Assembly: GCF_014279815.1 (NCBI RefSeq)
Contig: NZ_CP047941.1
Location: forward strand, 186,001 to 250,000
Reading direction: 5' to 3'
Origin: Synechococcus sp. NOUM97013
GTDB taxonomy: Bacteria; Cyanobacteriota; Cyanobacteriia; PCC-6307; Cyanobiaceae
Length of the DNA: 64,000 bases
Positions 1 through 64,000 of this stretch are shown piece by piece; the first letter of the stretch is position 1; the number at the start of each line of letters is the position of its first letter. Below the pieces are notes generated by a model, which was not told where the DNA came from, made no database searches, and saw only the letters and a program-made list of their open reading frames with translations. Made by a program: the position numbers and the translations under genes.

Positions 1-120
1 GAGGCTGGCTTCAAAGCGGCCGAGTGGTGCACTCAGCGGCAGATACAGGGCAATGGCCCAGAACAACCCACCGCTGAGTGTCGCTCCCTGCAGCAGCAGG
101 CCTGGGGTCTCATCGAACAT
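1..120 (-). CDS. N-terminal fragment of an unidentified membrane protein (cut by window edge)
   Basis: An open frame on the minus strand begins with ATG at position 120 and runs 40 codons to the window edge without a stop. The translated piece starts MFDETPGLLLQG and continues with a hydrophobic stretch (GGLFWAIALYLPLSAPLG) that looks like a membrane helix. It is transcribed away from the alpha/beta hydrolase, so the two genes are divergent. I do not recognise the family. The main support is protein-like composition and that it would explain the non-homologous 5' end of the neighbouring long frame. Too little is present to assign a role. Confidence 0.45.
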   Translation of the reverse strand, partial: MFDETPGLLLQGATLSGGLFWAIALYLPLSAPLGRFEASL

Positions 121-190
121 CGCAGCGCTGGTGGCCCGGCAGGGCGAAAGGAGGTTGAGCTGCCTAGCATCGCGCCCCCAAGCAGCAGTT

Positions 191-1123
191 GTGGTGAGCG
201 AGGCTCAGCAGTCCTGGTGGCAGTTCCAAGGTCATGCGGTGCATGGGCTCTGCGAAACGCCTGAGACCGGCCATCTGCAGCGTCCCGCGTTGCTGTTGGT
301 GCATGGTTTCGGGGCCTCTACTGATCACTGGCGGCACAACATTCCCGTGCTGGCACGCACCCACGAGGTGCACGCCATCGATCTGCTCGGATTCGGGCGC
401 AGTGCTAAACCCGCAGGTCTGGCCTACGGCGGAGCGCTCTGGCGTGACCAGCTGGTGACCTATGTGCGCGAATGCATCGGACGCCCCACGGTGATCGCCG
501 GCAACTCCCTGGGGGGCTTTGCAGCCCTGGCGGCGGGGGCGGCTCTGGGGGATCACGCTGCTGGTGTTGTGCTGCTCAATGCTGCAGGTCCCTTCAGCGA
601 CGAGCAGTCGGCAACGCCGGAGGGCTGGGGGGCGATCGCTCGCCGGACCATTGGCACTGCGCTGCTCAAAAGCCCCGTGCTGCAGCGGCTTCTGTTTGAG
701 AACCTGCGCCGTCCTGCCACGATCCGGCGCACGCTCAATCAGGTGTATATCGATAAAACCAACGTGGACGACTGGTTGGTGGAGTCGATCCGACGTCCTT
801 CGCTCGACCCCGGTGCCTTCGGCGTGTTCCGCACCGTGTTCGACATTCCCCGGGGGCAGCCCCTCGATGAGCTGTTCGCTGGCCTCTCCGCACCGCTGCT
901 ATTGCTTTGGGGCATCCGCGATCCATGGATCAACGCCGCGGGGCGCCGCTCCAGCTTCCAGCGTCATGCACCGGAAGCCACCACGGAAGTGGTGCTGGAG
1001 GCTGGCCACTGTCCCCATGACGAGGTGCCTGAGCAAGTGAATGCTGCCTTGGCGTCCTGGCTGGAGTCCCTGGAGGCCTCGCCCGTCAGCCCGAACACAT
1101 CCAACCTGGAGCCTTCCCTGTAA
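191..1123 (+). CDS. alpha/beta-fold hydrolase
   Basis: The product is a probable soluble alpha/beta hydrolase of about 310 residues. Visible family marks are the oxyanion-hole HGFG, the nucleophile elbow GNSLGG, an acid position in GIRDPW and a late catalytic histidine in EAGHCPHDE, in the usual order. Substrate is unknown; cyanobacterial members of this family are often simply annotated as hydrolases. The frame stays open to an ATG at 53, but recognisable similarity begins only around WWQFQGHAVHG. The region before it overlaps a plausible divergent gene, so I prefer GTG at 191 (or 194). No strong ribosome binding site decides this. The next gene follows on the same strand after about 35 bp. 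Confidence 0.85.
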   Translation: MVSEAQQSWWQFQGHAVHGLCETPETGHLQRPALLLVHGFGASTDHWRHNIPVLARTHEVHAIDLLGFGRSAKPAGLAYGGALWRDQLVTYVRECIGRPTVIAGNSLGGFAALAAGAALGDHAAGVVLLNAAGPFSDEQSATPEGWGAIARRTIGTALLKSPVLQRLLFENLRRPATIRRTLNQVYIDKTNVDDWLVESIRRPSLDPGAFGVFRTVFDIPRGQPLDELFAGLSAPLLLLWGIRDPWINAAGRRSSFQRHAPEATTEVVLEAGHCPHDEVPEQVNAALASWLESLEASPVSPNTSNLEPSL

Positions 1124-1159
1124 TTTCTGGCCAGTCTTGGGGTTGCCGGTCCTGTGGCC

Positions 1160-2017
1160 ATGACCTTCCGTCAGCAGTCAGCTCCCTATGCCCACTGGGA
1201 GTTTGTGCACCCCACCAGTGGTGATCGCCTGCGGGTGGTGCCCGAGCGTGGTGGCCTGGTAACGGAGTGGCGCTGCAACGAACGCGAGATTCTTTACCTC
1301 GACCAGGAGCGCTTCGCCGATCCCAGCAAGAGCGTTCGCGGTGGCATCCCCGTGCTGTTCCCGATCTGCGGCAACCTGCCCGGCGATCGTTTGCCGCTGG
1401 CCAGTGGCGATGTCACCCTCAAGCAGCACGGGTTTGCTCGTGACTTGCCATGGAGCATCGCCTTGCTCGACGACCAGAGCGGTGTTCAGCTCACGCTGAA
1501 GGCCAGCGCGGAGACGCTGGCGGCCTACCCCTTTCACTTTGAGGTGGTGATGGCCATTCGCCCCCAAAGCGATGCTCTTGAGATCGTCACCACCATCCAC
1601 AACCAGTCCGAGGCCGGTCGTGAGCCGATGCCCTTCAGCTTCGGCTTGCATCCCTATTTCAATGTGTCGGACCTGGGCCGGACCCGCTTTGAGGGGCTGG
1701 CCCCCCGTTGCCTGAACCATCTGGAGATGGCTGAAGCAGACACCGCTGATCAGCTGGGCCGCTTGCCGGAGGGCGTGGACTTCCTCACCCGCCCCGCCGG
1801 TCCGGTGACCCTGGTGGATGAACTTGCCGGCACCCGCCTGCAGCTGGACCATCAAGCGCCCATGGATCTCACCGTGGTGTGGACCGAGCCGCCGCGCGCC
1901 ATGGTCTGTCTGGAGCCCTGGACCGGGCCGCGCCAGGCCTTGATCAGTGGTGATCGCAAATTGGAGCTGGCCGCCGGCCAGAGCACCACGCTGCGTTGCC
2001 ACTATCGGGTGAGCTGA
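1160..2017 (+). CDS. aldose 1-epimerase / hexose-6-phosphate mutarotase-like protein
   Basis: This 285-residue protein belongs to the galactose mutarotase-like fold, which interconverts anomers of hexoses or hexose 6-phosphates. The fold signature is seen in GGIPVLFPICGN, QHGFARDLPW (catalytic-type His), FGLHPYF (second His) and EPWTGPRQA (general-base Glu). The pattern resembles the YeaD-type hexose-6-phosphate mutarotases more than classical GalM. A GTG at 1154 is in frame two codons upstream of the ATG chosen here. It follows the hydrolase on the same strand and converges on glcE, with only 6 bp between the stop codons. Confidence 0.88.
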   Translation: MTFRQQSAPYAHWEFVHPTSGDRLRVVPERGGLVTEWRCNEREILYLDQERFADPSKSVRGGIPVLFPICGNLPGDRLPLASGDVTLKQHGFARDLPWSIALLDDQSGVQLTLKASAETLAAYPFHFEVVMAIRPQSDALEIVTTIHNQSEAGREPMPFSFGLHPYFNVSDLGRTRFEGLAPRCLNHLEMAEADTADQLGRLPEGVDFLTRPAGPVTLVDELAGTRLQLDHQAPMDLTVVWTEPPRAMVCLEPWTGPRQALISGDRKLELAAGQSTTLRCHYRVS

Positions 2018-2023
2018 GGGCTC

Positions 2024-3253
2024 TCAGCCCAAGGGGGCTGCGACGCCGGGCAGGCGACCACGGGCCAGCTGATGCTGGGGATCGAACTGGCGTTTGACCG
2101 CTGCGATCACAGCTTTCGATGGGGCATCCAGCCACGCCGGCAGCTGTTCGTTGTCTGGCGTGGGGGCTGGTTGTTTCAGCACGGTCATCTCACCGCCCAG
2201 CTCGAGCACCCGTTGGCGCAGGGCCTGCACCTGGGCAGCGGAACTGACCGCCTCGCCGCTCTGCCAGGCTTCACCGCTGCCACGGCCCGCCGCCAGCCGC
2301 CAGTGCCACCCCTGTAACTGCTGGCAGGCCTCACTGGTGAGCAGCTCGGCGCAGCGCGCCGGGGGTAGGCAGAGGCGCAGCAGCCATGTTGTGGGTGGGT
2401 CGATGCTGATTGGGTCGGGGATGGCCTCAGCCCAGCTCTGTGGCCTGGTTGTCAGACCAGCTTCGGCGGCCAGGCGAGCGATCGGATCGAGCTGATCCTG
2501 CACCGCCGCATCGCTAATGCTGGCCACCCCCAGTTGCAAGCAGCAGTCGCCTGTGTCAGTGCGTTCCCAGTCGATCCAGTCGGGGGTGAAACCGCTGCCC
2601 ACCACCGTGGCGCGCACCGATTCGAGCTGATGGGCTGTGCCGCGGATCAACAGCGCACGGCGGTGATGGCGCAACGGCTGCACCCGCAGGGTGACCTCCG
2701 TGATCAGCGCCAGGCTGCCCCAGCTGCCGCAGAGCAGGCGCATCAGGTCGTAGCCCGCCACGTTCTTCACCACCCGGCCGCCGGCATGGGCGGCGACGCC
2801 GTCGCCCCGCAGCAGGCCGATGCCGATCAGCTGATCGCGCACACCCATGTGCCGCTGCCGCAGGCTTCCGGACAGTCCACGGGCCACCAGCCCGCCCACC
2901 GTGCCTCCACTGGTGGGTGTCTGGATGCAGCTTCCCCAGGGCCAGTCCACCGGCAGCCACTGCTGCTGTTCCGCCAGCAGGCGCTGCAGCTCCATCAGCG
3001 GCAGGCCGGCTTGCACCGTGATCGTCAGGTCATCCACCGCATGGTCGATCACCCCCTTGAGGTGTTGCACGCTGAGGCTCGGACCCGCGTTCTGCAGGGG
3101 GGCACTCCAGTCCAGGCGCGTGGCCAGTCCTGCCGGGGTCCAGGCTTGGCCGTCGCTGTGCAGCTGTCGCACCAACGTCCTCAGCTCGGCGTCAGTGTCC
3201 GGCAGCAACAGCGTTTCGGCGCGGGCGTCAGCGATGGTGGGCAGGGGATGCAC
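2024..3253 (-). CDS. glcE: glycolate dehydrogenase/oxidase FAD-binding subunit GlcE
   Basis: GlcE is the second flavin-type subunit of glycolate dehydrogenase, which oxidises photorespiratory glycolate to glyoxylate and passes electrons towards the respiratory chain. The protein is about 409 residues. The first half shows an FAD-binding type 4 (PCMH) domain, with TPTSGGTVGGLVARG and the diagnostic GGRVVKNVAGYDLMRL. The C-terminal part is the variable GlcE region. The start is a GTG at 3253. The partner GlcF is encoded on the same strand 1.5 kb away at 4771-6129, separated by an oppositely oriented sugar-kinase gene. The start codon lies only 14 bp from that kinase's start, so its promoter must lie inside the kinase gene or the true start differs slightly. 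Confidence 0.9.
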   Translation of the reverse strand: MHPLPTIADARAETLLLPDTDAELRTLVRQLHSDGQAWTPAGLATRLDWSAPLQNAGPSLSVQHLKGVIDHAVDDLTITVQAGLPLMELQRLLAEQQQWLPVDWPWGSCIQTPTSGGTVGGLVARGLSGSLRQRHMGVRDQLIGIGLLRGDGVAAHAGGRVVKNVAGYDLMRLLCGSWGSLALITEVTLRVQPLRHHRRALLIRGTAHQLESVRATVVGSGFTPDWIDWERTDTGDCCLQLGVASISDAAVQDQLDPIARLAAEAGLTTRPQSWAEAIPDPISIDPPTTWLLRLCLPPARCAELLTSEACQQLQGWHWRLAAGRGSGEAWQSGEAVSSAAQVQALRQRVLELGGEMTVLKQPAPTPDNEQLPAWLDAPSKAVIAAVKRQFDPQHQLARGRLPGVAAPLG

Positions 3254-3267
3254 GGGATGATCGTGCC

Positions 3268-4743
3268 ATGACCATTGTTGTGATCGACGACGATCCCACC
3301 GGTTCGCAGACGGTGCACAGCTGCCCGTTGCTGCTGTGTTGGGATGTGGACACGCTGCGGCGGGGGTTGCGCCACCCCTCGCCGCTGCTGTTTGTGCTTG
3401 CTAACACCCGGGCCCTGCCGCCAGAGGCCGCTGCTGCCCGCAATCGCGAGATTGTGGCGGCTCTGGAGCAGGCGCTTCAGCACGAGGGCCTCGACCCCAG
3501 AGATCTGGTGCTGGTGAGTCGGGGTGATTCCACCCTGCGGGGCCATGGCGTGCTGGAGCCGCAGGTGCTGGCGCAGGAACTGGCCGGTCGCTTCGGGCCT
3601 GTGCAGGCCACGTTGCATGTGCCGGCGTTTCTCTCCGGCGGCCGCACCACCGTTGATGGCGAGCATCGGCTCCACGGCCAACCGGTGCACACCACCCCCT
3701 TCGCTCGCGATGGCAGTTTCGGCTTCAGCACCAGTCAGCTGGATGCCTGGCTGGAGGAGAAAAGCGCAGGGGCGATTCCGGCTGATTCAGTACTGCGACT
3801 GACGGGAGAGCAGCTTTCGTGCGCCGCTGCGGCACGGCACCAGGATGCGGCGGCGGCGGAGCCTTTTCAGGCGTTGGTGGCCTGGCTGCAGGCACTGGAT
3901 GGCAATCAACCGGTGGTGGTGGATGCGGAGCACCAGGAGCAGCTGGATGCCCTGGGGGCTGCCGTGTCGGCGTTGCAGGGACAGCGACGGTTTCTGTTTC
4001 GTTCCGCTGCGAGCCTGATCAATGGCCTGGTGGATGGTGGGGGCGAACCCCTGGGTCCGCAGCCCCTGGATGCTGAAGGTCTGGCGGCCCTGCGGCGCTG
4101 TGATCCTGCAGGGCAGCCTCTCCCCGGTTTGGTGCTGGTGGGATCCCATGTGCCCTTGGCCGATCAACAGCTGGAGACGTTGCTGTCGGATCCCCGCTGC
4201 GAGGGGCTGGAGCTGCCCGTGGCCCGCATCGCTCGGGTGCTGGAGGGCGGCACTCCGGATCTGCTGCTGGCCGATTTGGAGCGTGAATGGCAGGCGCGCC
4301 TGCGGCAGCTGCTGGCCGATGGCCGGACGCCGGTGCTGTTCACCAGTCGCGGCGAGCTGCGCTTTGGAGAGGGAGCCCAAGCCGATCGGCGTCGTCTGGC
4401 CTTTGGCATGGATTTGGCTCGACTGATGGCACGGCTCGCCGCCGCTTGCGTGCCGCAGCTCGGCTACCTGATCAGCAAAGGGGGAATCACCACCGGCACC
4501 CTGCTGGCGGAGGGGCTTGGCCTGGGCGCGGTGCAGCTGGAGGGGCAGCTGCTGCCGGGGTTGTCCCTGGTGCGGCCGTTGCTGTCTGGGGAGATGTCTG
4601 GGGAGTTATCCGCTGATTCCGCTCCGCTGTCGGATGTGCTGGCAGCGGATCTCGCGGGGCTGCCAATCCTCACCTTCCCGGGGAATCTCGGCGATGCCTC
4701 CACCTTGGCGCAGGCCTGGCGTCTGATGGATCGCGGCGTCTGA
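3268..4743 (+). CDS. four-carbon acid sugar kinase family protein (DUF1537/YgbK/OtnK-like)
   Basis: The 491-residue product resembles the two-domain four-carbon acid sugar kinases, which phosphorylate compounds such as threonate, erythronate or 3-oxo-tetronate with ATP. The N-terminal domain opens with VIDDDPTGSQTVHSC (D7-D9) and carries the substrate-binding signature SRGDSTLRGH at residues 84-93. The C-terminal nucleotide-binding domain shows YLISKGGITTG near residue 403 and PGNLGDAST near 471-478. Its position between glcE and glcF, on the opposite strand, suggests but does not prove a role near two- to four-carbon acid metabolism. The substrate cannot be read from sequence. Partner genes common elsewhere (PdxA2-type dehydrogenase, aldolase) are not next to it. 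Confidence 0.85.
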   Translation: MTIVVIDDDPTGSQTVHSCPLLLCWDVDTLRRGLRHPSPLLFVLANTRALPPEAAAARNREIVAALEQALQHEGLDPRDLVLVSRGDSTLRGHGVLEPQVLAQELAGRFGPVQATLHVPAFLSGGRTTVDGEHRLHGQPVHTTPFARDGSFGFSTSQLDAWLEEKSAGAIPADSVLRLTGEQLSCAAAARHQDAAAAEPFQALVAWLQALDGNQPVVVDAEHQEQLDALGAAVSALQGQRRFLFRSAASLINGLVDGGGEPLGPQPLDAEGLAALRRCDPAGQPLPGLVLVGSHVPLADQQLETLLSDPRCEGLELPVARIARVLEGGTPDLLLADLEREWQARLRQLLADGRTPVLFTSRGELRFGEGAQADRRRLAFGMDLARLMARLAAACVPQLGYLISKGGITTGTLLAEGLGLGAVQLEGQLLPGLSLVRPLLSGEMSGELSADSAPLSDVLAADLAGLPILTFPGNLGDASTLAQAWRLMDRGV

Positions 4744-4770
4744 TGGCGTTGTGCCTGGGTTGGATGCGGC

Positions 4771-6129
4771 CTAGGCCGAGATCAGTTGGGCGCTGTGGGC
4801 CAGCAGTTCCATCGGGTGACGCACCGTTGCCGCCACTTGGCTGTCCTCCAGATGCCGGCGCAGCTGCAGGGTGCAACCGATGTTGGCGCTGGCGATCAGC
4901 TCGGCTCCGGTGCCGCTGAGGTCGTCGACCTTGATGCGCCCCAGTTCCCCTGCTTCCTCTGGTTGCACCAGGTTGTAGATGCCGGCACTGCCGCAGCAGA
5001 CCCCTGCCTCGGTGGCTTCGCGCAGCTGCAGATGGGGAATGGCCTGGAGCAGTTGCCGCGGCTGACCGGTGATGCCCTGGCCATGAATCATGTGACAGGC
5101 ATCGTGATACGCCACCGTCAGGGGGCGAGCGGCTGAGGCTGGGCTGCCATCGGCATGCTGGAGCGGCTGCAGAGAGGCCTGGAAGTCTGGATTTAAGCCC
5201 TGCTCCGCCAGGAATTCGTGCACGTCCTGCACGGGGCAGACGAAGGAATTGGTTCTGTCGCCAAGGATTTCGCCATAGGCCTTGAGGGTGTGGCCGCAGC
5301 CGGAGGCTGCCACCAGCACGGCATCGAGTGGTTCTGCGCCGCCGGCGTGCTCGAAGCGTTGCACCAGGTCCGCCGCTAGCTCCCGGGTCTGCTCCATCTG
5401 CCCCTGGTGATGGCTTGCGGCTCCGCAGCAGCCCTGCTCCTTGGGAATCACCACCTCGAAGCCGTTGGCCTGCAGCACTGCCAGCGTGGCGGCATTCACC
5501 GCCGGGTCAAAACAGCGTTGCACGCAGCCGAGCACCAGCCCCACCCGGCCGCGGCGTGCACCGACAGCCGGGTTCACAGGGGCGAAGCGATCGGCGAATC
5601 CTTCTCCTGCAAGCGGTGGTAGCAGTGCCTCCATCGCCTCCAGCTGGGGGCCGAGCAGCTTCAGGGCACCGCTGTTGCGGGCCAGCTTCTGCAGTGGTGT
5701 GCCGGCGTAGGCGCGCAGGGGGGTGAGCAGGGCACGCAGCCGTCTGGGATAGGGCAACACCGTCAGCAGCAGCTTGCGGAAGCTGGTCTGCCAGGGAGTG
5801 CGCAGTTCTGGCTGATTGAGACGGGGCCGGGTGGCTTCGATCAGCTGGTCGTAACGCACGCCGGAGGGGCAGGCGCTCACGCAGGCAAAGCAGCCCAGGC
5901 AGCTGTCGAAATGCCCCGCCACCGTGGCGTTCATCTCCAGCTCACCGGCTGCGATGGCCTTGAGGGTGTGGATGCGGCCACGGGGGGAATCCATCTCTGT
6001 GCCCAGCACGCGGTAGCTGGCACAGGTGGGCAGGCAGAAGCCGCAGTGCACGCAGGGATCGGTGACCCCCTCCGGCAGGCCAGGGAGCGTAGTGGTTGCG
6101 GGCTCGGCGCTACGGGGCTTGCTCATCAT
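4771..6129 (-). CDS. glcF: glycolate dehydrogenase/oxidase iron-sulfur subunit GlcF
   Basis: GlcF is the electron-transfer subunit of glycolate dehydrogenase. Two 4Fe-4S binding motifs are complete: C26, C29, C32 and C36 (in PCVHCGFCLPTC), and C77, C80, C83 and C87 (in CLGCFACVSACP). Two CCG-type cysteine-rich domains follow, seen as EQGCCGAASHHQGQ and AGVCCGSAGIYNLVQ. Length (452 residues) is normal. The first two codons are both ATG, so the start is 6129 or 6126. It is on the same strand as glcE but separated from it by a convergent sugar-kinase gene. The catalytic subunit glcD is not in this window. A 12-bp perfect palindrome (CGGCCTAGGCCG, 4767-4778) covers its stop codon. Confidence 0.93.
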   Translation of the reverse strand: MMSKPRSAEPATTTLPGLPEGVTDPCVHCGFCLPTCASYRVLGTEMDSPRGRIHTLKAIAAGELEMNATVAGHFDSCLGCFACVSACPSGVRYDQLIEATRPRLNQPELRTPWQTSFRKLLLTVLPYPRRLRALLTPLRAYAGTPLQKLARNSGALKLLGPQLEAMEALLPPLAGEGFADRFAPVNPAVGARRGRVGLVLGCVQRCFDPAVNAATLAVLQANGFEVVIPKEQGCCGAASHHQGQMEQTRELAADLVQRFEHAGGAEPLDAVLVAASGCGHTLKAYGEILGDRTNSFVCPVQDVHEFLAEQGLNPDFQASLQPLQHADGSPASAARPLTVAYHDACHMIHGQGITGQPRQLLQAIPHLQLREATEAGVCCGSAGIYNLVQPEEAGELGRIKVDDLSGTGAELIASANIGCTLQLRRHLEDSQVAATVRHPMELLAHSAQLISA

Positions 6130-6205
6130 CTGAGTCTGGCTCTGTCAGCCCATTGCCGGCTGGACTGAACAAGCAATCGTTGTTGGTTGAGATGTCGAAT
6201 GAATC

Positions 6206-8050
6206 TCACTCCTGAAGGGCTGTGATTCTTCGGATGATCCCGGTGCGATCGCTCGAGTTGTGCCGATAGATCAACTCCGTCTTGTAGTTGTGCAGGATGG
6301 GCTCGATGAGATCAATGCTTTTATCAAGGTTTGCGATGAGATCGCCTACTTTTGGTGTGTAAATTGAATCTTTTTTTGCGCCTCTAGCTACGGTGAATTT
6401 TTTGCTAATAGGGTTGTATTCAATGAGTGATTTGTAGGGTATTTGATCTAGGTTGTCCTTGTGATTCGAAAATCTTGACTTTTTGCTGATAATAATATTG
6501 ACATCATCGCCTGATTCGCGTATTTCAGTGCTGACTTGCCGGAGTTTTTCGTAGGTTGATTGAATGTAGCTTTGCTCTTGTTTTTGTTCAACGGCCATGC
6601 TTGTAAAAGTATTTTTAGAAGTCATATGATCTGCGCTGATTACAGCTGCAGAGGCGAGAATTGCGTAAATTGTCTTCTTTCTGTTTGTGAGTTCTTGTTG
6701 TTTGCCTTTCTCGACGAGTTCAATCCATGCCCAGGCAATGTTGATGGTGATAATGAGTTGAGCTGGGAGCGCAAGATAGCTGCCTGCATCAAATTCATAG
6801 GTTGCTGCAAGGGCGCTGATGTAGCCCAGCGCTGAGAGGTTAATCGCGTCAAGAAGGCAGAATCGAATCTTTCCTTTTGCGATCGCAATGGTGCGTGCTA
6901 TCGCAATGAGCGCAAAGATATAAGTGCGAAGATCAAAAAAGATTTTGTGCTCGGCGTCGATATTGTAAGCCCCTTCTAATCTGTAACTGCTTGGAATTAG
7001 AGCTAGGATGATGTAGCTGGTGATGAATAATAGTGAGAGGCTGCAAAGCCAATGTTCGAGTCGATGGCTTCGGTCGCTTGGTAAAGAGGCTTTAGGTTTG
7101 TTCTGTGACCGAAGACGATGGTTGATCTTGTCTGCGGTCCAAAGGCTTGCTGGCGGGATAATAAAGAGCAGAATGGCAATATCTTTGATAAAGATCCCGA
7201 TCAGTGCCCAAAGGAGGGTTTCGTAAAATGATGATGGACTATGCGTTTTGAGATGTCGCAGGTACGCATTGACGTACAGAATGAAGATTAGGCATAGCAA
7301 GCGCTCGCAATAAATGACATGAAAAAAAGCAGTTCCCGTTGAAGGGTGTATAAGTAGCAGCGCTGTGAGCAAAAGCACGGTTGAAGACTTTGCCTTGTGC
7401 TGCTCTCCTAGATTGTTGAGGAACTGCACGCTAAGTAGCACGATCCCGATCAGCTCTGCCGCGCTGAATAGCATCCACGTTTTAATGTAAATGGTGAACC
7501 AGCTCAGGATGTGAAGGTCTTGATGGGCAAGAGGGAAGAAACGATAGTCAGTCCGACGCATTGTCTCTGCGATGAAGTTTCCTCGTAGTGAGAAGTTGTC
7601 AAGAAAATTTCCTCGCATCACGTCTGGATACCAACCAAACATATCTTTGTAGAAATATGTTGTTCCTGAAATCATCGCCACTGTGTAAGCAGCGAATAGG
7701 GCTGTGGTGATTGGATTGTTGCGTATGAACTCCAGGCAGGATTTCACGGGGCCTGGAGAAGTGTGTTCGGTTTCTCGTGCCTCTAGTTGCCTGCTGATGA
7801 AAATTTTGCTGATCAGGTAACCCACTGCGATCAACAGCAAAATCAGCCAGATGTCATGGGTTAGTCCTTGGTATTGATAGCGAAGAGCTCTTCCTGATTT
7901 TGAATCTGGTGTGGGGAGAAAAGCTCTGTTCTGTTGCAACCATCCCCAGAGGGTCATGCCGATCGTGCTGACGAGGGTCAGTACGACCAGCAGTCTTCTT
8001 AGTGCAGGTGTCCTGCCGAGGCTTGTGCCAGCATCGAATTGATCACGCAT
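6206..8050 (-). CDS. unidentified polytopic membrane protein
   Basis: I do not recognise this 614-residue protein. It has a short basic N-terminus, then roughly ten or more hydrophobic segments spread over residues 20-460 (for example LLVVLTLVSTIGMTLWG and ILLFIIPPASLWTA). A largely soluble, lysine-rich C-terminal region of about 150 residues follows. The overall plan resembles GT-C-type glycosyltransferases or polysaccharide-assembly membrane proteins, but I see no diagnostic catalytic motif. Base and codon usage are visibly more AT-rich than glcF and icd on either side, which suggests acquisition from elsewhere. It stands alone, with about 75 bp to glcF and 143 bp to icd. Confidence 0.7.
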   Translation of the reverse strand: MRDQFDAGTSLGRTPALRRLLVVLTLVSTIGMTLWGWLQQNRAFLPTPDSKSGRALRYQYQGLTHDIWLILLLIAVGYLISKIFISRQLEARETEHTSPGPVKSCLEFIRNNPITTALFAAYTVAMISGTTYFYKDMFGWYPDVMRGNFLDNFSLRGNFIAETMRRTDYRFFPLAHQDLHILSWFTIYIKTWMLFSAAELIGIVLLSVQFLNNLGEQHKAKSSTVLLLTALLLIHPSTGTAFFHVIYCERLLCLIFILYVNAYLRHLKTHSPSSFYETLLWALIGIFIKDIAILLFIIPPASLWTADKINHRLRSQNKPKASLPSDRSHRLEHWLCSLSLLFITSYIILALIPSSYRLEGAYNIDAEHKIFFDLRTYIFALIAIARTIAIAKGKIRFCLLDAINLSALGYISALAATYEFDAGSYLALPAQLIITINIAWAWIELVEKGKQQELTNRKKTIYAILASAAVISADHMTSKNTFTSMAVEQKQEQSYIQSTYEKLRQVSTEIRESGDDVNIIISKKSRFSNHKDNLDQIPYKSLIEYNPISKKFTVARGAKKDSIYTPKVGDLIANLDKSIDLIEPILHNYKTELIYRHNSSDRTGIIRRITALQE

Positions 8051-8112
8051 GGCTCATTGGCGCCTAATTTATTTTGCTGTGCATGAAGCAACGAAGTCAC
8101 GGCACTTTGAAC

Positions 8113-8147
8113 CTCAAGACCGATGCAAATTTGATCGGTCTTTTGAG
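8113..8147 (-). terminator. stem-loop downstream of icd, probable terminator
   Basis: An inverted repeat has arms CTCAAGACCGAT (8113-8124) and ATCGGTCTTTTGAG (8134-8147). They pair over 12 bases with a 2-base bulge and a 9-base loop. It lies about 50 bp after the icd stop in the otherwise empty icd / membrane-protein interval. The loop side is AT-rich, but no long T run follows on the minus strand, so termination efficiency is uncertain. Confidence 0.5.
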
Positions 8148-8193
8148 CTGCTAGGCGTAAACATCGTCGTCTCGGGCTGCTGTTGTTGCCTGA

Positions 8194-9618
<1,425 letters not shown>

Positions 9619-9681
9619 TTCAGGGTTGCCGCTGAACGGAATCACGTTTTGCGAGCCTATGACTCAATGGGGGATCCTTAA

Positions 9682-9701
9682 AGGCAATCTGCTCTTTGCC
9701 T
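9682..9701 (+). other. small hairpin immediately upstream of the GT2 start
   Basis: AGGCAA (9682-9687) and TTGCCT (9696-9701) form a six-base stem with an eight-base loop, ending five bases before the ATG at 9707. The gene has no visible Shine-Dalgarno sequence in this space. The hairpin could affect initiation or be chance; a stem of this length is weak evidence. Confidence 0.25.
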
Positions 9702-9706
9702 GACCC

Positions 9707-10645
9707 ATGCCCAATCCCGAAGGTGTGTGGGTCGTGGCCGCCTGCTTCAACGAGCAGGATGTGATTGAGCGTTTCATTGACCGGACCTTGGTGGTGCCCG
9801 GTGTGGATCATCTGGTGTTGATCGATGACGGATCTGCCGATGCCACGGTTCAGCGGATCAAGGCCTGGATGGAGGCCCACCCCGGCGCGCAGCTGACACT
9901 TCTCGAGTTGACGCGCAACTTCGGCAAGGAGGCGGCGATGCTGGCCGGTCTTGACCAAGTCAACGGCCGCTGTGCGGCAGCGGTGCTGATTGATTCCGAT
10001 TTACAGCATCCGCCTGAGCTGATCGAAGCGATGGTGCGCGAGTGGCAAGCCGGTGCCGAAGTGGTCACTGCCGTGCGCGATGACCAAGACCAGGAATCCC
10101 GCCTGAAGGTTGCCAGTGCCCACTGGTTTTATCGCGTCTTCAACAAGCTGGTGGACTCCATTGAGCTCCGGGAGGGCGCCGGCGATTTCCGCTTGCTGGA
10201 TGCGACGGTGCTCGATGCCGTGACGCAGCTCCGCGAGTCGAGTCGCTTCTCCAAAGGGCTGCTGCCTTGGACGGGCTATCGCAGCGTGGATCTGCCCTAC
10301 CAGCGTGTCAGCAGAGTGGGAGGGCGGACCTCTTGGAGCCCTCTGCAGCTGTTCGGCTACGCCTTTGATGGCATTTTTTCCTTCTCAGTGCTGCCGCTCA
10401 AGGTTTGGACTGGCATCGGGGTGATGGTCTCGTCCCTCAGCCTTCTCTATGCCCTCGTGGTGATTCTGCGCACGGTGCTGTTCGGCGTGGATGTGGAGGG
10501 CTATGCCTCTTTGATGGTGGCTGTGCTGTTCCTGGGGGGGATCCAGCTCATCGGCATCGGTGTGCTCGGCGAATACGTCGGTCGGATTTATGTGGAGTCG
10601 AAGTCACGACCCCACTACTTCATTCGCCGCGTTCACAACGCCTGA
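9707..10645 (+). CDS. GT2-family polyprenyl-phosphate glycosyltransferase (GtrB/DPM-like)
   Basis: The 312-residue protein has a GT-A catalytic domain followed by two C-terminal transmembrane helices (about residues 230-295). This is the layout of enzymes that load a sugar onto undecaprenyl or dolichyl phosphate at the cytoplasmic membrane face. Motifs are VAACFNEQDVIERF, LIDDGSADAT and the DxD-type DSDLQHPPELI. It faces a convergent gene carrying a GtrA-like membrane domain, and the two stop regions overlap by 13 bp. GtrA proteins are the usual partners that flip the lipid-linked sugar made by GtrB-type enzymes, so the pair probably modifies a surface glycan. The sugar is unknown. Confidence 0.88.
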   Translation: MPNPEGVWVVAACFNEQDVIERFIDRTLVVPGVDHLVLIDDGSADATVQRIKAWMEAHPGAQLTLLELTRNFGKEAAMLAGLDQVNGRCAAAVLIDSDLQHPPELIEAMVREWQAGAEVVTAVRDDQDQESRLKVASAHWFYRVFNKLVDSIELREGAGDFRLLDATVLDAVTQLRESSRFSKGLLPWTGYRSVDLPYQRVSRVGGRTSWSPLQLFGYAFDGIFSFSVLPLKVWTGIGVMVSSLSLLYALVVILRTVLFGVDVEGYASLMVAVLFLGGIQLIGIGVLGEYVGRIYVESKSRPHYFIRRVHNA

Positions 10646-11886
10646 AGCGCTTGCCATTCCTTCTGTCTCCACGGTGAGGCGGCAAACGGCTGCGACACAG
10701 CGAAACCGGCCTGGGCCAGATCGGTGTCGAGGGGTGCACCGGGATGGGCCAGCAGCAGTGGTGGGGTGCAGAACCCATCGTTGGCGCTACTGCGCAGGGT
10801 GGACCATGCCGCGTGCAGGGGGGCTCCGGCCATGCGACCGGTGAACAGCACGCCGGCGAAGCTCTGATTGCTGGTGATGCCATGGAGGCGCATGGCGGGA
10901 TGGGCCCGTCGGCTGAGCACTTGGAGCACCATCCACTTGAGCAGGCCCGCATCCCGAATCGCTCGCCACCAGTCGGCCATCGGCAGCCCCGTCGGCAGAG
11001 GCTCATCGGTGCGACGCAGCCAGGTGATCTGTTGCGTTGCTGCTCGCTTCAGCACTGCATCGAGCACCACAGGCACTAAATGGATGTGTTGATGCCCGTC
11101 CAGGTGGATCGGTCCATCACCGCGGAGCTTCCGGAATTGCCTGATCTGGGCCTCCACCTCCAGTCCCAGCTGCCGTTCCAGTCGGCGCCGCGACGGATGC
11201 CTGGCTGGCCTGAGCGAGAGCAGCAGCCATTGCCCGAAAGAGCGACGGAGGTGCCCCCTGGCATCGACCAGATCCGGCACCAGCTCAGGTGGAGCGCAGC
11301 AGGGCCCTTCGGTGAGGCAGAGGTGGAGCACCAGTTGCAGGTGCGGTTGAGCGGCTGCCAGGGCGGTCCAGGCCGTGACGCCTTCGGCTGCCACGGGCCC
11401 GTTCACCAGCACGCTTGTGCCATCGAGCTGGCCACTGGCGGCCAGCGTGAGGATGGCCTGGTTGGTGGCCGGGCTCAGACCCAGGTCATCGGCGTGGCGC
11501 AGGGGGGTGATGGTCTCGCCTCTGCGACGCTGGCTGAAACGTGCAGCCCGTGACCAGATCAGGGCATTGAGCACCGTGGGGGTGAACACCAGCACCAGCG
11601 TCGGGGCCTTGAGCAGTGGCAGCAGGGCACAGACACTGAGGTTGACGACGTACTGAAGCAGCAGCCAGCGCCTGGCGAACTGTTGCCCGCCAGTCTCTTC
11701 CCGGAAGGTGAGCAGGGCGTGGCCGAGATAGCCCGCCACCGAAGCGGCCAGGAAGGCGATCGGGTTGGCCAGGCTCAGGCTCATCCACTGGCCCAGCAGA
11801 AGCAGGACGCCGATGTGGACGGCCGCGGCGGTACCCCCCACAACGCCATAGCGCAGCACGCGGTTGAGCAAGGGCTTCATGCGCAT
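10633..11886 (-). CDS. fusion of GtrA-like flippase domain and YdjC/ChbG-type deacetylase domain
   Basis: Residues 1-120 form a GtrA-like module with about four membrane helices (RYGVVGGTAAAVHIGVLLL at the start). After a basic linker, residues 128-417 read as a YdjC/ChbG/HpnK-like carbohydrate deacetylase. They show LRHADDLGLSPATNQAI (D133, D134), LHLCLTEG (H188) and HLDGHQHIHL (H261, H265, H267, H269), matching the family's metal and catalytic motifs. ChbG and HpnK remove acetyl groups from N-acetylated sugars or lipid-linked GlcNAc. The predicted role is deacetylation of a polyprenyl-linked or surface sugar coupled to flipping; that is inference. Its start overlaps the end of the upstream nucleosidase gene by 10 bp, and its 3' end overlaps the convergent GT2 gene. 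Confidence 0.8.
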   Translation of the reverse strand: MRMKPLLNRVLRYGVVGGTAAAVHIGVLLLLGQWMSLSLANPIAFLAASVAGYLGHALLTFREETGGQQFARRWLLLQYVVNLSVCALLPLLKAPTLVLVFTPTVLNALIWSRAARFSQRRRGETITPLRHADDLGLSPATNQAILTLAASGQLDGTSVLVNGPVAAEGVTAWTALAAAQPHLQLVLHLCLTEGPCCAPPELVPDLVDARGHLRRSFGQWLLLSLRPARHPSRRRLERQLGLEVEAQIRQFRKLRGDGPIHLDGHQHIHLVPVVLDAVLKRAATQQITWLRRTDEPLPTGLPMADWWRAIRDAGLLKWMVLQVLSRRAHPAMRLHGITSNQSFAGVLFTGRMAGAPLHAAWSTLRSSANDGFCTPPLLLAHPGAPLDTDLAQAGFAVSQPFAASPWRQKEWQALQAL

Positions 11887-12632
11887 CGTTGGGGGGCGTC
11901 GTTGCAGCGTTGCAGCAGGGCCTCAATCAAGCGCCAGGCCTGCTGTTCATAGCGTTTGAGGAAGTCTTCGAAGCTCTGGGCTGCCGCCGCATCGGCACCA
12001 TCGGAAATTACCCGCAGCACCAGCCAGGGGATCCCCTCCTGCTCAGCCACCTGCGCCACGGCGGCCCCTTCCATCTCCACTGCCCGTAGTCCGGGAAGGT
12101 CTTCCCGCAGCGTCTGCAGCACCCTGGTATCGCCGATGAAGCGGTCCCCCGTGGCGATCAGGCCGCTGCTGGGTCTTGCGAAGCCGTCCAGAGTCCCCGC
12201 GTCATGGGCCTCCAGCAGCGCGGTTTTGGCCCAGTCAAACCAAGCCTGAGGGGGGTGCAGGCGGTCTCGGTTGAGGGCTGGCAGCGTGAAGCGTGGGAAT
12301 AGAGGCCGGGCATCCATGTCGTGCTGCACCACCGCATCGGCCAACACCACATCCCATTGACGCAGGCTCGGATCCGCTGCGCCAGCGACACCGGTGAACA
12401 CCAGCAGATCGATGCTGGGATCGCTGGCGAGCAGGCGTGTGGTCGCCCGAGCAGCGCTCACCTTGCCCCAGCCGCTCCAAGCCAGAGTGAGCCGAACCGT
12501 GTCGCTCAGGGATCCCTTGTGAAGTGTGAGATCTCCGTGGGTGCTGCAGCTCAGATCCTGGAGGTGGCCGAGATCCGAGCCGATTTCCTCGGGCATGGCG
12601 CCCAGCAGGCCGACGTGCAGCGGTCGCGACAT
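11877..12632 (-). CDS. mtn: 5'-methylthioadenosine/S-adenosylhomocysteine nucleosidase-like phosphorylase
   Basis: The protein (about 251 residues) belongs to the PNP/UDP phosphorylase family. It reads as an MTA/SAH nucleosidase, which removes adenine from methylation by-products. Evidence is LLGAMPEEI at the N-terminus, the glycine-rich VFTGVAGAADPSL, VEMEGAAVAQVA (substrate ribose contact region) and the catalytic Asp in RVISDGADAA. The ATG at 12632 gives MSRPLHVGLLGAMPEE. An upstream in-frame ATG at 12653 adds seven unconvincing residues. It is the first gene of a two-gene unit, overlapping the GtrA-YdjC fusion by 10 bp. A futalosine hydrolase-type activity is a less likely alternative. 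Confidence 0.85.
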   Translation of the reverse strand: MSRPLHVGLLGAMPEEIGSDLGHLQDLSCSTHGDLTLHKGSLSDTVRLTLAWSGWGKVSAARATTRLLASDPSIDLLVFTGVAGAADPSLRQWDVVLADAVVQHDMDARPLFPRFTLPALNRDRLHPPQAWFDWAKTALLEAHDAGTLDGFARPSSGLIATGDRFIGDTRVLQTLREDLPGLRAVEMEGAAVAQVAEQEGIPWLVLRVISDGADAAAAQSFEDFLKRYEQQAWRLIEALLQRCNDAPQRCA

Positions 12633-12709
12633 GGTTTTGTGAAACTGGGGCAACCGTAACGGCGACGTCCTGCCTCTCCCATCACACTGAATGGGATGGG
12701 GAGGTTGCA

Positions 12710-13162
12710 GTGAACGCGGGCGAATCAGTCCACAGCGTGGCCCGGATGCGAGCCGTGGCCTCTACGATCACGCTGGTGCGTCGCCAGTTTCCCGCTGCAC
12801 AGGCCAGTCTCAGTCCCTGGCGTGACGATCCTCAGACGAGGCGGTGGAAGGAGGCCGAAAGCCTTGACCTCGCCTTCCATTTCCCCGGCTGGAGTCCGCG
12901 GCTTGAGTGCCGCAGTTTGTTGCTGCAGTTGCGTCTGAAACCCCAGGCGGCTGGTGATGTCGCTGCCGCTCCAGAGCTTCTGGGCGTGTTGATGCGCGGC
13001 ATGACCTTCGATGGTGAGCGCTGGCGCCTGGCCACGATGGGCGACTGGCAGCCGGAAGGCACGCATCTCCCTCAGCCCGCACAGGCTGAGCAGCTGCGGG
13101 GCATCTGCAGAGACCTGTTCGATCTGTTCGCGGGTCCCGCAGCAACGGATACAGCGGCGTAA
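12710..13162 (+). CDS. conserved-type small protein of unknown function
   Basis: I do not recognise the 150-residue product by name. It begins with GTG at 12710, preceded at a five-base spacing by a clear ribosome binding site GGGGAGG (12698-12704). An internal ATG at 12746 is an alternative. The protein is soluble and tryptophan/arginine-rich in the middle (SPWRDDPQTRRWKEAESLD), with alternating hydrophobic strands (LECRSLLLQLRLKPQ) and a helical C-terminus. There is no signal peptide or membrane segment. It lies about 70 bp upstream of heme oxygenase on the same strand and divergent from the nucleosidase gene. Good RBS and codon use make it a credible gene. Confidence 0.7.
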   Translation: MNAGESVHSVARMRAVASTITLVRRQFPAAQASLSPWRDDPQTRRWKEAESLDLAFHFPGWSPRLECRSLLLQLRLKPQAAGDVAAAPELLGVLMRGMTFDGERWRLATMGDWQPEGTHLPQPAQAEQLRGICRDLFDLFAGPAATDTAA

Positions 13163-13235
13163 CCCTTCGCAACCCTTTGGGCGCGCAGCATGAGATCGAA
13201 TTTATGGTTGCTCTCATCGATTACGCGTCCGTTCC

Positions 13236-13949
13236 ATGTCCGTCGCTTTGGCCGCTCAGCTCCGCGAAGGCACCAAAAAGGCTCACACCATGGCCGAGAA
13301 CACCGGCTTCGTCAGCTGCTTCCTGAAGGGCGTCGTCGACAAGTCCAGTTATCGCAAGCTGGTGGCTGACCTCTATTTCGTGTATTCCGCCATGGAAGAC
13401 GAAATGGGCCAACTGACCGATCACCCCGTGGTGGGTCCGGTGAGCATGGAGCAGCTCAACCGCCGTGAGTCCCTGGAGCAGGATCTGGCCTACTACTTCG
13501 GTGACAACTGGAAGGATCAGATCCAGCCGTCCCCGTCCGCTGCCGCTTACGTGGAGCGAATTCATGCCCTGGCGAAGGAGTCACCTGAGCTGCTGGTGGG
13601 CCATCACTACACCCGTTACATGGGTGATCTCTCCGGTGGACAGATCCTCAAGAACATCGCCCAGAAAGCGATGAATATGGATGGTGATGACGGTTTGCGC
13701 TTCTATGTCTTCGATGACATCGCCGACGAAAAGGCCTTCAAGACCACCTATCGCTCCACCATGGATGAGCTGCCGATCGATCAGGCCACGGCTGATCGCA
13801 TCGTTGAAGAGGCCAACAATGCCTTCCACCTGAACATGAATATGTTTAAGGAGCTAGAGGGCAATCTCGTGGCTGCGATCGGCAAGGTGCTCTTCGGTTT
13901 CCTCACCCGCCGTCAGCGTGCGGGCAGCACTGAAGCGGCGGCTGCTTGA
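13236..13949 (+). CDS. pbsA: heme oxygenase (biliverdin-producing)
   Basis: This enzyme opens heme to biliverdin IX-alpha using ferredoxin electrons, the first step towards phycobilins. Length (237 residues) is normal for cyanobacterial HO1. The proximal heme ligand H17 is in GTKKAHTMAENTGF. The distal-helix signature is present in YTRYMGDLSGGQILKN. The gene ends with TGA overlapping the ATG of a glycosyltransferase gene by one base (TGATG), an unusual partner. A long dyad followed by TTTT lies just inside that next gene (13991-14023) and could terminate the heme oxygenase message. Confidence 0.96.
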   Translation: MSVALAAQLREGTKKAHTMAENTGFVSCFLKGVVDKSSYRKLVADLYFVYSAMEDEMGQLTDHPVVGPVSMEQLNRRESLEQDLAYYFGDNWKDQIQPSPSAAAYVERIHALAKESPELLVGHHYTRYMGDLSGGQILKNIAQKAMNMDGDDGLRFYVFDDIADEKAFKTTYRSTMDELPIDQATADRIVEEANNAFHLNMNMFKELEGNLVAAIGKVLFGFLTRRQRAGSTEAAAA

Positions 13950-15052
13950 TGACAGCAACGGAGTCCTCCTCCGGGAGGTTCAATCCCGTTCGGGTTCTGG
14001 TGCCTGGCACCGGAACCCGTTTTCGTTGTGGTGGTCTCAGCGTGGCGCTGCAGACCGCTCGCTTGCTGTCCACGCTGCGGCCTACGCAGGTGGTCACCTA
14101 TCGGGAACGCAGTGACCGTCATCCTTTCCTCGATGATCTGCTGGGCGCTGAGTCGGCGCCCGGTGAAGCCCTTTGGATCGTGAGCTGGGGGTTTGATGTG
14201 CCCCGCTCCCTGGAGCGTTTGCGCGGACGCCCCGTGGTCTATCAGGCCCATAGCAGTGGCTATGGCTTTGACCTCCCGCCCGGGGTGCCGGTGGTTGCGG
14301 TCAGTCGAAACACCCTTGGGTACTGGGCGGATCGTGCACCCCGCAATCCCTTGTTTCTGGTGCCAAATGCCCTTGAGCCCCAGTGGATCGAGCGAGGGTT
14401 GCGCGCAGGTTCTGCTGCGCGAAGCGCTCGATCTGAGTGTCCGATCGATGTGCTGGTTCAGCGGCGTAAAAGCAGTCCCTATGTGCTGAATTACTTGGTG
14501 CCGGCCTTGCAGGCGCATGGATTGCGGGTGGAGGTTCAGAGCGGCTGGGTCGACGACCTGGTGGCGTTGTTCAACAAATCCAAGGTTTATCTCTACGACT
14601 CGGCCGAGTATTGGCGTGGTCGTGGGGTGAGTGAGGGTTTTGGTTTGCCGCCGCTGGAGGCGCTGGCCTGCGGCTGTGTGGTGTTCAGCAGTTTCAATCA
14701 CGCGCTGGCGGACATGCTCACGCCAGGGGTCACGGCTCATCAGATCGGTCAGGGCACGCTGGCGAATGATCAAGCGCGCATCGCGGCGGCGGTGGCGAAC
14801 CCTGATGGATGGTTGCCGGATGCGGCCACGCTCGACGGTCTCTTCGCGGAGGTGGCGGAGCAGCGCTGGTGTGAGCGTTGGGCGCAGGTGCTGACACGGC
14901 TGGAGGATCTCCGTGGCCATGGCGCCATGGGCTTGTCAGACGATGCGCTCTTGCGCTCGCCCTCCACGCGCCGCTTGCGTTGGATGCAGCGATGGGATCG
15001 CCTGCAGAGCAAGGTGGCCAATCGGTTGCCCGGCTGGCTGCCATCCCCCTGA
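13949..15052 (+). CDS. GT4-type glycosyltransferase
   Basis: The 367-residue product has a GT-B fold typical of family 1/4 glycosyltransferases. It shows an N-terminal strand-glycine loop (RVLVPGTGTRFRCGGLSVAL) and, in the C-terminal half, GVSEGFGLPPLEALACGC, where the Glu residues contact the donor nucleotide sugar. The ATG at 13949 overlaps the heme oxygenase stop (TGATG). An in-frame TTG lies one codon upstream. It opens a run of surface-glycan genes extending to 23650. Donor and acceptor are unknown. Confidence 0.88.
   Translation: MTATESSSGRFNPVRVLVPGTGTRFRCGGLSVALQTARLLSTLRPTQVVTYRERSDRHPFLDDLLGAESAPGEALWIVSWGFDVPRSLERLRGRPVVYQAHSSGYGFDLPPGVPVVAVSRNTLGYWADRAPRNPLFLVPNALEPQWIERGLRAGSAARSARSECPIDVLVQRRKSSPYVLNYLVPALQAHGLRVEVQSGWVDDLVALFNKSKVYLYDSAEYWRGRGVSEGFGLPPLEALACGCVVFSSFNHALADMLTPGVTAHQIGQGTLANDQARIAAAVANPDGWLPDAATLDGLFAEVAEQRWCERWAQVLTRLEDLRGHGAMGLSDDALLRSPSTRRLRWMQRWDRLQSKVANRLPGWLPSP
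13991..14023 (+). terminator. 29-bp dyad with T run inside the glycosyltransferase gene
   Basis: Arms CGGGTTC and GGTGCC (13991-13997 and 13999-14004) pair with GGCACC and GAACCCG (14006-14011 and 14013-14019). One T/G opposition interrupts the arms, the centre is a single base, and TTTT follows directly at 14020-14023 after the last arm. It starts 42 bp after the heme oxygenase stop but lies in codons that look like genuine glycosyltransferase sequence. It may act as an attenuator between the two genes or as an operator-like palindrome; chance within GC-rich coding DNA is possible. Confidence 0.35.
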
Positions 15053-15132
15053 CCACGCGGGCTTGCGGTCTTTAATAAGCATTATCAGGACTGGTGTTTG
15101 GCACCGAAGCACTGGCACCAGAACCTTCGTCC

Positions 15133-16950
15133 ATGCAACTGAAAAGCCAGACCTGGAATGAACTGAAGCTGCTGCTGCAGGAACTGTCTCCCAGGCGTCT
15201 GCGCTTCCTCGGCCTGGTGCTGATGGCCTCGTTTGTTCAGGGCCTGATCGATATTTTGCTGGTGGGCTTGCTAGCCCGTTTGGTGGGTCTGCTGGCAGGC
15301 GCCAAGCTCGGTGATCAAATTCCCGGAATCCGCTTTTTCGGTGGCGGACTGCTGGATCAAGCGGGGTGGATTGTTGCGCTGCTGATCGCTGCCTATTGGA
15401 TGGCGTCGGGTATTCGCTTCGGTGTGGCTTTGCTGGAGTCTTTGCTTACTGCAGAAATCTGGTCGGATCTGGTTAATAAGGTCTACCGAAATCTGATGCT
15501 GCAGCGGTATGAGTTTTTCATGCACAAGCGCACATCAGTGTTGTCGGAGCGCTTCAATCGCATTCTCAGTCGGGTCACAGGTGCAGTGATCACACCGATG
15601 ATTGCCATTGCCGGCAGTCTGCTGTCGGTGATGGCCTTGATCATCGGCGTGATCATTGTTCTGGGTAGCTCGTCGCTGCTGATCTTCTCGTTGATGCTGG
15701 CGGCATATGCCTTGTCTTCGAAGATCATCATTCCTTACTTGAGGCTGGCTGTCCGTCAGAAAAATCGCTACTCAAGGCGGCTGAAAATCATATTTTCGGA
15801 ATCGCTGCAATCGATGCGCGATGTGCAGTTGTATTCCTCTCATAATTATTTTGTCGAGCGTTTTTCGCGAGAAGGTGTTCTCGCCAAGCGCAACGATCGT
15901 CTGTCTAGTCTGTTGCCCAATGTGCCGCGCTTTGTGATCGAACCGGCGGGAATCACGATTCTGTTTGCCATTGGATTGGCACCGGCACTGGTGAGTGGTG
16001 ATGGTGAGCGGCTACGTGAAGCGCTGCCGGAGCTGGCCACGATTCTGGTGGTGCTGTTGCGCATCGCGGGCCCCCTGCAATCGGTGTTTCGCAGCATCAA
16101 CAAATTGCGCGGTGGCCTGCCTGAGGTGAAGGATGCGCTGGAGCTGCTGCGTATGCGCCCCGAGCGCTTGTCCCTTGGTGATCCCGGCGTCCCATCCCCT
16201 GAAGGGGTGATGCCGCGGCGGTTGATCGAGCTGAACAACGTCAGCTTCAGCTATTTCCGAAGCGACACCACCGTTCTGGATTCCATCGACCTGTCCATTC
16301 CCGTGGGCTCACGCATCGCCCTGGTCGGTCGCACCGGCAGCGGCAAAACCACCTTGGCGCACCTGCTCTTGGGGCTCTACACCCCAACCCAGGGTGAACT
16401 GCTGCTGGATGGCGTTCCCGTGTCGGATGAAGACATGCCCGCCTGGCAGGCGAACTGCGCTTTCGTTCCGCAAAACATTCGTCTGCTTGATGCCAGTGTT
16501 CGCGAAAACGTGGCCTTCTGCGAAGACCCCGACAGCATTGATGACGCTCAGGTCTGGGCTGCTCTGGAAGCAGCGCAGTTTTCCGAATTCGTCGCCCAGA
16601 TGCCGTACGGCCTGTTCACCATGTGTGGTGAGAACGGCATGAAGCTCTCCGGTGGTCAACGGCAGAGGCTGTCACTGGCCAGGGCGTTTTACAGACGGGC
16701 CCGCCTGATGGTGCTGGATGAGGCCACCAGTGCCCTCGACAACAAAACCGAGCACGACGTGATGCAGGCGTTGGACCTGGTGGGACGTCGCTGCACCATG
16801 GTGGTGATCGCGCATCGCCTGTCGACCGTGAAGAAGTGCGATCGCATTTATGAAGTCGATCAGGGGCGGATCATTGCTTCGGGAGATTTCCAGACCCTGA
16901 CGGAGACATCCGCCAGTTTCCGCGAGATGACCATGTTGGATGCGGTCTAG
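15133..16950 (+). CDS. ABC transporter, fused permease and ATP-binding protein
   Basis: This 605-residue half-transporter has an N-terminal six-helix exporter domain (residues 30-330) and a C-terminal ATPase. The ATPase shows Walker A GRTGSGKTTLAH, Q-loop FVPQNIRLLD, signature LSGGQRQRLSLARAF, Walker B LMVLDEATSALD and the switch His in VVIAHRLSTVKK. The family exports lipids, lipid-linked sugars or peptides. The surrounding glycosyltransferases suggest a glycan or glycolipid cargo. I start at ATG 15133 (MQLKSQTWNELK); a frame extension to 15094 contains non-family sequence. It would function as a homodimer unless paired with the second half-transporter at 46861-48690. Confidence 0.9.
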   Translation: MQLKSQTWNELKLLLQELSPRRLRFLGLVLMASFVQGLIDILLVGLLARLVGLLAGAKLGDQIPGIRFFGGGLLDQAGWIVALLIAAYWMASGIRFGVALLESLLTAEIWSDLVNKVYRNLMLQRYEFFMHKRTSVLSERFNRILSRVTGAVITPMIAIAGSLLSVMALIIGVIIVLGSSSLLIFSLMLAAYALSSKIIIPYLRLAVRQKNRYSRRLKIIFSESLQSMRDVQLYSSHNYFVERFSREGVLAKRNDRLSSLLPNVPRFVIEPAGITILFAIGLAPALVSGDGERLREALPELATILVVLLRIAGPLQSVFRSINKLRGGLPEVKDALELLRMRPERLSLGDPGVPSPEGVMPRRLIELNNVSFSYFRSDTTVLDSIDLSIPVGSRIALVGRTGSGKTTLAHLLLGLYTPTQGELLLDGVPVSDEDMPAWQANCAFVPQNIRLLDASVRENVAFCEDPDSIDDAQVWAALEAAQFSEFVAQMPYGLFTMCGENGMKLSGGQRQRLSLARAFYRRARLMVLDEATSALDNKTEHDVMQALDLVGRRCTMVVIAHRLSTVKKCDRIYEVDQGRIIASGDFQTLTETSASFREMTMLDAV

Positions 16951-16956
16951 GTAGCC

Positions 16957-19167
16957 ATGGCCGACATCGTTCTTCTGGCCACCTCAGACTGGGATCATCC
17001 GCTCTGGACCAACAAGCAGCATGTGGCCTGCGCGCTGGCTGAGTTGGGCCATCGGGTGCTGTATGTGGATTCCCTGGGGGTCCGCGGTCCCCGTGTGGAT
17101 CGTTCCGACTCGGGCCGCATCCTGAGGCGATTGCGTCGGGGATTGCGTGGTCCGCGCAAGGTGAGGCCAGGGGTGTGGGTGCTGTCGCCTCTGGTGCTGC
17201 CGGGCCAGACCCGCGGCTGGGCTGGATTTCTCAACCGCTGGAGTCTCAATCTCAGCCTGTTGGTAGCCGATTGGCTGCTGGACCTGCGCCGTCCGCTGCT
17301 CTGGACGTTCAATCCCCAGACCCGCGCCTATCTGCGCCTGAGCCGGTTCCATGCCGTGGTGTATTGCTGCGTGGATCGCATTCAGGCTCAGCCGGGCATG
17401 CCCGTGCAGGCTCTGGAGGCGGCGGAGCGTGATCTCTGCTCCGTCGCCAATGCCTTGTTCACCACGTCGCCGCAGCTTCAGGCGTCGCTCGGGCCGCTGA
17501 ATGCCGGCAGCCATGGCTTCGGCAACGTGGCGGACGCGACCCATTTCGGTCAGGCCCTGCAAGCCGATCTGCCCCGACCGGCGGATTGGCCCGCCACCGA
17601 GGGGCCAGTGCTCATCTTCATCGGTGCGATTGATGCCTACAAGCTCGATCTCGTCATGCTCGAGGCCTTGATGGAGCGCACCCCTCACTGCACCTATCTG
17701 TTCATCGGTCCGGTGGGGGAGACCGATCCCAGCACCGATGTGAGCAGCTGGAAGCGCTTCCCGCATGTGCATCTGCTGGGCCCCAGGCCCTACGCCAGCC
17801 TCCCGGCCTATCTCGCCCATGCGGATGTGGCCTTGTTGCCGCTGCAGATCAACGACTACACCCGTCACATGTACCCGATGAAATTCTTCGAGTACCTGGC
17901 GGCCGGTCGTCCGGTGGTGGCCACGGCGATCCCCTCCTTGCGTGATCAGGGGGATGTGGCACTGCTTTGTGAGCCTGCGGTGTCTGCCTTTGAAGCGGCG
18001 ATTCAGCAGGCCTTAGCTGGAGAGGGGCCGGCCCTGGAGCGCCGGCTTGCCCGTGCCCAGCGCCACACCTATCGGACGCGCACGCAGGCCATGCTCGACT
18101 GCCTCAGTGATCACGGCCTGATGCCGGATGAGCCCTTGGCTCCCCAGGCGCCCCGCTACCACCACATCCGCACCCAGTGGAGTCGGCCCCACGTTTCAGC
18201 CCAGCTGCGCCTCGCTCTGTTGGGCGTGTTGGAGCGGCTGGGTCAACCGGCCAGGGCTGAACGTTGGCTGCGTCGCTGGCTGGAGCGGGAGCCCTCCAAC
18301 ATCACCCTGCTGAGTGATCTGGCCCGGCGCCGATTGGCCCAGGGTGACAACCGCGAGGGCTGTCGCCTGATTGAGCGGGTCTGGCAGCAAGACGGTGAAG
18401 CCGAAATCCTGCACCAGCTGCTGTTCCGCCGCGGGTCTCGACCGGGTAGTCGCATCGATCAGTTGGCGATGTTCGATGCGCTGGCGTCCAGTACGGCCTT
18501 GCCGATGCATTACGCCGGCTACTGCCGGGTGGTGCGCACTTATCGGGCCATCGATGCGAAGGATGGGGCGGCGTTGCGCCGCGGTGTGGATGGGCTCGCA
18601 GCGATCCTGGCGGAGCTGGAGGCGGATCCCGACACCTATCGCTGCCTCAAGCCCAACCGGGAGAACCGGGCCAAGCTGCTGATCTCCGCACAACTCACGC
18701 GTCTTCGGGCCTTGATGGCCTTGAAGGACACCGCGGCGCTGGAGCGGGCCTCCCGCGAACTGCTGGACAGCGCCCGGCGCTACGACCCGTTCGCCATCGA
18801 TCTCACCACAGCCACGCGCATGACCCGCAACATCATGCGCAGTCTCACCATTGCCGCGGTGATGGCCTGGCATGCCGACGATCCGCAGCGTTTCGATGCC
18901 GTGGTCGCTGAGATGGAGCGTCTGCGCAATGCCTGCCATTCCGACCGCTTCGACGTGATTTCGGGCGAAACCCACGAAGATCACCGTTGGTTCGCCGATG
19001 CCGTGGTGGCCATGCTTCAGGCCTGTCGCTGGCCGGCATCAGACGCCAGCGCGCGGCCGTCCATGCAGCAGTTGGTGGACCCCGTTCTGCTGGTGTATTT
19101 TCCGGATCTGCGCCGCGAACGTTCCGAGAAGGCCGAGCGCTTTCTGCAATCGCTCGGGTCGCGCTGA
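16957..19167 (+). CDS. GT4-like glycosyltransferase with a long C-terminal helical extension
   Basis: Residues 1-375 look like a GT-B glycosyltransferase. They include a Trp/His-containing N-terminus (TSDWDHPLWTNKQHVA), the donor-domain strand VLIFIGAIDAYKLDL, and the nucleotide-sugar signature MYPMKFFEYLAAGRPVVATA. Residues 400-736 are a separate, Leu/Arg/Ala-rich helical region, in part reminiscent of TPR repeats (LRRWLEREPSNITLLSDLARRRLAQGD). No catalytic motif is visible there, so I treat it as a protein-interaction module. The gene begins 6 bp after the ABC transporter, and its stop overlaps the next ATG (TGATG), implying translational coupling. Confidence 0.82.
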   Translation: MADIVLLATSDWDHPLWTNKQHVACALAELGHRVLYVDSLGVRGPRVDRSDSGRILRRLRRGLRGPRKVRPGVWVLSPLVLPGQTRGWAGFLNRWSLNLSLLVADWLLDLRRPLLWTFNPQTRAYLRLSRFHAVVYCCVDRIQAQPGMPVQALEAAERDLCSVANALFTTSPQLQASLGPLNAGSHGFGNVADATHFGQALQADLPRPADWPATEGPVLIFIGAIDAYKLDLVMLEALMERTPHCTYLFIGPVGETDPSTDVSSWKRFPHVHLLGPRPYASLPAYLAHADVALLPLQINDYTRHMYPMKFFEYLAAGRPVVATAIPSLRDQGDVALLCEPAVSAFEAAIQQALAGEGPALERRLARAQRHTYRTRTQAMLDCLSDHGLMPDEPLAPQAPRYHHIRTQWSRPHVSAQLRLALLGVLERLGQPARAERWLRRWLEREPSNITLLSDLARRRLAQGDNREGCRLIERVWQQDGEAEILHQLLFRRGSRPGSRIDQLAMFDALASSTALPMHYAGYCRVVRTYRAIDAKDGAALRRGVDGLAAILAELEADPDTYRCLKPNRENRAKLLISAQLTRLRALMALKDTAALERASRELLDSARRYDPFAIDLTTATRMTRNIMRSLTIAAVMAWHADDPQRFDAVVAEMERLRNACHSDRFDVISGETHEDHRWFADAVVAMLQACRWPASDASARPSMQQLVDPVLLVYFPDLRRERSEKAERFLQSLGSR

Positions 19168-20315
19168 TGGCCGCGTTGCGGGTGGTGTTCACCATTGATT
19201 CGCTCAAGCTCGGTGGCGCCGAGCGGGTGTTGCTGCGCTGGGCCGGCTGGTGCCGTGAGGAAGGCTGGCAGGTGTTGGTGATCACGCGGCAGGGACCGCA
19301 GCGTGATGCGTACCCCGTTCCGGAAGGGGTGGAACGTTGGGTGGAGCCCCGGCTGTCGCCGCCCCTGGAGCGGCTGGGCTGGTTTGCTTTCCCCTTTCGG
19401 CTGCTGGCCTTGCGCCAGCTGTTGCGTCGTTACCGCAGTGACGTGGTGGTGGGTGTGACCACCCTGCCCGCGGTGAAACTGCTGCTGGCCAGTGCAGGAC
19501 TGCCGTTGAGCACCGTGGTCTCTGAACGAAACTACCCGCCGGCCAAGCCTCCATCTCTGCCCTGGCGATGGTTGCGGCGCTTCACCTATCCCAGGGCCGA
19601 TCTGCATCTGGTTCAGACCGTGCCCGCGGGGGTCTGGCTGCGTGACCACTGCGCGGTGACGCGCCAGCGGTTGCTGCCCAACCCAGTCAGCTGGCCATTG
19701 CCGGACCGGGAGCCCGTGGTGTTGCCCGAGGACTGGCTGGCAGCCGACCATCCCCTGATCCTTGCGGCGGGAACGAAGGCGCATCAGAAAGGCTTTGACC
19801 GTTTGATGCCGGTGTTCGCTGAGCTGGGGCGGCGTTCTCCCAACCTGCATCTGGCCTTGCTGGGACTCGCGCCGGGTCGTTATCACGGTCGTGATCAGCA
19901 GGCTGAGCTGCGCTCGGCTCTCGTTGACAGCCCTGATCTGCAGCAGCGGTTGCTGTTGCCGGGAGTGAGCGGCAGCATGGCCCGCTGGTATGCGCGGGCC
20001 ACGGTGTTTGTGTTGCCATCACGCTACGAGGGATTCCCCAATGTGCTGCTGGAGGCGATGGCGGCCGGGTGTGCCTGCATTGCCAGCGACTGCCTCACGG
20101 GGCCGTCCGATCTGATTCGCCATGGCGAGAACGGTCTGTTGCTGCCGCCCCAGGCCACAACCGAGGCCTGGGTGGACGCGATCGAGACCTTGTTGATTGA
20201 TCCGGACTACCGCCGCCAGCTGGGTGCTCGCGCTGCAACGGTGCGGGAGCGATATGCGCCGGAACGCCTACGGCGTGATTTTCTAGAGGCGTTGCGCCCG
20301 TTGCGCCATGGATGA
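19167..20315 (+). CDS. GT4-type glycosyltransferase
   Basis: A 382-residue GT-B enzyme with TIDSLKLGGAERVLLRWAGW near the start, which is the glycine-rich acceptor-domain loop. The C-terminal donor signature is LPSRYEGFPNVLLEAMAAG. The start ATG overlaps the previous stop by one base. The open frame continues upstream to 18987, but that part is antiparallel shadow of the previous gene's coding sequence. It overlaps the next glycosyltransferase by 8 bp. Sugar specificity is unknown; sequence resembles capsule/O-antigen glycosyltransferases. Confidence 0.9.
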   Translation: MAALRVVFTIDSLKLGGAERVLLRWAGWCREEGWQVLVITRQGPQRDAYPVPEGVERWVEPRLSPPLERLGWFAFPFRLLALRQLLRRYRSDVVVGVTTLPAVKLLLASAGLPLSTVVSERNYPPAKPPSLPWRWLRRFTYPRADLHLVQTVPAGVWLRDHCAVTRQRLLPNPVSWPLPDREPVVLPEDWLAADHPLILAAGTKAHQKGFDRLMPVFAELGRRSPNLHLALLGLAPGRYHGRDQQAELRSALVDSPDLQQRLLLPGVSGSMARWYARATVFVLPSRYEGFPNVLLEAMAAGCACIASDCLTGPSDLIRHGENGLLLPPQATTEAWVDAIETLLIDPDYRRQLGARAATVRERYAPERLRRDFLEALRPLRHG

Positions 20316-21615
20316 TCTCTGGGTTGTGCTGCCCCACATCGGCGCTGGCGGTGCCCAGAAAGTGGGTCTGCTTGCTGCGGAGCATTTCGCAGCTCAGGGG
20401 TTCAAGGTGCGGGTGCTGTCGCTGCGCCATGGGCATCCGATCAAGCACGCGATCCCCGAGGGCGTGGAGCTGTTTGATCTGGGGCCCGATGATGACTTCA
20501 GTCTTCATCCCTGGTTGCAGGACGGCTGGAATCGTTCGCTGTTGGCCCGCGGCCGTCGCTTCACCATCGCCCAGTGCATCAAGCTCCGGCGGTTTCTGAT
20601 CCGAGCCACGATGGCCCTGGTGTTGCGTGGTCTCCAGCTCACCTGGCGCTGGTGTGAGCCGAAAGTCCAGCCTGGTTCCGATGCATGGGTGACTCGCCTG
20701 CTGGGCTGGTGCATGCAGGGCATCGGCGGCCTGCGCTACCGGCGTTTGCGCGAGCTGTTGCAGCAGCAGCGGCCCAAGCGGGTGTTGGCCCTGCTCACCA
20801 AAACCAACATCCTCTGCTCGGCGGCGGTTTGGGATCTGCCCATCCATCTGGTGGTGTCGGAGCGCAATGACCCCCGCCTGCAGCAGCTCGATCGTTTGTG
20901 GAGTCGTCTTCGCTGCGTTTACTACCGCCGTGCCGAGGTGGTGACCGCAAACACCGAGGGTGTGCTCGAAGCCCTGCAAGAGATGGGGCCATGGCAACGG
21001 TTGGCGCTGTTGCCCAATCCCCTACCGGGTGGATTGAGTTTGCAGGATTCCCAGCCATCGCCTGTTCAGCGCCAGCTGGAGGTGCTGGCGGTGGCTCGTC
21101 TGGTGCGCCAGAAGGGCCTGGATGTATTGATTCGTGCCTTCGCGTCTCTGCCGCCGTCGGTTCGGGAGGGTTGGCACGTCACCCTGGTCGGCGATGGACC
21201 GGAGCGCCAGGCGCTGGAAGTACTAGCTAGCGGTGCGGGGCTCGGGGATTCGATTCGCTTCGAGGGGTTCCGCTCGGATCCCTTGGTGTTCATGCGCCGC
21301 GCTTCGATCTTTGCGCTTCCATCGCGCTTTGAAGGCATGCCCAATGCCTTGCTTGAGGCCATGGCCGCAGGGCTGCCATCGGTGGTGAGTGATGCTTCCC
21401 CTGGTCCGCTGGAGATGGTGACTGATGGCCGGCAGGGGCTGGTGGTGCCCTGTGACGACGTGAGCGCGTTCGCGATGGCTCTGCAGCAGCTGATGCGCGA
21501 TGGCGATCTGCGCGATCGCTACGGCGATGCGGCCCGCACCACCCTGCGCGCACTCGACTGGGATGTGGTGGAGCCCCACTGGCGTTCGGTGCTGGCCCTG
21601 CCAGCGCAGCCATGA
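20308..21615 (+). CDS. GT4-type glycosyltransferase
   Basis: The 435-residue product starts VVLPHIGAGGAQKVGLLAAE and carries the donor-domain motif LPSRFEGMPNALLEAMAAG, both diagnostic of the GT4 family. A region of about 60 residues (roughly 90-150) is inserted between the first strands and the SERND-type acceptor loop. It contains a short hydrophobic stretch (LVLRGLQLTWRW) and may mediate membrane association. The gene overlaps the preceding glycosyltransferase by 8 bp and the following one by an ATGA. It is closely similar in plan to the gene just upstream, suggesting an old duplication. Confidence 0.9.
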   Translation: MDDLWVVLPHIGAGGAQKVGLLAAEHFAAQGFKVRVLSLRHGHPIKHAIPEGVELFDLGPDDDFSLHPWLQDGWNRSLLARGRRFTIAQCIKLRRFLIRATMALVLRGLQLTWRWCEPKVQPGSDAWVTRLLGWCMQGIGGLRYRRLRELLQQQRPKRVLALLTKTNILCSAAVWDLPIHLVVSERNDPRLQQLDRLWSRLRCVYYRRAEVVTANTEGVLEALQEMGPWQRLALLPNPLPGGLSLQDSQPSPVQRQLEVLAVARLVRQKGLDVLIRAFASLPPSVREGWHVTLVGDGPERQALEVLASGAGLGDSIRFEGFRSDPLVFMRRASIFALPSRFEGMPNALLEAMAAGLPSVVSDASPGPLEMVTDGRQGLVVPCDDVSAFAMALQQLMRDGDLRDRYGDAARTTLRALDWDVVEPHWRSVLALPAQP

Positions 21616-22793
21616 GCCGAGTTGTTTCCGGTCGCAGCGACGGCCGTGAGCGGGTGCTGGTGCTGGCCCCCACAGCCCGCGCCGCCAGTGAAACCTTCAT
21701 TCGCGCCAATCTCAGTGGGTTGTCGTTGACCTTGACGGCCTACTTCGGTGACGAACGACCGCTGAAATACCCCTGGCGCCTGGCCTACGGCAGTTCGATC
21801 CTGTTCAGCAAGCTGTTCACGCGTCTGCATTGGCTGCGTTTGGCAGGGTTGCCGGCAGCCTGCGTGGCTTTGGCCCTGATCCGTCGCCATCAACCGGATG
21901 TGGTGATGGTGGAGTTCGGTTTTGAAGCGGTGCGGGTGATGGAGGCTTGCGCCTGGTCCGGCGTGCCCCTGGTGGTGCATTTCCGCGGTTCCGATGCCTC
22001 GGCTGAGAGTCGCTTGGGTCTGCTGAAGGGGCGTTACCGGCGTCTGCTGGCGATGGCCGCCGGCGTGATCGTTAAATCCAGACCGATGGCCGACACCCTT
22101 TTGGCGCTGGGCGCACCGGCGGATCGCCTGCTGATCAGTCCCTCCGGGGCTAATGCCGCTTTGTTTCAGGGCAGCGACCCGGCCGCGGCGCCACCGGTGC
22201 TGTTGGCGGTGGGTCGTTTTGTGGCCAAGAAGGGCCCGCTGCAGACGCTGCGAGCCTTTGCTTTGCTCTGCCGTGAGCCCGCTGTGGCCAGGCTGCAGCC
22301 CGAGCTGTGGATGGTGGGAGAGGGCCCGCTGCTGGCCTCTGCACGGTCGTTGGTGGTGGCGCTTGGCCTCCAGGAGCAGGTGCGATTCCTGGGCGTGCGT
22401 TCCCAGGACCGGGTGGCTCAGCTGATGCGCGAGGTGCGGGGGTTCGTGCAGCACTCGATGGTGGCCCCGGATGGTGACAGCGAGGGCAATCCTGTGGCGG
22501 TGATGGAAGCCCAACTCAGTGGTCTGCCGGTGGTGGCAACCCGTCATGCCGGTATCCCTGAGGTGGTGCTGGAGGGACAGACAGGGCTGCTGGTGGAGGA
22601 AGGTGACGAAGCCGCCATGGCGCGGGCGATGGCACGTCTGCTGATGGAGCCGGATCTGGCGGCACGTCTGGGAGACTGCGGGCGCCGGCGCATTCAGGAG
22701 CGGTTCACCATCGAGCATCACCTCCGGCAGGTTGAGCAGCTGCTGCGTCAGGTCATCGGCGACCGTCAGGCACACCGCAGGGAACGGTCGTGA
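21612..22793 (+). CDS. GT4-type glycosyltransferase (colanic-acid-type)
   Basis: This 393-residue enzyme begins VLVLAPTARAASETFIRANL. That ETFI segment is typical of WcaL/AmsK-like glycosyltransferases acting on exopolysaccharide or colanic-acid repeats. The C-terminal donor site is visible as DGDSEGNPVAVMEAQLSGLPVVATRH followed by GIPEVV. It overlaps its upstream neighbour by ATGA and its stop overlaps the start of the sulfotransferase gene (TGATG). The tight packing indicates one polycistronic message from about 15.1 to 23.6 kb. Confidence 0.9.
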   Translation: MSRVVSGRSDGRERVLVLAPTARAASETFIRANLSGLSLTLTAYFGDERPLKYPWRLAYGSSILFSKLFTRLHWLRLAGLPAACVALALIRRHQPDVVMVEFGFEAVRVMEACAWSGVPLVVHFRGSDASAESRLGLLKGRYRRLLAMAAGVIVKSRPMADTLLALGAPADRLLISPSGANAALFQGSDPAAAPPVLLAVGRFVAKKGPLQTLRAFALLCREPAVARLQPELWMVGEGPLLASARSLVVALGLQEQVRFLGVRSQDRVAQLMREVRGFVQHSMVAPDGDSEGNPVAVMEAQLSGLPVVATRHAGIPEVVLEGQTGLLVEEGDEAAMARAMARLLMEPDLAARLGDCGRRRIQERFTIEHHLRQVEQLLRQVIGDRQAHRRERS

Positions 22794-23650
22794 TGAGGGA
22801 TGCTTCGCCGGCCAGGCGCAGGCTTCTGCTGATCAGGGGCCTCGGCCACAGCGGCACTACGATTCTGGATATGGCTTTAGGAGCACATCCTCTGCTCGTG
22901 GGCCTTGGAGAAGCCGCCCGAATTTTGGAACGGCCTGACGCGGGAGAAGAACACCGCGGACCTGCTCAGCTGCGCCATGGTCTGCGCTTTGAGCGCCGTT
23001 GCACCTGTGGCGCCGTGGCGGCCGAGTGCCCCGTGTGGGGTCCGCTGTTGGAGTGGCTCCCAGGCCATGACGACCGCCCTCTGGCCGAGAAGACCCTGCG
23101 GCTGCTGGACGCCGTGCAGCGCATCCACCCAGAGGCGCAGTGGGCGGTGGATTCCTATCAGGACGACATGGTGTTGCCGTTACTCGATGACCCTGAACTG
23201 GACATTCGCATCGTGCATCTCACCCGTGATGTGCGCAGTTGGGTGCATTCCCGCTCCCGTGATGGCCAGCGTCGTGGCCAGTGGTTGCCAGGTCTGAAGC
23301 CGCTGTTGCGTTGGTGCCGGGTGAATGCACGCCAGGGATACAGGCTGCAAGCCAGTGGCCGGCCGATCTATCGCCTGGGTTATGAGCAGTTGGCCCTCGA
23401 TCCGGAGAGAAGTCTGCAGCGACTCTGCGACTGGTTGGAGGTCCCGTTTGATCGCAAGATGCTGGAGCCTGCGCAGCACTCAAGCAGCCACATCCTCTCG
23501 GGAAATCGCATGCGTTTTGATGCCAAGCGAGGGGCATCGATTCGCTACGACGGCGCCTGGTTGTATCAGCCCGCTGGGCTGGCCCAGATGGCTCTGCTGC
23601 TGCCGTGGGTGGCGCGTTTGAACCGCAGGTTGGTGTATTCGGACGATTGA
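22793..23650 (+). CDS. sulfotransferase-family protein
   Basis: The 285-residue protein resembles PAPS-dependent carbohydrate sulfotransferases. The 5'-phosphosulfate loop is seen in LIRGLGHSGTTILDMALG and the 3'-phosphate contact in IVHLTRDVRSWVHSRSR. A cysteine-rich patch (RCTCGAVAAECPVWG) lies between them. It is the last gene of the glycosyltransferase run, so the likely acceptor is a nascent surface glycan. An in-frame GTG lies one codon upstream of the ATG. It ends 14 bp before the convergent kdsA stop. Acceptor identity is inference. Confidence 0.82.
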   Translation: MRDASPARRRLLLIRGLGHSGTTILDMALGAHPLLVGLGEAARILERPDAGEEHRGPAQLRHGLRFERRCTCGAVAAECPVWGPLLEWLPGHDDRPLAEKTLRLLDAVQRIHPEAQWAVDSYQDDMVLPLLDDPELDIRIVHLTRDVRSWVHSRSRDGQRRGQWLPGLKPLLRWCRVNARQGYRLQASGRPIYRLGYEQLALDPERSLQRLCDWLEVPFDRKMLEPAQHSSSHILSGNRMRFDAKRGASIRYDGAWLYQPAGLAQMALLLPWVARLNRRLVYSDD

Positions 23651-23664
23651 GGTTTGATGCCCAA

Positions 23665-25311
<1,647 letters not shown>

Positions 25312-25316
25312 CACGC

Positions 25317-26159
25317 ATGACCGCTTCGACCCCTCAGCCATCGGCGATTCAGCGTTCTGTGGTGGCTGTGCCTGCGCGCCTGGCCTCATCACGGCTGCCC
25401 GACAAGGTTCTGGCCGACATCGGCGGTCAGCCCATGATTCAACGTGTGTTGAATCGCTGTGCTGAGGCTGAAGGGCCGGCGTCTGTGGTGCTGTGCACCG
25501 ACAGTGAACGCTTGCTGGAGCTGGCATCGGCTTGGGGCTTTCCCGTGTTGATGACGGCCGAGACCTGCAGTTCCGGCAGTGAGCGCATTGCCTCTGTGGC
25601 CGATCAACTGGTGGCGTTGGCCTGGGGAGAGGCAGCGGATGCCTGGGATGCCGCACAACGGCAGCAACGGTTGCTGAGCACCGCCGTGATCAATGTGCAG
25701 GGAGATCAGCCGTTTCTGGATTCCGCTGTGGTGACCCAGATGGTGTCGGAGTTCGGCAAGCGGGATCCGGTGCCGGCGGTGGTGACGCCTGTGTATCGAC
25801 TGTCTGCGGCCACCATTCACAACCCAGCGGTGGTGAAAACATTGCTGGCCCGTGACGGCAGAGCTCTGTATTTCTCCCGTTCCGCCATTCCCCATGTGCG
25901 CGATGTGGATCCGAAGGACTGGCATGAACACGCTCCCTATTGGGGGCATGTGGGGATGTATGGCTTCCGGGGAGACGTGCTTGCCGGTTGGGATCAGTTG
26001 CCCGCGTCACCGCTGGAAGATCTGGAGCGGTTGGAGCAACTGCGTTTGATTGAAGCGGGGCACACGATCGCCACCTTCAGCGTGGAAGGAACATCCCTCT
26101 CCGTCGATACGCCAGAACAGTTAGAGGAAGCACGTCGTTTGGCAGATTCTTCCGTCTGA
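25317..26159 (+). CDS. kdsB: 3-deoxy-manno-octulosonate cytidylyltransferase (CMP-Kdo synthetase)
   Basis: KdsB activates Kdo with CTP to CMP-Kdo for transfer to lipid A or capsule. The 280-residue protein carries the nucleotide-binding motif VAVPARLASSRLPDKVLADI, LCTDSERL, and the metal-site INVQGDQPFLD, followed by RDGRALYFSRSAIP and WGHVGMYGFR. It begins with ATG 5 bp after the upstream gene's stop; an in-frame TTG at 25308 is less likely. The gene is slightly longer than E. coli kdsB because of an insertion around residues 95-115 (WGEAADAWDAAQRQQ). Confidence 0.95.
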   Translation: MTASTPQPSAIQRSVVAVPARLASSRLPDKVLADIGGQPMIQRVLNRCAEAEGPASVVLCTDSERLLELASAWGFPVLMTAETCSSGSERIASVADQLVALAWGEAADAWDAAQRQQRLLSTAVINVQGDQPFLDSAVVTQMVSEFGKRDPVPAVVTPVYRLSAATIHNPAVVKTLLARDGRALYFSRSAIPHVRDVDPKDWHEHAPYWGHVGMYGFRGDVLAGWDQLPASPLEDLERLEQLRLIEAGHTIATFSVEGTSLSVDTPEQLEEARRLADSSV

Positions 26160-26166
26160 GATCGGC

Positions 26167-27627
26167 ATGGCATCGACGCAACTCCGACGTCTGACCACTG
26201 TTGCAGCAGCAGCTGTTGTGTTGTTGATCCTTTGGATGTTGATCCAGGATTTTCATGCCATCAGCGCCAGTTCGTTAGGTGGTGATGCCTCTCAGAATGT
26301 TCGCTCCAGTGTCAATCTGGCGAAGTATGGGATTTACAGCAATCAGGCGATTTCGCCGGATGTCACTCCCGGTTTTCGACGCGAGCCTCTGCCCAACTTC
26401 TTGTTGGCGTTTTATCTGAGGTTGGTTGATCTTTGGTCTCCTGGTTTGCTCGATCAAACGGGACAACCTTTCACAGATGCCTTTCTGGTCTTCATTAAAC
26501 AGATCAATCTTGTTTGGGCTGCCGCTCTTTTTGGGGGTCTTTGGTTGACGTCGCAACTGGTGTTTACTCCCTTGCTGGCTGCCCATGGGCTGGCTGTGAT
26601 CCAGATCGTCGCGGTCAACCGTTTCTTTGTGCTCAAGGCGGTCAATGGAATGAGTACAGAGTTGATTGCTGGCATGGTGCTGGTTTGGCTGGGTGTCGTG
26701 TTGTTGATGGCATCGCGTTGGAGGTCTTGGCAATGGCTGTTGGTTTCCGGCGTGGCCTTTGGATTGCTGGCTTTGACGAAAGCGACAGGTGCCTATGTGG
26801 CCTTGCTTGTTTTGCCGCTGATCGCCTTTGCCATCGCGGGGTTCAGCAAGCGCTACTGGATTTCGTTTCTGGCAATCTCGTTTGGGTTTTTGATCACTGT
26901 GACGCCCTGGTTAGTGCGGAATCAACTTTATTTTTCTAAGCCTGTGATTGCTCAGGGAGGGGGTGATGTGCTGTTGATTCGCTCGACTTTTAATCAGATG
27001 AATCGGCAGCAATTTGGTGATGCTTTCTATGCCTATGCGCCCAGAGATTTACGCCGTGACTTCCTGGGTCCATGGATGGGGCTCTCGGAAGACGACTTTT
27101 CCTGTGAGGGCAGGTTATCGGTGTATACGCGGAATCTTGAGTGCGACCGACAGGCTCTGGAGGACAAGCGCTACGACGATGTTCAGTCGTTTTATCAGCG
27201 TGGTAAGCGCGCCATTCCTCGAGCCTTGGCGCTGAGGGGTGATAAGAAAAAAGATTTCGCGATGCAGGAATTCCGCCGCCACCCCCTGAAAGTACTGGTC
27301 ACGACTTTTCCAATTGGCTGGCGAGGCTTCTGGGGTTTTCGTGAGAGGGTATGGAACTACATTGTCTTGAATGCTGCAGCGTATTCCGCCTTGTTATTGG
27401 CACCTTTGCTGGCATGGATCGAGCGGAAGCCTTCCTGGTTGATGGTTTCGATCGTTCCGGTATCATTCTTTATGTTCTACAGCTTTTTAAGCCATTTTCT
27501 TCCGCGTTATTCAACTCCATTTATCCCGGCTTCGCTTGTCTGTCTGTCCATGTTGGTTGTGGACGGTTTTGCAAGGCTTGATGGACGAATTAGGCCAGGG
27601 CGATTGGCGTTCATCAGGTTGGTGTGA
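26167..27627 (+). CDS. polytopic membrane protein, possible GT-C-type glycosyltransferase
   Basis: The 486-residue protein has an N-terminal membrane helix (VAAAAVVLLILWMLIQDF), then an extracytoplasmic loop with GGDASQNVRSSVNLAKYG, then about eight more helices. An acidic residue in the first loop after helix 1 and the overall plan match GT-C enzymes that use polyprenyl-phosphate sugars. A large hydrophilic loop (about residues 275-380) lies before the last helices. It follows kdsB by 7 bp in the same direction. Codon use is slightly more AT-rich than kdsB. No specific family could be named. Confidence 0.68.
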   Translation: MASTQLRRLTTVAAAAVVLLILWMLIQDFHAISASSLGGDASQNVRSSVNLAKYGIYSNQAISPDVTPGFRREPLPNFLLAFYLRLVDLWSPGLLDQTGQPFTDAFLVFIKQINLVWAAALFGGLWLTSQLVFTPLLAAHGLAVIQIVAVNRFFVLKAVNGMSTELIAGMVLVWLGVVLLMASRWRSWQWLLVSGVAFGLLALTKATGAYVALLVLPLIAFAIAGFSKRYWISFLAISFGFLITVTPWLVRNQLYFSKPVIAQGGGDVLLIRSTFNQMNRQQFGDAFYAYAPRDLRRDFLGPWMGLSEDDFSCEGRLSVYTRNLECDRQALEDKRYDDVQSFYQRGKRAIPRALALRGDKKKDFAMQEFRRHPLKVLVTTFPIGWRGFWGFRERVWNYIVLNAAAYSALLLAPLLAWIERKPSWLMVSIVPVSFFMFYSFLSHFLPRYSTPFIPASLVCLSMLVVDGFARLDGRIRPGRLAFIRLV

Positions 27628-27651
27628 AGCTAGTTTCGTGCTGAATGATCC

Positions 27652-28533
27652 TTACCTCGATCGCTTGTCGATCATGTCGGCAAGAAGCGCAAACATAAAC
27701 ACATTTAGGCTTGCAAAGCCAAGCAGGACTGTTTTGTCCGTGAGGTTGTTCAGCACGGTTAAGTCATAAAGTCCACTCGCCGTGAAAAGGGCTGCGAGGC
27801 TAACGATCAGCGGAGAAAGAAGCCGTAGTGGGGCGAAATACATCCCCGTGCGTAGAATGAGTTGTGTGAATCGGAGTGTGTCGCGGATTGGCTTAATGTG
27901 GCTTTTGCCGATGCGTTTGGCGTAGCTGATCGGCGTGAATTCAACGGCGTAGCGGTTGCGTAGTAAGCAGATGGTGATGGTGGTTGTAAAGCTGAAACCG
28001 TCCGGTAGCAGTTTGAGGAAATCGAGTGACCGATCGCGTCTGAAAATTCTTAGGCCTGAGTTCATGTCAGGGACGTCGGTGCCGCAAAGAAAAGACACCC
28101 ATGGCACCAGAATCATCTTGGGGATGGAGCGGATCTTGGAGTAATCAACGTTGGGGCCGATTCGAGCGCCCACCACCATGTCGAGATCTTTGCTGGTGAT
28201 CTGTACGATCAGGTCAGGAATCCGCTCGTTGGGGTAGGTGCCATCTGCGTCGGTGATGCAGATGTAATCACTCTGGCTTCTTCGGATGCCTGTTTTAAGG
28301 GCGGCTCCGTAGCCCTGATTGCGCTTGTGATGCACTACGAGCAGATTGCCGTTCTCGCTTTCAGAAGCCAGGGCGTTCAGAACATGCTCAGATCCATCGG
28401 TGGATCCATCGTTCACGGCAATAATCTCAATGTCGTTGAGCTTCGATTCACGAATCACCGAGTCAATGCATTCGATCGTCTCGCGAATGGCATTTTTTTC
28501 GTTGTAGCAAGGAATGATGATTGATGTCTTCAT
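27652..28533 (-). CDS. GT2-family glycosyltransferase (polyprenyl-phosphate hexose synthase-like)
   Basis: A 293-residue protein with a GT-A domain: SIIIPCYNEKNAIRETIE, AVNDGSTDGSEHVLN and the DxD-type ITDADGTYPNERIPDL. Two C-terminal membrane helices follow (about 225-285). The layout is that of dolichyl/undecaprenyl-phosphate mannose or glucose synthases. Such an enzyme could provide the lipid-linked donor for the GT-C-like protein encoded convergently next door. I start at the ATG giving MKTSIIIPC; an in-frame ATG three codons upstream (28542) is possible. It converges on the membrane protein with a 24-bp gap. Confidence 0.88.
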   Translation of the reverse strand: MKTSIIIPCYNEKNAIRETIECIDSVIRESKLNDIEIIAVNDGSTDGSEHVLNALASESENGNLLVVHHKRNQGYGAALKTGIRRSQSDYICITDADGTYPNERIPDLIVQITSKDLDMVVGARIGPNVDYSKIRSIPKMILVPWVSFLCGTDVPDMNSGLRIFRRDRSLDFLKLLPDGFSFTTTITICLLRNRYAVEFTPISYAKRIGKSHIKPIRDTLRFTQLILRTGMYFAPLRLLSPLIVSLAALFTASGLYDLTVLNNLTDKTVLLGFASLNVFMFALLADMIDKRSR

Positions 28534-28564
28534 AGCTTGCACATTCTTGGTTTCAGCTTAATTC

Positions 28565-28771
28565 ATGGTCTTGGCATCGTTGGTTGGATTACTTCTGCAG
28601 GCTTGCCGCTTGATGCGTGCGGAAGTGTTGGATGCAAGGCGCGAATCGCCCGCCCAAGGGTGGGTATTGCTCGGGCTGTGGTCTGACGGGTTGTTGTCTG
28701 CTGTGATGCCGTTGCGTGATCATTCAGTGGTGCATGCCGATGGCGTGGTGCCTGTGTTGCTCTTGCCATGA
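28565..28771 (+). CDS. small protein upstream of and overlapping cca
   Basis: A 68-residue frame starts with ATG at 28565, and its TGA overlaps the ATG of the CCA-adding enzyme gene (ATGA, 28768-28771). The protein is hydrophobic at the N-terminus (MVLASLVGLLLQACRLMR) and ends VVPVLLLP. I do not recognise it. The coupled stop/start arrangement and GC-rich codon pattern support translation. The short length and lack of a recognisable family leave doubt. Confidence 0.45.
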   Translation: MVLASLVGLLLQACRLMRAEVLDARRESPAQGWVLLGLWSDGLLSAVMPLRDHSVVHADGVVPVLLLP

Positions 28772-30015
28772 CGGCCGATCTCCCCATCGACACTTCAGGA
28801 CTTCCCGGGCCGCTTATTGCTGACCTGGTGGAACAGGCCCAGTGTGCGGGTGCCGGTCGCCTTGCTCTGGTGGGTGGTGCTGTTCGGGACCTCATGCTCC
28901 ATCAGGTGCATGGCGATCCCTGGCGGGACCTCCCGGATCTTGATCTTGTGCTGGAGAGCTCATGCGTTGCTTTTTTGCATGATTTCCGCCAACGGCTGGG
29001 GTCTGAGCGTGTCTCGGAGATGCATTTGCATGAGCAGTTCGGCACCGCTGAGGCGACGGTCGATGGTGTGCTGCTTGATCTGGCCTGTGCCCGCACGGAG
29101 ACCTATCCCGCTCCTGGGGAGAACCCGCAGGTTGTGGAGGGGACTATCGAGCAGGATCTTGCGCGCCGTGACTTCACGGTGAATGCCATGGCGTTGGTGC
29201 TGCGCCGCGAGGGCTCGCAGCAGTTGCTCGATCCCCATCGCGGTCGGGAGCATCTGGCCAAGCGGCAGCTCGCTTTTCTCCATAAAGCCAGCGTCACCGA
29301 CGACCCCACGCGCATTCTTCGCGGTGCCCGTTATGGCGCTCGTCTGGGTTTTCGTCTGGCGCCGGAGGCTTTGGCACAGATTCAATCCACACTGACGCGT
29401 TGGCCTTGGGCCTGGCGGGTTGGAGATCCGTTGGATGCGGTGCCGCCAGCCCTGGGGACACGACTGCGGATGGAACTGGAGCTGCTGCTCGATCGCGAAC
29501 CATGGCGCGAGGCCCTCAGGCTCCTCCAGCAGTGGTCAGCCATGCCGTTGCTCGATGGTCAGTTGCAACAGGATCTCCGCCTCAGCCGACGGCTGGTTCA
29601 GGGGGTGCGTCTTGGCTTGCCTGCCCTCGCGGTGTTGGTGGCTGCGGCAGCCGATCCGCTGTCGCTGGCTTCACGTCTGCAAATTCCCCACCAGCAGCAG
29701 ATCTGGCTCGGTGAGTTGATCGCTTGCCGTGATTGGCTGGACCGTGAAGTGAGTCTGGAAGCCTGGACCGGCTGGGATGCGTTCGATTGGACGCAGCGTC
29801 TGGAGCAGCAGCGCTGGTCGCCTGAGGCCGTGGCGCTTGCGGTGCTCGACAACACCTCATTCCGGCGACCGTTGCTGCGTTGGTGGGGGCGCTGGCGCCA
29901 TGTGACCTCACCGGTGAGTGCACGAGAACTGATGGCGCAGGGCATGCGTCCGGGTCCGGCCTTGGGCGCTGCGCTGCGCAGAGAGCGTGAACAGGTGCTT
30001 CGGCAGATGCGCTGA
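28768..30015 (+). CDS. cca: CCA tRNA nucleotidyltransferase / poly(A) polymerase family protein
   Basis: The 415-residue protein is a class II nucleotidyltransferase that adds or repairs the 3'-CCA of tRNAs. Motifs are LVGGAVRDLMLHQ, the catalytic Asp pair in PDLDLVLE, a third acidic residue in VDGVLLDLACARTE, and the ribose/neck element ARRDFTVNAMAL, followed by DDPTRILRGARYGARLGF. The C-terminal part is the helical tRNA-binding body. A split A-adding enzyme cannot be excluded by reading alone. It is coupled by ATGA to the small upstream frame and converges on kdsC. Confidence 0.9.
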   Translation: MTADLPIDTSGLPGPLIADLVEQAQCAGAGRLALVGGAVRDLMLHQVHGDPWRDLPDLDLVLESSCVAFLHDFRQRLGSERVSEMHLHEQFGTAEATVDGVLLDLACARTETYPAPGENPQVVEGTIEQDLARRDFTVNAMALVLRREGSQQLLDPHRGREHLAKRQLAFLHKASVTDDPTRILRGARYGARLGFRLAPEALAQIQSTLTRWPWAWRVGDPLDAVPPALGTRLRMELELLLDREPWREALRLLQQWSAMPLLDGQLQQDLRLSRRLVQGVRLGLPALAVLVAAAADPLSLASRLQIPHQQQIWLGELIACRDWLDREVSLEAWTGWDAFDWTQRLEQQRWSPEAVALAVLDNTSFRRPLLRWWGRWRHVTSPVSARELMAQGMRPGPALGAALRREREQVLRQMR

Positions 30016-30025
30016 AGCGGGAGGG

Positions 30026-30589
30026 TCAGTCGTTGCGGTCGCGCCAGCCCTGCTGTGCCAGGCCCCGCCAGTCTCCACGGGCTTTGAGGATTCGCTCGGC
30101 CAGTTCGCGCACAGCGCCATGGCCTCCCTTGCGATTCAGCACGGCATCGGCTTGTCGACGCAGCGGCCTGCAGCCATCCCGCGGCGCGATCAGCAGCTGC
30201 ACACTGCGGCGGACGGCAAGATCGTTTAGGTCATCGCCCAGATAACCGGTGTGTTGCGGTGTCACTCCCACACGCTCTTGCAGGGCTTTCAGTGCGGGTG
30301 GTTTGTCCTTGATTCCCACCAGGCAGTGGTCAATTCCCAGTTGGCGTGCTCGCACGTCCGTGGCGCCGCCATGGCCACCGCTGAGAAAGGCCAGTTGGAT
30401 CCCTTGCTCCTGCAGCAGTTTCAGACCCAGGCCGTCGCGAACATCAAAGCGTTTCTGCAGCCGGCCTTCCGCATCCAGCCAGAGGCCCCCATCCGTCAGC
30501 ACGCCATCCACATCCAGCACCAGAAGCTTGAGCTCGGCCAGGGGAGATTTCAGTCGTTGCCAACGCCATTCACGCAGCAGTCGTCGCAT
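30026..30589 (-). CDS. kdsC: Kdo-8-phosphate phosphatase (HAD family)
   Basis: KdsC removes the phosphate from Kdo 8-phosphate. The 187-residue protein is a cap-less HAD phosphatase of the tetrameric KdsC type. It has nucleophile motif LVLDVDGVLTDGG, motif II FLSGG, a later Lys in GIKDKPPAL and motif IV YLGDDLNDL. The ATG at 30589 gives MRRLLREWRWQ. The frame extends upstream to 30733, but that overlaps kdsD coding sequence on the same strand. It is the second gene of a kdsD-kdsC unit, 16 bp downstream of kdsD. Confidence 0.93.
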   Translation of the reverse strand: MRRLLREWRWQRLKSPLAELKLLVLDVDGVLTDGGLWLDAEGRLQKRFDVRDGLGLKLLQEQGIQLAFLSGGHGGATDVRARQLGIDHCLVGIKDKPPALKALQERVGVTPQHTGYLGDDLNDLAVRRSVQLLIAPRDGCRPLRRQADAVLNRKGGHGAVRELAERILKARGDWRGLAQQGWRDRND

Positions 30590-30605
30590 TCGATCAGTCC
30601 TCCCT

Positions 30606-31592
30606 TTAGGCCAGCCCGGCTTGGACGAGATCATGCAGGCGCAGCAACCCATGGAGTTGTCCGTTGTCATCCACCACTGGCAGGACGGAGATCGGTTTGC
30701 GTCGGTTGTGTTCCATGCGTTGGATGGCCTCAACAGCCAACAGGTCGGCCTGGATGGTGATCGGGTCTGGAGTCATTAACTCGTTCGCCGTCAGCGTTGG
30801 CCAGCGCTCAGGGCCGTGTGCACGGAGCGCCCGGCGCAGATCTCCATCGGTGATCAGACCCAGCAACTGACCAGGACTGGCTGGGTTTTCAACCCAGCTG
30901 CTGCCGATGGCACCCTGGGTGAGGGTGCTGATCACATCCGGTAGAGGGGTTTGCGGGTGGATCGCTTGCAGGTGGGCCGCTGGAACCATCAGGTCGGCCA
31001 CGGTCATCGTCAGCTGCTTGCCAAGGGAGCCCGCCGGATGATTCAGGGCGAAATCGGCCGGAGAGATGCCTCGCCGTTCCATCCAGACGGCTGCCAGTGC
31101 ATCACCAATGGCCATGGCCACAGCCGTACTCGCTGTCGGCGCCAGGTTGAGCGGGCAGACCTCGCGGTCAACGGAGGCTTCCAGCACCACGTCACTGCCA
31201 TGGGCGAGCGAGGAATCGGCGCGGCCGACCAAGGCGATCCGGGCGGTTCCGCGGCGTGTGAGGTGGGGAAGGATGGCCAGCAGTTCGCTGGTTTCGCCGC
31301 TGTTGGAGAGCAGCAGGCAGACATCGTCGGGGGCCACAACGCCCAGGTCGCCGTGCAGTGCATCCAGGGGGTTCAGAAACAGGGCCATCAGGCCGATGGA
31401 CGAAAAGGTGGCGGCGATCTTGCGGGCCACGATGCCGCTCTTGCCCACCCCCGTGATCACCAGCTTGGCTTTGCGGTCAGCACAACGTTCAAGCAGGGTC
31501 AGGGCTCCCTCTACCTGCTCGCTGCTGAGTCGTTCCGCCGCCGCGGCAATGGCGGCCGCTTCCTCCTGCAGGCAGCGGGTGAGTGCGGACAC
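30606..31592 (-). CDS. kdsD: D-arabinose 5-phosphate isomerase
   Basis: This enzyme converts ribulose 5-phosphate to arabinose 5-phosphate, the first dedicated precursor of Kdo. The 328-residue protein has an N-terminal SIS sugar-isomerase domain (VITGVGKSGIVARKIA, NPLDALHGDLGVV, LLLSNSGETSE) followed by two CBS domains (from about residue 205 to the end). This is the KdsD/KpsF architecture. The start is GTG at 31592. It precedes kdsC on the same strand with a 16-bp gap and is divergent from the O-antigen ligase-like gene. Confidence 0.95.
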   Translation of the reverse strand: MSALTRCLQEEAAAIAAAAERLSSEQVEGALTLLERCADRKAKLVITGVGKSGIVARKIAATFSSIGLMALFLNPLDALHGDLGVVAPDDVCLLLSNSGETSELLAILPHLTRRGTARIALVGRADSSLAHGSDVVLEASVDREVCPLNLAPTASTAVAMAIGDALAAVWMERRGISPADFALNHPAGSLGKQLTMTVADLMVPAAHLQAIHPQTPLPDVISTLTQGAIGSSWVENPASPGQLLGLITDGDLRRALRAHGPERWPTLTANELMTPDPITIQADLLAVEAIQRMEHNRRKPISVLPVVDDNGQLHGLLRLHDLVQAGLA

Positions 31593-31686
31593 GCGCGATC
31601 AATCACAACTGGAAGCCATTCTCGTCCACGCCAAACGCTTCGTTGATTTGGTTCTGGCAGGCTGATGACCCTTTCTCCGGCGTCCC

Positions 31687-32901
31687 TTGGCAGGTTTGAT
31701 CCGTCCGTTGAAATCTGCTTGGGTAGATCTCCTGCTTCCGCTCTCGCTGCTGGGGTTGGTTTGGGAGCGCAGTGGCAACCCAGCCGGGATGGTCTGGATC
31801 CTGGCGATCTGGTGTGGCCTCAAGTTTCTGCGATGGCTCCCTGCGCAACCGGTGTATGGCGTGCTGATCGGCGTGCTCGTCGTGATTCTCAGCGCGGTGA
31901 TTCATCCCGTGAGCGGATCGGCGCCCACAGATCTGCTGCTGGTGTTGCTGGCTTTCGCAGCGGGTCTTCAGCAAACCAAGGATCAGTGGCGGATCGGGCT
32001 GTGGCTGGTGCTGGCAACGGTGCTTGTTTCGCTGCCGTTCGTGGAGTTTGATCGATACAACAGCAATCTCGATGCCATCCCCTGGTCAGTGGTGCGTGAT
32101 GCCCTGCCTCAGGAAGCCGTTCGAATCCAGAAGATCACCCTTAATCGCTCCGGGTATCTCTACGGGCTTTTCGCCTTGGTCGGTTACGGACTCTTTCGCG
32201 CCGAGGTCCGGCCTTGGCTCGCTCGGACGGCTGCGGTGGTCGGCTTGCTCAGTGTTGTCTTGGCGCTGGGGACTGCATCGCGTGCCGCGGTTGTGTTTCC
32301 GATCGCAGTCCTGATCGTGAGCGAACTGTGCTGGCGCTATCGCCATTGGGTGGCTCAGCGAGCGCGGTCCCTGTCAGTTTTGGTGGTGTTGTTTTCGTTG
32401 GTCTTCAACCTTGTTCTGTATTGGCCTTCCAGCCCTGTCGCAGCTGGTGATCCGGCCGATGTGGGTCGAGCCAAGATCGCGCAGTGTTTCGTCGGGCAGG
32501 CCGTGCGCTCCTTGCCAGATTTGGTGACTGGACAGGGCTATGACCGGGTGTCCGATCACTGTGCGGCCAGGGTGTTTCTTCCCGGTCGCAGCAAGGGCAT
32601 TCCCCATGCCCACAACGTCTTTTTGCATGCGCTGGCCGACCAGGGCTTGGTGACCTTGCTGCTGATGGTGATTGCTCTGGCTGTGACGTTGCAGCGGTTG
32701 TTGGTGGGCCTGGTCGGTGATGCCGGACCCCTTTGCTTCACAGGCCTGGCCTGTGCCCTCTTCATCTTGGCCTCCTCTCTGGTGGAGTCGACGCTGCTTA
32801 AAACATCTCTGCAGCAGGTGGTCAGCGGCTATCTGCTGGCCATCGCCTGGGTGGTTTCACCGGCGCCGACGCAGGAGAACTCCCGTACCATCAGCCCATG
32901 A
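31687..32901 (+). CDS. O-antigen ligase/polymerase-like membrane protein (Wzy_C type)
   Basis: A 404-residue polytopic membrane protein with about ten helices. It has a large extracytoplasmic loop ending GIPHAHNVFLHALADQG, the histidine-containing signature of the WaaL/Wzy_C family that joins or polymerises lipid-linked glycans. The only start before the first helix is TTG at 31687. Its stop overlaps the pcrA start (ATGA), so it is co-transcribed with the helicase. Whether it is a ligase or a polymerase cannot be decided from sequence alone. It lies next to the Kdo genes, consistent with envelope glycan assembly. Confidence 0.82.
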   Translation: MAGLIRPLKSAWVDLLLPLSLLGLVWERSGNPAGMVWILAIWCGLKFLRWLPAQPVYGVLIGVLVVILSAVIHPVSGSAPTDLLLVLLAFAAGLQQTKDQWRIGLWLVLATVLVSLPFVEFDRYNSNLDAIPWSVVRDALPQEAVRIQKITLNRSGYLYGLFALVGYGLFRAEVRPWLARTAAVVGLLSVVLALGTASRAAVVFPIAVLIVSELCWRYRHWVAQRARSLSVLVVLFSLVFNLVLYWPSSPVAAGDPADVGRAKIAQCFVGQAVRSLPDLVTGQGYDRVSDHCAARVFLPGRSKGIPHAHNVFLHALADQGLVTLLLMVIALAVTLQRLLVGLVGDAGPLCFTGLACALFILASSLVESTLLKTSLQQVVSGYLLAIAWVVSPAPTQENSRTISP

Positions 32902-35294
32902 GCTTTCTTGCCGGTCTCAACGACGCCCAGCGCCGGGCGGTGGATCACCATGAAGGGCCGTTGCTGGTGGTGGCGGGGGCTGGAAGTGGCAAGACCCGAG
33001 CTCTCACCCATCGCATCGCCCATCTGATTGGTGAGCACGGTGCAGATCCCGCACAGATTTTGGCGGTGACCTTCACCAATAAGGCTGCGCGCGAGATGAA
33101 GGAGCGGCTGGAACTGCTTCTGGCTCAGCGGCTGGCGCAGAGTCAGTACGGCCAGCCCTGGAGCACCCTGCCGCCCGTGGAGCAGCGGCAGTTGCGATCG
33201 CGCATCTATCGGGAAGTCACCAAAGAGCTTTGGATCGGCACCTTTCACGCGTTGTTTGCGCGAATGCTCCGCTACGACGTCGACAAGTTCAAGGATGCCG
33301 AAGGCCTGACCTGGACCAAGCAATTTTCGATCTACGACGAGGCCGATGCCCAGAGCCTCGTGAAGGAGATCGTCACCCAGGAACTCCAACTCGATCCCAA
33401 GCGGTTTGAGCCCAAGAAGGTGCGCTGGGCCATCAGCAACGCCAAAAACCAGGGCTGGTTGCCGGAGCAGCTGGAGGCGAATGCGGAGGGGCAACGCGGC
33501 AAGCTCACCGCCGATGTCTATCGCCGTTATCGCAAGGCGCTGGCCGCCAATAACGCTCTCGATTTTGATGATCTGCTACTGCTGCCGGTGCAGTTGCTGC
33601 AGCAGAACGAACAGGTGCGTGGCTACTGGCACCGCCGATTCGCGCACGTGTTGGTGGATGAATACCAAGACACCAACCGCACTCAGTACGAGCTGATCAA
33701 GCTGCTGGTGACCGATGGCAAGGATCCCCAGCACTACGACAACTGGTCAGGCCGTTCGGTGTTTGTGGTGGGCGATGCCGACCAGAGCATCTACAGCTTC
33801 CGGGCCGCCGACTTCACGATCCTGATGGGTTTTCAGGACGACTTCGGGGACCAAGCCCCCGACGACGCCACCCGCACCATGGTGAAGCTGGAGGAGAACT
33901 ACCGCTCCACCGCCACGATTTTGGAGGCGGCTAACGCGTTGATCGCCAACAACAGTGAGCGGATCGACAAGGTGTTGCGCCCCACCCGCGGTGAGGGTGA
34001 ACTGATCTCTCTGACGCGGTGTGACGACGAAATCGCGGAAGCCGAAGCCGTGGTGCACAGGCTGCGGATGATGGAAGCCGCCAACCCTGAGCTGAGCTGG
34101 GGGGATATGGCGTGCTTGTACCGCACCAATGCCCAGTCACGTGCGATTGAGGAGTCCCTGGTGCGTTGGCGTATCCCTTACGTCGTGGTGGGTGGTCTGC
34201 GCTTTTACGACCGGCGTGAGATCAAGGATGTGCTCGGCTATTTGCGTCTGCTGATCAATCCCGCCGACACCGTCAGCCTGTTGCGCGTGATCAATGTGCC
34301 CAAGCGGGGCATCGGCAAGACCACCATTCAGCGGCTCACTGATGCTGCCAATCAATTGGGGATTCCGCTCTGGGATGTGGTGTGCGATCCGGAAGCGGTG
34401 CGTTCTCTTGGAGGACGTTCCGCCAAAGGTCTGCTGCAGTTCTGTGAACTGATCAACGGTCTGCGGGAGGGGCTGCATGACACGCCGCCTTCCGAGCTGA
34501 TCCAGCAGGTGATGGAGAAGAGCGGTTACGTCAGTGAGTTGATCACCGAAGGCACGGATGAGGCCGAGGAGCGGCGTCGCAACCTGCAGGAGCTGGTCAA
34601 CGCCGGTTTGCAGTACCAGGAGGAGAACGATGAGGGAGACCTGGAAGGGTTTCTAGCCTCGGCGGCGCTCGCCAGTGATGCCGACAGCAAAGACACCGCT
34701 GCTGATCGCGTCACCCTGATGACTCTGCACAGCAGCAAGGGTCTGGAGTTCCCGGTGGTCTGTTTGGTGGGGATGGAGCAGGGACTGTTCCCCAGTTATC
34801 GCTCCCTGGATGATCCGGCCTCGCTGGAGGAGGAGCGCCGCCTCTGTTATGTAGGCATCACCAGGGCCAAAGAGCGTCTGTTCCTCTCCCATGCCAGTGA
34901 ACGGCGTCTCTGGGGCGGGATGCGTGAACCAGCTGTGCCCAGCGTGTTCCTGTCAGAACTGCCGGAAGCCTTGGTGCAGGGCGATATTCCTCGCTCCGGA
35001 GGCGCCGCGATTCGCCGTGAGCAGCGCCTTGAGCGACTCACCCGCATTGATCGCGATCAACCCAATTCGTCTGCAGGGGCGCCGGCGAATGCCGTGCGTC
35101 GCCGCCAGGCCGGTCCGGCCCCCGGCAAGAGCTGGGCCGTGGGTGATCGGGTGATGCACAGCAATTTCGGGGAGGGTCAAGTCACCCACACTTTTGGGAG
35201 TGGCGAAAAGGTGTCGATTGCTGTGAAATTCGCCGGCATGGGGCCCAAGATCCTGGATCCGCGTCTGGCTCCGATTGAGCCCCTCGACAGCTGA
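32898..35294 (+). CDS. pcrA: UvrD/PcrA-type ATP-dependent DNA helicase
   Basis: This 798-residue superfamily 1A helicase unwinds DNA in repair and replication restart. Seen motifs are Q-motif LNDAQRRAV, Walker A VAGAGSGKTRALTHR, VTFTNKAAREM, DEXX-box VLVDEYQDTN, motif III GDADQSIYSFRAAD, YRTNAQSR, TLHSSKGLEF and the motif VI RLCYVGITRAKE. The C-terminal tail ends with a Tudor-like segment (GDRVMHSNFGEGQV) common in PcrA, thought to contact RNA polymerase. It is coupled by ATGA to the ligase-like gene upstream and converges on selD. Confidence 0.95.
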   Translation: MSFLAGLNDAQRRAVDHHEGPLLVVAGAGSGKTRALTHRIAHLIGEHGADPAQILAVTFTNKAAREMKERLELLLAQRLAQSQYGQPWSTLPPVEQRQLRSRIYREVTKELWIGTFHALFARMLRYDVDKFKDAEGLTWTKQFSIYDEADAQSLVKEIVTQELQLDPKRFEPKKVRWAISNAKNQGWLPEQLEANAEGQRGKLTADVYRRYRKALAANNALDFDDLLLLPVQLLQQNEQVRGYWHRRFAHVLVDEYQDTNRTQYELIKLLVTDGKDPQHYDNWSGRSVFVVGDADQSIYSFRAADFTILMGFQDDFGDQAPDDATRTMVKLEENYRSTATILEAANALIANNSERIDKVLRPTRGEGELISLTRCDDEIAEAEAVVHRLRMMEAANPELSWGDMACLYRTNAQSRAIEESLVRWRIPYVVVGGLRFYDRREIKDVLGYLRLLINPADTVSLLRVINVPKRGIGKTTIQRLTDAANQLGIPLWDVVCDPEAVRSLGGRSAKGLLQFCELINGLREGLHDTPPSELIQQVMEKSGYVSELITEGTDEAEERRRNLQELVNAGLQYQEENDEGDLEGFLASAALASDADSKDTAADRVTLMTLHSSKGLEFPVVCLVGMEQGLFPSYRSLDDPASLEEERRLCYVGITRAKERLFLSHASERRLWGGMREPAVPSVFLSELPEALVQGDIPRSGGAAIRREQRLERLTRIDRDQPNSSAGAPANAVRRRQAGPAPGKSWAVGDRVMHSNFGEGQVTHTFGSGEKVSIAVKFAGMGPKILDPRLAPIEPLDS

Positions 35295-35319
35295 CAACGT
35301 CTGTTGAACCAGATCTGCT

Positions 35320-37458
35320 TCAGCGCGGTGTCACCCAGCCGATCTCCGTCCAGGCGGTGGCGTCTTCGTTCAGCAAGACCTTGGCGATGTCCTTCGTAAC
35401 GCTGATCAGCAGTGGCCCGCAGGTCTGAGGATCCACTAACAGCTCCAGCAGGGCCTGGTGCCGCGGGCTTCCGCTGCGGATCCCGCTCAGGTTCAGATCG
35501 ACGCTGCCGTCATCCAGTTGCGCCCAGGCGCGCCGGTTGGCAGGGGCCAACGTGCTGGCCTGACCGCTCTCCAGCAAGGCGAGGGCTTGGGGTAAAGCGG
35601 GAATGGCCAGGCCGTCGAGCACCACGCGCAGCGATCGGTTGCGCTGCATTTCTCCCAGATGGCCCAGCAGTCCGAAGCCGGTGATGTCGGTGGCGGCGTG
35701 AACCAAGCCAGGCCGCTGGCTGTCGTGGGCTTGCAGCGCCTCCACCAATGGATGCTGACTGGTGGCCATCTGATCGAGGGCTGTATCGAGAGCCGCGGGC
35801 AGGACCGCGCCGCGCATGGCCGCGGCGAACAGCACGCCGGTTCCCAGGGGGCGGCTGAGCAGCAAGCGGTCTCCCGCCTGCAGTCCCGCTTTGGGCCAGG
35901 GCGCATGGCTGGGTTGCCCGCTCACGTTCAGGATCACCTGCACCGCCCGGCTGAGTGGCGGGGGAGCAGTGCCATCACGGCTTTCCAGGGTGTGTCCTCC
36001 GATCAGCTGGGCGCCTTGAGGCGTGAGGGCTGAGCGAATGCCGGCCAGGGTCTGCGCCAGCAGCATTTCCTGGGTGTCAGGTGCGGTTTCTGGAAGCGTG
36101 ATCACGGCCTGCGCCGCCGTGACCAGAGCCCCGCAGGCCCATAGATCGGAGCAGGCGTGCAGGGCTGTGAGACGTCCGTTCAGCCAGGGATCACTGATCA
36201 GGGCGGGAAACCCATCCACGCTTTGCAGCACAGGCGCCATGACACCGGCAGTGCGCACAGGCAACACCGCCGCATCTTCCGGTTCAGCGCCGAGGTTGCC
36301 GATCCCAGCCTGTTGCAGGGCTCTCTCCAATGGCGCCGCAGGCAATTTGGCTGCACAACCCCGGCAGGCCATCTCCGCGGCGTCATCCATTCCCCCGTTG
36401 CGCTCGAACATGGCCATGAAGCGGGCGTCAATCGAGCGTTTCCAGCGCCACAGCAGTGGGTGGGGACCGAAGAGATGGCCCCCCCGCAGGCCCCACGCCG
36501 TTGGCTGCCCGTTTTGGAAGCCCCCCAGCAGTTGCAGGGCCTGGCGCTGCGGCGTCCACGGCTGCAGCGGCTCACCTTTGAGCGCCGCCTCCAGATTGCG
36601 TGCAAGCGGCACAGCGGCCCGGACGGCCCAGACCCCCGATGGCGCGCGGGGATGGGCGTCCAGTACGGCGCAGTCTCCTGCGGCGAACACATGGGTCTGT
36701 CCAAGCACCTGAAGGGTGTCGCTTGTGCGCAGGCGGCCACTGCTGGGGCAGCAGGCCAGTCCACTCTCGGCAAGCCAAGCCGGCGCCTGGCTGCCGGTGC
36801 AGAGCAGGCCCGCTTCTGCTTGGCTCTGCGGGGGCGTTTGCTTGTTGGGTTGGTCAACCAGTTCAATCGCGGCCTGGCGGAGCGCTCTCTGGAACGTTGT
36901 TGGCAAGCGATCGCTGATGGCTTGGAGTTTCAAAGGGCGTTCCGGCCAGCGCTGTCGCAGGGCCAGGACCGTTTCCACTGCTGCCAGGCCACTGCCCACC
37001 ACCCAGAAGGGTGTGTTCGCTACCGCTGGAGAGGTCATGGCGAGGTCCTGTTGCTGCAGGAATGCCAGTGTTGTTTCCAGGGGTTTGATGGGTATCAGGC
37101 CATCAGACTTGGTCGGTGTGGTTCGCGTGACGGCGCCCAGGTTGAGGCTAAGCCGGTCGTAAGGCAGGTCAGGACGTCCGCGTAGCTGCAGGTATCTGGC
37201 GGCGATGTCGAGTCCGGTGATTTCTGCGATCACCAGTGCCAACCCGGCCTGGTCAGCCAGATCCCGGAGGTCGACTTCTACTTGCTCCCGTTGATAAAGA
37301 CCGGCGATCAGCCCCGGCACCATGCCCGAATACAGCGCCGTGCTGGATCGGCTCACCAGGGTGATCAGGCCCTGGGGGCGTTTGTGGGGACGCATGGACC
37401 AGCGGCGCAGCAGCAGGGCGTGGCTGTGGCCTCCTCCCGCTAGCAACAGACCACTCAT
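35320..37458 (-). CDS. selD: selenide, water dikinase SelD fused to an FAD/NAD(P) oxidoreductase domain
   Basis: Residues 1-345 are a pyridine-nucleotide-disulfide oxidoreductase-like domain. It has LLLAGGGHSHALLLRRW as FAD-binding loop, a second dinucleotide loop WVVGSGLAAVETVL, and VFAAGDCAVLD. Residues 360-712 are SelD, which makes selenophosphate from selenide and ATP. The active-site segment is CRGCAAKLP: C368 aligns with the catalytic Cys and K371 with the essential Lys, while the second Cys of the E. coli CGCK motif is Ala. This fusion is known in cyanobacteria. No selA/selB or selU gene is in the window. Its ATG overlaps the galE stop (ATGA). Confidence 0.9.
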   Translation of the reverse strand: MSGLLLAGGGHSHALLLRRWSMRPHKRPQGLITLVSRSSTALYSGMVPGLIAGLYQREQVEVDLRDLADQAGLALVIAEITGLDIAARYLQLRGRPDLPYDRLSLNLGAVTRTTPTKSDGLIPIKPLETTLAFLQQQDLAMTSPAVANTPFWVVGSGLAAVETVLALRQRWPERPLKLQAISDRLPTTFQRALRQAAIELVDQPNKQTPPQSQAEAGLLCTGSQAPAWLAESGLACCPSSGRLRTSDTLQVLGQTHVFAAGDCAVLDAHPRAPSGVWAVRAAVPLARNLEAALKGEPLQPWTPQRQALQLLGGFQNGQPTAWGLRGGHLFGPHPLLWRWKRSIDARFMAMFERNGGMDDAAEMACRGCAAKLPAAPLERALQQAGIGNLGAEPEDAAVLPVRTAGVMAPVLQSVDGFPALISDPWLNGRLTALHACSDLWACGALVTAAQAVITLPETAPDTQEMLLAQTLAGIRSALTPQGAQLIGGHTLESRDGTAPPPLSRAVQVILNVSGQPSHAPWPKAGLQAGDRLLLSRPLGTGVLFAAAMRGAVLPAALDTALDQMATSQHPLVEALQAHDSQRPGLVHAATDITGFGLLGHLGEMQRNRSLRVVLDGLAIPALPQALALLESGQASTLAPANRRAWAQLDDGSVDLNLSGIRSGSPRHQALLELLVDPQTCGPLLISVTKDIAKVLLNEDATAWTEIGWVTPR

Positions 37459-38522
37459 CCGCGCTGGCCATAGCCCGCTGGATTGGCGGATTGCCAGGCC
37501 CAGCCGTCACGGCAGATGTCATCCAGGGAACGCCGGGTGCTCCAGCCCAGTCGCCGCAGTGCCTCTGATGGGTCGGCGACGGTGATGGCGGCATCACCTG
37601 GCCTGCGATCAACGATCGTGTGGGGAACTGGTTGCCCGCAGGCTTGGCCGAAGGCGTTCACCACCTCCAGCACCGAGATGCCCCGGCCGCTGCCGAGGTT
37701 GAGGGTGAGCAACTGGGGCGCTTCCGTCAGCAGGCAGTCGAGGGCCGCCTTGTGCCCTTCCGCCAGATCCATCACATGGATGTAATCACGCACGCAGGTG
37801 CCATCAGGGGTGGACCAGTCGCCTCCAAAGATCTGAAGACGCTCGCGTCGTCCCACGGCCACTTGGCTCACAAACGGGAAAAGGTTGTTCGGAATTCCTA
37901 GGGGGTCTTCACCGATCCGGCCGCTGGCATGGGCGCCGACGGGGTTGAAATAACGCAGACAGGCGATGCGCCATTGACCGGGAGCGCTTGCTGCCAAGTC
38001 ATTTAAAAGTCGTTCAACAGCTGCCTTGCTGTGCCCATAGGGGTTGATGGGCTGGATTGGAGCCGTTTCAGGGATGGGAACCTGATCGGGATAGCCATAG
38101 AGCGTGGCGCTGCTGCTGAAGACAAGGGTGTGACAAGAGAATGCAGCCATCACGTTGATGAGGCTGATGCTGCCTCCCACATTCACGTGCCAATAGCGCA
38201 GCGGATCAGCCACGGATTCGCCCACGGCCTTCAACCCTGCGAAGTGGATCACGCCCTCAATGGGTTGACCTGTCTCTATCGCTTCTCGGAAAACTTTTTC
38301 GAGGACAAGGCTGTTGTTGATGGACCCTGGCACGGTCACGAGCCGTTTCGCGCTGGATTCACTTGGGGTGATCCCAGCGAGCGCAATGACGCGATCAAGC
38401 GCTCGACTTGAACTGTTGCTGAAGTCGTCCAAGACGACCAAGTCATAACCGGCTTCCAGCAAGACCACACAGGTGTGGCTGCCGATGAATCCTGCACCTC
38501 CAGTGATGAGCAGCTTCGCCAT
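37455..38522 (-). CDS. galE: UDP-glucose 4-epimerase
   Basis: GalE interconverts UDP-glucose and UDP-galactose, supplying galactose for galactolipids and surface glycans. The 355-residue SDR-family protein has the NAD-binding start LITGGAGFIGSHTCVVLLEAG, VIHFAGLKAVGES, SSSATLYGYP and the catalytic Tyr-x-x-x-Lys in NPYGHSKAAVERLL, plus LRYFNPVGAHASGRIGEDP. It is the first gene of a galE-selD unit on the minus strand (4-bp overlap) and is divergent from hisS. Confidence 0.94.
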   Translation of the reverse strand: MAKLLITGGAGFIGSHTCVVLLEAGYDLVVLDDFSNSSSRALDRVIALAGITPSESSAKRLVTVPGSINNSLVLEKVFREAIETGQPIEGVIHFAGLKAVGESVADPLRYWHVNVGGSISLINVMAAFSCHTLVFSSSATLYGYPDQVPIPETAPIQPINPYGHSKAAVERLLNDLAASAPGQWRIACLRYFNPVGAHASGRIGEDPLGIPNNLFPFVSQVAVGRRERLQIFGGDWSTPDGTCVRDYIHVMDLAEGHKAALDCLLTEAPQLLTLNLGSGRGISVLEVVNAFGQACGQPVPHTIVDRRPGDAAITVADPSEALRRLGWSTRRSLDDICRDGWAWQSANPAGYGQRG

Positions 38523-38596
38523 GGCCCGACCCTATGGCAGACCCTTGAGGCGGGCATCCTCAGAGGGGCAGACTGGTTAGCGGTCTCGAGAATTGC

Positions 38597-39907
38597 GTGA
38601 GTCAGCTGCAGTCCCTGCGCGGCATGGTGGATCTGCTGCCCGTCCAGACAAACCGCTGGCAGGCGGTGGAAGCGGTGGCGAGGTCACACTTTGGTCGCTC
38701 TGGATTCGAAGAAATCCGTACGCCGCTGCTCGAGGTCACCGAACTGTTCGCGCGCGGTATCGGTGAGGCCACCGACGTCGTCGGCAAGGAGATGTACAGC
38801 TTTCAGGACCGTGGTGATCGCTCCTGCACGCTGCGTCCTGAAGGAACGGCGTCGGTGGTTCGATCCGCTGTTCAGCATGGTCTCCTCAGTCAAGGGGCTC
38901 AGAAGCTTTGGTATGGCGGGCCGATGTTCCGCTACGAACGGCCCCAGGCAGGCCGTCAGCGCCAGTTTCATCAGATCGGCGTCGAGTGGCTGGGGGTCAG
39001 TTCTGCCCGCAGTGACGCGGAGGTGATCGCTCTGGCTTGGGATCTGCTCGATGCTCTCGGTGTCTGCGGCTTGGAACTGCAAATCAACAGTCTCGGCACG
39101 CCCGACGATCGCCAGCGCTATCGCGATCAGTTGGTGTCTTGGCTCGAGGCACGATTCGAGCAGCTGGATTCTGATTCCCAGCAACGTCTGACGACCAACC
39201 CCTTGCGCATCCTCGACAGCAAGAACGCGACGACTCAGGAGCTGTTGCGCAACGCTCCCACCCTGCTGGATGCCCTGAGTGATGAGAGTGCAGCGCGGTT
39301 CGAGGCCGTGCAGGGCTTCCTCACAGCACTGGGAATTCCTTATCGGGTGAACACCCGCCTTGTGAGGGGACTCGACTACTACGGCCATACCGCGTTTGAA
39401 ATCACCAGCGATCAGCTGGGTGCGCAGGCCACTGTCTGCGGGGGAGGGCGCTACGACGGACTCGTGCAGCAGCTGGGGGGGGCTGCCACTCCTGCCGTCG
39501 GATGGGCTCTGGGAATGGAGCGGTTGCTCTTGGTGTTGGAGGCCGCTGCTGCCGCCGATCCCCAGGGGCCCGCAGCACGGCTGACCGCTGCCACGCCTCC
39601 TGATCTCTATCTCGTGAACCGAGGAGAGCAGGCGGAAGCCTGCGCGCTGGTGCTGGCCCGTCAACTTCGCGGTGCTGGCCTCGCCGTGGAACTGGATGGC
39701 TCCGGTGCCGCTTTCGGCAAGCAGTTCAAACGCGCTGACCGCAGTGGGGCGGCTTGGGCGGTCGTGATCGGCGACCAGGAGGCGGAAGCCGGAGAGCTTG
39801 TCTTAAAGCCTCTTCATTCGCAGAGGAAAGAGAGCCGTCATGCACTCGAAGCTTGGCAATCTGTTGTTGATCTCCTCAGTCCAACTGAAGCAAAGCCTTC
39901 ATCTTGA
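38597..39907 (+). CDS. hisS: histidyl-tRNA synthetase
   Basis: This class II synthetase charges tRNA-His. The 436-residue protein begins with GTG at 38597. It has motif 1 region [18 protein letters not shown], motif 2 [12 protein letters not shown] and [15 protein letters not shown], the histidine-specific [13 protein letters not shown], and motif 3 [13 protein letters not shown], followed by the C-terminal anticodon-binding domain. Promoter sequence shared with galE must lie within the 74-bp divergent gap. A 7-bp inverted repeat (AAGCAAA / TTTGCTT) around 39890-39930 straddles the stop but is too weak to call a terminator. Confidence 0.96.
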
Positions 39908-39986
39908 GGCGGAGGAGTTTTGCTTTGGGGTGGAGTGGGAAGCATGCAGTTGCTGGGACTAATCTTTTTAGTGATCGGAGTTTGTT

Positions 39987-41081
39987 TTGACCTCGATATT
40001 CAAAAGATTCTTGAGAAGTCGATCGCCCGACAAGAAGCAGGCTTCCCTGGAGGCTGCTACTCATGGTCATGATTTTGACGATGGATTTGGCTCGTTCCCG
40101 TCGAATTACTCCCTTTGCGCGTTAAGAAGTGATTGCACGGCATCGTTTTTAGATGATGTTCAGGTGTTGACGCGATTCTGTGTTGCAGAACAGCCTTATT
40201 GGCATGCCTTTGTTTCTCATTACCAGCGTCTTGGTGCAAAGCGAATTCATGCGTGTGTGCAGGATGTGTCTGAAGCGCGCTGGCTGGCTTCGCAGGAGTC
40301 TTGTCAGTCTGAAATCCCCTTTGTCGTTCCTCACCTGGTGGAGTCTGGTGTGCCCCCTGATGTTGCGTTAAGGGGCTTTGATTTAAGCATCATTCGTGAT
40401 GATGCAGGGTTCACATTGTTGGTGGACTGCGATGAATTTGTGGACTGTTTAAGGCCAGTGGGATCTCTACGGTCAGTGTTGGATTTGTACCCCGATGCTG
40501 ACCAGTGGTATCTCCCATGGGTCGTGCGTCCACTGCTTGCTGCACATCATCTAGGGCTTGGGGGTTATTGGGGACATGTGGGCAAGCCTATTGTGCGCTC
40601 GAGTGCCATGGCGACAATCACCAATGATCATCGCTTTGCTGTTCGATCGCCTTCCATTCCGTTGGGGACGCAGGGCCTCGTTGTGATTCACCTTTGGGGT
40701 CGGAGTTTTCGGGATGTTTTGATCAAGGTGTTTTGCAATCGTTTTGAAGATGCAAAGTCTGCCGATCGAGATTGTGCATTGAGCTTGATGAGTCAAGGTG
40801 TGTTGCCGATTCGTCTGCGAATCTTTGCTTATCTGGAGCTGCAGGCGGGATATTTGCCGATTCCTGAGCAGATTGGCGATGTCGTGAAGGGTTTTGATCA
40901 TTCTGCCGAAGAGTTTCTGCTGCGTGATTACTTAGCCCCTGAGCAAGAGGCTCAGGCTCATGCTTTGTATCTGCGATACAAGAACCAATTGGCGCAGCAT
41001 CTGGGTGGCTTTCCTGCTTATCCAGCTATTCCTTTAATTCAGTTGGCCGAGCTGTTGCCTGCTGCATTTGGGATTGATTAA
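39987..41081 (+). CDS. putative glycosyltransferase (GT92/GT2-like)
   Basis: The 364-residue protein resembles the glycosyltransferase family 92/2 type proteins. VLTRFCVAEQPYWHAFVSHY and the strand-DxDEF motif TLLVDCDEFVDCL match the pattern in which Asp-Cys-Asp binds the metal-sugar nucleotide. The start is TTG at 39987, supported by GGAG seven bases upstream. It begins about 80 bp after hisS. Its TAA shares the TTAA tetranucleotide with the stop of the convergent outer-membrane-like gene. Codon usage is more AT-rich than hisS, so it marks the beginning of the accessory region. Acceptor and donor are unknown. Confidence 0.75.
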   Translation: MTSIFKRFLRSRSPDKKQASLEAATHGHDFDDGFGSFPSNYSLCALRSDCTASFLDDVQVLTRFCVAEQPYWHAFVSHYQRLGAKRIHACVQDVSEARWLASQESCQSEIPFVVPHLVESGVPPDVALRGFDLSIIRDDAGFTLLVDCDEFVDCLRPVGSLRSVLDLYPDADQWYLPWVVRPLLAAHHLGLGGYWGHVGKPIVRSSAMATITNDHRFAVRSPSIPLGTQGLVVIHLWGRSFRDVLIKVFCNRFEDAKSADRDCALSLMSQGVLPIRLRIFAYLELQAGYLPIPEQIGDVVKGFDHSAEEFLLRDYLAPEQEAQAHALYLRYKNQLAQHLGGFPAYPAIPLIQLAELLPAAFGID

Positions 41082-42262
41082 AAGCCAATGCTGGCTCTGA
41101 AAAACCATCGAAGCCTGTCGGGCTCGACAACTTGATTCAACTGAGCAAAATCAACACCCCACGTTAACCGTAGTGGAATGCCGTCGCTCATGGAGACGGA
41201 TCCGGCAACTTGTGCTGTGCCGCTGCGGTATTCAACAAACGTGCTCACGTAGTCATTGAACACAACGCTGATGCTTCCAATGGGGCTCCAGCAAAGATCG
41301 TTATCCACGGAGAACGTTCCACTCCGGTTTTCAAAATTTTCAATGCAGGCAAACCGAAGTGGATTCGTCCATGGTGCCAGGATGTCTTGGTTGGCATAAC
41401 GCCCTGTTCCAAATCCGCCATTCGCAATCAAGAGCGGATAGTCATTCCCCTGTTTGCCGAGCCACCACCCCTTAGTAGCCATGAGATAAAGGTTTCTGCC
41501 GCTGTCGGTTTTGTCATCCCACTGAATGACCTGTTCTCCACCAAAAGCGATGCCGCCGGTCTCGCCAATGGAGGTGGCGATTCTGAAGCCACTGGAGACG
41601 CCTTCCCCCAGTTGAGAGCTGCTGCCGGCACCCGTTTGGGTGGGATTGACGCTTCGAATCGATGTGTTCAGGCCAACGCTCCAGCTGCCTGCTTGAAGGA
41701 TGTTGGCGTGCACGATGGCAACGGCATCCCCCCCGTTCCATTTGTAAAAGGGACCGTCATTAGTTCGTCGGCTTTGTCCGCGCAACGATGCGCTGCCAAA
41801 CCAGCGTTGTGACCAACGGAGCCCATTGGGAATGTACCAACTGATGTCAGGGCCGACAAAACCATCTTCAAAAGCGATCGATCGATCCAGCGCCTGCAGC
41901 GGTGAGGGAGGAATGACGAGTGGCGGGATTGCGTTTGGTGACGATTGCTCTGCTATTTGTTCATCGGGGATGCTGCTTTCTTGTTCAGAAAGAACTTCCC
42001 AAGCAATTTGATTGGTCCGACGCTCTGATTCGTTGGTCTCGTCGACTTCGGTCCAAGCAATGGTGTTTTGATCAAGGGGCGGAAGCGGGGGCGGTGGAGG
42101 CAGGTCAATCCATTGAATTTGAAGGTTGGTGTTCCTTGGAGCTTCTGATCCAATCACGTCCCATTGAATGGAATTGGCGCGAACCTCAGTTCCTAGCGCC
42201 AGAAGTGCTAAGGCTGGGATGCTGCAAGCGCGAATCCAATCAAGACGCAGCGTTTGCCCCAT
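41078..42262 (-). CDS. predicted outer-membrane beta-barrel-like protein in the capsule operon
   Basis: A 394-residue protein with a signal-peptide-like N-terminus (RACSIPALALLALGTEVRA) and a C-terminus ending RWFFRASIGF, where terminal Phe is typical of outer-membrane barrels. Many alternating-strand segments lie between. Residues 30-92 hold four short Trp motifs (W34, W51, W70, W88; forms SIQWDVI, QIQWIDL, TIAWTEV, QIAWEVL) separated by Pro-, Asp- and Glu-rich linkers. I do not recognise the family. Its ATG overlaps the stop of the Wzz-like gene by one base, so it belongs to the wza operon. A role in capsule export or anchoring is inferred from context only. Confidence 0.75.
   Translation of the reverse strand: MGQTLRLDWIRACSIPALALLALGTEVRANSIQWDVIGSEAPRNTNLQIQWIDLPPPPPLPPLDQNTIAWTEVDETNESERRTNQIAWEVLSEQESSIPDEQIAEQSSPNAIPPLVIPPSPLQALDRSIAFEDGFVGPDISWYIPNGLRWSQRWFGSASLRGQSRRTNDGPFYKWNGGDAVAIVHANILQAGSWSVGLNTSIRSVNPTQTGAGSSSQLGEGVSSGFRIATSIGETGGIAFGGEQVIQWDDKTDSGRNLYLMATKGWWLGKQGNDYPLLIANGGFGTGRYANQDILAPWTNPLRFACIENFENRSGTFSVDNDLCWSPIGSISVVFNDYVSTFVEYRSGTAQVAGSVSMSDGIPLRLTWGVDFAQLNQVVEPDRLRWFFRASIGF
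42001..42163 (-). repeat. four spaced Trp-motif repeats in the barrel-like protein
   Basis: The Trp codons at 42161-42163, 42110-42112, 42053-42055 and 41999-42001 sit in the same local pattern (I-x-W followed two residues later by V, I or L). Spacing is 17, 19 and 18 residues. The repeats are at protein level; the DNA copies are diverged. They lie just after the signal peptide, before the predicted barrel. Confidence 0.6.
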
Positions 42263-43983
42263 TAACTCAACTCCAGCTCTGGATCAAGCAGCACCCAACC
42301 GGCCAGGGGTGTCCCCTGCAGCACGAGTTTTTGGTTGAGCTGTGAAAGCTGGGTGCGGGTGGCGACACCGGGGGTGGTGAGTAGCAACTGAGTCGCACAG
42401 GCACTGGTCTGTCGCAGGTCGTTGCTTACGAGAAGCTCTCGACCGCCAAGGGCACGACGTAGTTCGCTGCTGAAGGCCTGCAGTTGATCGTCGGGCACGT
42501 TGCCAACACAAATCAGGGCGATGGGGCCGGAGCCGGAAGCTGTTGAGAGGGGGCCGCGGGCCAGCAGATCTGCTGCATCGCTCCACTTGGCTGGGGCGAG
42601 AGCTGGAAGGTGCTTGAGCAGCGGGCAGGGCAGGAGGCCTTGAAGTTCATCGATGCTGAATACCAAGCCTGTGCGTCGGTCGACTAGAAGTGCGGCAACG
42701 CTGCCGGCTATCAGGCCGGCAAGCAGGCCGAGGGCCACTATCCTCTTTTTTTGTGGGGCAACGGGGGTATCCAGAAGTGTGGGGGTGGAGATCAGCTCCC
42801 ATGGATCTGTTTGGCGAGCTTTCTCTAGCCGTAAGGTTTGCAGTTGCCTTTCAAGCTCGACGACGGTTGCTTCATCTCTGATAGCAGCTCTGACTAATTC
42901 CCTGTGCTTAAGCACCACCTCGCGGGGCCGGGTGAGGGAGGTGAGTTGAGCATTCGCGGTTTGCAGTTGGCCTTCGAGCAGACCAATGGTCTGCCTGTTG
43001 ATCACTTTGGTCAGCGAGCTGATTTGACGTTGCAGAGTTTGAATCGATGGATCATTGGCTCGTAGTAGAGCTGACTTCTCTTGGAGTTGGGCCTTCAGCC
43101 CTTGAAGTTTGGCGTAAAGCTCGACGTTGGCTTCCAGCTGAGGGGCGACGTACACACGCGTTGCTCCTGCGGCCTTGGCAGCTGTGAGTTGCTGTTCCAG
43201 AGCATTGACTTTATTTTGTGTGGCCTCGCGATTGTTTTCCACAGAACCCGAGTTTCCTGTTTCTGAGCCAGCAGTGATCGCAGCAGGCATGCCGTCTTGA
43301 AGTCCGAGTCCGTTGCTCAAAGCAAAGGCTTGAGCGGAGCGCATTGAGTTGTTGGCCTGGTTTTTTAGAGTGATGAGCTGTTCTTCGAGATAACTCACTG
43401 CTTGAGTGAGGCCTCTGGAGCGGTCTCGTCCCGAATAACTCTGATAAGTCTGGGAGACTCTTTTGATGACGGGTAAAACAAGATCTTTGTTTGTGTCTTG
43501 GTAGGCGATGTTGAGCACAGAGGTGCCTTTTTCTAGCTCAACCTTCAGGTTCGGTAACCAATCAGAAAAGGTGTAACGATCGAGGTTTTCACCTGCTTGT
43601 CGTCTTTCTTTCAGAACAAAGTCATAAACAGGTTTTAAGACAGAAGGGCTTTCGAGGATTTTGACCTCTGTCTCCAGAGAACTTGCTCCATTACTTCCTC
43701 CCAGTCCCGCGAGGTTGGCCAGCATAGGGTTTTGAGCAGCTAATTGAGCTAGCCGGCCCATGCCTGAATCTTGATCTTCAAGTACGATCTGAAATTGGGC
43801 TTCCCAAACAGGCTTGCGGGTGAAGGCGTAGAGACCGCTCAAAAGTAGCGAGGCCCCGGCGACGGAGACGAGCAAACGACGCTGGCGGCCGAGGGCTCTG
43901 ACCATCTGGCGCAGGTCGATCTCATCGTCCGAGGCTGCGGACGGGAAGGGGGAGACCATCGGCTTGGATGGAGAAGTGCTCAT
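42262..43983 (-). CDS. polysaccharide co-polymerase / chain-length regulator (Wzz/Wzc-like), ATPase part degenerate
   Basis: The 573-residue protein has a Wzz domain flanked by two membrane helices (about 36-53 and about 415-435), with a long periplasmic coiled-coil region in between (EEQLITLKNQANNSMRSA and EKARQ-type heptads). In Wzc tyrosine kinases the cytoplasmic C-terminus carries a Walker A and tyrosine cluster. Here the corresponding stretch (PIALICVGNVPDDQLQ) has neither, although the end (GTPLAGWVLLDPELELS) still resembles the last strand of that fold. It should set glycan chain length with Wza but probably lacks kinase activity. It overlaps wza by ATGA and the barrel-like gene by one base. 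Confidence 0.85.
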   Translation of the reverse strand: MSTSPSKPMVSPFPSAASDDEIDLRQMVRALGRQRRLLVSVAGASLLLSGLYAFTRKPVWEAQFQIVLEDQDSGMGRLAQLAAQNPMLANLAGLGGSNGASSLETEVKILESPSVLKPVYDFVLKERRQAGENLDRYTFSDWLPNLKVELEKGTSVLNIAYQDTNKDLVLPVIKRVSQTYQSYSGRDRSRGLTQAVSYLEEQLITLKNQANNSMRSAQAFALSNGLGLQDGMPAAITAGSETGNSGSVENNREATQNKVNALEQQLTAAKAAGATRVYVAPQLEANVELYAKLQGLKAQLQEKSALLRANDPSIQTLQRQISSLTKVINRQTIGLLEGQLQTANAQLTSLTRPREVVLKHRELVRAAIRDEATVVELERQLQTLRLEKARQTDPWELISTPTLLDTPVAPQKKRIVALGLLAGLIAGSVAALLVDRRTGLVFSIDELQGLLPCPLLKHLPALAPAKWSDAADLLARGPLSTASGSGPIALICVGNVPDDQLQAFSSELRRALGGRELLVSNDLRQTSACATQLLLTTPGVATRTQLSQLNQKLVLQGTPLAGWVLLDPELELS

Positions 43984-45191
43984 TGCGAGAAGCCGTTGAA
44001 CAAGGAATAGACGGAATAAATACCAACGACTGGGCCAGAGATTTCGTTGAGCACGGTGACGGTTGCACTCAAGGGAGATTCTTGGATCGTGATCAGATCA
44101 CCGGCCATGAGCACAGGATTGTTCGGAGCATCGGCGGCGGCCCCTGGGTTGTATCGGAACGTGCGTCGATCGATTTCACCTTCGAGAGTGAAGCGCACGA
44201 ATTCCACCTTGCCCTTAAGCAGGCGGGGGCCTCCGGCCAAAGCAATCGCCTGATTGAGGACACTGCCTTGGGGGATGGTGACACCGCCGGGTGTATTCAC
44301 TCGCCCGCTAACGAATACATTGATGAACTGCGGGCTGAGGTTGGTCTGGCCGGCTTTGAGCAGTTGCTCGCGCATTACCACATTGCTGCGGCCAACGCTC
44401 ACCACGTCACCGTCAAAAAGGCGGATGTTTTGGGATTCGTTGCCTTCGGTGATCAGGGAGAGGAAGTTGAGGTTGGTTCGGATGCGCCCGCCCCCGAGGC
44501 CTTGTGCACGCCTGCGGGTCACCTGCACACGGGCCAGATCGGAATAAGGGGTGACTCCCTGGGCGGTGCGGATCGCGTCGAAGACGGTGGGGAACACGGC
44601 GCCGAAGGTGCTAACGCCACTGCCAGGGTTCGCGCTGACTCCACCGGGAACTTGACCAAGGCTTGGCCTGGTCACCTCTGTCGCGGTGCCCATCTGCAGT
44701 TGCTGGCTTTCAGCTGATGCAGACAGTCGGCTGAGATTGGTCTGACCGCTGAGTGTGTAATACCCCGGCCGCCTTACCGCACCGCCCACATAGATGCGAA
44801 TTGGTCGATACACCACCGGGCGCACAAATAATTGGGGTTCACGCACGTAAGTGCTGAACTGCTGAGTGAGGAAGTAGCGCAGCTCCTCCACCGTTAGACC
44901 TTCTACATAGAGAGCACGCAGGCGCGGCAGATACAAAGTTCCATCTGGGCCAATTGAATAGTTTCCGCTTAGTTCCGGCAGATCCAGTAATTCGATCTGT
45001 AGGCCATCTCCTGGGCCAAGGATGTAAGCGTCGTAGTCGACCTGAGCTCGCTGCTCAAGAGGCAGTAAACGTTCGTTTTGCTGCTGTGTGCCCTGTGCCT
45101 GTACTAGCGGAGCCTGGAGGGTGCACGCAACTCCCGCTATCGCCGTAAGGCGTAGGCAGCGCTGGATTAAGACTGTCGCGGTACGCTTCAT
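43980..45191 (-). CDS. wza: polysaccharide export protein, Wza family
   Basis: Wza-type proteins form the periplasm-to-outside channel for capsule or exopolysaccharide. The 403-residue product has a signal peptide (CLRLTAIAGVACTLQAPLVQA), the Poly_export domain (YILGPGDGLQIELLDLPEL, GPDGTLYLPRL, VRPVVYRPIRIYVGGAV) and further SLBB-type repeats (NVFVSGRVNTPGGVTIPQGS). The cysteine in the signal region does not sit in a convincing lipobox, so lipidation is uncertain. It is the first gene of a three-gene minus-strand operon (wza, wzz-like, barrel-like). A candidate promoter lies about 120 bp upstream. Confidence 0.92.
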   Translation of the reverse strand: MKRTATVLIQRCLRLTAIAGVACTLQAPLVQAQGTQQQNERLLPLEQRAQVDYDAYILGPGDGLQIELLDLPELSGNYSIGPDGTLYLPRLRALYVEGLTVEELRYFLTQQFSTYVREPQLFVRPVVYRPIRIYVGGAVRRPGYYTLSGQTNLSRLSASAESQQLQMGTATEVTRPSLGQVPGGVSANPGSGVSTFGAVFPTVFDAIRTAQGVTPYSDLARVQVTRRRAQGLGGGRIRTNLNFLSLITEGNESQNIRLFDGDVVSVGRSNVVMREQLLKAGQTNLSPQFINVFVSGRVNTPGGVTIPQGSVLNQAIALAGGPRLLKGKVEFVRFTLEGEIDRRTFRYNPGAAADAPNNPVLMAGDLITIQESPLSATVTVLNEISGPVVGIYSVYSLFNGFSQ

Positions 45192-45556
45192 GGCGGGAAC
45201 TTACCCTGAGGAATAACCGGATTCGCTTTCTCAGTGGTCGGGTGCGAGAGTGTCTTGCTTCCTAATGCCTTGTAGCTGCTGGCAAGGAGCTTTTCGCTCA
45301 TAAAACGATTTATTGTAACTTTTTACTATAGCTATGGGTGTGTTTTTCCTGCCCTCCTAAATGTGCTCGGTAAACTTGATATCTTTCGGAAATTAGCTCA
45401 GGGCTTCGCCAGAGCCATGCGAAGCTACTTATTGCAAATCACAGTCGAGACGATTGAGCTCCGCTCCCGTCCACTGTGTTTCAGGCAGCCATGCTGTGCC
45501 TGGGCTTAGTTTCAAAGCCTCCCTCGCTGGCCACCTCCGCCACAACAGCCTCCCAA
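45192..45556 (-). promoter_or_regulatory. gene-free 365-bp region upstream of wza with candidate promoter
   Basis: No convincing gene is present. Reading the minus strand, an AT-rich stretch contains TACAAT (complement of 45312-45317) as a possible -10 element, about 120 bases before the wza ATG, with no good -35 match. The resulting leader would be long. Sequence beyond about 45,480 begins to resemble the decayed gmd gene on the plus strand. Confidence 0.3.
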
Positions 45557-46197
<641 letters not shown>

Positions 46198-46860
46198 TCC
46201 TTTACATATTTTTGTGAATGGTGATTTAAATATGTTGATTTTAATTTGGATATGGTGATCGCCCTCAAGGTTGTCAGCGGTTCCGGCTGACCTTGGTGAC
46301 AATGAGGCAAGGTTCGAAATTATGTATTCGCTTGCAATTGATGACGCTGTATCCTATATGGATTTGGGGCGCAAGTAGCGGCGAGATTTTAGATTATTTT
46401 ATTGCATTACAGTGCGGTTCAAGTTGAATTTGAGCAATTCAGGTGATTGTCTTTCTGTGTTTAGTCTTGCTGATGCCGGTCAAGTTGCTCTTTGATTAAT
46501 AGCTCTTGCTGAAAATTTTCTCGGCAAAAGGTAAAACTTCTCGAAATCAGAAAATTTCAATCTGGCAAGATCATGGACTGCTTTAGCTTTTGCGTGCGAA
46601 TTTATCCGAATGATTTAGAGGCTCGCTTTGGCCGAAAAATCTTTCTGAGATCAAAATTTTCTTACTTTAACTTCTTCAGCCCGCTCAATGTATTTGCATT
46701 TCAACGGGCTGGAGAGATCTGCATTTGTGACTGGCAAGCGCTTCAGGAGTTTAAGATTCAGAACTGTGCTCATAGGGCTCGTTCTTTCGCGAATATCATG
46801 TATTTCAGTATTCTGGCCCCTTAAGATGAGAGATAATTGTAACTTTGTGGAGCCTTTTTC
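46198..46860 (+). other. AT-rich gene-free stretch between the gmd remnant and an ABC transporter
   Basis: This 663-bp interval contains short open frames (for example 46573-46824) whose translations look random. No homologue fragments were recognised. A hairpin with arms CAAGG-TCAGC and GCTGACCTTG (46266-46295, three-base bulge) is present without a T run. The 3' end supplies the ribosome binding site GGAG (46849-46852) for the ABC transporter. It probably holds that operon's promoter; I cannot fix its elements confidently. Confidence 0.5.
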
Positions 46861-48690
46861 GTGCAGTCTGACGAACGAACTGACCGAAGCTCTGTGACAC
46901 TACCTCAGAAATCGGTCTCCCCTTCTTTTGGCACTGTTCAATTGCTAGTGGGGATATGGCGACATCTGAATCGGCGTCGAAAGCTCCAGTTGGGAGCCGC
47001 GTTGCTGTTGATGGTTGCTAGTGGTTTGGCAGAAGTAGGATCTCTAGCGGCAGCTGTTCCATTTTTGGCGGTATTGAGTGATCCAGAACAGCTTTGGCAG
47101 CAACCGGTGGTTCGAAGTTTGTCCATCGGTCTGGGTTTAGAAAGTGCTCAAGCGCTTTTGCTACCGATAACGCTGGGTTTTGGCATTGCGGCGATACTGG
47201 CTGCTGCAATAAGATTAGTGAACGTATGGATTAATGGGAGATTGGCTGCCGCTATTGGTTCTGATCTCAGTTGCGAGGCTTATAAGCGAACTCTGTATCA
47301 GCCTTATGAAGTGCATATGAAGCGCAATAGTAGTGAAGTTATTACTTCGATAACAACTCAGATTGGGCAGACGGTCAGGTCGATTAAGTCCACTCTGCAG
47401 TTGGCTACTTCGGCATTGGTGGCACTGGCGATCCTAGTGGCGCTTTTGGCGGTCGACTGGTCAGTAGCTTGCACGGCTATCTCAGTGTTTGGTTTGGCCT
47501 ATGGCCTGCTTTCTTTCAAGATACGCCGTCGACTGGTAGCTAATAACCATCTTGTTGTGACTGCTAGTGCGGAGCAGCTGAAAGCTTTGCAAGAGGGCCT
47601 AGGAGCTATTCGAGATGTGTTGCTTGATGGCAGCCAGAGCACTTTCTTAGATATTTATCAACGAGCTGATCGGCCAATGCGATTGCGTATTGCCCAGAAC
47701 ACCTTTCTGGGAGTTTTCCCTCGTTATGCTTTCGAGGCGCTGGGGCTGCTTCTCATTGCGTTGCTTGCTTTGTTGCTTAGCTGGAAGCAAAAAAATTCGA
47801 TTTCATTAATTCCACTGTTGGGAACCCTAGCCCTTGGTTCCCAACGTTTGTTGCCAGCTCTACAGCAGATCTATGGAAACTGGGTAGTAATCCGCTCTTT
47901 GAGAGTAAGTGTTGAACAAGTTCTCAAAATACTAAGCCAGCCCATTCCAAGCCATGCTTTTAGGGCAACTTCTCAACCATTGCAGTTGAACCACTCCATA
48001 AAATGTGAGGATTTATGCTTCCGATACAGCCATCATTTACCTTATGTTTTGAAAAATATGAACTTAGAGATTTACCGTGGTGAACGAGTAGGTCTGATTG
48101 GTAGCACTGGTAGCGGTAAGAGTACTCTTGTGGATTTGTTGATGGGACTATTAAATCCAACCTCGGGAAAAATTCTGATTGATGGCTTAGACCTTAACGA
48201 CTCTAAGGAGCCAAGTCGACTTGTCGCTTGGCGTGCTGCGATTGCCCATGTTCCACAGAGTATTTTTTTGGCAGATAGCTCAATTGCTGAGAATATTGCA
48301 TTTGGCATTCCAACGGAGAGTATTGATTTAGCAAAGGTGCGCCATGCAGCTGCTCAGGCTCAGATTGCTAGCTTTATTGAAAGCACATCTGATGGGTATG
48401 ACACCTATGTGGGTGAGCGAGGCGTCAGGTTAAGCGGGGGGCAGAGACAGCGGATTGGTATTGCTCGGGCTCTTTATAAAAAAGCCAGTATAATTTTGTT
48501 TGATGAAGCTACAAGTGCACTTGACTCGTCTACTGAGGAGGAAGTCATGGCTGCATTGGAAGGTTTGTCAAAAGAGATCACAGTGATAATGATTGCTCAT
48601 CGCTTAAGCACCTTGGCTTGTTGCGATCGCGTATTCGAGTTATCAACCAAATCATCGATTCGGGCGACAACTCCTCCTGACATACTTTAG
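46861..48690 (+). CDS. ABC transporter, fused permease and ATP-binding protein
   Basis: A 609-residue exporter half with an N-terminal transmembrane domain (residues 30-340) and an ATPase. The ATPase shows Walker A GSTGSGKSTLVDLLMG, Q-loop HVPQSIFLAD, signature LSGGQRQRIGIARALY, Walker B ILFDEATSALD and the switch His in MIAHRLSTLACC. It resembles transporters beside O-antigen and glycan loci (PglK/Wzk-like flippases of lipid-linked oligosaccharides). GTG at 46861 is preceded by GGAG eight bases upstream. It heads the AT-rich island, so the likely cargo is the lipid-linked product of the genes that follow. Confidence 0.9.
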   Translation: MQSDERTDRSSVTLPQKSVSPSFGTVQLLVGIWRHLNRRRKLQLGAALLLMVASGLAEVGSLAAAVPFLAVLSDPEQLWQQPVVRSLSIGLGLESAQALLLPITLGFGIAAILAAAIRLVNVWINGRLAAAIGSDLSCEAYKRTLYQPYEVHMKRNSSEVITSITTQIGQTVRSIKSTLQLATSALVALAILVALLAVDWSVACTAISVFGLAYGLLSFKIRRRLVANNHLVVTASAEQLKALQEGLGAIRDVLLDGSQSTFLDIYQRADRPMRLRIAQNTFLGVFPRYAFEALGLLLIALLALLLSWKQKNSISLIPLLGTLALGSQRLLPALQQIYGNWVVIRSLRVSVEQVLKILSQPIPSHAFRATSQPLQLNHSIKCEDLCFRYSHHLPYVLKNMNLEIYRGERVGLIGSTGSGKSTLVDLLMGLLNPTSGKILIDGLDLNDSKEPSRLVAWRAAIAHVPQSIFLADSSIAENIAFGIPTESIDLAKVRHAAAQAQIASFIESTSDGYDTYVGERGVRLSGGQRQRIGIARALYKKASIILFDEATSALDSSTEEEVMAALEGLSKEITVIMIAHRLSTLACCDRVFELSTKSSIRATTPPDIL

Positions 48691-48720
48691 CATTATTGAA
48701 TAACTCGGCTATTTTTTAAA

Positions 48721-49491
48721 ATGCAAGCTGTCATTTTGGCTGGTGGCTTGGGCACCCGCCTTTCGGAAGAGACCCATTTGAAACCAAAGCCCATGGTTGA
48801 AGTTGGTGGCAAGCCGATTTTGTGGCATATATTGAAAATTTACAGCCATTTTGGTATAAACGAATTTATAGTGTGTTGTGGATATAAGGGGTATATTATC
48901 AAAGAATACTTTTCAAACTATTTTCTCCATACCAGTGATGTTACCTTTCGCATGGATATTGATAATCATATGGAGGTTCACCATCGTAAGAGTGAACCTT
49001 GGAAGGTCACTTTGGTCGATACTGGCGATCTAAGTCAGACAGGCGGAAGATTGGGACGTGTCAGAGATTATCTCGAAGAAGGTAGTTTCTGTTTTACATA
49101 TGGCGATGGTGTGGCTGATATTGATGTTGCAGCTTCAATTGCTCACCACAATCGAGAAGGACGTGAAGCGACCCTTACCGCAGTGCAACCACCTGGGCGC
49201 TATGGGGCATTGCATTTGGATGGGAATGTTGTTAAGCAGTTTCAAGAGAAGCCTGATGGAGATAATGCGTGGATAAACGGTGGTTTCTTTGTGCTTCAGC
49301 CAAGCGTTTTGGATCGCATCACTCGAGATCACACTTGCTTCGAAACCGATGTCTTGCCTCAGCTCGCTGCTGATGGGCAGTTGAGTGCTTACAGGCATAC
49401 AGGCTTCTGGCAGCCTATGGATACTCTCCGAGATCGAAGTAGACTTGAGGAATTATGGGTGAGCGATGAAGCTCCTTGGAAAATGTGGTGA
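48721..49491 (+). CDS. rfbF: glucose-1-phosphate cytidylyltransferase
   Basis: RfbF makes CDP-glucose from CTP and glucose 1-phosphate, the entry to CDP-linked 6-deoxy and dideoxy sugars. The 256-residue protein shows the nucleotidyltransferase signature VILAGGLGTRLSEETHLKPK, MVEVGGKPILWHILKIYSHFG and TYGDGVADID. Length is typical for RfbF. The next gene (CDP-glucose 4,6-dehydratase) starts within its stop (TGATG), a pairing that is itself diagnostic of the pathway. Confidence 0.95.
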   Translation: MQAVILAGGLGTRLSEETHLKPKPMVEVGGKPILWHILKIYSHFGINEFIVCCGYKGYIIKEYFSNYFLHTSDVTFRMDIDNHMEVHHRKSEPWKVTLVDTGDLSQTGGRLGRVRDYLEEGSFCFTYGDGVADIDVAASIAHHNREGREATLTAVQPPGRYGALHLDGNVVKQFQEKPDGDNAWINGGFFVLQPSVLDRITRDHTCFETDVLPQLAADGQLSAYRHTGFWQPMDTLRDRSRLEELWVSDEAPWKMW

Positions 49492-50588
49492 TGCTAGATA
49501 CTTCGTTTTGGGCAGGTAGACGTGTTTTGCTCACTGGACACACAGGTTTCAAGGGCAGCTGGCTGTCCTTGTGGCTATTGAAACTTGGAGCTGAGGTATG
49601 GGGCTATTCCCTAGCACCGGAGGGACAACGTTCTCTATTCGAGGAGCTTGCTCTTGCTCGAGGCAAGTTGCATCATCAGCTGGGTGATATACGCGACTTA
49701 CAGTCACTACAAGAGGCTGTAAGACAAGCCCAGCCAGAGGTTGTGCTGCATTTGGCAGCGCAACCTCTGGTGCGACGCAGTTATCGAGATCCTTTGGGCA
49801 CATGGGCCACAAATGTGCAGGGTTGCCTGCATTTATTTGAAGCGCTGACTTCTTTGCAGCACCATTGCGTTGTAGTGATGGTTACCACTGATAAAGTGTA
49901 TGCGAATCGCGAATGGGTTTATGGATACCGGGAGGAGGATCGACTTGGAGGACACGACCCTTATAGTGCTAGTAAAGCTGCTGCTGAGCTAGCAATTTCT
50001 AGCTGGCGGGATAGTTTTTGCGGCAGTTGTTTACATCAAACTCCCTTCCTTGCGATAGCTACAGCTCGGTCAGGCAACGTGATCGGTGGTGGCGATTGGG
50101 CGGAAGATCGTGTAGTTCCTGATGCAATGCGTGCTTTAGCTGCCGGTAAACCGATTCCTGTACGCAGCCCCGAAGCAACCCGACCTTGGCAACATGTACT
50201 TGAACCTATAGGAGGCTATTTACTGCTAGCTGAAAAGCTTGCTGCTGTTGGTAGCAGCGATAAATATTTATTCTCTAGCGCCTTTAACTTTGGCCCCCTG
50301 ATAGAAGCTAATAGATCGGTTAGTGAGCTAATAGGATTAATATTACAGACTTGGCCGGGGTGTTGGAATGATCTTTCCGATCCGTCGGCGCCACATGAAG
50401 CTGGAAGACTTCATTTGCAGATTGACAAAGCACACCACCTTCTCAACTGGAGGCCTCGCTGGGATTTTGCTACAGCAGTAGCTCGCACTGTTCACTGGTA
50501 TCGCTCCGTTTACGAAGGAGTCAGCCCTCTACAGTGTTGTTTATCAGACCTCGAAGCTTATCAGCTTGACCCAACCCATGGCTTCTGA
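49491..50588 (+). CDS. rfbG: CDP-glucose 4,6-dehydratase
   Basis: RfbG converts CDP-glucose to CDP-4-keto-6-deoxyglucose. The 365-residue SDR protein has NAD-binding VLLTGHTGFKGSWLSLWLL, LHLAAQPLVRRSYRDP, MVTTDKVYANREWVYGYRE and the Tyr-x-x-x-Lys in HDPYSASKAAAELA. These are all characteristic of RfbG rather than dTDP-glucose dehydratase. ATG at 49491 overlaps the rfbF stop; the frame is open upstream to GTG 49488 and TTG 49476. It overlaps the epimerase gene by 11 bp. Confidence 0.95.
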   Translation: MLDTSFWAGRRVLLTGHTGFKGSWLSLWLLKLGAEVWGYSLAPEGQRSLFEELALARGKLHHQLGDIRDLQSLQEAVRQAQPEVVLHLAAQPLVRRSYRDPLGTWATNVQGCLHLFEALTSLQHHCVVVMVTTDKVYANREWVYGYREEDRLGGHDPYSASKAAAELAISSWRDSFCGSCLHQTPFLAIATARSGNVIGGGDWAEDRVVPDAMRALAAGKPIPVRSPEATRPWQHVLEPIGGYLLLAEKLAAVGSSDKYLFSSAFNFGPLIEANRSVSELIGLILQTWPGCWNDLSDPSAPHEAGRLHLQIDKAHHLLNWRPRWDFATAVARTVHWYRSVYEGVSPLQCCLSDLEAYQLDPTHGF

Positions 50589-51135
50589 GCTGCGGAGAAC
50601 CAAAATTCAAGGTGTTTTCGAGCTCCGAAGCCATGTATTCGTGGATGCACGTGGCTCTTTTTTAAATGCCTTTCGTGCTCAAGAGGAAGCGTTCATAAGC
50701 TCATGGGGGGACCGAGCTATTGCCCAAGTGAATATCAGTCACAATAAGGTTTTGGGCACCATTCGTGGACTGCACTTTCAGGCTGAACCAAATAGTGAAG
50801 CCAAACTGGTGCGCTGTCTTAAGGGCAGAGTTTGGGATGTGGCAGTTGACTTGCGAATTGACTCTCCTAGCTTTGGTCAGTGGCATGCTGTTGAGCTCAG
50901 TCCTGAACTTAGTAATGCTCTTCTTGTGCCTGAGGGGTGCGCCCATGGTTTTCAGGTTATGCAGCCGGATAGCGAACTGTTTTATCTTCACTCCAGTTTC
51001 TGGGTTCCGGAAGCTGAAAAAGGTGTCCGTTGGGATGACCCTCAGCTGGCAATCTCTTGGCCTCTTTCCCCAATGGAAATGAGTGATCGCGACCGTAATT
51101 TACCCTTGATTTCTGACATTCTTCCTCTCTACTAA
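50578..51135 (+). CDS. dTDP-4-dehydrorhamnose 3,5-epimerase-family protein (RfbC-like)
   Basis: The 185-residue cupin-fold protein resembles RmlC/RfbC. VFVDARGSFLNAFR, the catalytic His region GTIRGLHFQAEPNSEAKLVRC, a typical Asp in DVAVDLRIDSPSFGQW, and VPEGCAHGFQVMQPDSELFY are all present. Because it sits between rfbG and a sugar C-methyltransferase, its substrate is probably a CDP-4-keto-6-deoxyhexose rather than a dTDP sugar; this is inference from context. ATG at 50578 lies inside the end of rfbG. An in-frame TTG at 50566 is less likely. Confidence 0.88.
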   Translation: MASELRRTKIQGVFELRSHVFVDARGSFLNAFRAQEEAFISSWGDRAIAQVNISHNKVLGTIRGLHFQAEPNSEAKLVRCLKGRVWDVAVDLRIDSPSFGQWHAVELSPELSNALLVPEGCAHGFQVMQPDSELFYLHSSFWVPEAEKGVRWDDPQLAISWPLSPMEMSDRDRNLPLISDILPLY

Positions 51136-51147
51136 CCTTTCTTTTCT

Positions 51148-52365
51148 ATGGCTTACGCCTGCCGCCACTGCGGATCAGTGTTGGGAGACTCGGACACAGT
51201 TATTGATCTAGGTCACCAGCCACCCAGCAACTCTTACCTCACTACAGAACAGCTGGCTATGCCTGAGGTCACCTACCCTCTTAAAGTCTATGTGTGTCCG
51301 AACTGCTGGTTGGTGCAATTACCTGCTCATGCCTCAGCGGAAGAGTTATTTACTGCTGACTATGCCTATTTTTCAAGCACTTCAAGTAGTTGGTGTGCCC
51401 ACGCAGAGCAGTTTGTGACATTGGCAGTTGAGCGGTTGGATTTAGATCTTACCAGTCATGTTGTGGAGTTGGCTTCGAACGATGGATACCTACTTCAATA
51501 TTTCAAGAAAAAAGGTATTTCATGTTTAGGCATTGAACCAACTCATGCTACGGCAGAGGCCGCTCGAGGAAAAGGCATCGAGACAATCGAGTGTTTTTTT
51601 GGTTTGTCTTTGGCTGAGCAGCTAGAACCTGCAGATCTGGTTGTAGCCAATAATGTGCTAGCTCACGTACCAGATATCAATGATTTTGTGGCTGGTATCG
51701 CACGTTTGCTAAAGATTAACGGGCGTGCTTCAATCGAATTTCCGCATCTTCTGAGGCTACTGATAGGTAATCAATTCGATACGATTTATCATGAGCATTA
51801 TAGCTATTTGTCCCTTCGGATTGTTCAACGTATCGCACATGCAAAGGGAATGGATGTTGTTGATGTTGAGGAATTGCCTACACACGGAGGCAGTCTTCGA
51901 GTATGGCTGGCTCATAAGGGTATTGCGGAGCCCACAGCATCAGTGTTAGCTATATTGCATGCAGAAGCCGAAATAGGCTTAGAACAGCACTCGGCTTACA
52001 GCAATTTTCAGACACGTGCTGAGAGGGCCAAATTCAAGCTTTTGCAATTCTTGCTTGATGCAAAACGTCAGGGTAAGCGAGTGCTTGGATATGGTGCGGC
52101 TGCTAAGGGTAACACCCTGCTGAACTACACCGGTGTCCACGCTGACCTACTAGAATACGTAGGCGATCTTGCAATCAGCAAGCAAAACAAATTTCTTCCA
52201 GGAAGCCATATTCCAGTAATAAGCCCTGAGCAGCTTGCTGCTCAGAAGTTCGACTCACTTCTGGTGTTGCCTTGGAACTTGATTGATGAAGTCACCGAGC
52301 AGTTCCCTCATAAAGAATTAGTTACGGCTATTCCAGATCTCAGGTTTTGCTCGAAACAAGTGTAA
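51148..52365 (+). CDS. sugar C-methyltransferase (TylCIII/NovU-like)
   Basis: The 405-residue protein has the three-part layout of nucleotide-sugar C-methyltransferases. First is an N-terminal zinc-type Cys pair set (YACRHCGSVLGD and YVCPNCWLVQLP) with LGHQPPSNSYLT. Second is a central SAM-binding domain (VVELASNDGYLLQYFKKKG). Third is a C-terminal domain with VLGYGAAAKGNTLLNYTG. The family adds a methyl group to C-3 of 4-keto-6-deoxy sugars. After rfbF, rfbG and an epimerase, the predicted product is a CDP-linked branched 6-deoxyhexose. It starts 12 bp after the epimerase gene. Confidence 0.9.
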   Translation: MAYACRHCGSVLGDSDTVIDLGHQPPSNSYLTTEQLAMPEVTYPLKVYVCPNCWLVQLPAHASAEELFTADYAYFSSTSSSWCAHAEQFVTLAVERLDLDLTSHVVELASNDGYLLQYFKKKGISCLGIEPTHATAEAARGKGIETIECFFGLSLAEQLEPADLVVANNVLAHVPDINDFVAGIARLLKINGRASIEFPHLLRLLIGNQFDTIYHEHYSYLSLRIVQRIAHAKGMDVVDVEELPTHGGSLRVWLAHKGIAEPTASVLAILHAEAEIGLEQHSAYSNFQTRAERAKFKLLQFLLDAKRQGKRVLGYGAAAKGNTLLNYTGVHADLLEYVGDLAISKQNKFLPGSHIPVISPEQLAAQKFDSLLVLPWNLIDEVTEQFPHKELVTAIPDLRFCSKQV

Positions 52366-52434
52366 TGCTCCCAGCTGACCGCCTAGAAGCCTGTTCCTTA
52401 TAATCGTGAGCGAGTAATTTTTTCATTTTGATTT

Positions 52435-53574
52435 ATGTCCCCTCAAATTCCAGTTTTTAAACCACTCATTGAAAAAGAGGAGATCTCAGCTGCTGTTAAA
52501 TCTCTTGAGTTAGGTTGGCTTGGCATGGGTAGTTATGTCCAGCAGTTCGAAAAAGCAGTCGCTGATATATGTAACTTTGCTCCTGACAGTAACAAGTATG
52601 TTGTTGCAGTCAGCACCGGCCATGCTGCATTACACTTATCTCTCCTCATGATTGGAGTCGGTCCTGGCGATGAGGTTATTACTCCGTCCTTCAACAATGC
52701 TGCAGATTTCCAAGCGATCAGAGCATGTGGTGCTGAACCTGTTTTTGTTGATATAGACGAAAACACACTTTGTATTGATCCAACGAAAATTGAAGAGTTA
52801 ATAACTGATAAGACGAGATGCATAATAGCAATGGATTACGATATTTTTATAAGTGACCATGCAGCTTTGGCGGAAATTTCACTTCGTACTGGGATTCCAA
52901 TATTGCATGATGCGGCACATTCATTTGGATCAACTTACAAGGGGCGACCGATCGGCAACCAACACCAATACACAATGTTCAGCTTTGATCCTGTTAAGAC
53001 GATTACGTGTATTGATGGTGGTGCCGTTATTGTAAGTGGGGAGGATGCTCTTAAAAAGCTACAAGCAAAGAGGTTAATTGGTATGACTCAGTCAGCCGCG
53101 CAAATGTACACTAATTCAAGAGCTTGGACATATGATATAGAAGAGTTAGGCTTTCGTTATCATATGCCTAATCTGCATGCGGCAATTGGTGTTTCTCAGA
53201 TTGATAAAATTGATGAGATACGCTACACACGACAGCAGGCTTGCATGCGTTACTACAACGAGTTATCGGTTCTTGATTGGATTGAAGCACCGAAAGGCGA
53301 CTTTAATTCAATCAATCCGTTCTTATATTATGTCAAGGTTCTTAATGGTAAACGTACTGAACTAAGAGAGCATATGAAAAGGTGTGGTGTTGATACAGGT
53401 ATTCACTGGCAGGCCGGTCACAATTTTAGTTTCTTGAAAGAATGTCGCAGGGGGTCGCTCGATGTTACTAACCGAATAGTTGACCAAATTCTTTCATTGC
53501 CATTGCATAGTAAGATGTCTCCACATACACTAGACCAGGTAATCGAATCAGTTCGTTCTTTCAATTGTGGCTAA
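52435..53574 (+). CDS. DegT/DnrJ/EryC1/StrS-family PLP aminotransferase
   Basis: This 379-residue protein is a nucleotide-sugar aminotransferase type enzyme. It has IPVFKPLIEKEEISAAVKS, VAVSTGHAALHLSLLM (PLP phosphate site), PILHDAAHSFGSTYKG and the PLP lysine in FSFDPVKTITCIDGG. Because the Lys is present it should be a true aminotransferase, not the RfbH-type dehydrase in which it is replaced by His. The substrate is probably a keto sugar from this locus. The next gene starts within its last codons (8-bp overlap). From here on the DNA is markedly AT-rich. Confidence 0.9.
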   Translation: MSPQIPVFKPLIEKEEISAAVKSLELGWLGMGSYVQQFEKAVADICNFAPDSNKYVVAVSTGHAALHLSLLMIGVGPGDEVITPSFNNAADFQAIRACGAEPVFVDIDENTLCIDPTKIEELITDKTRCIIAMDYDIFISDHAALAEISLRTGIPILHDAAHSFGSTYKGRPIGNQHQYTMFSFDPVKTITCIDGGAVIVSGEDALKKLQAKRLIGMTQSAAQMYTNSRAWTYDIEELGFRYHMPNLHAAIGVSQIDKIDEIRYTRQQACMRYYNELSVLDWIEAPKGDFNSINPFLYYVKVLNGKRTELREHMKRCGVDTGIHWQAGHNFSFLKECRRGSLDVTNRIVDQILSLPLHSKMSPHTLDQVIESVRSFNCG

Positions 53575-54343
53575 TTATTCCGACTACTCCGAAGATTATG
53601 CAGATTGCTATGAGTTCATTACACAACATAAGAATTATGCAGAAGAAGCTAAAGTTCTTCTTTCTTTTTTGGATAAATCAATCTCTGACGGGAAAATCCT
53701 GAGTGTAGGTTGTGGCATCGGATCTCATGAATTCTATCTAGCAAAACATGGTCTAAGAGTTTTTGGGATTGATAAATCTGAATGTATGATTAAGCGTGCT
53801 ATCGCTAAATCGAATGAAATACCCAATTTATCATTTGGACATTCTTTTGAGAGCCTCGATTTGGCGTTAGAATTGCCATTGGGATGTGTAATTTCTCTAT
53901 TTAATGTTATAAATTGTCTCCCAAGTCTTGTGGCTTTAAGTGAGTTTTTTCATGAAATATTTGTTAGAATGAAGCCAGGCGGCATTTTTTTCTTTGAAGC
54001 TTGGAATGGTTTGGAATGTATGTTAAAACCGCCGAAAGAAGTAGTTCGGGTTTTTGATGACTCTAACGGGAATTGTTTAAATAGAGATGCTAAGCCAAAG
54101 TTAAGTGTATCTAAACAGCATTTACAGATTCAATATTATATTAAAGGAACCATGGCGGGTCGACAAGTTGAAACTACGTCTGTTCATGATATCAGCCTAT
54201 TTACCATTAATGAGATTCTGTACATGCTAGGCTCAGTTGGTTTTAAAAACGTGGAAGTTTTCTCATCACTACCAAGCCTTGAGCCTTTCAATTTTGAGTC
54301 TACTAACCCGCCTCGTATGCTTTCTTTTGCTGCCTTAGCATGA
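53567..54343 (+). CDS. class I SAM-dependent methyltransferase
   Basis: The 258-residue protein carries the SAM-binding glycine loop ILSVGCGIGSHEFYLAKHG, the acidic strand-2 end FGIDKSECM, and the motif VISLFNVINCLPSL typical of small-molecule methyltransferases such as sugar N- or O-methylases. GTG at 53567 overlaps the aminotransferase end by 8 bp. That coupling suggests, by analogy with DesV/DesVI-type pairs, that it could N-methylate the amino sugar made by its neighbour; this is inference. No signal peptide. Confidence 0.8.
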   Translation: MANYSDYSEDYADCYEFITQHKNYAEEAKVLLSFLDKSISDGKILSVGCGIGSHEFYLAKHGLRVFGIDKSECMIKRAIAKSNEIPNLSFGHSFESLDLALELPLGCVISLFNVINCLPSLVALSEFFHEIFVRMKPGGIFFFEAWNGLECMLKPPKEVVRVFDDSNGNCLNRDAKPKLSVSKQHLQIQYYIKGTMAGRQVETTSVHDISLFTINEILYMLGSVGFKNVEVFSSLPSLEPFNFESTNPPRMLSFAALA

Positions 54344-54423
54344 ATTAATACTATTCAGTAGCAAAAGCCCTTGCTATCATCAAATATTAAATAGGATTTG
54401 TAAAATTTTTCTTCCACTTTTCA

Positions 54424-55185
54424 ATGAATTCCTTCACATTCATCCCTTCCGAAGATTTGATAGTTTTAGCAAATGGTGAAAAACTGTCTTTGAGCGATCC
54501 CAAAGCATTTGAAATTATTTCAGATCTTTGGATTCGGTCAGGCTGGGATACAAAATATGTTTATAGCTTTAGTTGGCTTGGCAGGCCTATTATTCAACTT
54601 CCTGAGGATATGCTTAGAATTCAAGAAGTTATTTATGACATTAAGCCTGACGTTATAATAGAAACTGGTGTGGCTCATGGTGGATCTCTAATTTTTTATG
54701 CAAGCATTTGTTCAGCCATTGGTAAAGGCCGCGTTATTGGAATTGATATTGAAATTCGTCCTCATAATCGTACAGCTATAGAACAACATCGTCTTTCATC
54801 ATCGATATCTTTGATTGAGGGCAGCTCAATTGATCCTGATACTTTCAGGAAGGTTCAAGAAAAAGTGGCTCCATCTGACAAAGTGCTTGTTCTATTAGAC
54901 AGTAATCATCTTAAAGACCACGTTTACAAAGAGCTAATCATGTATTCTGATCTGGTGAGCGTAGGAAGTTATATTGTTGCATGTGACGGGATTATGAAGG
55001 AAGTTGTTGGAGCTCCTAGAACCAGTTCGGACTGGGACTGGAACAATCCTATAACAGCAATTAATCAATTCCTACACGTTTCTGCAAATTTCAAACAAAC
55101 CGAACCACCGTTTCTTTTTAACGAGGGTTTAATCAACAAAAGAGTTACTTATTGGCCAAAAGCATACCTACAAAGATTAAGCTAG
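54424..55185 (+). CDS. CmcI/cephalosporin hydroxylase-family methyltransferase
   Basis: The 253-residue product resembles the CmcI family (also rhamnosyl O-methylases). It has a conserved pre-domain YSFSWLGRPIIQLPEDM, the SAM loop VIIETGVAHGGSLIFYAS, VIGIDIEIRPHNRTAIEQH and the metal-type VLVLLDSNHLKDHVYKEL. Members methylate hydroxyls on surface sugars. It begins 80 bp after the previous gene in the same direction. The specific hydroxyl and sugar cannot be read from sequence. Confidence 0.85.
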   Translation: MNSFTFIPSEDLIVLANGEKLSLSDPKAFEIISDLWIRSGWDTKYVYSFSWLGRPIIQLPEDMLRIQEVIYDIKPDVIIETGVAHGGSLIFYASICSAIGKGRVIGIDIEIRPHNRTAIEQHRLSSSISLIEGSSIDPDTFRKVQEKVAPSDKVLVLLDSNHLKDHVYKELIMYSDLVSVGSYIVACDGIMKEVVGAPRTSSDWDWNNPITAINQFLHVSANFKQTEPPFLFNEGLINKRVTYWPKAYLQRLS

Positions 55186-55236
55186 GCTACTTTTACTTTT
55201 TCGCTTTAATCACTTCATTCTTTCTACTATCAAATT

Positions 55237-56028
55237 ATGCAATTTCTAAACATGCATACTTACATTTTTCTAAATAAATTTAGACTAGCATTTAGCTTTT
55301 TAAAATGTCTATTTACAAATCCCAGCTCTTATGGTGCTGGGAAAATTAGTTTTGCGGGTGATGGGATTATCTCAACGCGACCTAAAATTGAGCTAGATGA
55401 GGAACTTATCAAGTCTTTTTCTGAGTCTATGACTCTACATATACCTCAAAGGCTTCATAAGTATTCATATATTTCTCATCGTGCGCAGCTTTACTATTTT
55501 GGCGCGTCTCTAGCCTTTCAAAATAACTCTCATCTACCAATGGTTGAATGCGGAGTTTGGTACGGTTTTTTTGCTAGGACTACCTTGAAATTATTTCAAG
55601 AGAGAGAAATTAATGTGTTGTTTCATCTAATTGACTTATTTGGTCAAGATCAAACCTTCTTCAAAGGGAAAGGGAAATTTAATGAATATTCAGATGAGTC
55701 AATTTTAAATGCCGTAAATAGTAGATTCAAAAATTATAACGTCGAAATTCACCAAGGATTAATACCAGATGTCTTTAATTTACCGTCAATTCAATCAATT
55801 AAAAAAATCAGTTTTTTATCTTGTGACTTAAACGGTGCTAAAGCTGAAAAAGATGCACTTGAATTCTTTTTCCCAAAACTAGCTGTAGGGGGTATAGTTT
55901 ATGCAGATGATTATGGATGTCAGGGTTACGAAGAATCTCGTAAAGTTTTTGACGAGATGCTTTCTGATACTTGCATACCCTTAAAGACACTACATAGTCC
56001 AGCACTTTTCCTGAAAATTAAAGACTAG
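55237..56028 (+). CDS. TylF/MycF-like methyltransferase-family protein
   Basis: The 263-residue protein is AT-rich and resembles the macrocin-O-methyltransferase type. It has VECGVWYGFFARTTLKLF as the SAM loop region, FHLIDLFGQDQTFF, VEIHQGLIPDVFNLP, and FLSCDLNGAKAEKDALEFF with GGIVYADDYGCQGYEESRK, where the acidic residues match the metal-binding Asp positions. An N-terminal stretch of 35 residues is hydrophobic (LNKFRLAFSFLKCLF) and may bind membrane or be a poor start choice; a second ATG lies at codon 6. It is likely a sugar O-methyltransferase. Confidence 0.72.
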   Translation: MQFLNMHTYIFLNKFRLAFSFLKCLFTNPSSYGAGKISFAGDGIISTRPKIELDEELIKSFSESMTLHIPQRLHKYSYISHRAQLYYFGASLAFQNNSHLPMVECGVWYGFFARTTLKLFQEREINVLFHLIDLFGQDQTFFKGKGKFNEYSDESILNAVNSRFKNYNVEIHQGLIPDVFNLPSIQSIKKISFLSCDLNGAKAEKDALEFFFPKLAVGGIVYADDYGCQGYEESRKVFDEMLSDTCIPLKTLHSPALFLKIKD

Positions 56029-56096
56029 CTGTCCACTAAAATGCCCCATAACCTTATAGAAATTATTCAACAACAGTCAATCTAAATCAATTTCAA

Positions 56097-56780
56097 ATGA
56101 ATCAACAAATCATAGATTTTTTGGGAATCATACCGGCACGTTCAGGCTCTAAGCGCCTTCCAAACAAAAACATACTTCCTTTGAGAGGCAAAGAACTTAT
56201 TTATTATTCGATTTTTGCTTCCAGTCAAAGTAAATATTTAACTGAAACGATTTTTTCTACAGATTGTGAAATAATTCAATCTATTGCTAAATCTTTTGGA
56301 GCCTATTCTCCTTTTATAAGACCCAAATATCTCGCTGAAGATAATATCACAAATATTGATGTGATAAAGCATGCTATTAACTGGTACAAGGAGACTAGAG
56401 ACGCTCATATAAAAAATATTGTTCTTCTTCAGCCCACATCGCCATTTAGAACATCTCATGATATCGATAAATCAATTCAAATTTTCTGCAAAAACAATAG
56501 TCCGACATTAGCGTCTGTTACCGGTCCATATAAAAAGAGACATCCAACGCTGATGAAAATACATGACAATAAAATGACTAAATATTCTCATGAAGACGAA
56601 TCTACATATTACAGATATAATGCCAGCATATATATATCATCATTTGACCATTTACACACTATGGGATCTATTTTTTCTGACGAACAGTCCTTTTATATTA
56701 TGAGCAATTATCAGATTGATATTGATACAGAAGAAGATCTTAAGGCCGCTAACATGCTGGCTCCAATGTACTTACCATGA
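56097..56780 (+). CDS. neuA: acylneuraminate cytidylyltransferase-like (CMP-nonulosonate synthetase)
   Basis: The enzyme should activate a nine-carbon acidic sugar with CTP. The 227-residue protein has the signature GIIPARSGSKRLPNKNILPL, FSTDCEIIQSIAKSFGA, and VLLQPTSPFRTSHDID, with late IDIDTEEDLKAANML. It matches short NeuA/PseF/LegF proteins rather than KdsB. The next gene starts in its stop codon (ATGA), and a neuB homologue is 4 kb downstream on the same strand. Exact sugar (sialic, legionaminic, pseudaminic or Kdn-like) is not decided. Confidence 0.9.
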   Translation: MNQQIIDFLGIIPARSGSKRLPNKNILPLRGKELIYYSIFASSQSKYLTETIFSTDCEIIQSIAKSFGAYSPFIRPKYLAEDNITNIDVIKHAINWYKETRDAHIKNIVLLQPTSPFRTSHDIDKSIQIFCKNNSPTLASVTGPYKKRHPTLMKIHDNKMTKYSHEDESTYYRYNASIYISSFDHLHTMGSIFSDEQSFYIMSNYQIDIDTEEDLKAANMLAPMYLP

Positions 56781-57682
56781 TGAATAAACTGACAATAGCG
56801 ATTCCTACTTATAATCGCCCTCGTCAGCTTGAAAAGCTATTACATTGTATATCCACCTCAAACTGTGCTTCTGAGCTTGTTTTATTTATATCTGAAAACT
56901 TCCCTCAAAATCAAGATGTCAAAAGAGTTATTGATAAGTATAGACCTCACTTAAATCTAATACATATTACTCAGCAGAAATCTATTGGCGCTGTGGGAAA
57001 TTTCTGGTATTGCCTTAGGAATGCCCCTACTGACTATTTCATGTTAATCGGAGATGATGACTATGTTTCTGTCGACACAATATACAATTCTTTCTTGAAA
57101 CTCACCAGTTGCCCAACTTCTTTGGCTATATTTAATAATATTCAATTAGTCGATCAAAACAAAACTATTTTGGCTACAACTGATTTCGATCTCGAGTTTT
57201 CATCGTTTATTGATTATATATTATCACAATTTAAAATCAATTTTATATTTTACGATGGACGATCAAAAATAAGAAAATCTGGCAAATATAATTATCTTAT
57301 TTACTCTGTTTTTAGAAAGAAGGTCTTAACTAATTACTGCAAAGGACCATATCAATTTACAGGTAACGAGCGGGATCTAATCTCTTATACCGCTTTGAAT
57401 GGTCCAATACTTATTAACCAAGAATTTGGTGTCACGAAAACTTATCATGACCAGAATATAGGATCTACTCCTATGTCGAAGCTTAAGAGTACCGATATAT
57501 CAATTTACAATTATAAACAACAGTCCAAATCGTTCCTCAAGCAATCTATAATTTTATGGTGGGTTATCCGTCATAGTAATGCCTCAGCCCCCAAAAAACT
57601 ATTTTATGTCCTTTTTTCATATATGAGAGTATTCCTGATGAAAATTGCACCATTGTATATGCGATTAAAAACTCTTTTTTGA
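56777..57682 (+). CDS. GT2-family glycosyltransferase
   Basis: A 301-residue GT-A protein beginning TIAIPTYNRPRQLEKLLHC. The DxD-type metal motif is in FMLIGDDDYVSVDTIY. There are no C-terminal membrane helices, but a hydrophobic basic tail (KKLFYVLFSYMRVFLMK) may attach it to the membrane. It overlaps neuA by ATGA. It likely transfers one sugar of the repeat unit; donor is unknown. The frame that follows starts near its stop. Confidence 0.85.
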   Translation: MMNKLTIAIPTYNRPRQLEKLLHCISTSNCASELVLFISENFPQNQDVKRVIDKYRPHLNLIHITQQKSIGAVGNFWYCLRNAPTDYFMLIGDDDYVSVDTIYNSFLKLTSCPTSLAIFNNIQLVDQNKTILATTDFDLEFSSFIDYILSQFKINFIFYDGRSKIRKSGKYNYLIYSVFRKKVLTNYCKGPYQFTGNERDLISYTALNGPILINQEFGVTKTYHDQNIGSTPMSKLKSTDISIYNYKQQSKSFLKQSIILWWVIRHSNASAPKKLFYVLFSYMRVFLMKIAPLYMRLKTLF

Positions 57683-57699
57683 TTTACCTCAACTTCATT

Positions 57700-58566
57700 A
57701 TGACTAATTGTATCCCTGTTCTTTTGACCCCGTTTAAAGAAGACTATTCAATTGACTTTGAAGGATTAGAGAATTTACTTGGTTATTATAAAGATAATTC
57801 AATTTCTAGACTCTGGGTTTTGGGTACTGGTAGCGAAGATATGGCTCTTGAGTTTTCTATTCGAAAAACTATTGTTGATTTCGTAGTCAACTATTCAAAT
57901 CAGCATTTTGATTGCCTTGTTGGTACTTCCTTTTATGGACTATCTGAAAGCCTTGCATTTACCGAGGCTCTTAATCAATATAATTTGTCAGGCGTTCATT
58001 ATATGTCATACAGTAATCTACTGTCAACTCAACAAGCTCTTAGAAATTTTAAAGCTATATGCAATTATTCCAACAACCCAGTTATGGGCTACACTTCAGC
58101 TAATTGGGGATTATCCTTTACTTCAAATGAAGTGGATAGTTTTTCTCGCATTAATAATTGTATAGGCATTAAGTATAGTACATCTAATGTTGTGGATACA
58201 GAAAATGCTCTTTCATATCAGTCCTCTCGATTTGAGGTTATACCCGCTGTTGTTAAGCAGCTTTTACCATCACTTATTTTGGGAGCCAAATCCTTTACCA
58301 CGGTAGAAGCATCAATATTTTTAAGCTTAATTACTGATCTTGAAAAAGCCTTTAATAATTCTGACTTCCAAAGGGCAAGAAAAATTCAGCGTGAATTGAA
58401 TAGTGACATCAGCAGCACTTCTAAGTCACCTAGTAAGAATAACTTTTTGCGAAATGCCGAGATTAAGTCAATCTTAGAACATCGTGGAATTTGTAAGCGG
58501 TGGGTAGCGCAGGGTTTCACTCAGATTGACGATCTTGAGTTTGAAGAACTAAAAGATTTTTCTTGA
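57700..58566 (+). CDS. DapA/NanA-family aldolase (dihydrodipicolinate synthase-like)
   Basis: The 288-residue product has the DapA family pattern IPVLLTPFKEDYSIDFEGLE, WVLGTGSEDMALEF, GVHYMSYSNLLS (Tyr region), and the Schiff-base lysine in CIGIKYSTSN. Family members condense or cleave pyruvate with aldehydes (dihydrodipicolinate synthase, N-acetylneuraminate lyase). Its location between neuA-like and neuB-like genes suggests a role in an acidic sugar pathway rather than lysine synthesis. An in-frame TTG at 57679 would overlap the previous gene's end; I prefer ATG 57700. The C-terminus is lengthened with a Ser/Lys-rich segment (SSTSKSPSKNNF). Confidence 0.8.
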   Translation: MTNCIPVLLTPFKEDYSIDFEGLENLLGYYKDNSISRLWVLGTGSEDMALEFSIRKTIVDFVVNYSNQHFDCLVGTSFYGLSESLAFTEALNQYNLSGVHYMSYSNLLSTQQALRNFKAICNYSNNPVMGYTSANWGLSFTSNEVDSFSRINNCIGIKYSTSNVVDTENALSYQSSRFEVIPAVVKQLLPSLILGAKSFTTVEASIFLSLITDLEKAFNNSDFQRARKIQRELNSDISSTSKSPSKNNFLRNAEIKSILEHRGICKRWVAQGFTQIDDLEFEELKDFS

Positions 58567-58584
58567 ATTTTCTATTTTAGTTTC

Positions 58585-60162
58585 GTGAATTCAGCACACT
58601 CGCATTTCCCTTTGCATAAAAAAGACTTAAAAGTTTTCCTTTATGTTAATGATGAGACGTCCTTCAAGTTCGCCCAGAATATTAATTCAATTGCTAAAAT
58701 CAATATTATTGAGACATCTCCAGAGTTTCTCCCTCAGTGCAAAGATAAATTCAAAGATGCTTATGTATTTACTCAAAGTGAAATATTAGACTGTTCGTAT
58801 ATTCATTTAAAGAGTCTTGTAAGTAGATTTTCTTCTTGTCATGTTTCTCTTGATGATGCACAAGCTTTTATAAAATCCCATTATCTCATCATGACTCATT
58901 TATACTCCAGAACGGTTGAGTTATCTACAAGACCTATTGCAGATAAGGATGTATATTTTTTAGGGATTTTTAATTTTTGCTCGGCATTGCTAAATGCTTA
59001 TCCAATTAACTTAGTCATCTTTTTAAATGAGCCTCATCAGATTCATGATTTTATAATTCAACAGATTGCTGCTCAAAAAAATGCGATCTGTATAGATATA
59101 TTGAAAACATTCATTCCCAAATGGGTTGTAATGAGAGACCCAATCCGTGATTTAATGATTTGCAACTCTAGCCGTGATTCTATAAATATTTCCTCTCAAT
59201 TGATTCGAGCAAGTATTGAGAGTAAGTGTACTGCTTCCCAAATGTATGATCCAAGGACTAAATTTAGGCTGTCGAATGCACGAGCTTATCCATTAAAATC
59301 TTTTCCGATCTATATCATAAAGTCTTTTCTAATGGAACTTCCATTGGCTAGAAAATCTTTAAGGATTGGCTTTGCTGCTCTGATTTCATGTTTGCGTGAG
59401 AAAAACATGCCCCATTATTGCTCCACATTAATCACATGCTTTTACCATCGTTTATACCGATTCATAGCAAGGGTTCAATCAGCATTTCTCTATAAAAAGC
59501 AATGCGCTAATAATATTTCGATTAATTTCCACGAGCCTGGCTCTTATGTATTTCTGCCTTTGCAATGCTCTCCAGAACGCCAATCAATGCCATCAGGCAT
59601 GCCCTGCTTTTCTCAAGCGAACTTAATAGAAGAGGTATCTTATCAAGCTTCTCTCTTTTCACTTGATCTTGTGGTCAAGGAACATCCATCCCAGCACAAG
59701 TTGTACCAAAGAAACTATTTAGGGCGTACCTCAGCTTTTTTTGACCTCAATAATTCATTGAATAATTCTATATTTTACCCTTCTTATGTTGATAGTTATA
59801 AGCTTATAGATAATGCTTCTGCTGTGATAGGGATTGGAGGGTCAGTCTGCTGGGAAGCCATCCTTCGAGGACAGTTAACCTATATTGTTGGAAGTCCTTG
59901 GTACAAAGATTTATCTGTTTCCAACAAATATCCAAATGAACAATTTAGTTCAATCAGTGACTTCTTTGATTTTATTAGTTCTACAAGCCGGTACCAGCCT
60001 GCTATCACCTGCGAGACAGATGCGATTTCTAGTTGGTTAAAAGAAAACTTATATTTTTTCCCAATGCACCTGGACGAGTCAGACGACTGCATTTCGGAAA
60101 CCGAAAATTCACTTGCGATTATGACCCATAGAGTGCTAAATTACACAATCGAAAATTTATGA
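58585..60162 (+). CDS. putative capsule-type glycosyltransferase (KpsS/LipB-like C-terminal half)
   Basis: The 525-residue protein has no clear N-terminal family. Its second half shows the pattern of capsule polysaccharide synthesis glycosyltransferases: SYVFLPLQCSPERQSMPSG, LFSLDLVVKEHPSQHKL, and SAVIGIGGSVCWEAILRGQ with TYIVGSPWYKD. Related proteins add Kdo or sialic acid-type residues from CMP donors. That would fit the CMP-sugar genes on both sides, but is inference. Start is GTG at 58585, 18 bp after the aldolase gene. Codon use is strongly AT-rich. Confidence 0.72.
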   Translation: MNSAHSHFPLHKKDLKVFLYVNDETSFKFAQNINSIAKINIIETSPEFLPQCKDKFKDAYVFTQSEILDCSYIHLKSLVSRFSSCHVSLDDAQAFIKSHYLIMTHLYSRTVELSTRPIADKDVYFLGIFNFCSALLNAYPINLVIFLNEPHQIHDFIIQQIAAQKNAICIDILKTFIPKWVVMRDPIRDLMICNSSRDSINISSQLIRASIESKCTASQMYDPRTKFRLSNARAYPLKSFPIYIIKSFLMELPLARKSLRIGFAALISCLREKNMPHYCSTLITCFYHRLYRFIARVQSAFLYKKQCANNISINFHEPGSYVFLPLQCSPERQSMPSGMPCFSQANLIEEVSYQASLFSLDLVVKEHPSQHKLYQRNYLGRTSAFFDLNNSLNNSIFYPSYVDSYKLIDNASAVIGIGGSVCWEAILRGQLTYIVGSPWYKDLSVSNKYPNEQFSSISDFFDFISSTSRYQPAITCETDAISSWLKENLYFFPMHLDESDDCISETENSLAIMTHRVLNYTIENL

Positions 60163-60174
60163 CTTTAAATCCTA

Positions 60175-61227
60175 ATGCCTAACCGTTCTATCACCATCCA
60201 AAATGTTACAATCAACGATAATTCTTCCCCTTTTGTTATCGCTGAAATTGGTCATAATCATCAAGGATCATTAGAATTGTGCAAACAAATGATTGACTCA
60301 GCCGTTTTGGCTGGTGTGTCAGCAGTTAAATTACAAAAACGGAGCAATAAACATCAATTTACTGCTAAAGCTTATAATTCAATTTACAATTCCGAAAATT
60401 CTTTTGGTGTAACTTATGGCGAACATAGAGAAAGGCTTGAGTTTGGTCGTGATGAATATAGTGATCTAATAAAATATTGTCAATCTAAAAATATTATTTT
60501 CTTTTCTACGGCTTTTGATATTCCAAGCTTAAATTTTCTTGTTGAAATGGATATGCCCGTTCTGAAAATTGCTTCGGGTGACATTGTTAACACTCCACTC
60601 TTAAAAGAGGCTTCTGAAACTGGTATTCCTATTATTGCAAGTACAGGTGCTTCTGACCTTGTAGAGGTAAGAAATGCATACGAGATTTTGGCATCTGGCA
60701 AGTCTGAGTTTGCACTGTTGCAGTGTACTTCCGGATACCCTGCTAAGTATGAGGAATTAAATATTAATGTCATAACACAGTTTCGTAATTCATTCCCAGA
60801 CACTGTTATTGGCTTTTCTTCGCATGAAAATGGTATTGTAGCTCCAATTGCTGCATATGTTTTAGGTGCTCGCATTATTGAAAAGCATTTCACTACTGAC
60901 AGAACCATGAAAGGTACTGACCAAGCTTTCTCCCTTTCTCCGTCCGGGATGGCTCAAATGTGTAAAGATCTTTCTAGGATTAAGTTGTCTATGGGCAGTT
61001 CTGACAAAAGAGTTTTGAGTTCTGAGCTTATATCTATGAAGAAGCAACGGAAATCAATTGTTGCTGCAAGGGATTTAGCAAAAGGTCGTATTATTGAAAT
61101 CTCTGATCTTGCTCTTAAGGTTCCTGACGAAGGCCTAAAGCCTTATTTAATTGATAATTTAATAGGCAAAACTTTGAAGGTTGATCTTCTTGAAGATGAC
61201 TATGTCAAAATGGAGGATTTTGCATGA
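60175..61227 (+). CDS. neuB: N-acetylneuraminate synthase-family protein (NeuB-like)
   Basis: NeuB-type enzymes condense phosphoenolpyruvate with a six-carbon (amino)sugar to form a nine-carbon nonulosonic acid. The 350-residue protein shows VIAEIGHNHQGSLELCKQMI, VSAVKLQKRSNKHQFT, ISTAFDIPSLNFL-type sequence, KIASGDIVNTPLLKE, LLQCTSGYPAKYEELN and GFSSHENG. An antifreeze-like SAF domain follows at residues 285-350 (IVAARDLAKGRIIEISDLAL). The DRTMKGTDQAFSL segment is typical of this family. It overlaps the HAD-cupin gene by ATGA. Substrate (ManNAc, ManNAc-6-P, mannose-6-P or diacetamido sugar) is open. Confidence 0.93.
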   Translation: MPNRSITIQNVTINDNSSPFVIAEIGHNHQGSLELCKQMIDSAVLAGVSAVKLQKRSNKHQFTAKAYNSIYNSENSFGVTYGEHRERLEFGRDEYSDLIKYCQSKNIIFFSTAFDIPSLNFLVEMDMPVLKIASGDIVNTPLLKEASETGIPIIASTGASDLVEVRNAYEILASGKSEFALLQCTSGYPAKYEELNINVITQFRNSFPDTVIGFSSHENGIVAPIAAYVLGARIIEKHFTTDRTMKGTDQAFSLSPSGMAQMCKDLSRIKLSMGSSDKRVLSSELISMKKQRKSIVAARDLAKGRIIEISDLALKVPDEGLKPYLIDNLIGKTLKVDLLEDDYVKMEDFA

Positions 61228-62150
61228 CTGATGTAAGTAAAATTAAAGGCTTAATTTTCGATTTTGATGGAGTTTTTACGGATAATACTGTTTGTACCCA
61301 TTCAGATGGAGTGGAGTCTGTAAAGTGCTCTAAGTATGATAGCTATGCAATTAATATATTTAGGCAAGATTTTCCCGAAATTCCCTTAGTTGTTATAAGT
61401 TCGGAAACTAACACTTGTATCAAGCATAGATGCTCTAAGCTTGAAATTAATTTAATTCAAGGTGTTTCTGATAAGCTAGATGCTGCAAAAAAATGGGCGT
61501 TAAATTGCAATATTAGTTTAGTTGATTGTGCATTTCTTGCAAATGATTTGAATGACAAGCGTTTATGTCAGGTTGTTGGATTTCCCTACGGAGTTGGCGA
61601 TTGTAACGATGCTTTGTCGCCCTTCGTAAGAGGTAAAACTGTTTCATTTGGCGGCAACGGTGCAATTAAGGAGTTCTTAGAATTGATTTGTTTTTCAAAC
61701 TTACATCGTCGCTCACGTCACGTTTCTATAGAGAAGTTATCTGCAACCTCCGTTGGTCCCCGCGAATGGGGAGAAGAACTGCTTATTGCAAAGAAAGACG
61801 GTCATTTTACTTTTAAGCAACTTACTCTTAAGAAGGGGGCATCTGGTGGATTGCAATTCCATAGACTTAAAAATGAAGTTGTTTATGTGCTGTCTGGCTG
61901 TCTTCTCGTAAAGCACGATAGGGGGGACGGAAAACTGATTGAGGATATTTTCAGTAAGGGCGATTGTGTACAGTTTCCGCCTGGAAGTATTCATCAGGAA
62001 ATTGCACTGGAGCAATGTGTATTGCTCGAGGTATCTACACCTCATTTCAATGATCGTGTGAGAGTTGAATCTCTGTATGGTCTCACTACAAGCGATACAA
62101 ACTCTTCATTACCATCAACATCACTCCTTGAGATCCGTAATGAATTCTAA
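61224..62150 (+). CDS. fusion of KdsC-like HAD phosphatase and mannose-6-phosphate isomerase-type cupin
   Basis: Residues 1-160 are a HAD phosphatase with nucleophile/general acid D13 and D15 in LIFDFDGVFTDN, motif II VISSETN and motif IV FLANDLNDKRLC. Closest kin are KdsC and nonulosonate-9-phosphate phosphatases. Residues 170-290 are a cupin like the C-terminal domain of type II phosphomannose isomerases: VGPREWGEELLIAK, LQFHRLKNEVVYVLSG (H213, E218) and FPPGSIHQE (H257). Coupled by ATGA to neuB, it could dephosphorylate the NeuB product while the cupin isomerises or binds a hexose. That would suit a phosphorylated-substrate (Kdn- or Neu5Ac-9-phosphate-type) route; this is inference. Confidence 0.82.
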   Translation: MTDVSKIKGLIFDFDGVFTDNTVCTHSDGVESVKCSKYDSYAINIFRQDFPEIPLVVISSETNTCIKHRCSKLEINLIQGVSDKLDAAKKWALNCNISLVDCAFLANDLNDKRLCQVVGFPYGVGDCNDALSPFVRGKTVSFGGNGAIKEFLELICFSNLHRRSRHVSIEKLSATSVGPREWGEELLIAKKDGHFTFKQLTLKKGASGGLQFHRLKNEVVYVLSGCLLVKHDRGDGKLIEDIFSKGDCVQFPPGSIHQEIALEQCVLLEVSTPHFNDRVRVESLYGLTTSDTNSSLPSTSLLEIRNEF

Positions 62151-62179
62151 CCATGAGTAATACTCGAATGAGCACTTAA

Positions 62180-63589
62180 GTGCACACACTTGATTTTCTT
62201 CAACTTCCTCATCACACACTCTTTTTTACTGTGTATCTATTCCCCTCTCCCAAGCCTGTTGACAAAGCCCCATTTCTGGCCTCTGATCCAAATTTGGCAC
62301 TGTATGGATTGCCTTTAGATGTAAAGTTTTGCAATTCTTGCGTTATCAGTAATCAGCGCCCATCAAGTACTGTTGAGTTTAAAAATGATGGTACAACCGC
62401 AAAGTCGGCCATTCATTTTGATAGCTTTGGTATTTGTGACGCTTGTCGCGTCAAAGATCAGAAAAATGAGATTAATTGGGATGAGCGCGAACAAGAGCTG
62501 CGTGATCTTTGCGATCGTCATCGTCGAAATGATGGCCGCTATGATTGTTTAGTTCCTGGTAGTGGTGGAAAAGATAGTTTTATTCAAGCCCATCTACTTA
62601 AGTACAAATATGGTATGCACCCCCTTACATGCACCTGGGCACCGCACATCTACACCGATTGGGGTTGGAAAAACCATCAAGCTTGGATTCATGCAGGCTT
62701 TGACAATTTGCTTTTTACACCTAATGGTAGGGTTCACCGCTTGATTACTCGTTTGGCTGTTGAGAATTTGTTTCATCCCTTCCAGCCGTTTATCCTTGGT
62801 CAAAAAAATCTTGCGCCGAAGATCGCTGCTCAGTACGATATTCCTTTAATATTTTACGGTGAAAATGAAGCTGAATATGGTAATCCAAAGGGAGATATTG
62901 GTTCAGCTAAAAGAAGTTGGAACTATTTTTCGGCTGCGAATGAGGATGATATTTTTTTAGGAGGCTCTTCATTGTCTCAGCTCAGGGAGCTTGGTCTAGA
63001 GCCAATTGATTGGGATCCCTATATGCCTACTAATCCTAATATAATTGATGAAAAGAAGATAGAGGTTCATTACCTTGGTTATTATGAAAAGTGGCACCCT
63101 CAAGGTGCATATTATTACGCAGTTGAGCATGGGGGTTTTCAAAGTTCTTCCGAGAGAACTGCAGGTACCTACAGTACATACAATTCAATTGATGATCGCA
63201 TCGACGATTTCCATTACCATACAACTTGGATAAAGTTTGGTATAGGGCGTGCAACTTATGATGCGGCTCAGGAGATTCGTTCTGGAGATATTACTCGGGA
63301 AGAAGGAGTTGCGCTTGTGCGTAAATATGATGGTGAGTTTCCTGAGCGTTGGGCTGATGAAATCTTCAAATATTTGAGCTTGCCAGACAATCATTTCCCT
63401 AAGGCATCGATGGCTTTTGAGAGTCCAATTTTTGATCGAAATTACTATGATCTTTTGTCGGATAATTTTCGCTCCCCTCACCTTTGGCGTTACTCCGAAG
63501 ATTACGGATGGCAGCTCCGCCATCGCGTATTTGACAATGAGACTATGAGTCAGGAGTTGTCAGCTTCTATGTGGCAAGGTAATAATTAA
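62180..63589 (+). CDS. N-acetyl sugar amidotransferase (WbpG/PseA-like)
   Basis: This 469-residue enzyme has a zinc-type cysteine set (VKFCNSCVISNQRP and CDACRVKD) and an adenylating PP-loop (DCLVPGSGGKDSFIQAHLLK). They match WbpG and PseA proteins that turn an acetamido group into an acetamidino group, using ammonia delivered by HisH/HisF partners. A HisF paralogue follows 9 bp downstream, supporting this. The frame starts at GTG 62180, but 45 residues (MHTLDFLQLPHHTLFF and on) precede the conserved YGLP segment, so the true start may be further in. No ATG is available there. Confidence 0.88.
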   Translation: MHTLDFLQLPHHTLFFTVYLFPSPKPVDKAPFLASDPNLALYGLPLDVKFCNSCVISNQRPSSTVEFKNDGTTAKSAIHFDSFGICDACRVKDQKNEINWDEREQELRDLCDRHRRNDGRYDCLVPGSGGKDSFIQAHLLKYKYGMHPLTCTWAPHIYTDWGWKNHQAWIHAGFDNLLFTPNGRVHRLITRLAVENLFHPFQPFILGQKNLAPKIAAQYDIPLIFYGENEAEYGNPKGDIGSAKRSWNYFSAANEDDIFLGGSSLSQLRELGLEPIDWDPYMPTNPNIIDEKKIEVHYLGYYEKWHPQGAYYYAVEHGGFQSSSERTAGTYSTYNSIDDRIDDFHYHTTWIKFGIGRATYDAAQEIRSGDITREEGVALVRKYDGEFPERWADEIFKYLSLPDNHFPKASMAFESPIFDRNYYDLLSDNFRSPHLWRYSEDYGWQLRHRVFDNETMSQELSASMWQGNN

Positions 63590-63598
63590 GTCAGATCT

Positions 63599-64000
63599 AT
63601 GGCGCTTTGCAAACGTTTAATTGCTCGTCTTGATGTTAAGGGAAGCCGCTTGATTAAGGGTGTGCGATTTGAGGGAGTGCGCGTGCTTGGTGATCCTTCC
63701 GAAGCAGCCCTTCGCTACGCGCAGGCTGGGGCTGATGAACTACTTTATGTTGATGCTGTAGCGAGTTTGTTTGGACGTAATAGTTTATCTGACTTGCTTA
63801 GAAAAACTTGCATTGAGGTTTTTATTCCAATTACTGCTGCTGGTGGTGTGCGCTCCGTCGAAGATGCTGCAGCTCTTCTTTCAGCTGGTGCCGATAAAGT
63901 TGCTGTAAATACCGCCGCTCTTGAGCGCCCCGAGTTGATTACTGAGCTTGCTGAGGCTTTTGGTAGGCAGTGCGTGGTTGCTTCTATTCAGGCAAGGCGT
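63599..64000 (+). CDS. HisF-like glutamine-amidotransferase partner, N-terminal part (cut by window end)
   Basis: The frame starts with ATG at 63599 and runs 134 codons to the window edge. It follows HisF: LIARLDVKGSRLIKGVRFEG (catalytic Asp present), AGADELLYVDAVASLFGRNS, FIPITAAGGVRSVEDAAALL and AGADKVAVNTAALERP. At the second catalytic position canonical HisF has IDAKR; here it is IQARR (Gln131). That suggests a non-histidine role. Position after the amidotransferase fits the LPS/NulO HisF paralogues (WbpI-like); the HisH partner should lie beyond the window. Confidence 0.88.
   Translation, partial: MALCKRLIARLDVKGSRLIKGVRFEGVRVLGDPSEAALRYAQAGADELLYVDAVASLFGRNSLSDLLRKTCIEVFIPITAAGGVRSVEDAAALLSAGADKVAVNTAALERPELITELAEAFGRQCVVASIQARR

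Follow-up and report, generated by a model that had tools for sequence, protein, structure and literature searches.

The route from mannose 6-phosphate (Man-6-P) and phosphoenolpyruvate (PEP) through KDN-9-P and KDN to CMP-KDN is established in Bacteroides thetaiotaomicron and Prymnesium parvum (PMC6200933). The second described system close to the locus studied here is the GDP-linked legionaminic pathway (Leg/Ptm), which has acetamidino variants in organisms such as Legionella and Aliivibrio. The window, a stretch of 64,000 nucleotides from Synechococcus sp. NOUM97013, carries relatives of both.

Division of the locus into two modules

A sequence-only reading had described eight genes from 56097 onwards as one compact locus with an unusual nonulosonate gene set, in which an aldolase and a phosphatase-cupin fusion accompany NeuA and NeuB. 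The eight genes, their order, their common + strand and their coupled starts were confirmed, and the unusual set stands. The unity of the locus does not, as base composition and comparative gene order divide the stretch at about 62165 into two adjacent nonulosonate modules. Module A (56097-62150, GC 33-39%) consists of six genes, all of them open reading frames, for NeuA, GT2, a DapA-family aldolase, a PF05159 transferase, NeuB and the HAD-cupin fusion. Module B (GC 41-53%) runs from 62180 to about 8 kb beyond the window end, so that the window edge cuts it; it comprises the amidotransferase, a HisF-HisH fusion, PtmE, PtmB, LegB, legC (a pseudogene), a formyltransferase, LegI and LegG. The features within the window are the following.

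50566-52365, + strand: RmlC-like epimerase and C-methyltransferase, upstream; same order before the module in genome G166 (54% and 57% identity)
56097-56780, + strand: NeuA-like CMP-ulosonate cytidylyltransferase, NeuA1 (PF02348, 79 bits)
56777-57682, + strand: family 2 glycosyltransferase, GT2 (PF00535, 28 bits); 4-nt overlap with NeuA1
57700-58566 (ATG; TTG at 57679 as alternative), + strand: DapA/NanA-family class I aldolase paralogue (PF00701, 73 bits)
58585-60162, + strand: PF05159 capsule-type (KpsC/KpsS-like) transferase (20.2 bits, cut-off 20)
60175-61227, + strand: NeuB1, PEP-dependent nonulosonate synthase with SAF domain (PF03102, 256 bits)
61224-62150, + strand: HAD-cupin fusion; start overlaps NeuB1 by 4 nt
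61224-61703, + strand: HAD half of the fusion, KdsC/KDN-9-P phosphatase-like (NF058599, 80 bits; TIGR01670, 73 bits)
61719-62147, + strand: cupin half of the fusion (PF07883, 29 bits; PF01050, 14 bits, under cut-off)
62180-63589, + strand: N-acetyl-sugar amidotransferase (WbuX/LpNASAT), start of module B (TIGR03573, 362 bits)
63599-64000, continuing to genome position 251092, + strand: HisF-HisH fusion, N-terminal part (497 aa whole)

The enzymes of module A

Our preferred explanation, held with as much doubt as confidence, is that module A encodes a self-contained pathway to a non-aminated, KDN-like nonulosonate via a 9-phosphate. We infer each reaction of this scheme, and the identity of the sugar, as follows. 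The cupin would act on a hexose 6-phosphate, in the simplest case converting fructose 6-phosphate to mannose 6-phosphate, and NeuB1 would condense the product with PEP to a nonulosonate 9-phosphate. The HAD half, located on the same polypeptide as the cupin, would take off the phosphate, NeuA1 would convert the nonulosonate to the CMP-sugar, and either the PF05159 enzyme or GT2 would move the sugar onto a surface polysaccharide. The KDN-like reading is supported because the HAD triad is kept, NeuB1 lacks Arg314 and has the manno-type Gly, the cupin is nearest to phosphomannose isomerases (PMIs), and the block is repeated in G166. Against it stands that no member of module A reaches an equivalog cut-off (NeuB 311 versus 400 bits, HAD 80 versus 180, cupin PF01050 14 versus 23.6).

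Arg314 of NmNeuB is reported to position the N-acetyl group of ManNAc (PMC6795526). NeuB1 keeps the catalytic residues, has Val at this position (NmNeuB numbering) and fails the N-acetylneuraminate synthase model TIGR03569 with 311 bits against 399.65; the neighbouring LegI scores 489 bits and has Arg. In the tree NeuB1 lies in a supported clade separate from LegI, in which position 314 is never Arg among the SAF-retaining cupin-, HAD- and SDR-linked members; it is Arg in LegI of this genome and in two other N-acetyl-type controls. In most cupin-linked phage NeuBs the position is unreadable because the SAF domain is missing there. The Gly/Phe position of NeuB is said to follow the C2 configuration (PMC7371886), and the Gly that NeuB1 retains in KIASGD is, by sequence, of manno-type. 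The NeuB of G166 has Phe at this place and may therefore give a product of another configuration. The pointers to Man-6-P and PEP as substrates of NeuB1 are indirect and consist of the Val for Arg314 and the kept Gly.

The top NCBIfam score of the HAD half, 80.2 bits, is to the KDN-9-P phosphatase model NF058599; because this is below the cut-off of 180, we describe it as probably working like a KDN-9-P phosphatase and do not file it as a member. The triad E56/R64/K67, to which we take R64 to belong in KDN-9-P phosphatases, is retained in all nine aligned HADs (that of the window and eight relatives). E56 and K67 are mutated in the B. thetaiotaomicron enzyme according to PDB titles. The triad makes likely the route through a 9-phosphate, which had earlier been offered as a possibility. 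The HAD half was also examined by structure model and Foldseek. With the model of the whole fusion, Foldseek gave HAD matches only, among the matches listed, and therefore the cupin was modelled alone (pLDDT 92.8).

A metal-site-like pattern, Q-x-H-x2-K-x-E ... H, is conserved across the cupin subfamily (alignment), and the motif layout W-G-x-E ... Q-x-H ... E ... H presumably resembles that of type II phosphomannose isomerases. Judged by sequence, PMIs are the closest named relatives of the window cupin, with family cut-offs missed: it fails the PF01050 gathering cut-off (14.2 versus 23.6 bits), a weak PF01050 match is seen in 6/6 subfamily members (best E 4.5e-5), and the best match of the phage cupin is GMP_PMI. 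The predicted model superposes on the Thermococcus phosphomannose isomerase 7zvm with Z 13.1 and rmsd 1.6 (99 aligned), but the fold is at Z 13 to PMIs, KdgF and CapF alike, and many cupins tie with it. This tie with CapF and KdgF in a predicted fold counts against the KDN-like reading. Since the genome encodes PF01050 proteins elsewhere (180 and 98 bits), there is no obvious need for a dedicated isomerase.

It is conceivable, although unlikely in our estimation, that the cupin, rather than being a hexose-phosphate isomerase, acts on the keto acid itself in a KdgF-like manner (ring-opening, mutarotation or tautomerisation), the aldolase, HpaI or enolase/PanE acting on the same keto acid. The superposition on KdgF is as good as that on PMI (Z 13.0), and the neighbours varying among cupin-bearing loci (DapA, HpaI, MR_MLE and PanE) are all 2-keto acid enzymes by family. 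However, 13 phage cassettes have the cupin only, 12 an SDR only and none both, an alternation more in keeping with two routes to different acceptor sugars than with a mutarotase, and the best named family by sequence remains PMI.

Module B and the acetamidino group

As far as its sequence goes, module B is an acetamidino-legionaminic set, and the amidotransferase and HisF-HisH appear to belong to it and not to be partners of the window NeuB. HisF, as previously noted, is present from 63599, but it makes up the N-terminal half of a HisF-HisH fusion of 497 aa, which reaches 1.09 kb outside the window; fused orthologues occur in 7 other genomes (151 searched). It is followed by PtmE, PtmB, LegB, the decayed legC, a formyltransferase, LegI and finally NeuC/LegG (genome 257035-258183; TIGR03568 466 bits, cut-off 236). 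The latter starts 7.0 kb beyond the window end, so that the reported lack of a hydrolysing epimerase was an edge artefact; within module A itself, and around the module in G166, there is indeed none. LegB (528 bits), LegI (489) and LegG (466) all exceed their cut-offs, as does the amidotransferase (TIGR03573, WbuX; 362 versus 203 bits), which matches PDB 8wex from L. pneumophila with E 6e-201.

Three related genomes have complete legionaminic operons whose tail genes match the amidotransferase (76-78% identity) and HisF-HisH (50-70%), and these intact operons lack NeuB1, DapA and the cupin. Four further genomes have both genes but no NeuB gene in the vicinity, and the G166 locus, with its DapA-NeuB-HAD-cupin-NeuA block, has neither. 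The acetamidino group first proposed for the module A sugar is therefore not supported. Module B itself is damaged: legC has 6 in-frame stops and 2 frame changes, so the module would be inactive or need another aminotransferase, for which DegT proteins at window position 52435 and genome position 266493 are possible candidates, and a formyltransferase takes the position of LegH (PglD-like, 197 aa in related operons), which leaves the legionaminic set (LegB, LegC, LegH, LegI, LegG, NeuA-type, PtmE-type) incomplete. A near-complete classical set thus does lie just outside the window, which is one half of what the sequence-only reading had named as its refutation; but this legionaminic set is the broken one, and the genes of the unusual set are no mere fragments.

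Quite improbable is a single pathway from 56097 to LegG, in which LegG, PtmE and LegB supply both NeuB1 and LegI, and the product of NeuB1 receives an acetamidino group from the amidotransferase. The genes are contiguous on one strand, and a NeuB1-like synthase also stands after LegG-PtmE-PtmB-HisF-HisH-amidotransferase in locus L055 of Muiribacterium. However, module B already has a NeuB with Arg314 (LegI) and a NeuA (PtmB) of its own, GC differs between the modules, a Leg-type unphosphorylated route needs no HAD step, and legC is dead. We rejected it on the gene order in G019, G115, G038 and G166, where the Leg operons and the module A block are found apart.

Aldolase, recurrence and comparison with known systems

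The aldolase falls within the class I pyruvate aldolase superfamily PF00701 (72.8 bits, cut-off 22.1) and keeps the Schiff-base Lys K159, Tyr132 (Y132) and T44 (alignments; numbering of window:57697-58563), with Trp instead of the DHDPS Arg138. It is neither DapA by TIGR00674 (88 bits versus 206; the true DapA is encoded elsewhere in the genome, 357 bits) nor NanA by curated models (49 and 29 bits versus cut-offs of 281 or 382). An orthologue was found only in G166; a sample of 339 Cyanobacteriota gave none beyond G000 at E 1e-40, and no DapA was found in phage contigs. Relatives of the module carry HpaI or enolase/PanE genes in its place. The KDN-like scheme offers no step for the aldolase, which is a real but rare extra, with lyase/editing or 4-hydroxy-2-keto acid synthesis as options. 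That module A is a remnant, in decay or kept for salvage, its aldolase cleaving nonulosonates and its surface sugar no longer made, is very improbable: a DapA/NanA-family enzyme and the adjacent legC pseudogene are present, but the six genes are open, aldolase, NeuB and HAD have intact catalytic residues, biosynthetic NeuA and transferases are there, and reading the neighbourhood ORFs by eye turned up no NanE/NanK homologue.

One further genome, G166, has the DapA-NeuB-HAD-cupin-NeuA block again, likewise next to a PF05159 gene. Its PF05159 protein (39.4 bits) adjoins DapA, and GT2 has no counterpart in the locus. The PF05159 transferase of module A is a candidate user of the CMP-ulosonate. 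NeuA1, whose best NCBIfam match is PseF-type and under cut-off, is 48% identical to the NeuA closing the G166 block. The same cupin subfamily adjoins NeuB/NeuA in about 29 phage contigs, in no case together with the SDR that takes its place in other phage cassettes; for the scan of the collection a phage-only alignment was used, as a 16-row cupin alignment was too diverse. The cupin is thus a marker of nonulosonate cassettes in these contigs and, as they mostly sit near phage head genes, suggests that some phages build the nonulosonate themselves. Among named phages the cassette NeuB had one distant match only; the cyanophage cupins found lie in nucleotidyltransferase clusters and belong to another, though related, group.

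For phages that adsorb to marine picocyanobacteria, polysaccharides of the cell surface are a main target, and little is known of the acid sugars in them. Assigning genes to the right sugar alters the predicted cell-surface chemistry: what the locus predicts is specific and can be tested, namely a C9 keto acid that is non-aminated, in place of the acetamidino sugar of the first reading. More tentatively, and with doubt prevailing, NeuB, cupin and NeuA could define an undescribed class of nonulosonate pathway common to picocyanobacteria and uncultured phages, in which the cupin would be a dedicated sugar-phosphate enzyme alternating with the SDR, an interchangeable slot for a 2-keto-acid enzyme (DapA-like, HpaI, MR_MLE and PanE) would add a step in cellular versions, and cassette phages would make their own nonulosonate. 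We found no paper on NeuB with a cupin or aldolase in such a setting (subscription journals were outside the scope).

Module A shares with the CMP-KDN pathways of B. thetaiotaomicron (BT1713-1715) and P. parvum the NeuB-type synthase, NeuA, the lack of NeuC and, as proposed, the 9-phosphate route, and with the former also a KdsC-like HAD phosphatase. It differs in the fusion of HAD to cupin, the added DapA-family aldolase and PF05159 transferase, and the missed orthology cut-offs. The cupin has its fold in common with type II phosphomannose isomerases (PF01050, GMP_PMI), but reaches only 14 bits to PF01050 and has NeuB/NeuA, not a guanylyltransferase, as genomic partner. With the legionaminic pathway module B shares PtmE, PtmB, LegB, LegI, LegG and the N-acetyl-sugar amidotransferase; its legC is a pseudogene, a formyltransferase replaces LegH, and HisF and HisH are one protein. 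Phages with nonulosonate genes are described in the prophage epaA-epaB (PMC12053666) and in phage O-acetyltransferases (PMC6586298), which alter the sugar of the host, whereas the phage cassettes reported here encode a synthase and an activating enzyme.

Two neighbouring gene sets

The host genome is a single contig of 2.55 Mb. The eight genes that the sequence-only reading had named lie on the + strand where it placed them, several with 4-nt overlaps, and their profile assignments hold: PF02348, PF00535, PF00701, PF05159 (barely, with 20.2 against a cut-off of 20 in the profile search), NeuB with SAF, HAD (KdsC type, NCBIfam) with cupin, WbuX amidotransferase and HisF. The HAD-cupin fusion is real, being one open frame of 308 aa that the structure prediction resolves into two domains with high confidence (mean pLDDT 89.6). 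For the supposed HisF paralogue the HisF assignment stands, and the gene is a HisF-HisH fusion that crosses the window edge, with HisF first and fused orthologues in 7 other genomes (151 searched). In yeast His7 the domain order is the reverse. Downstream follow, in order, a CBS-nucleotidyltransferase (PtmE-like), a second NeuA (PtmB-like), LegB, the remains of legC, a formyltransferase, LegI and LegG/NeuC. The apparent lack of a hydrolysing epimerase was therefore an artefact of the window cut, as LegG/NeuC begins 7.0 kb past position 64000.

Features reaching or lying beyond the window end (L003, host stretch continuing past it)
Window 63599 to genome 251092 (L003:599-2092), + strand: HisF-HisH fusion, 497 aa
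Beyond the window: LegB, TIGR04180, 528 bits (cut-off 475)
Genome 253850-255034 (L003:4850-6034): legC pseudogene, 6 in-frame stops, 2 frame changes
Beyond the window: LegI (second NeuB), TIGR03569, 489 bits (cut-off 400)
Beyond the window: LegG/NeuC, TIGR03568, 466 bits (cut-off 236)

The legC relic aligns to an intact legC (from L171) over residues 6 to 390, spread over three reading frames, and all of its stops fall within its first stretch. LegB, LegI and LegG around it are intact, and a formyltransferase is found in place of LegH.

The GC content is 33-39% from NeuA1 to HAD-cupin (module A), 42% in the amidotransferase and 41-53% in the Leg genes (module B), with 62% in the first 40 kb of the window. 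In three related genomes (G019, G115, G038) the amidotransferase (76-78% identity) and the HisF-HisH fusion lie inside complete Leg operons of the order PtmB-LegB-LegC-LegH-LegI-LegG-amidotransferase-HisFH-PtmE, and the 20-kb stretch read around these operons holds no NeuB1, DapA or cupin. Four other genomes (G014, G078, G017, G007) have the amidotransferase and HisF-HisH with zero NeuB match within the stretch read. Genome G166 encodes a consecutive PF05159-DapA-NeuB-HAD-cupin-NeuA block; ahead of it, as ahead of module A, lies the pair of RmlC and C-methyltransferase genes, and the amidotransferase is absent from this locus. Among solved structures, the amidotransferase is closest to LpNASAT from Legionella pneumophila (8wex, E 6e-201; PMC10607449), an organism whose legionaminic acid bears a 5-acetamidino group according to a reference title in PMC3694923. 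On the basis of these gene orders and the likeness to LpNASAT, the acetamidino function is assigned to module B. The acetamidino group proposed for the sugar of the window NeuB is thus not retained, because the amidotransferase belongs with the Leg operons and is missing from the G166 block. The locus is best described as a KDN-like nonulosonate module with an unusual make-up, next to an acetamidino-legionaminic module that is broken.

Synthase and probable phosphatase of module A

The sequence-only reading holds in part: its unusual nonulosonate gene set was borne out for module A. The suggested route via a 9-phosphate appears likely from sequence comparison: the top NCBIfam match of the HAD is the KDN-9-P phosphatase (80 bits, under the cut-off of 180), and E56, R64 and K67 are retained in the alignment of the window HAD with eight relatives. 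In the tree, NeuB1 is grouped with the NeuB of phage contig L079 (53% identity, support 99/96) within a 46-row clade (100/99) whose members are mostly HAD-, cupin- or SDR-linked synthases and which leaves LegI outside. In NmNeuB, Arg314 is reported to hold the N-acetyl group of ManNAc in place (PMC6795526). NeuB1 has Val in this column, those cupin-, HAD- or SDR-linked relatives that keep the SAF domain have Ser, Ile, Thr, Ala or Cys, and Arg occurs in LegI and in two further controls of the N-acetyl type. Neu/Leg and Pse synthases differ at a Gly/Phe position (PMC7371886), which in the alignment made here is the column of 1xuu residue 133; NeuB1 and the L079 NeuB both have Gly. The PseI-like control L034_11956 combines Phe with Arg, which is what an N-acetylated altro acceptor would call for, and both rules thus behave sensibly. 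The combination of Val and Gly in NeuB1 points to an acceptor that would be manno-configured and lack the N-acetyl group, such as Man-6-P.

The aldolase, its proposed slot and related gene sets

Both known copies of the DapA-family protein retain Thr44, Tyr132 and Lys159 and have Trp at the position of DHDPS Arg138; a true DapA (357 bits) is encoded elsewhere in the host genome. Among 300 Cyanobiaceae genomes, an orthologue of the aldolase turned up only in G166, and a sample of 339 Cyanobacteriota genomes yielded no further one, so its tie to module A is based on two loci. In other nonulosonate loci with a cupin, different enzymes take its place.

Loci with other enzymes in the place of the aldolase
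L025:12565-13810 and L026:7932-9144 (two Cyanobiaceae genomes): HpcH/HpaI aldolase convergent with the cupin, few kb from NeuB-HAD-NeuA
L034:5531-10402 (Prochlorococcus AG-917-B09): NeuB-HAD-MR_MLE-PanE-NeuA-cupin, with an MR_MLE enolase-superfamily and a PanE/ApbA protein
L027:929-5625 (G013): similar set, with an MR_MLE gene and a 278-aa gene at the PanE position

Because all replacing families belong to 2-keto acid chemistry, this distribution suggests a single slot that can be occupied by different enzymes. L034 and L027 also place enolase-superfamily and ketopantoate-reductase-like enzymes within nonulosonate loci. Separately, a NeuB-HAD-SDR-(aldehyde dehydrogenase)-NeuA-transketolase set recurs in several bacterial phyla (L039, L047, L048, L050, L051, L052, L055, L056), for which the literature searched yielded no published description; a transketolase after NeuB-SDR-NeuA is also present in phage contigs L080, L099/L100 and L116.

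Cupins in phages and in module A

A NeuB-led scan of IMG/VR and of gene neighbourhoods, with duplicates removed by eye, gave 43 viral NeuB genes with NeuA nearby: 13 had only a cupin, 12 only an SDR (matches ~25-33% identical), none both and 18 neither. The exclusion (Fisher p 0.008) is indicative only, since the contigs are related. A cupin-led scan, about one third of whose contigs are identical to those of the NeuB-led scan, gave 33 loci, with NeuB in 28, NeuA in 28 and at least one of the two in 29; the four loci without either are its four weakest matches. HAD or SDR was found in 0 of these 33 loci, and the lack of HAD in the cassettes agrees with the redundancy reported among sugar phosphatases (PMC6200933). 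Homologues of terminase, portal or head proteins accompany 21 of the 33, and in L079 the NeuB-cupin-NeuA cassette sits between terminase and portal genes. A search of 50,697 named phage records (E 1e-30) returned just one, distant relative of the cassette NeuB. Viral contigs L079, L090, L101, L103, L106, L107 and related ones carry glycosylation-like cassettes near head genes, in which NeuB-cupin-NeuA is accompanied by cytidylyltransferase-like (PF01467), methyltransferase-like and other genes without assignment. Phages S-SM2, P-SSM2, Bellamy and others encode cupins in nucleotidyltransferase/kinase clusters that are homologous to the sugar-linked cupin group; their annotation as 'cysteine dioxygenase' or 'nucleotidyltransferase' is doubtful.

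A metal-site-like pattern is invariant in an alignment of 16 cupin sequences. PF01050 is matched weakly by all six cupins searched, and GMP_PMI is the top NCBIfam match of a phage member. Superposed on two phosphomannose isomerases from Thermococcus, the cupin model reaches Z 13.1 and 13.0, tied with CapF (13.7) and KdgF (13.0). For module A we infer the identity of the product, the reaction of the cupin and the role of the aldolase. NeuA1 would activate the product and the PF05159 protein would transfer it; the PF05159 members KpsC/KpsS are CMP-Kdo transferases. The known KDN route proceeds from Man-6-P and PEP via KDN-9-P and KDN to CMP-KDN (PMC6200933).
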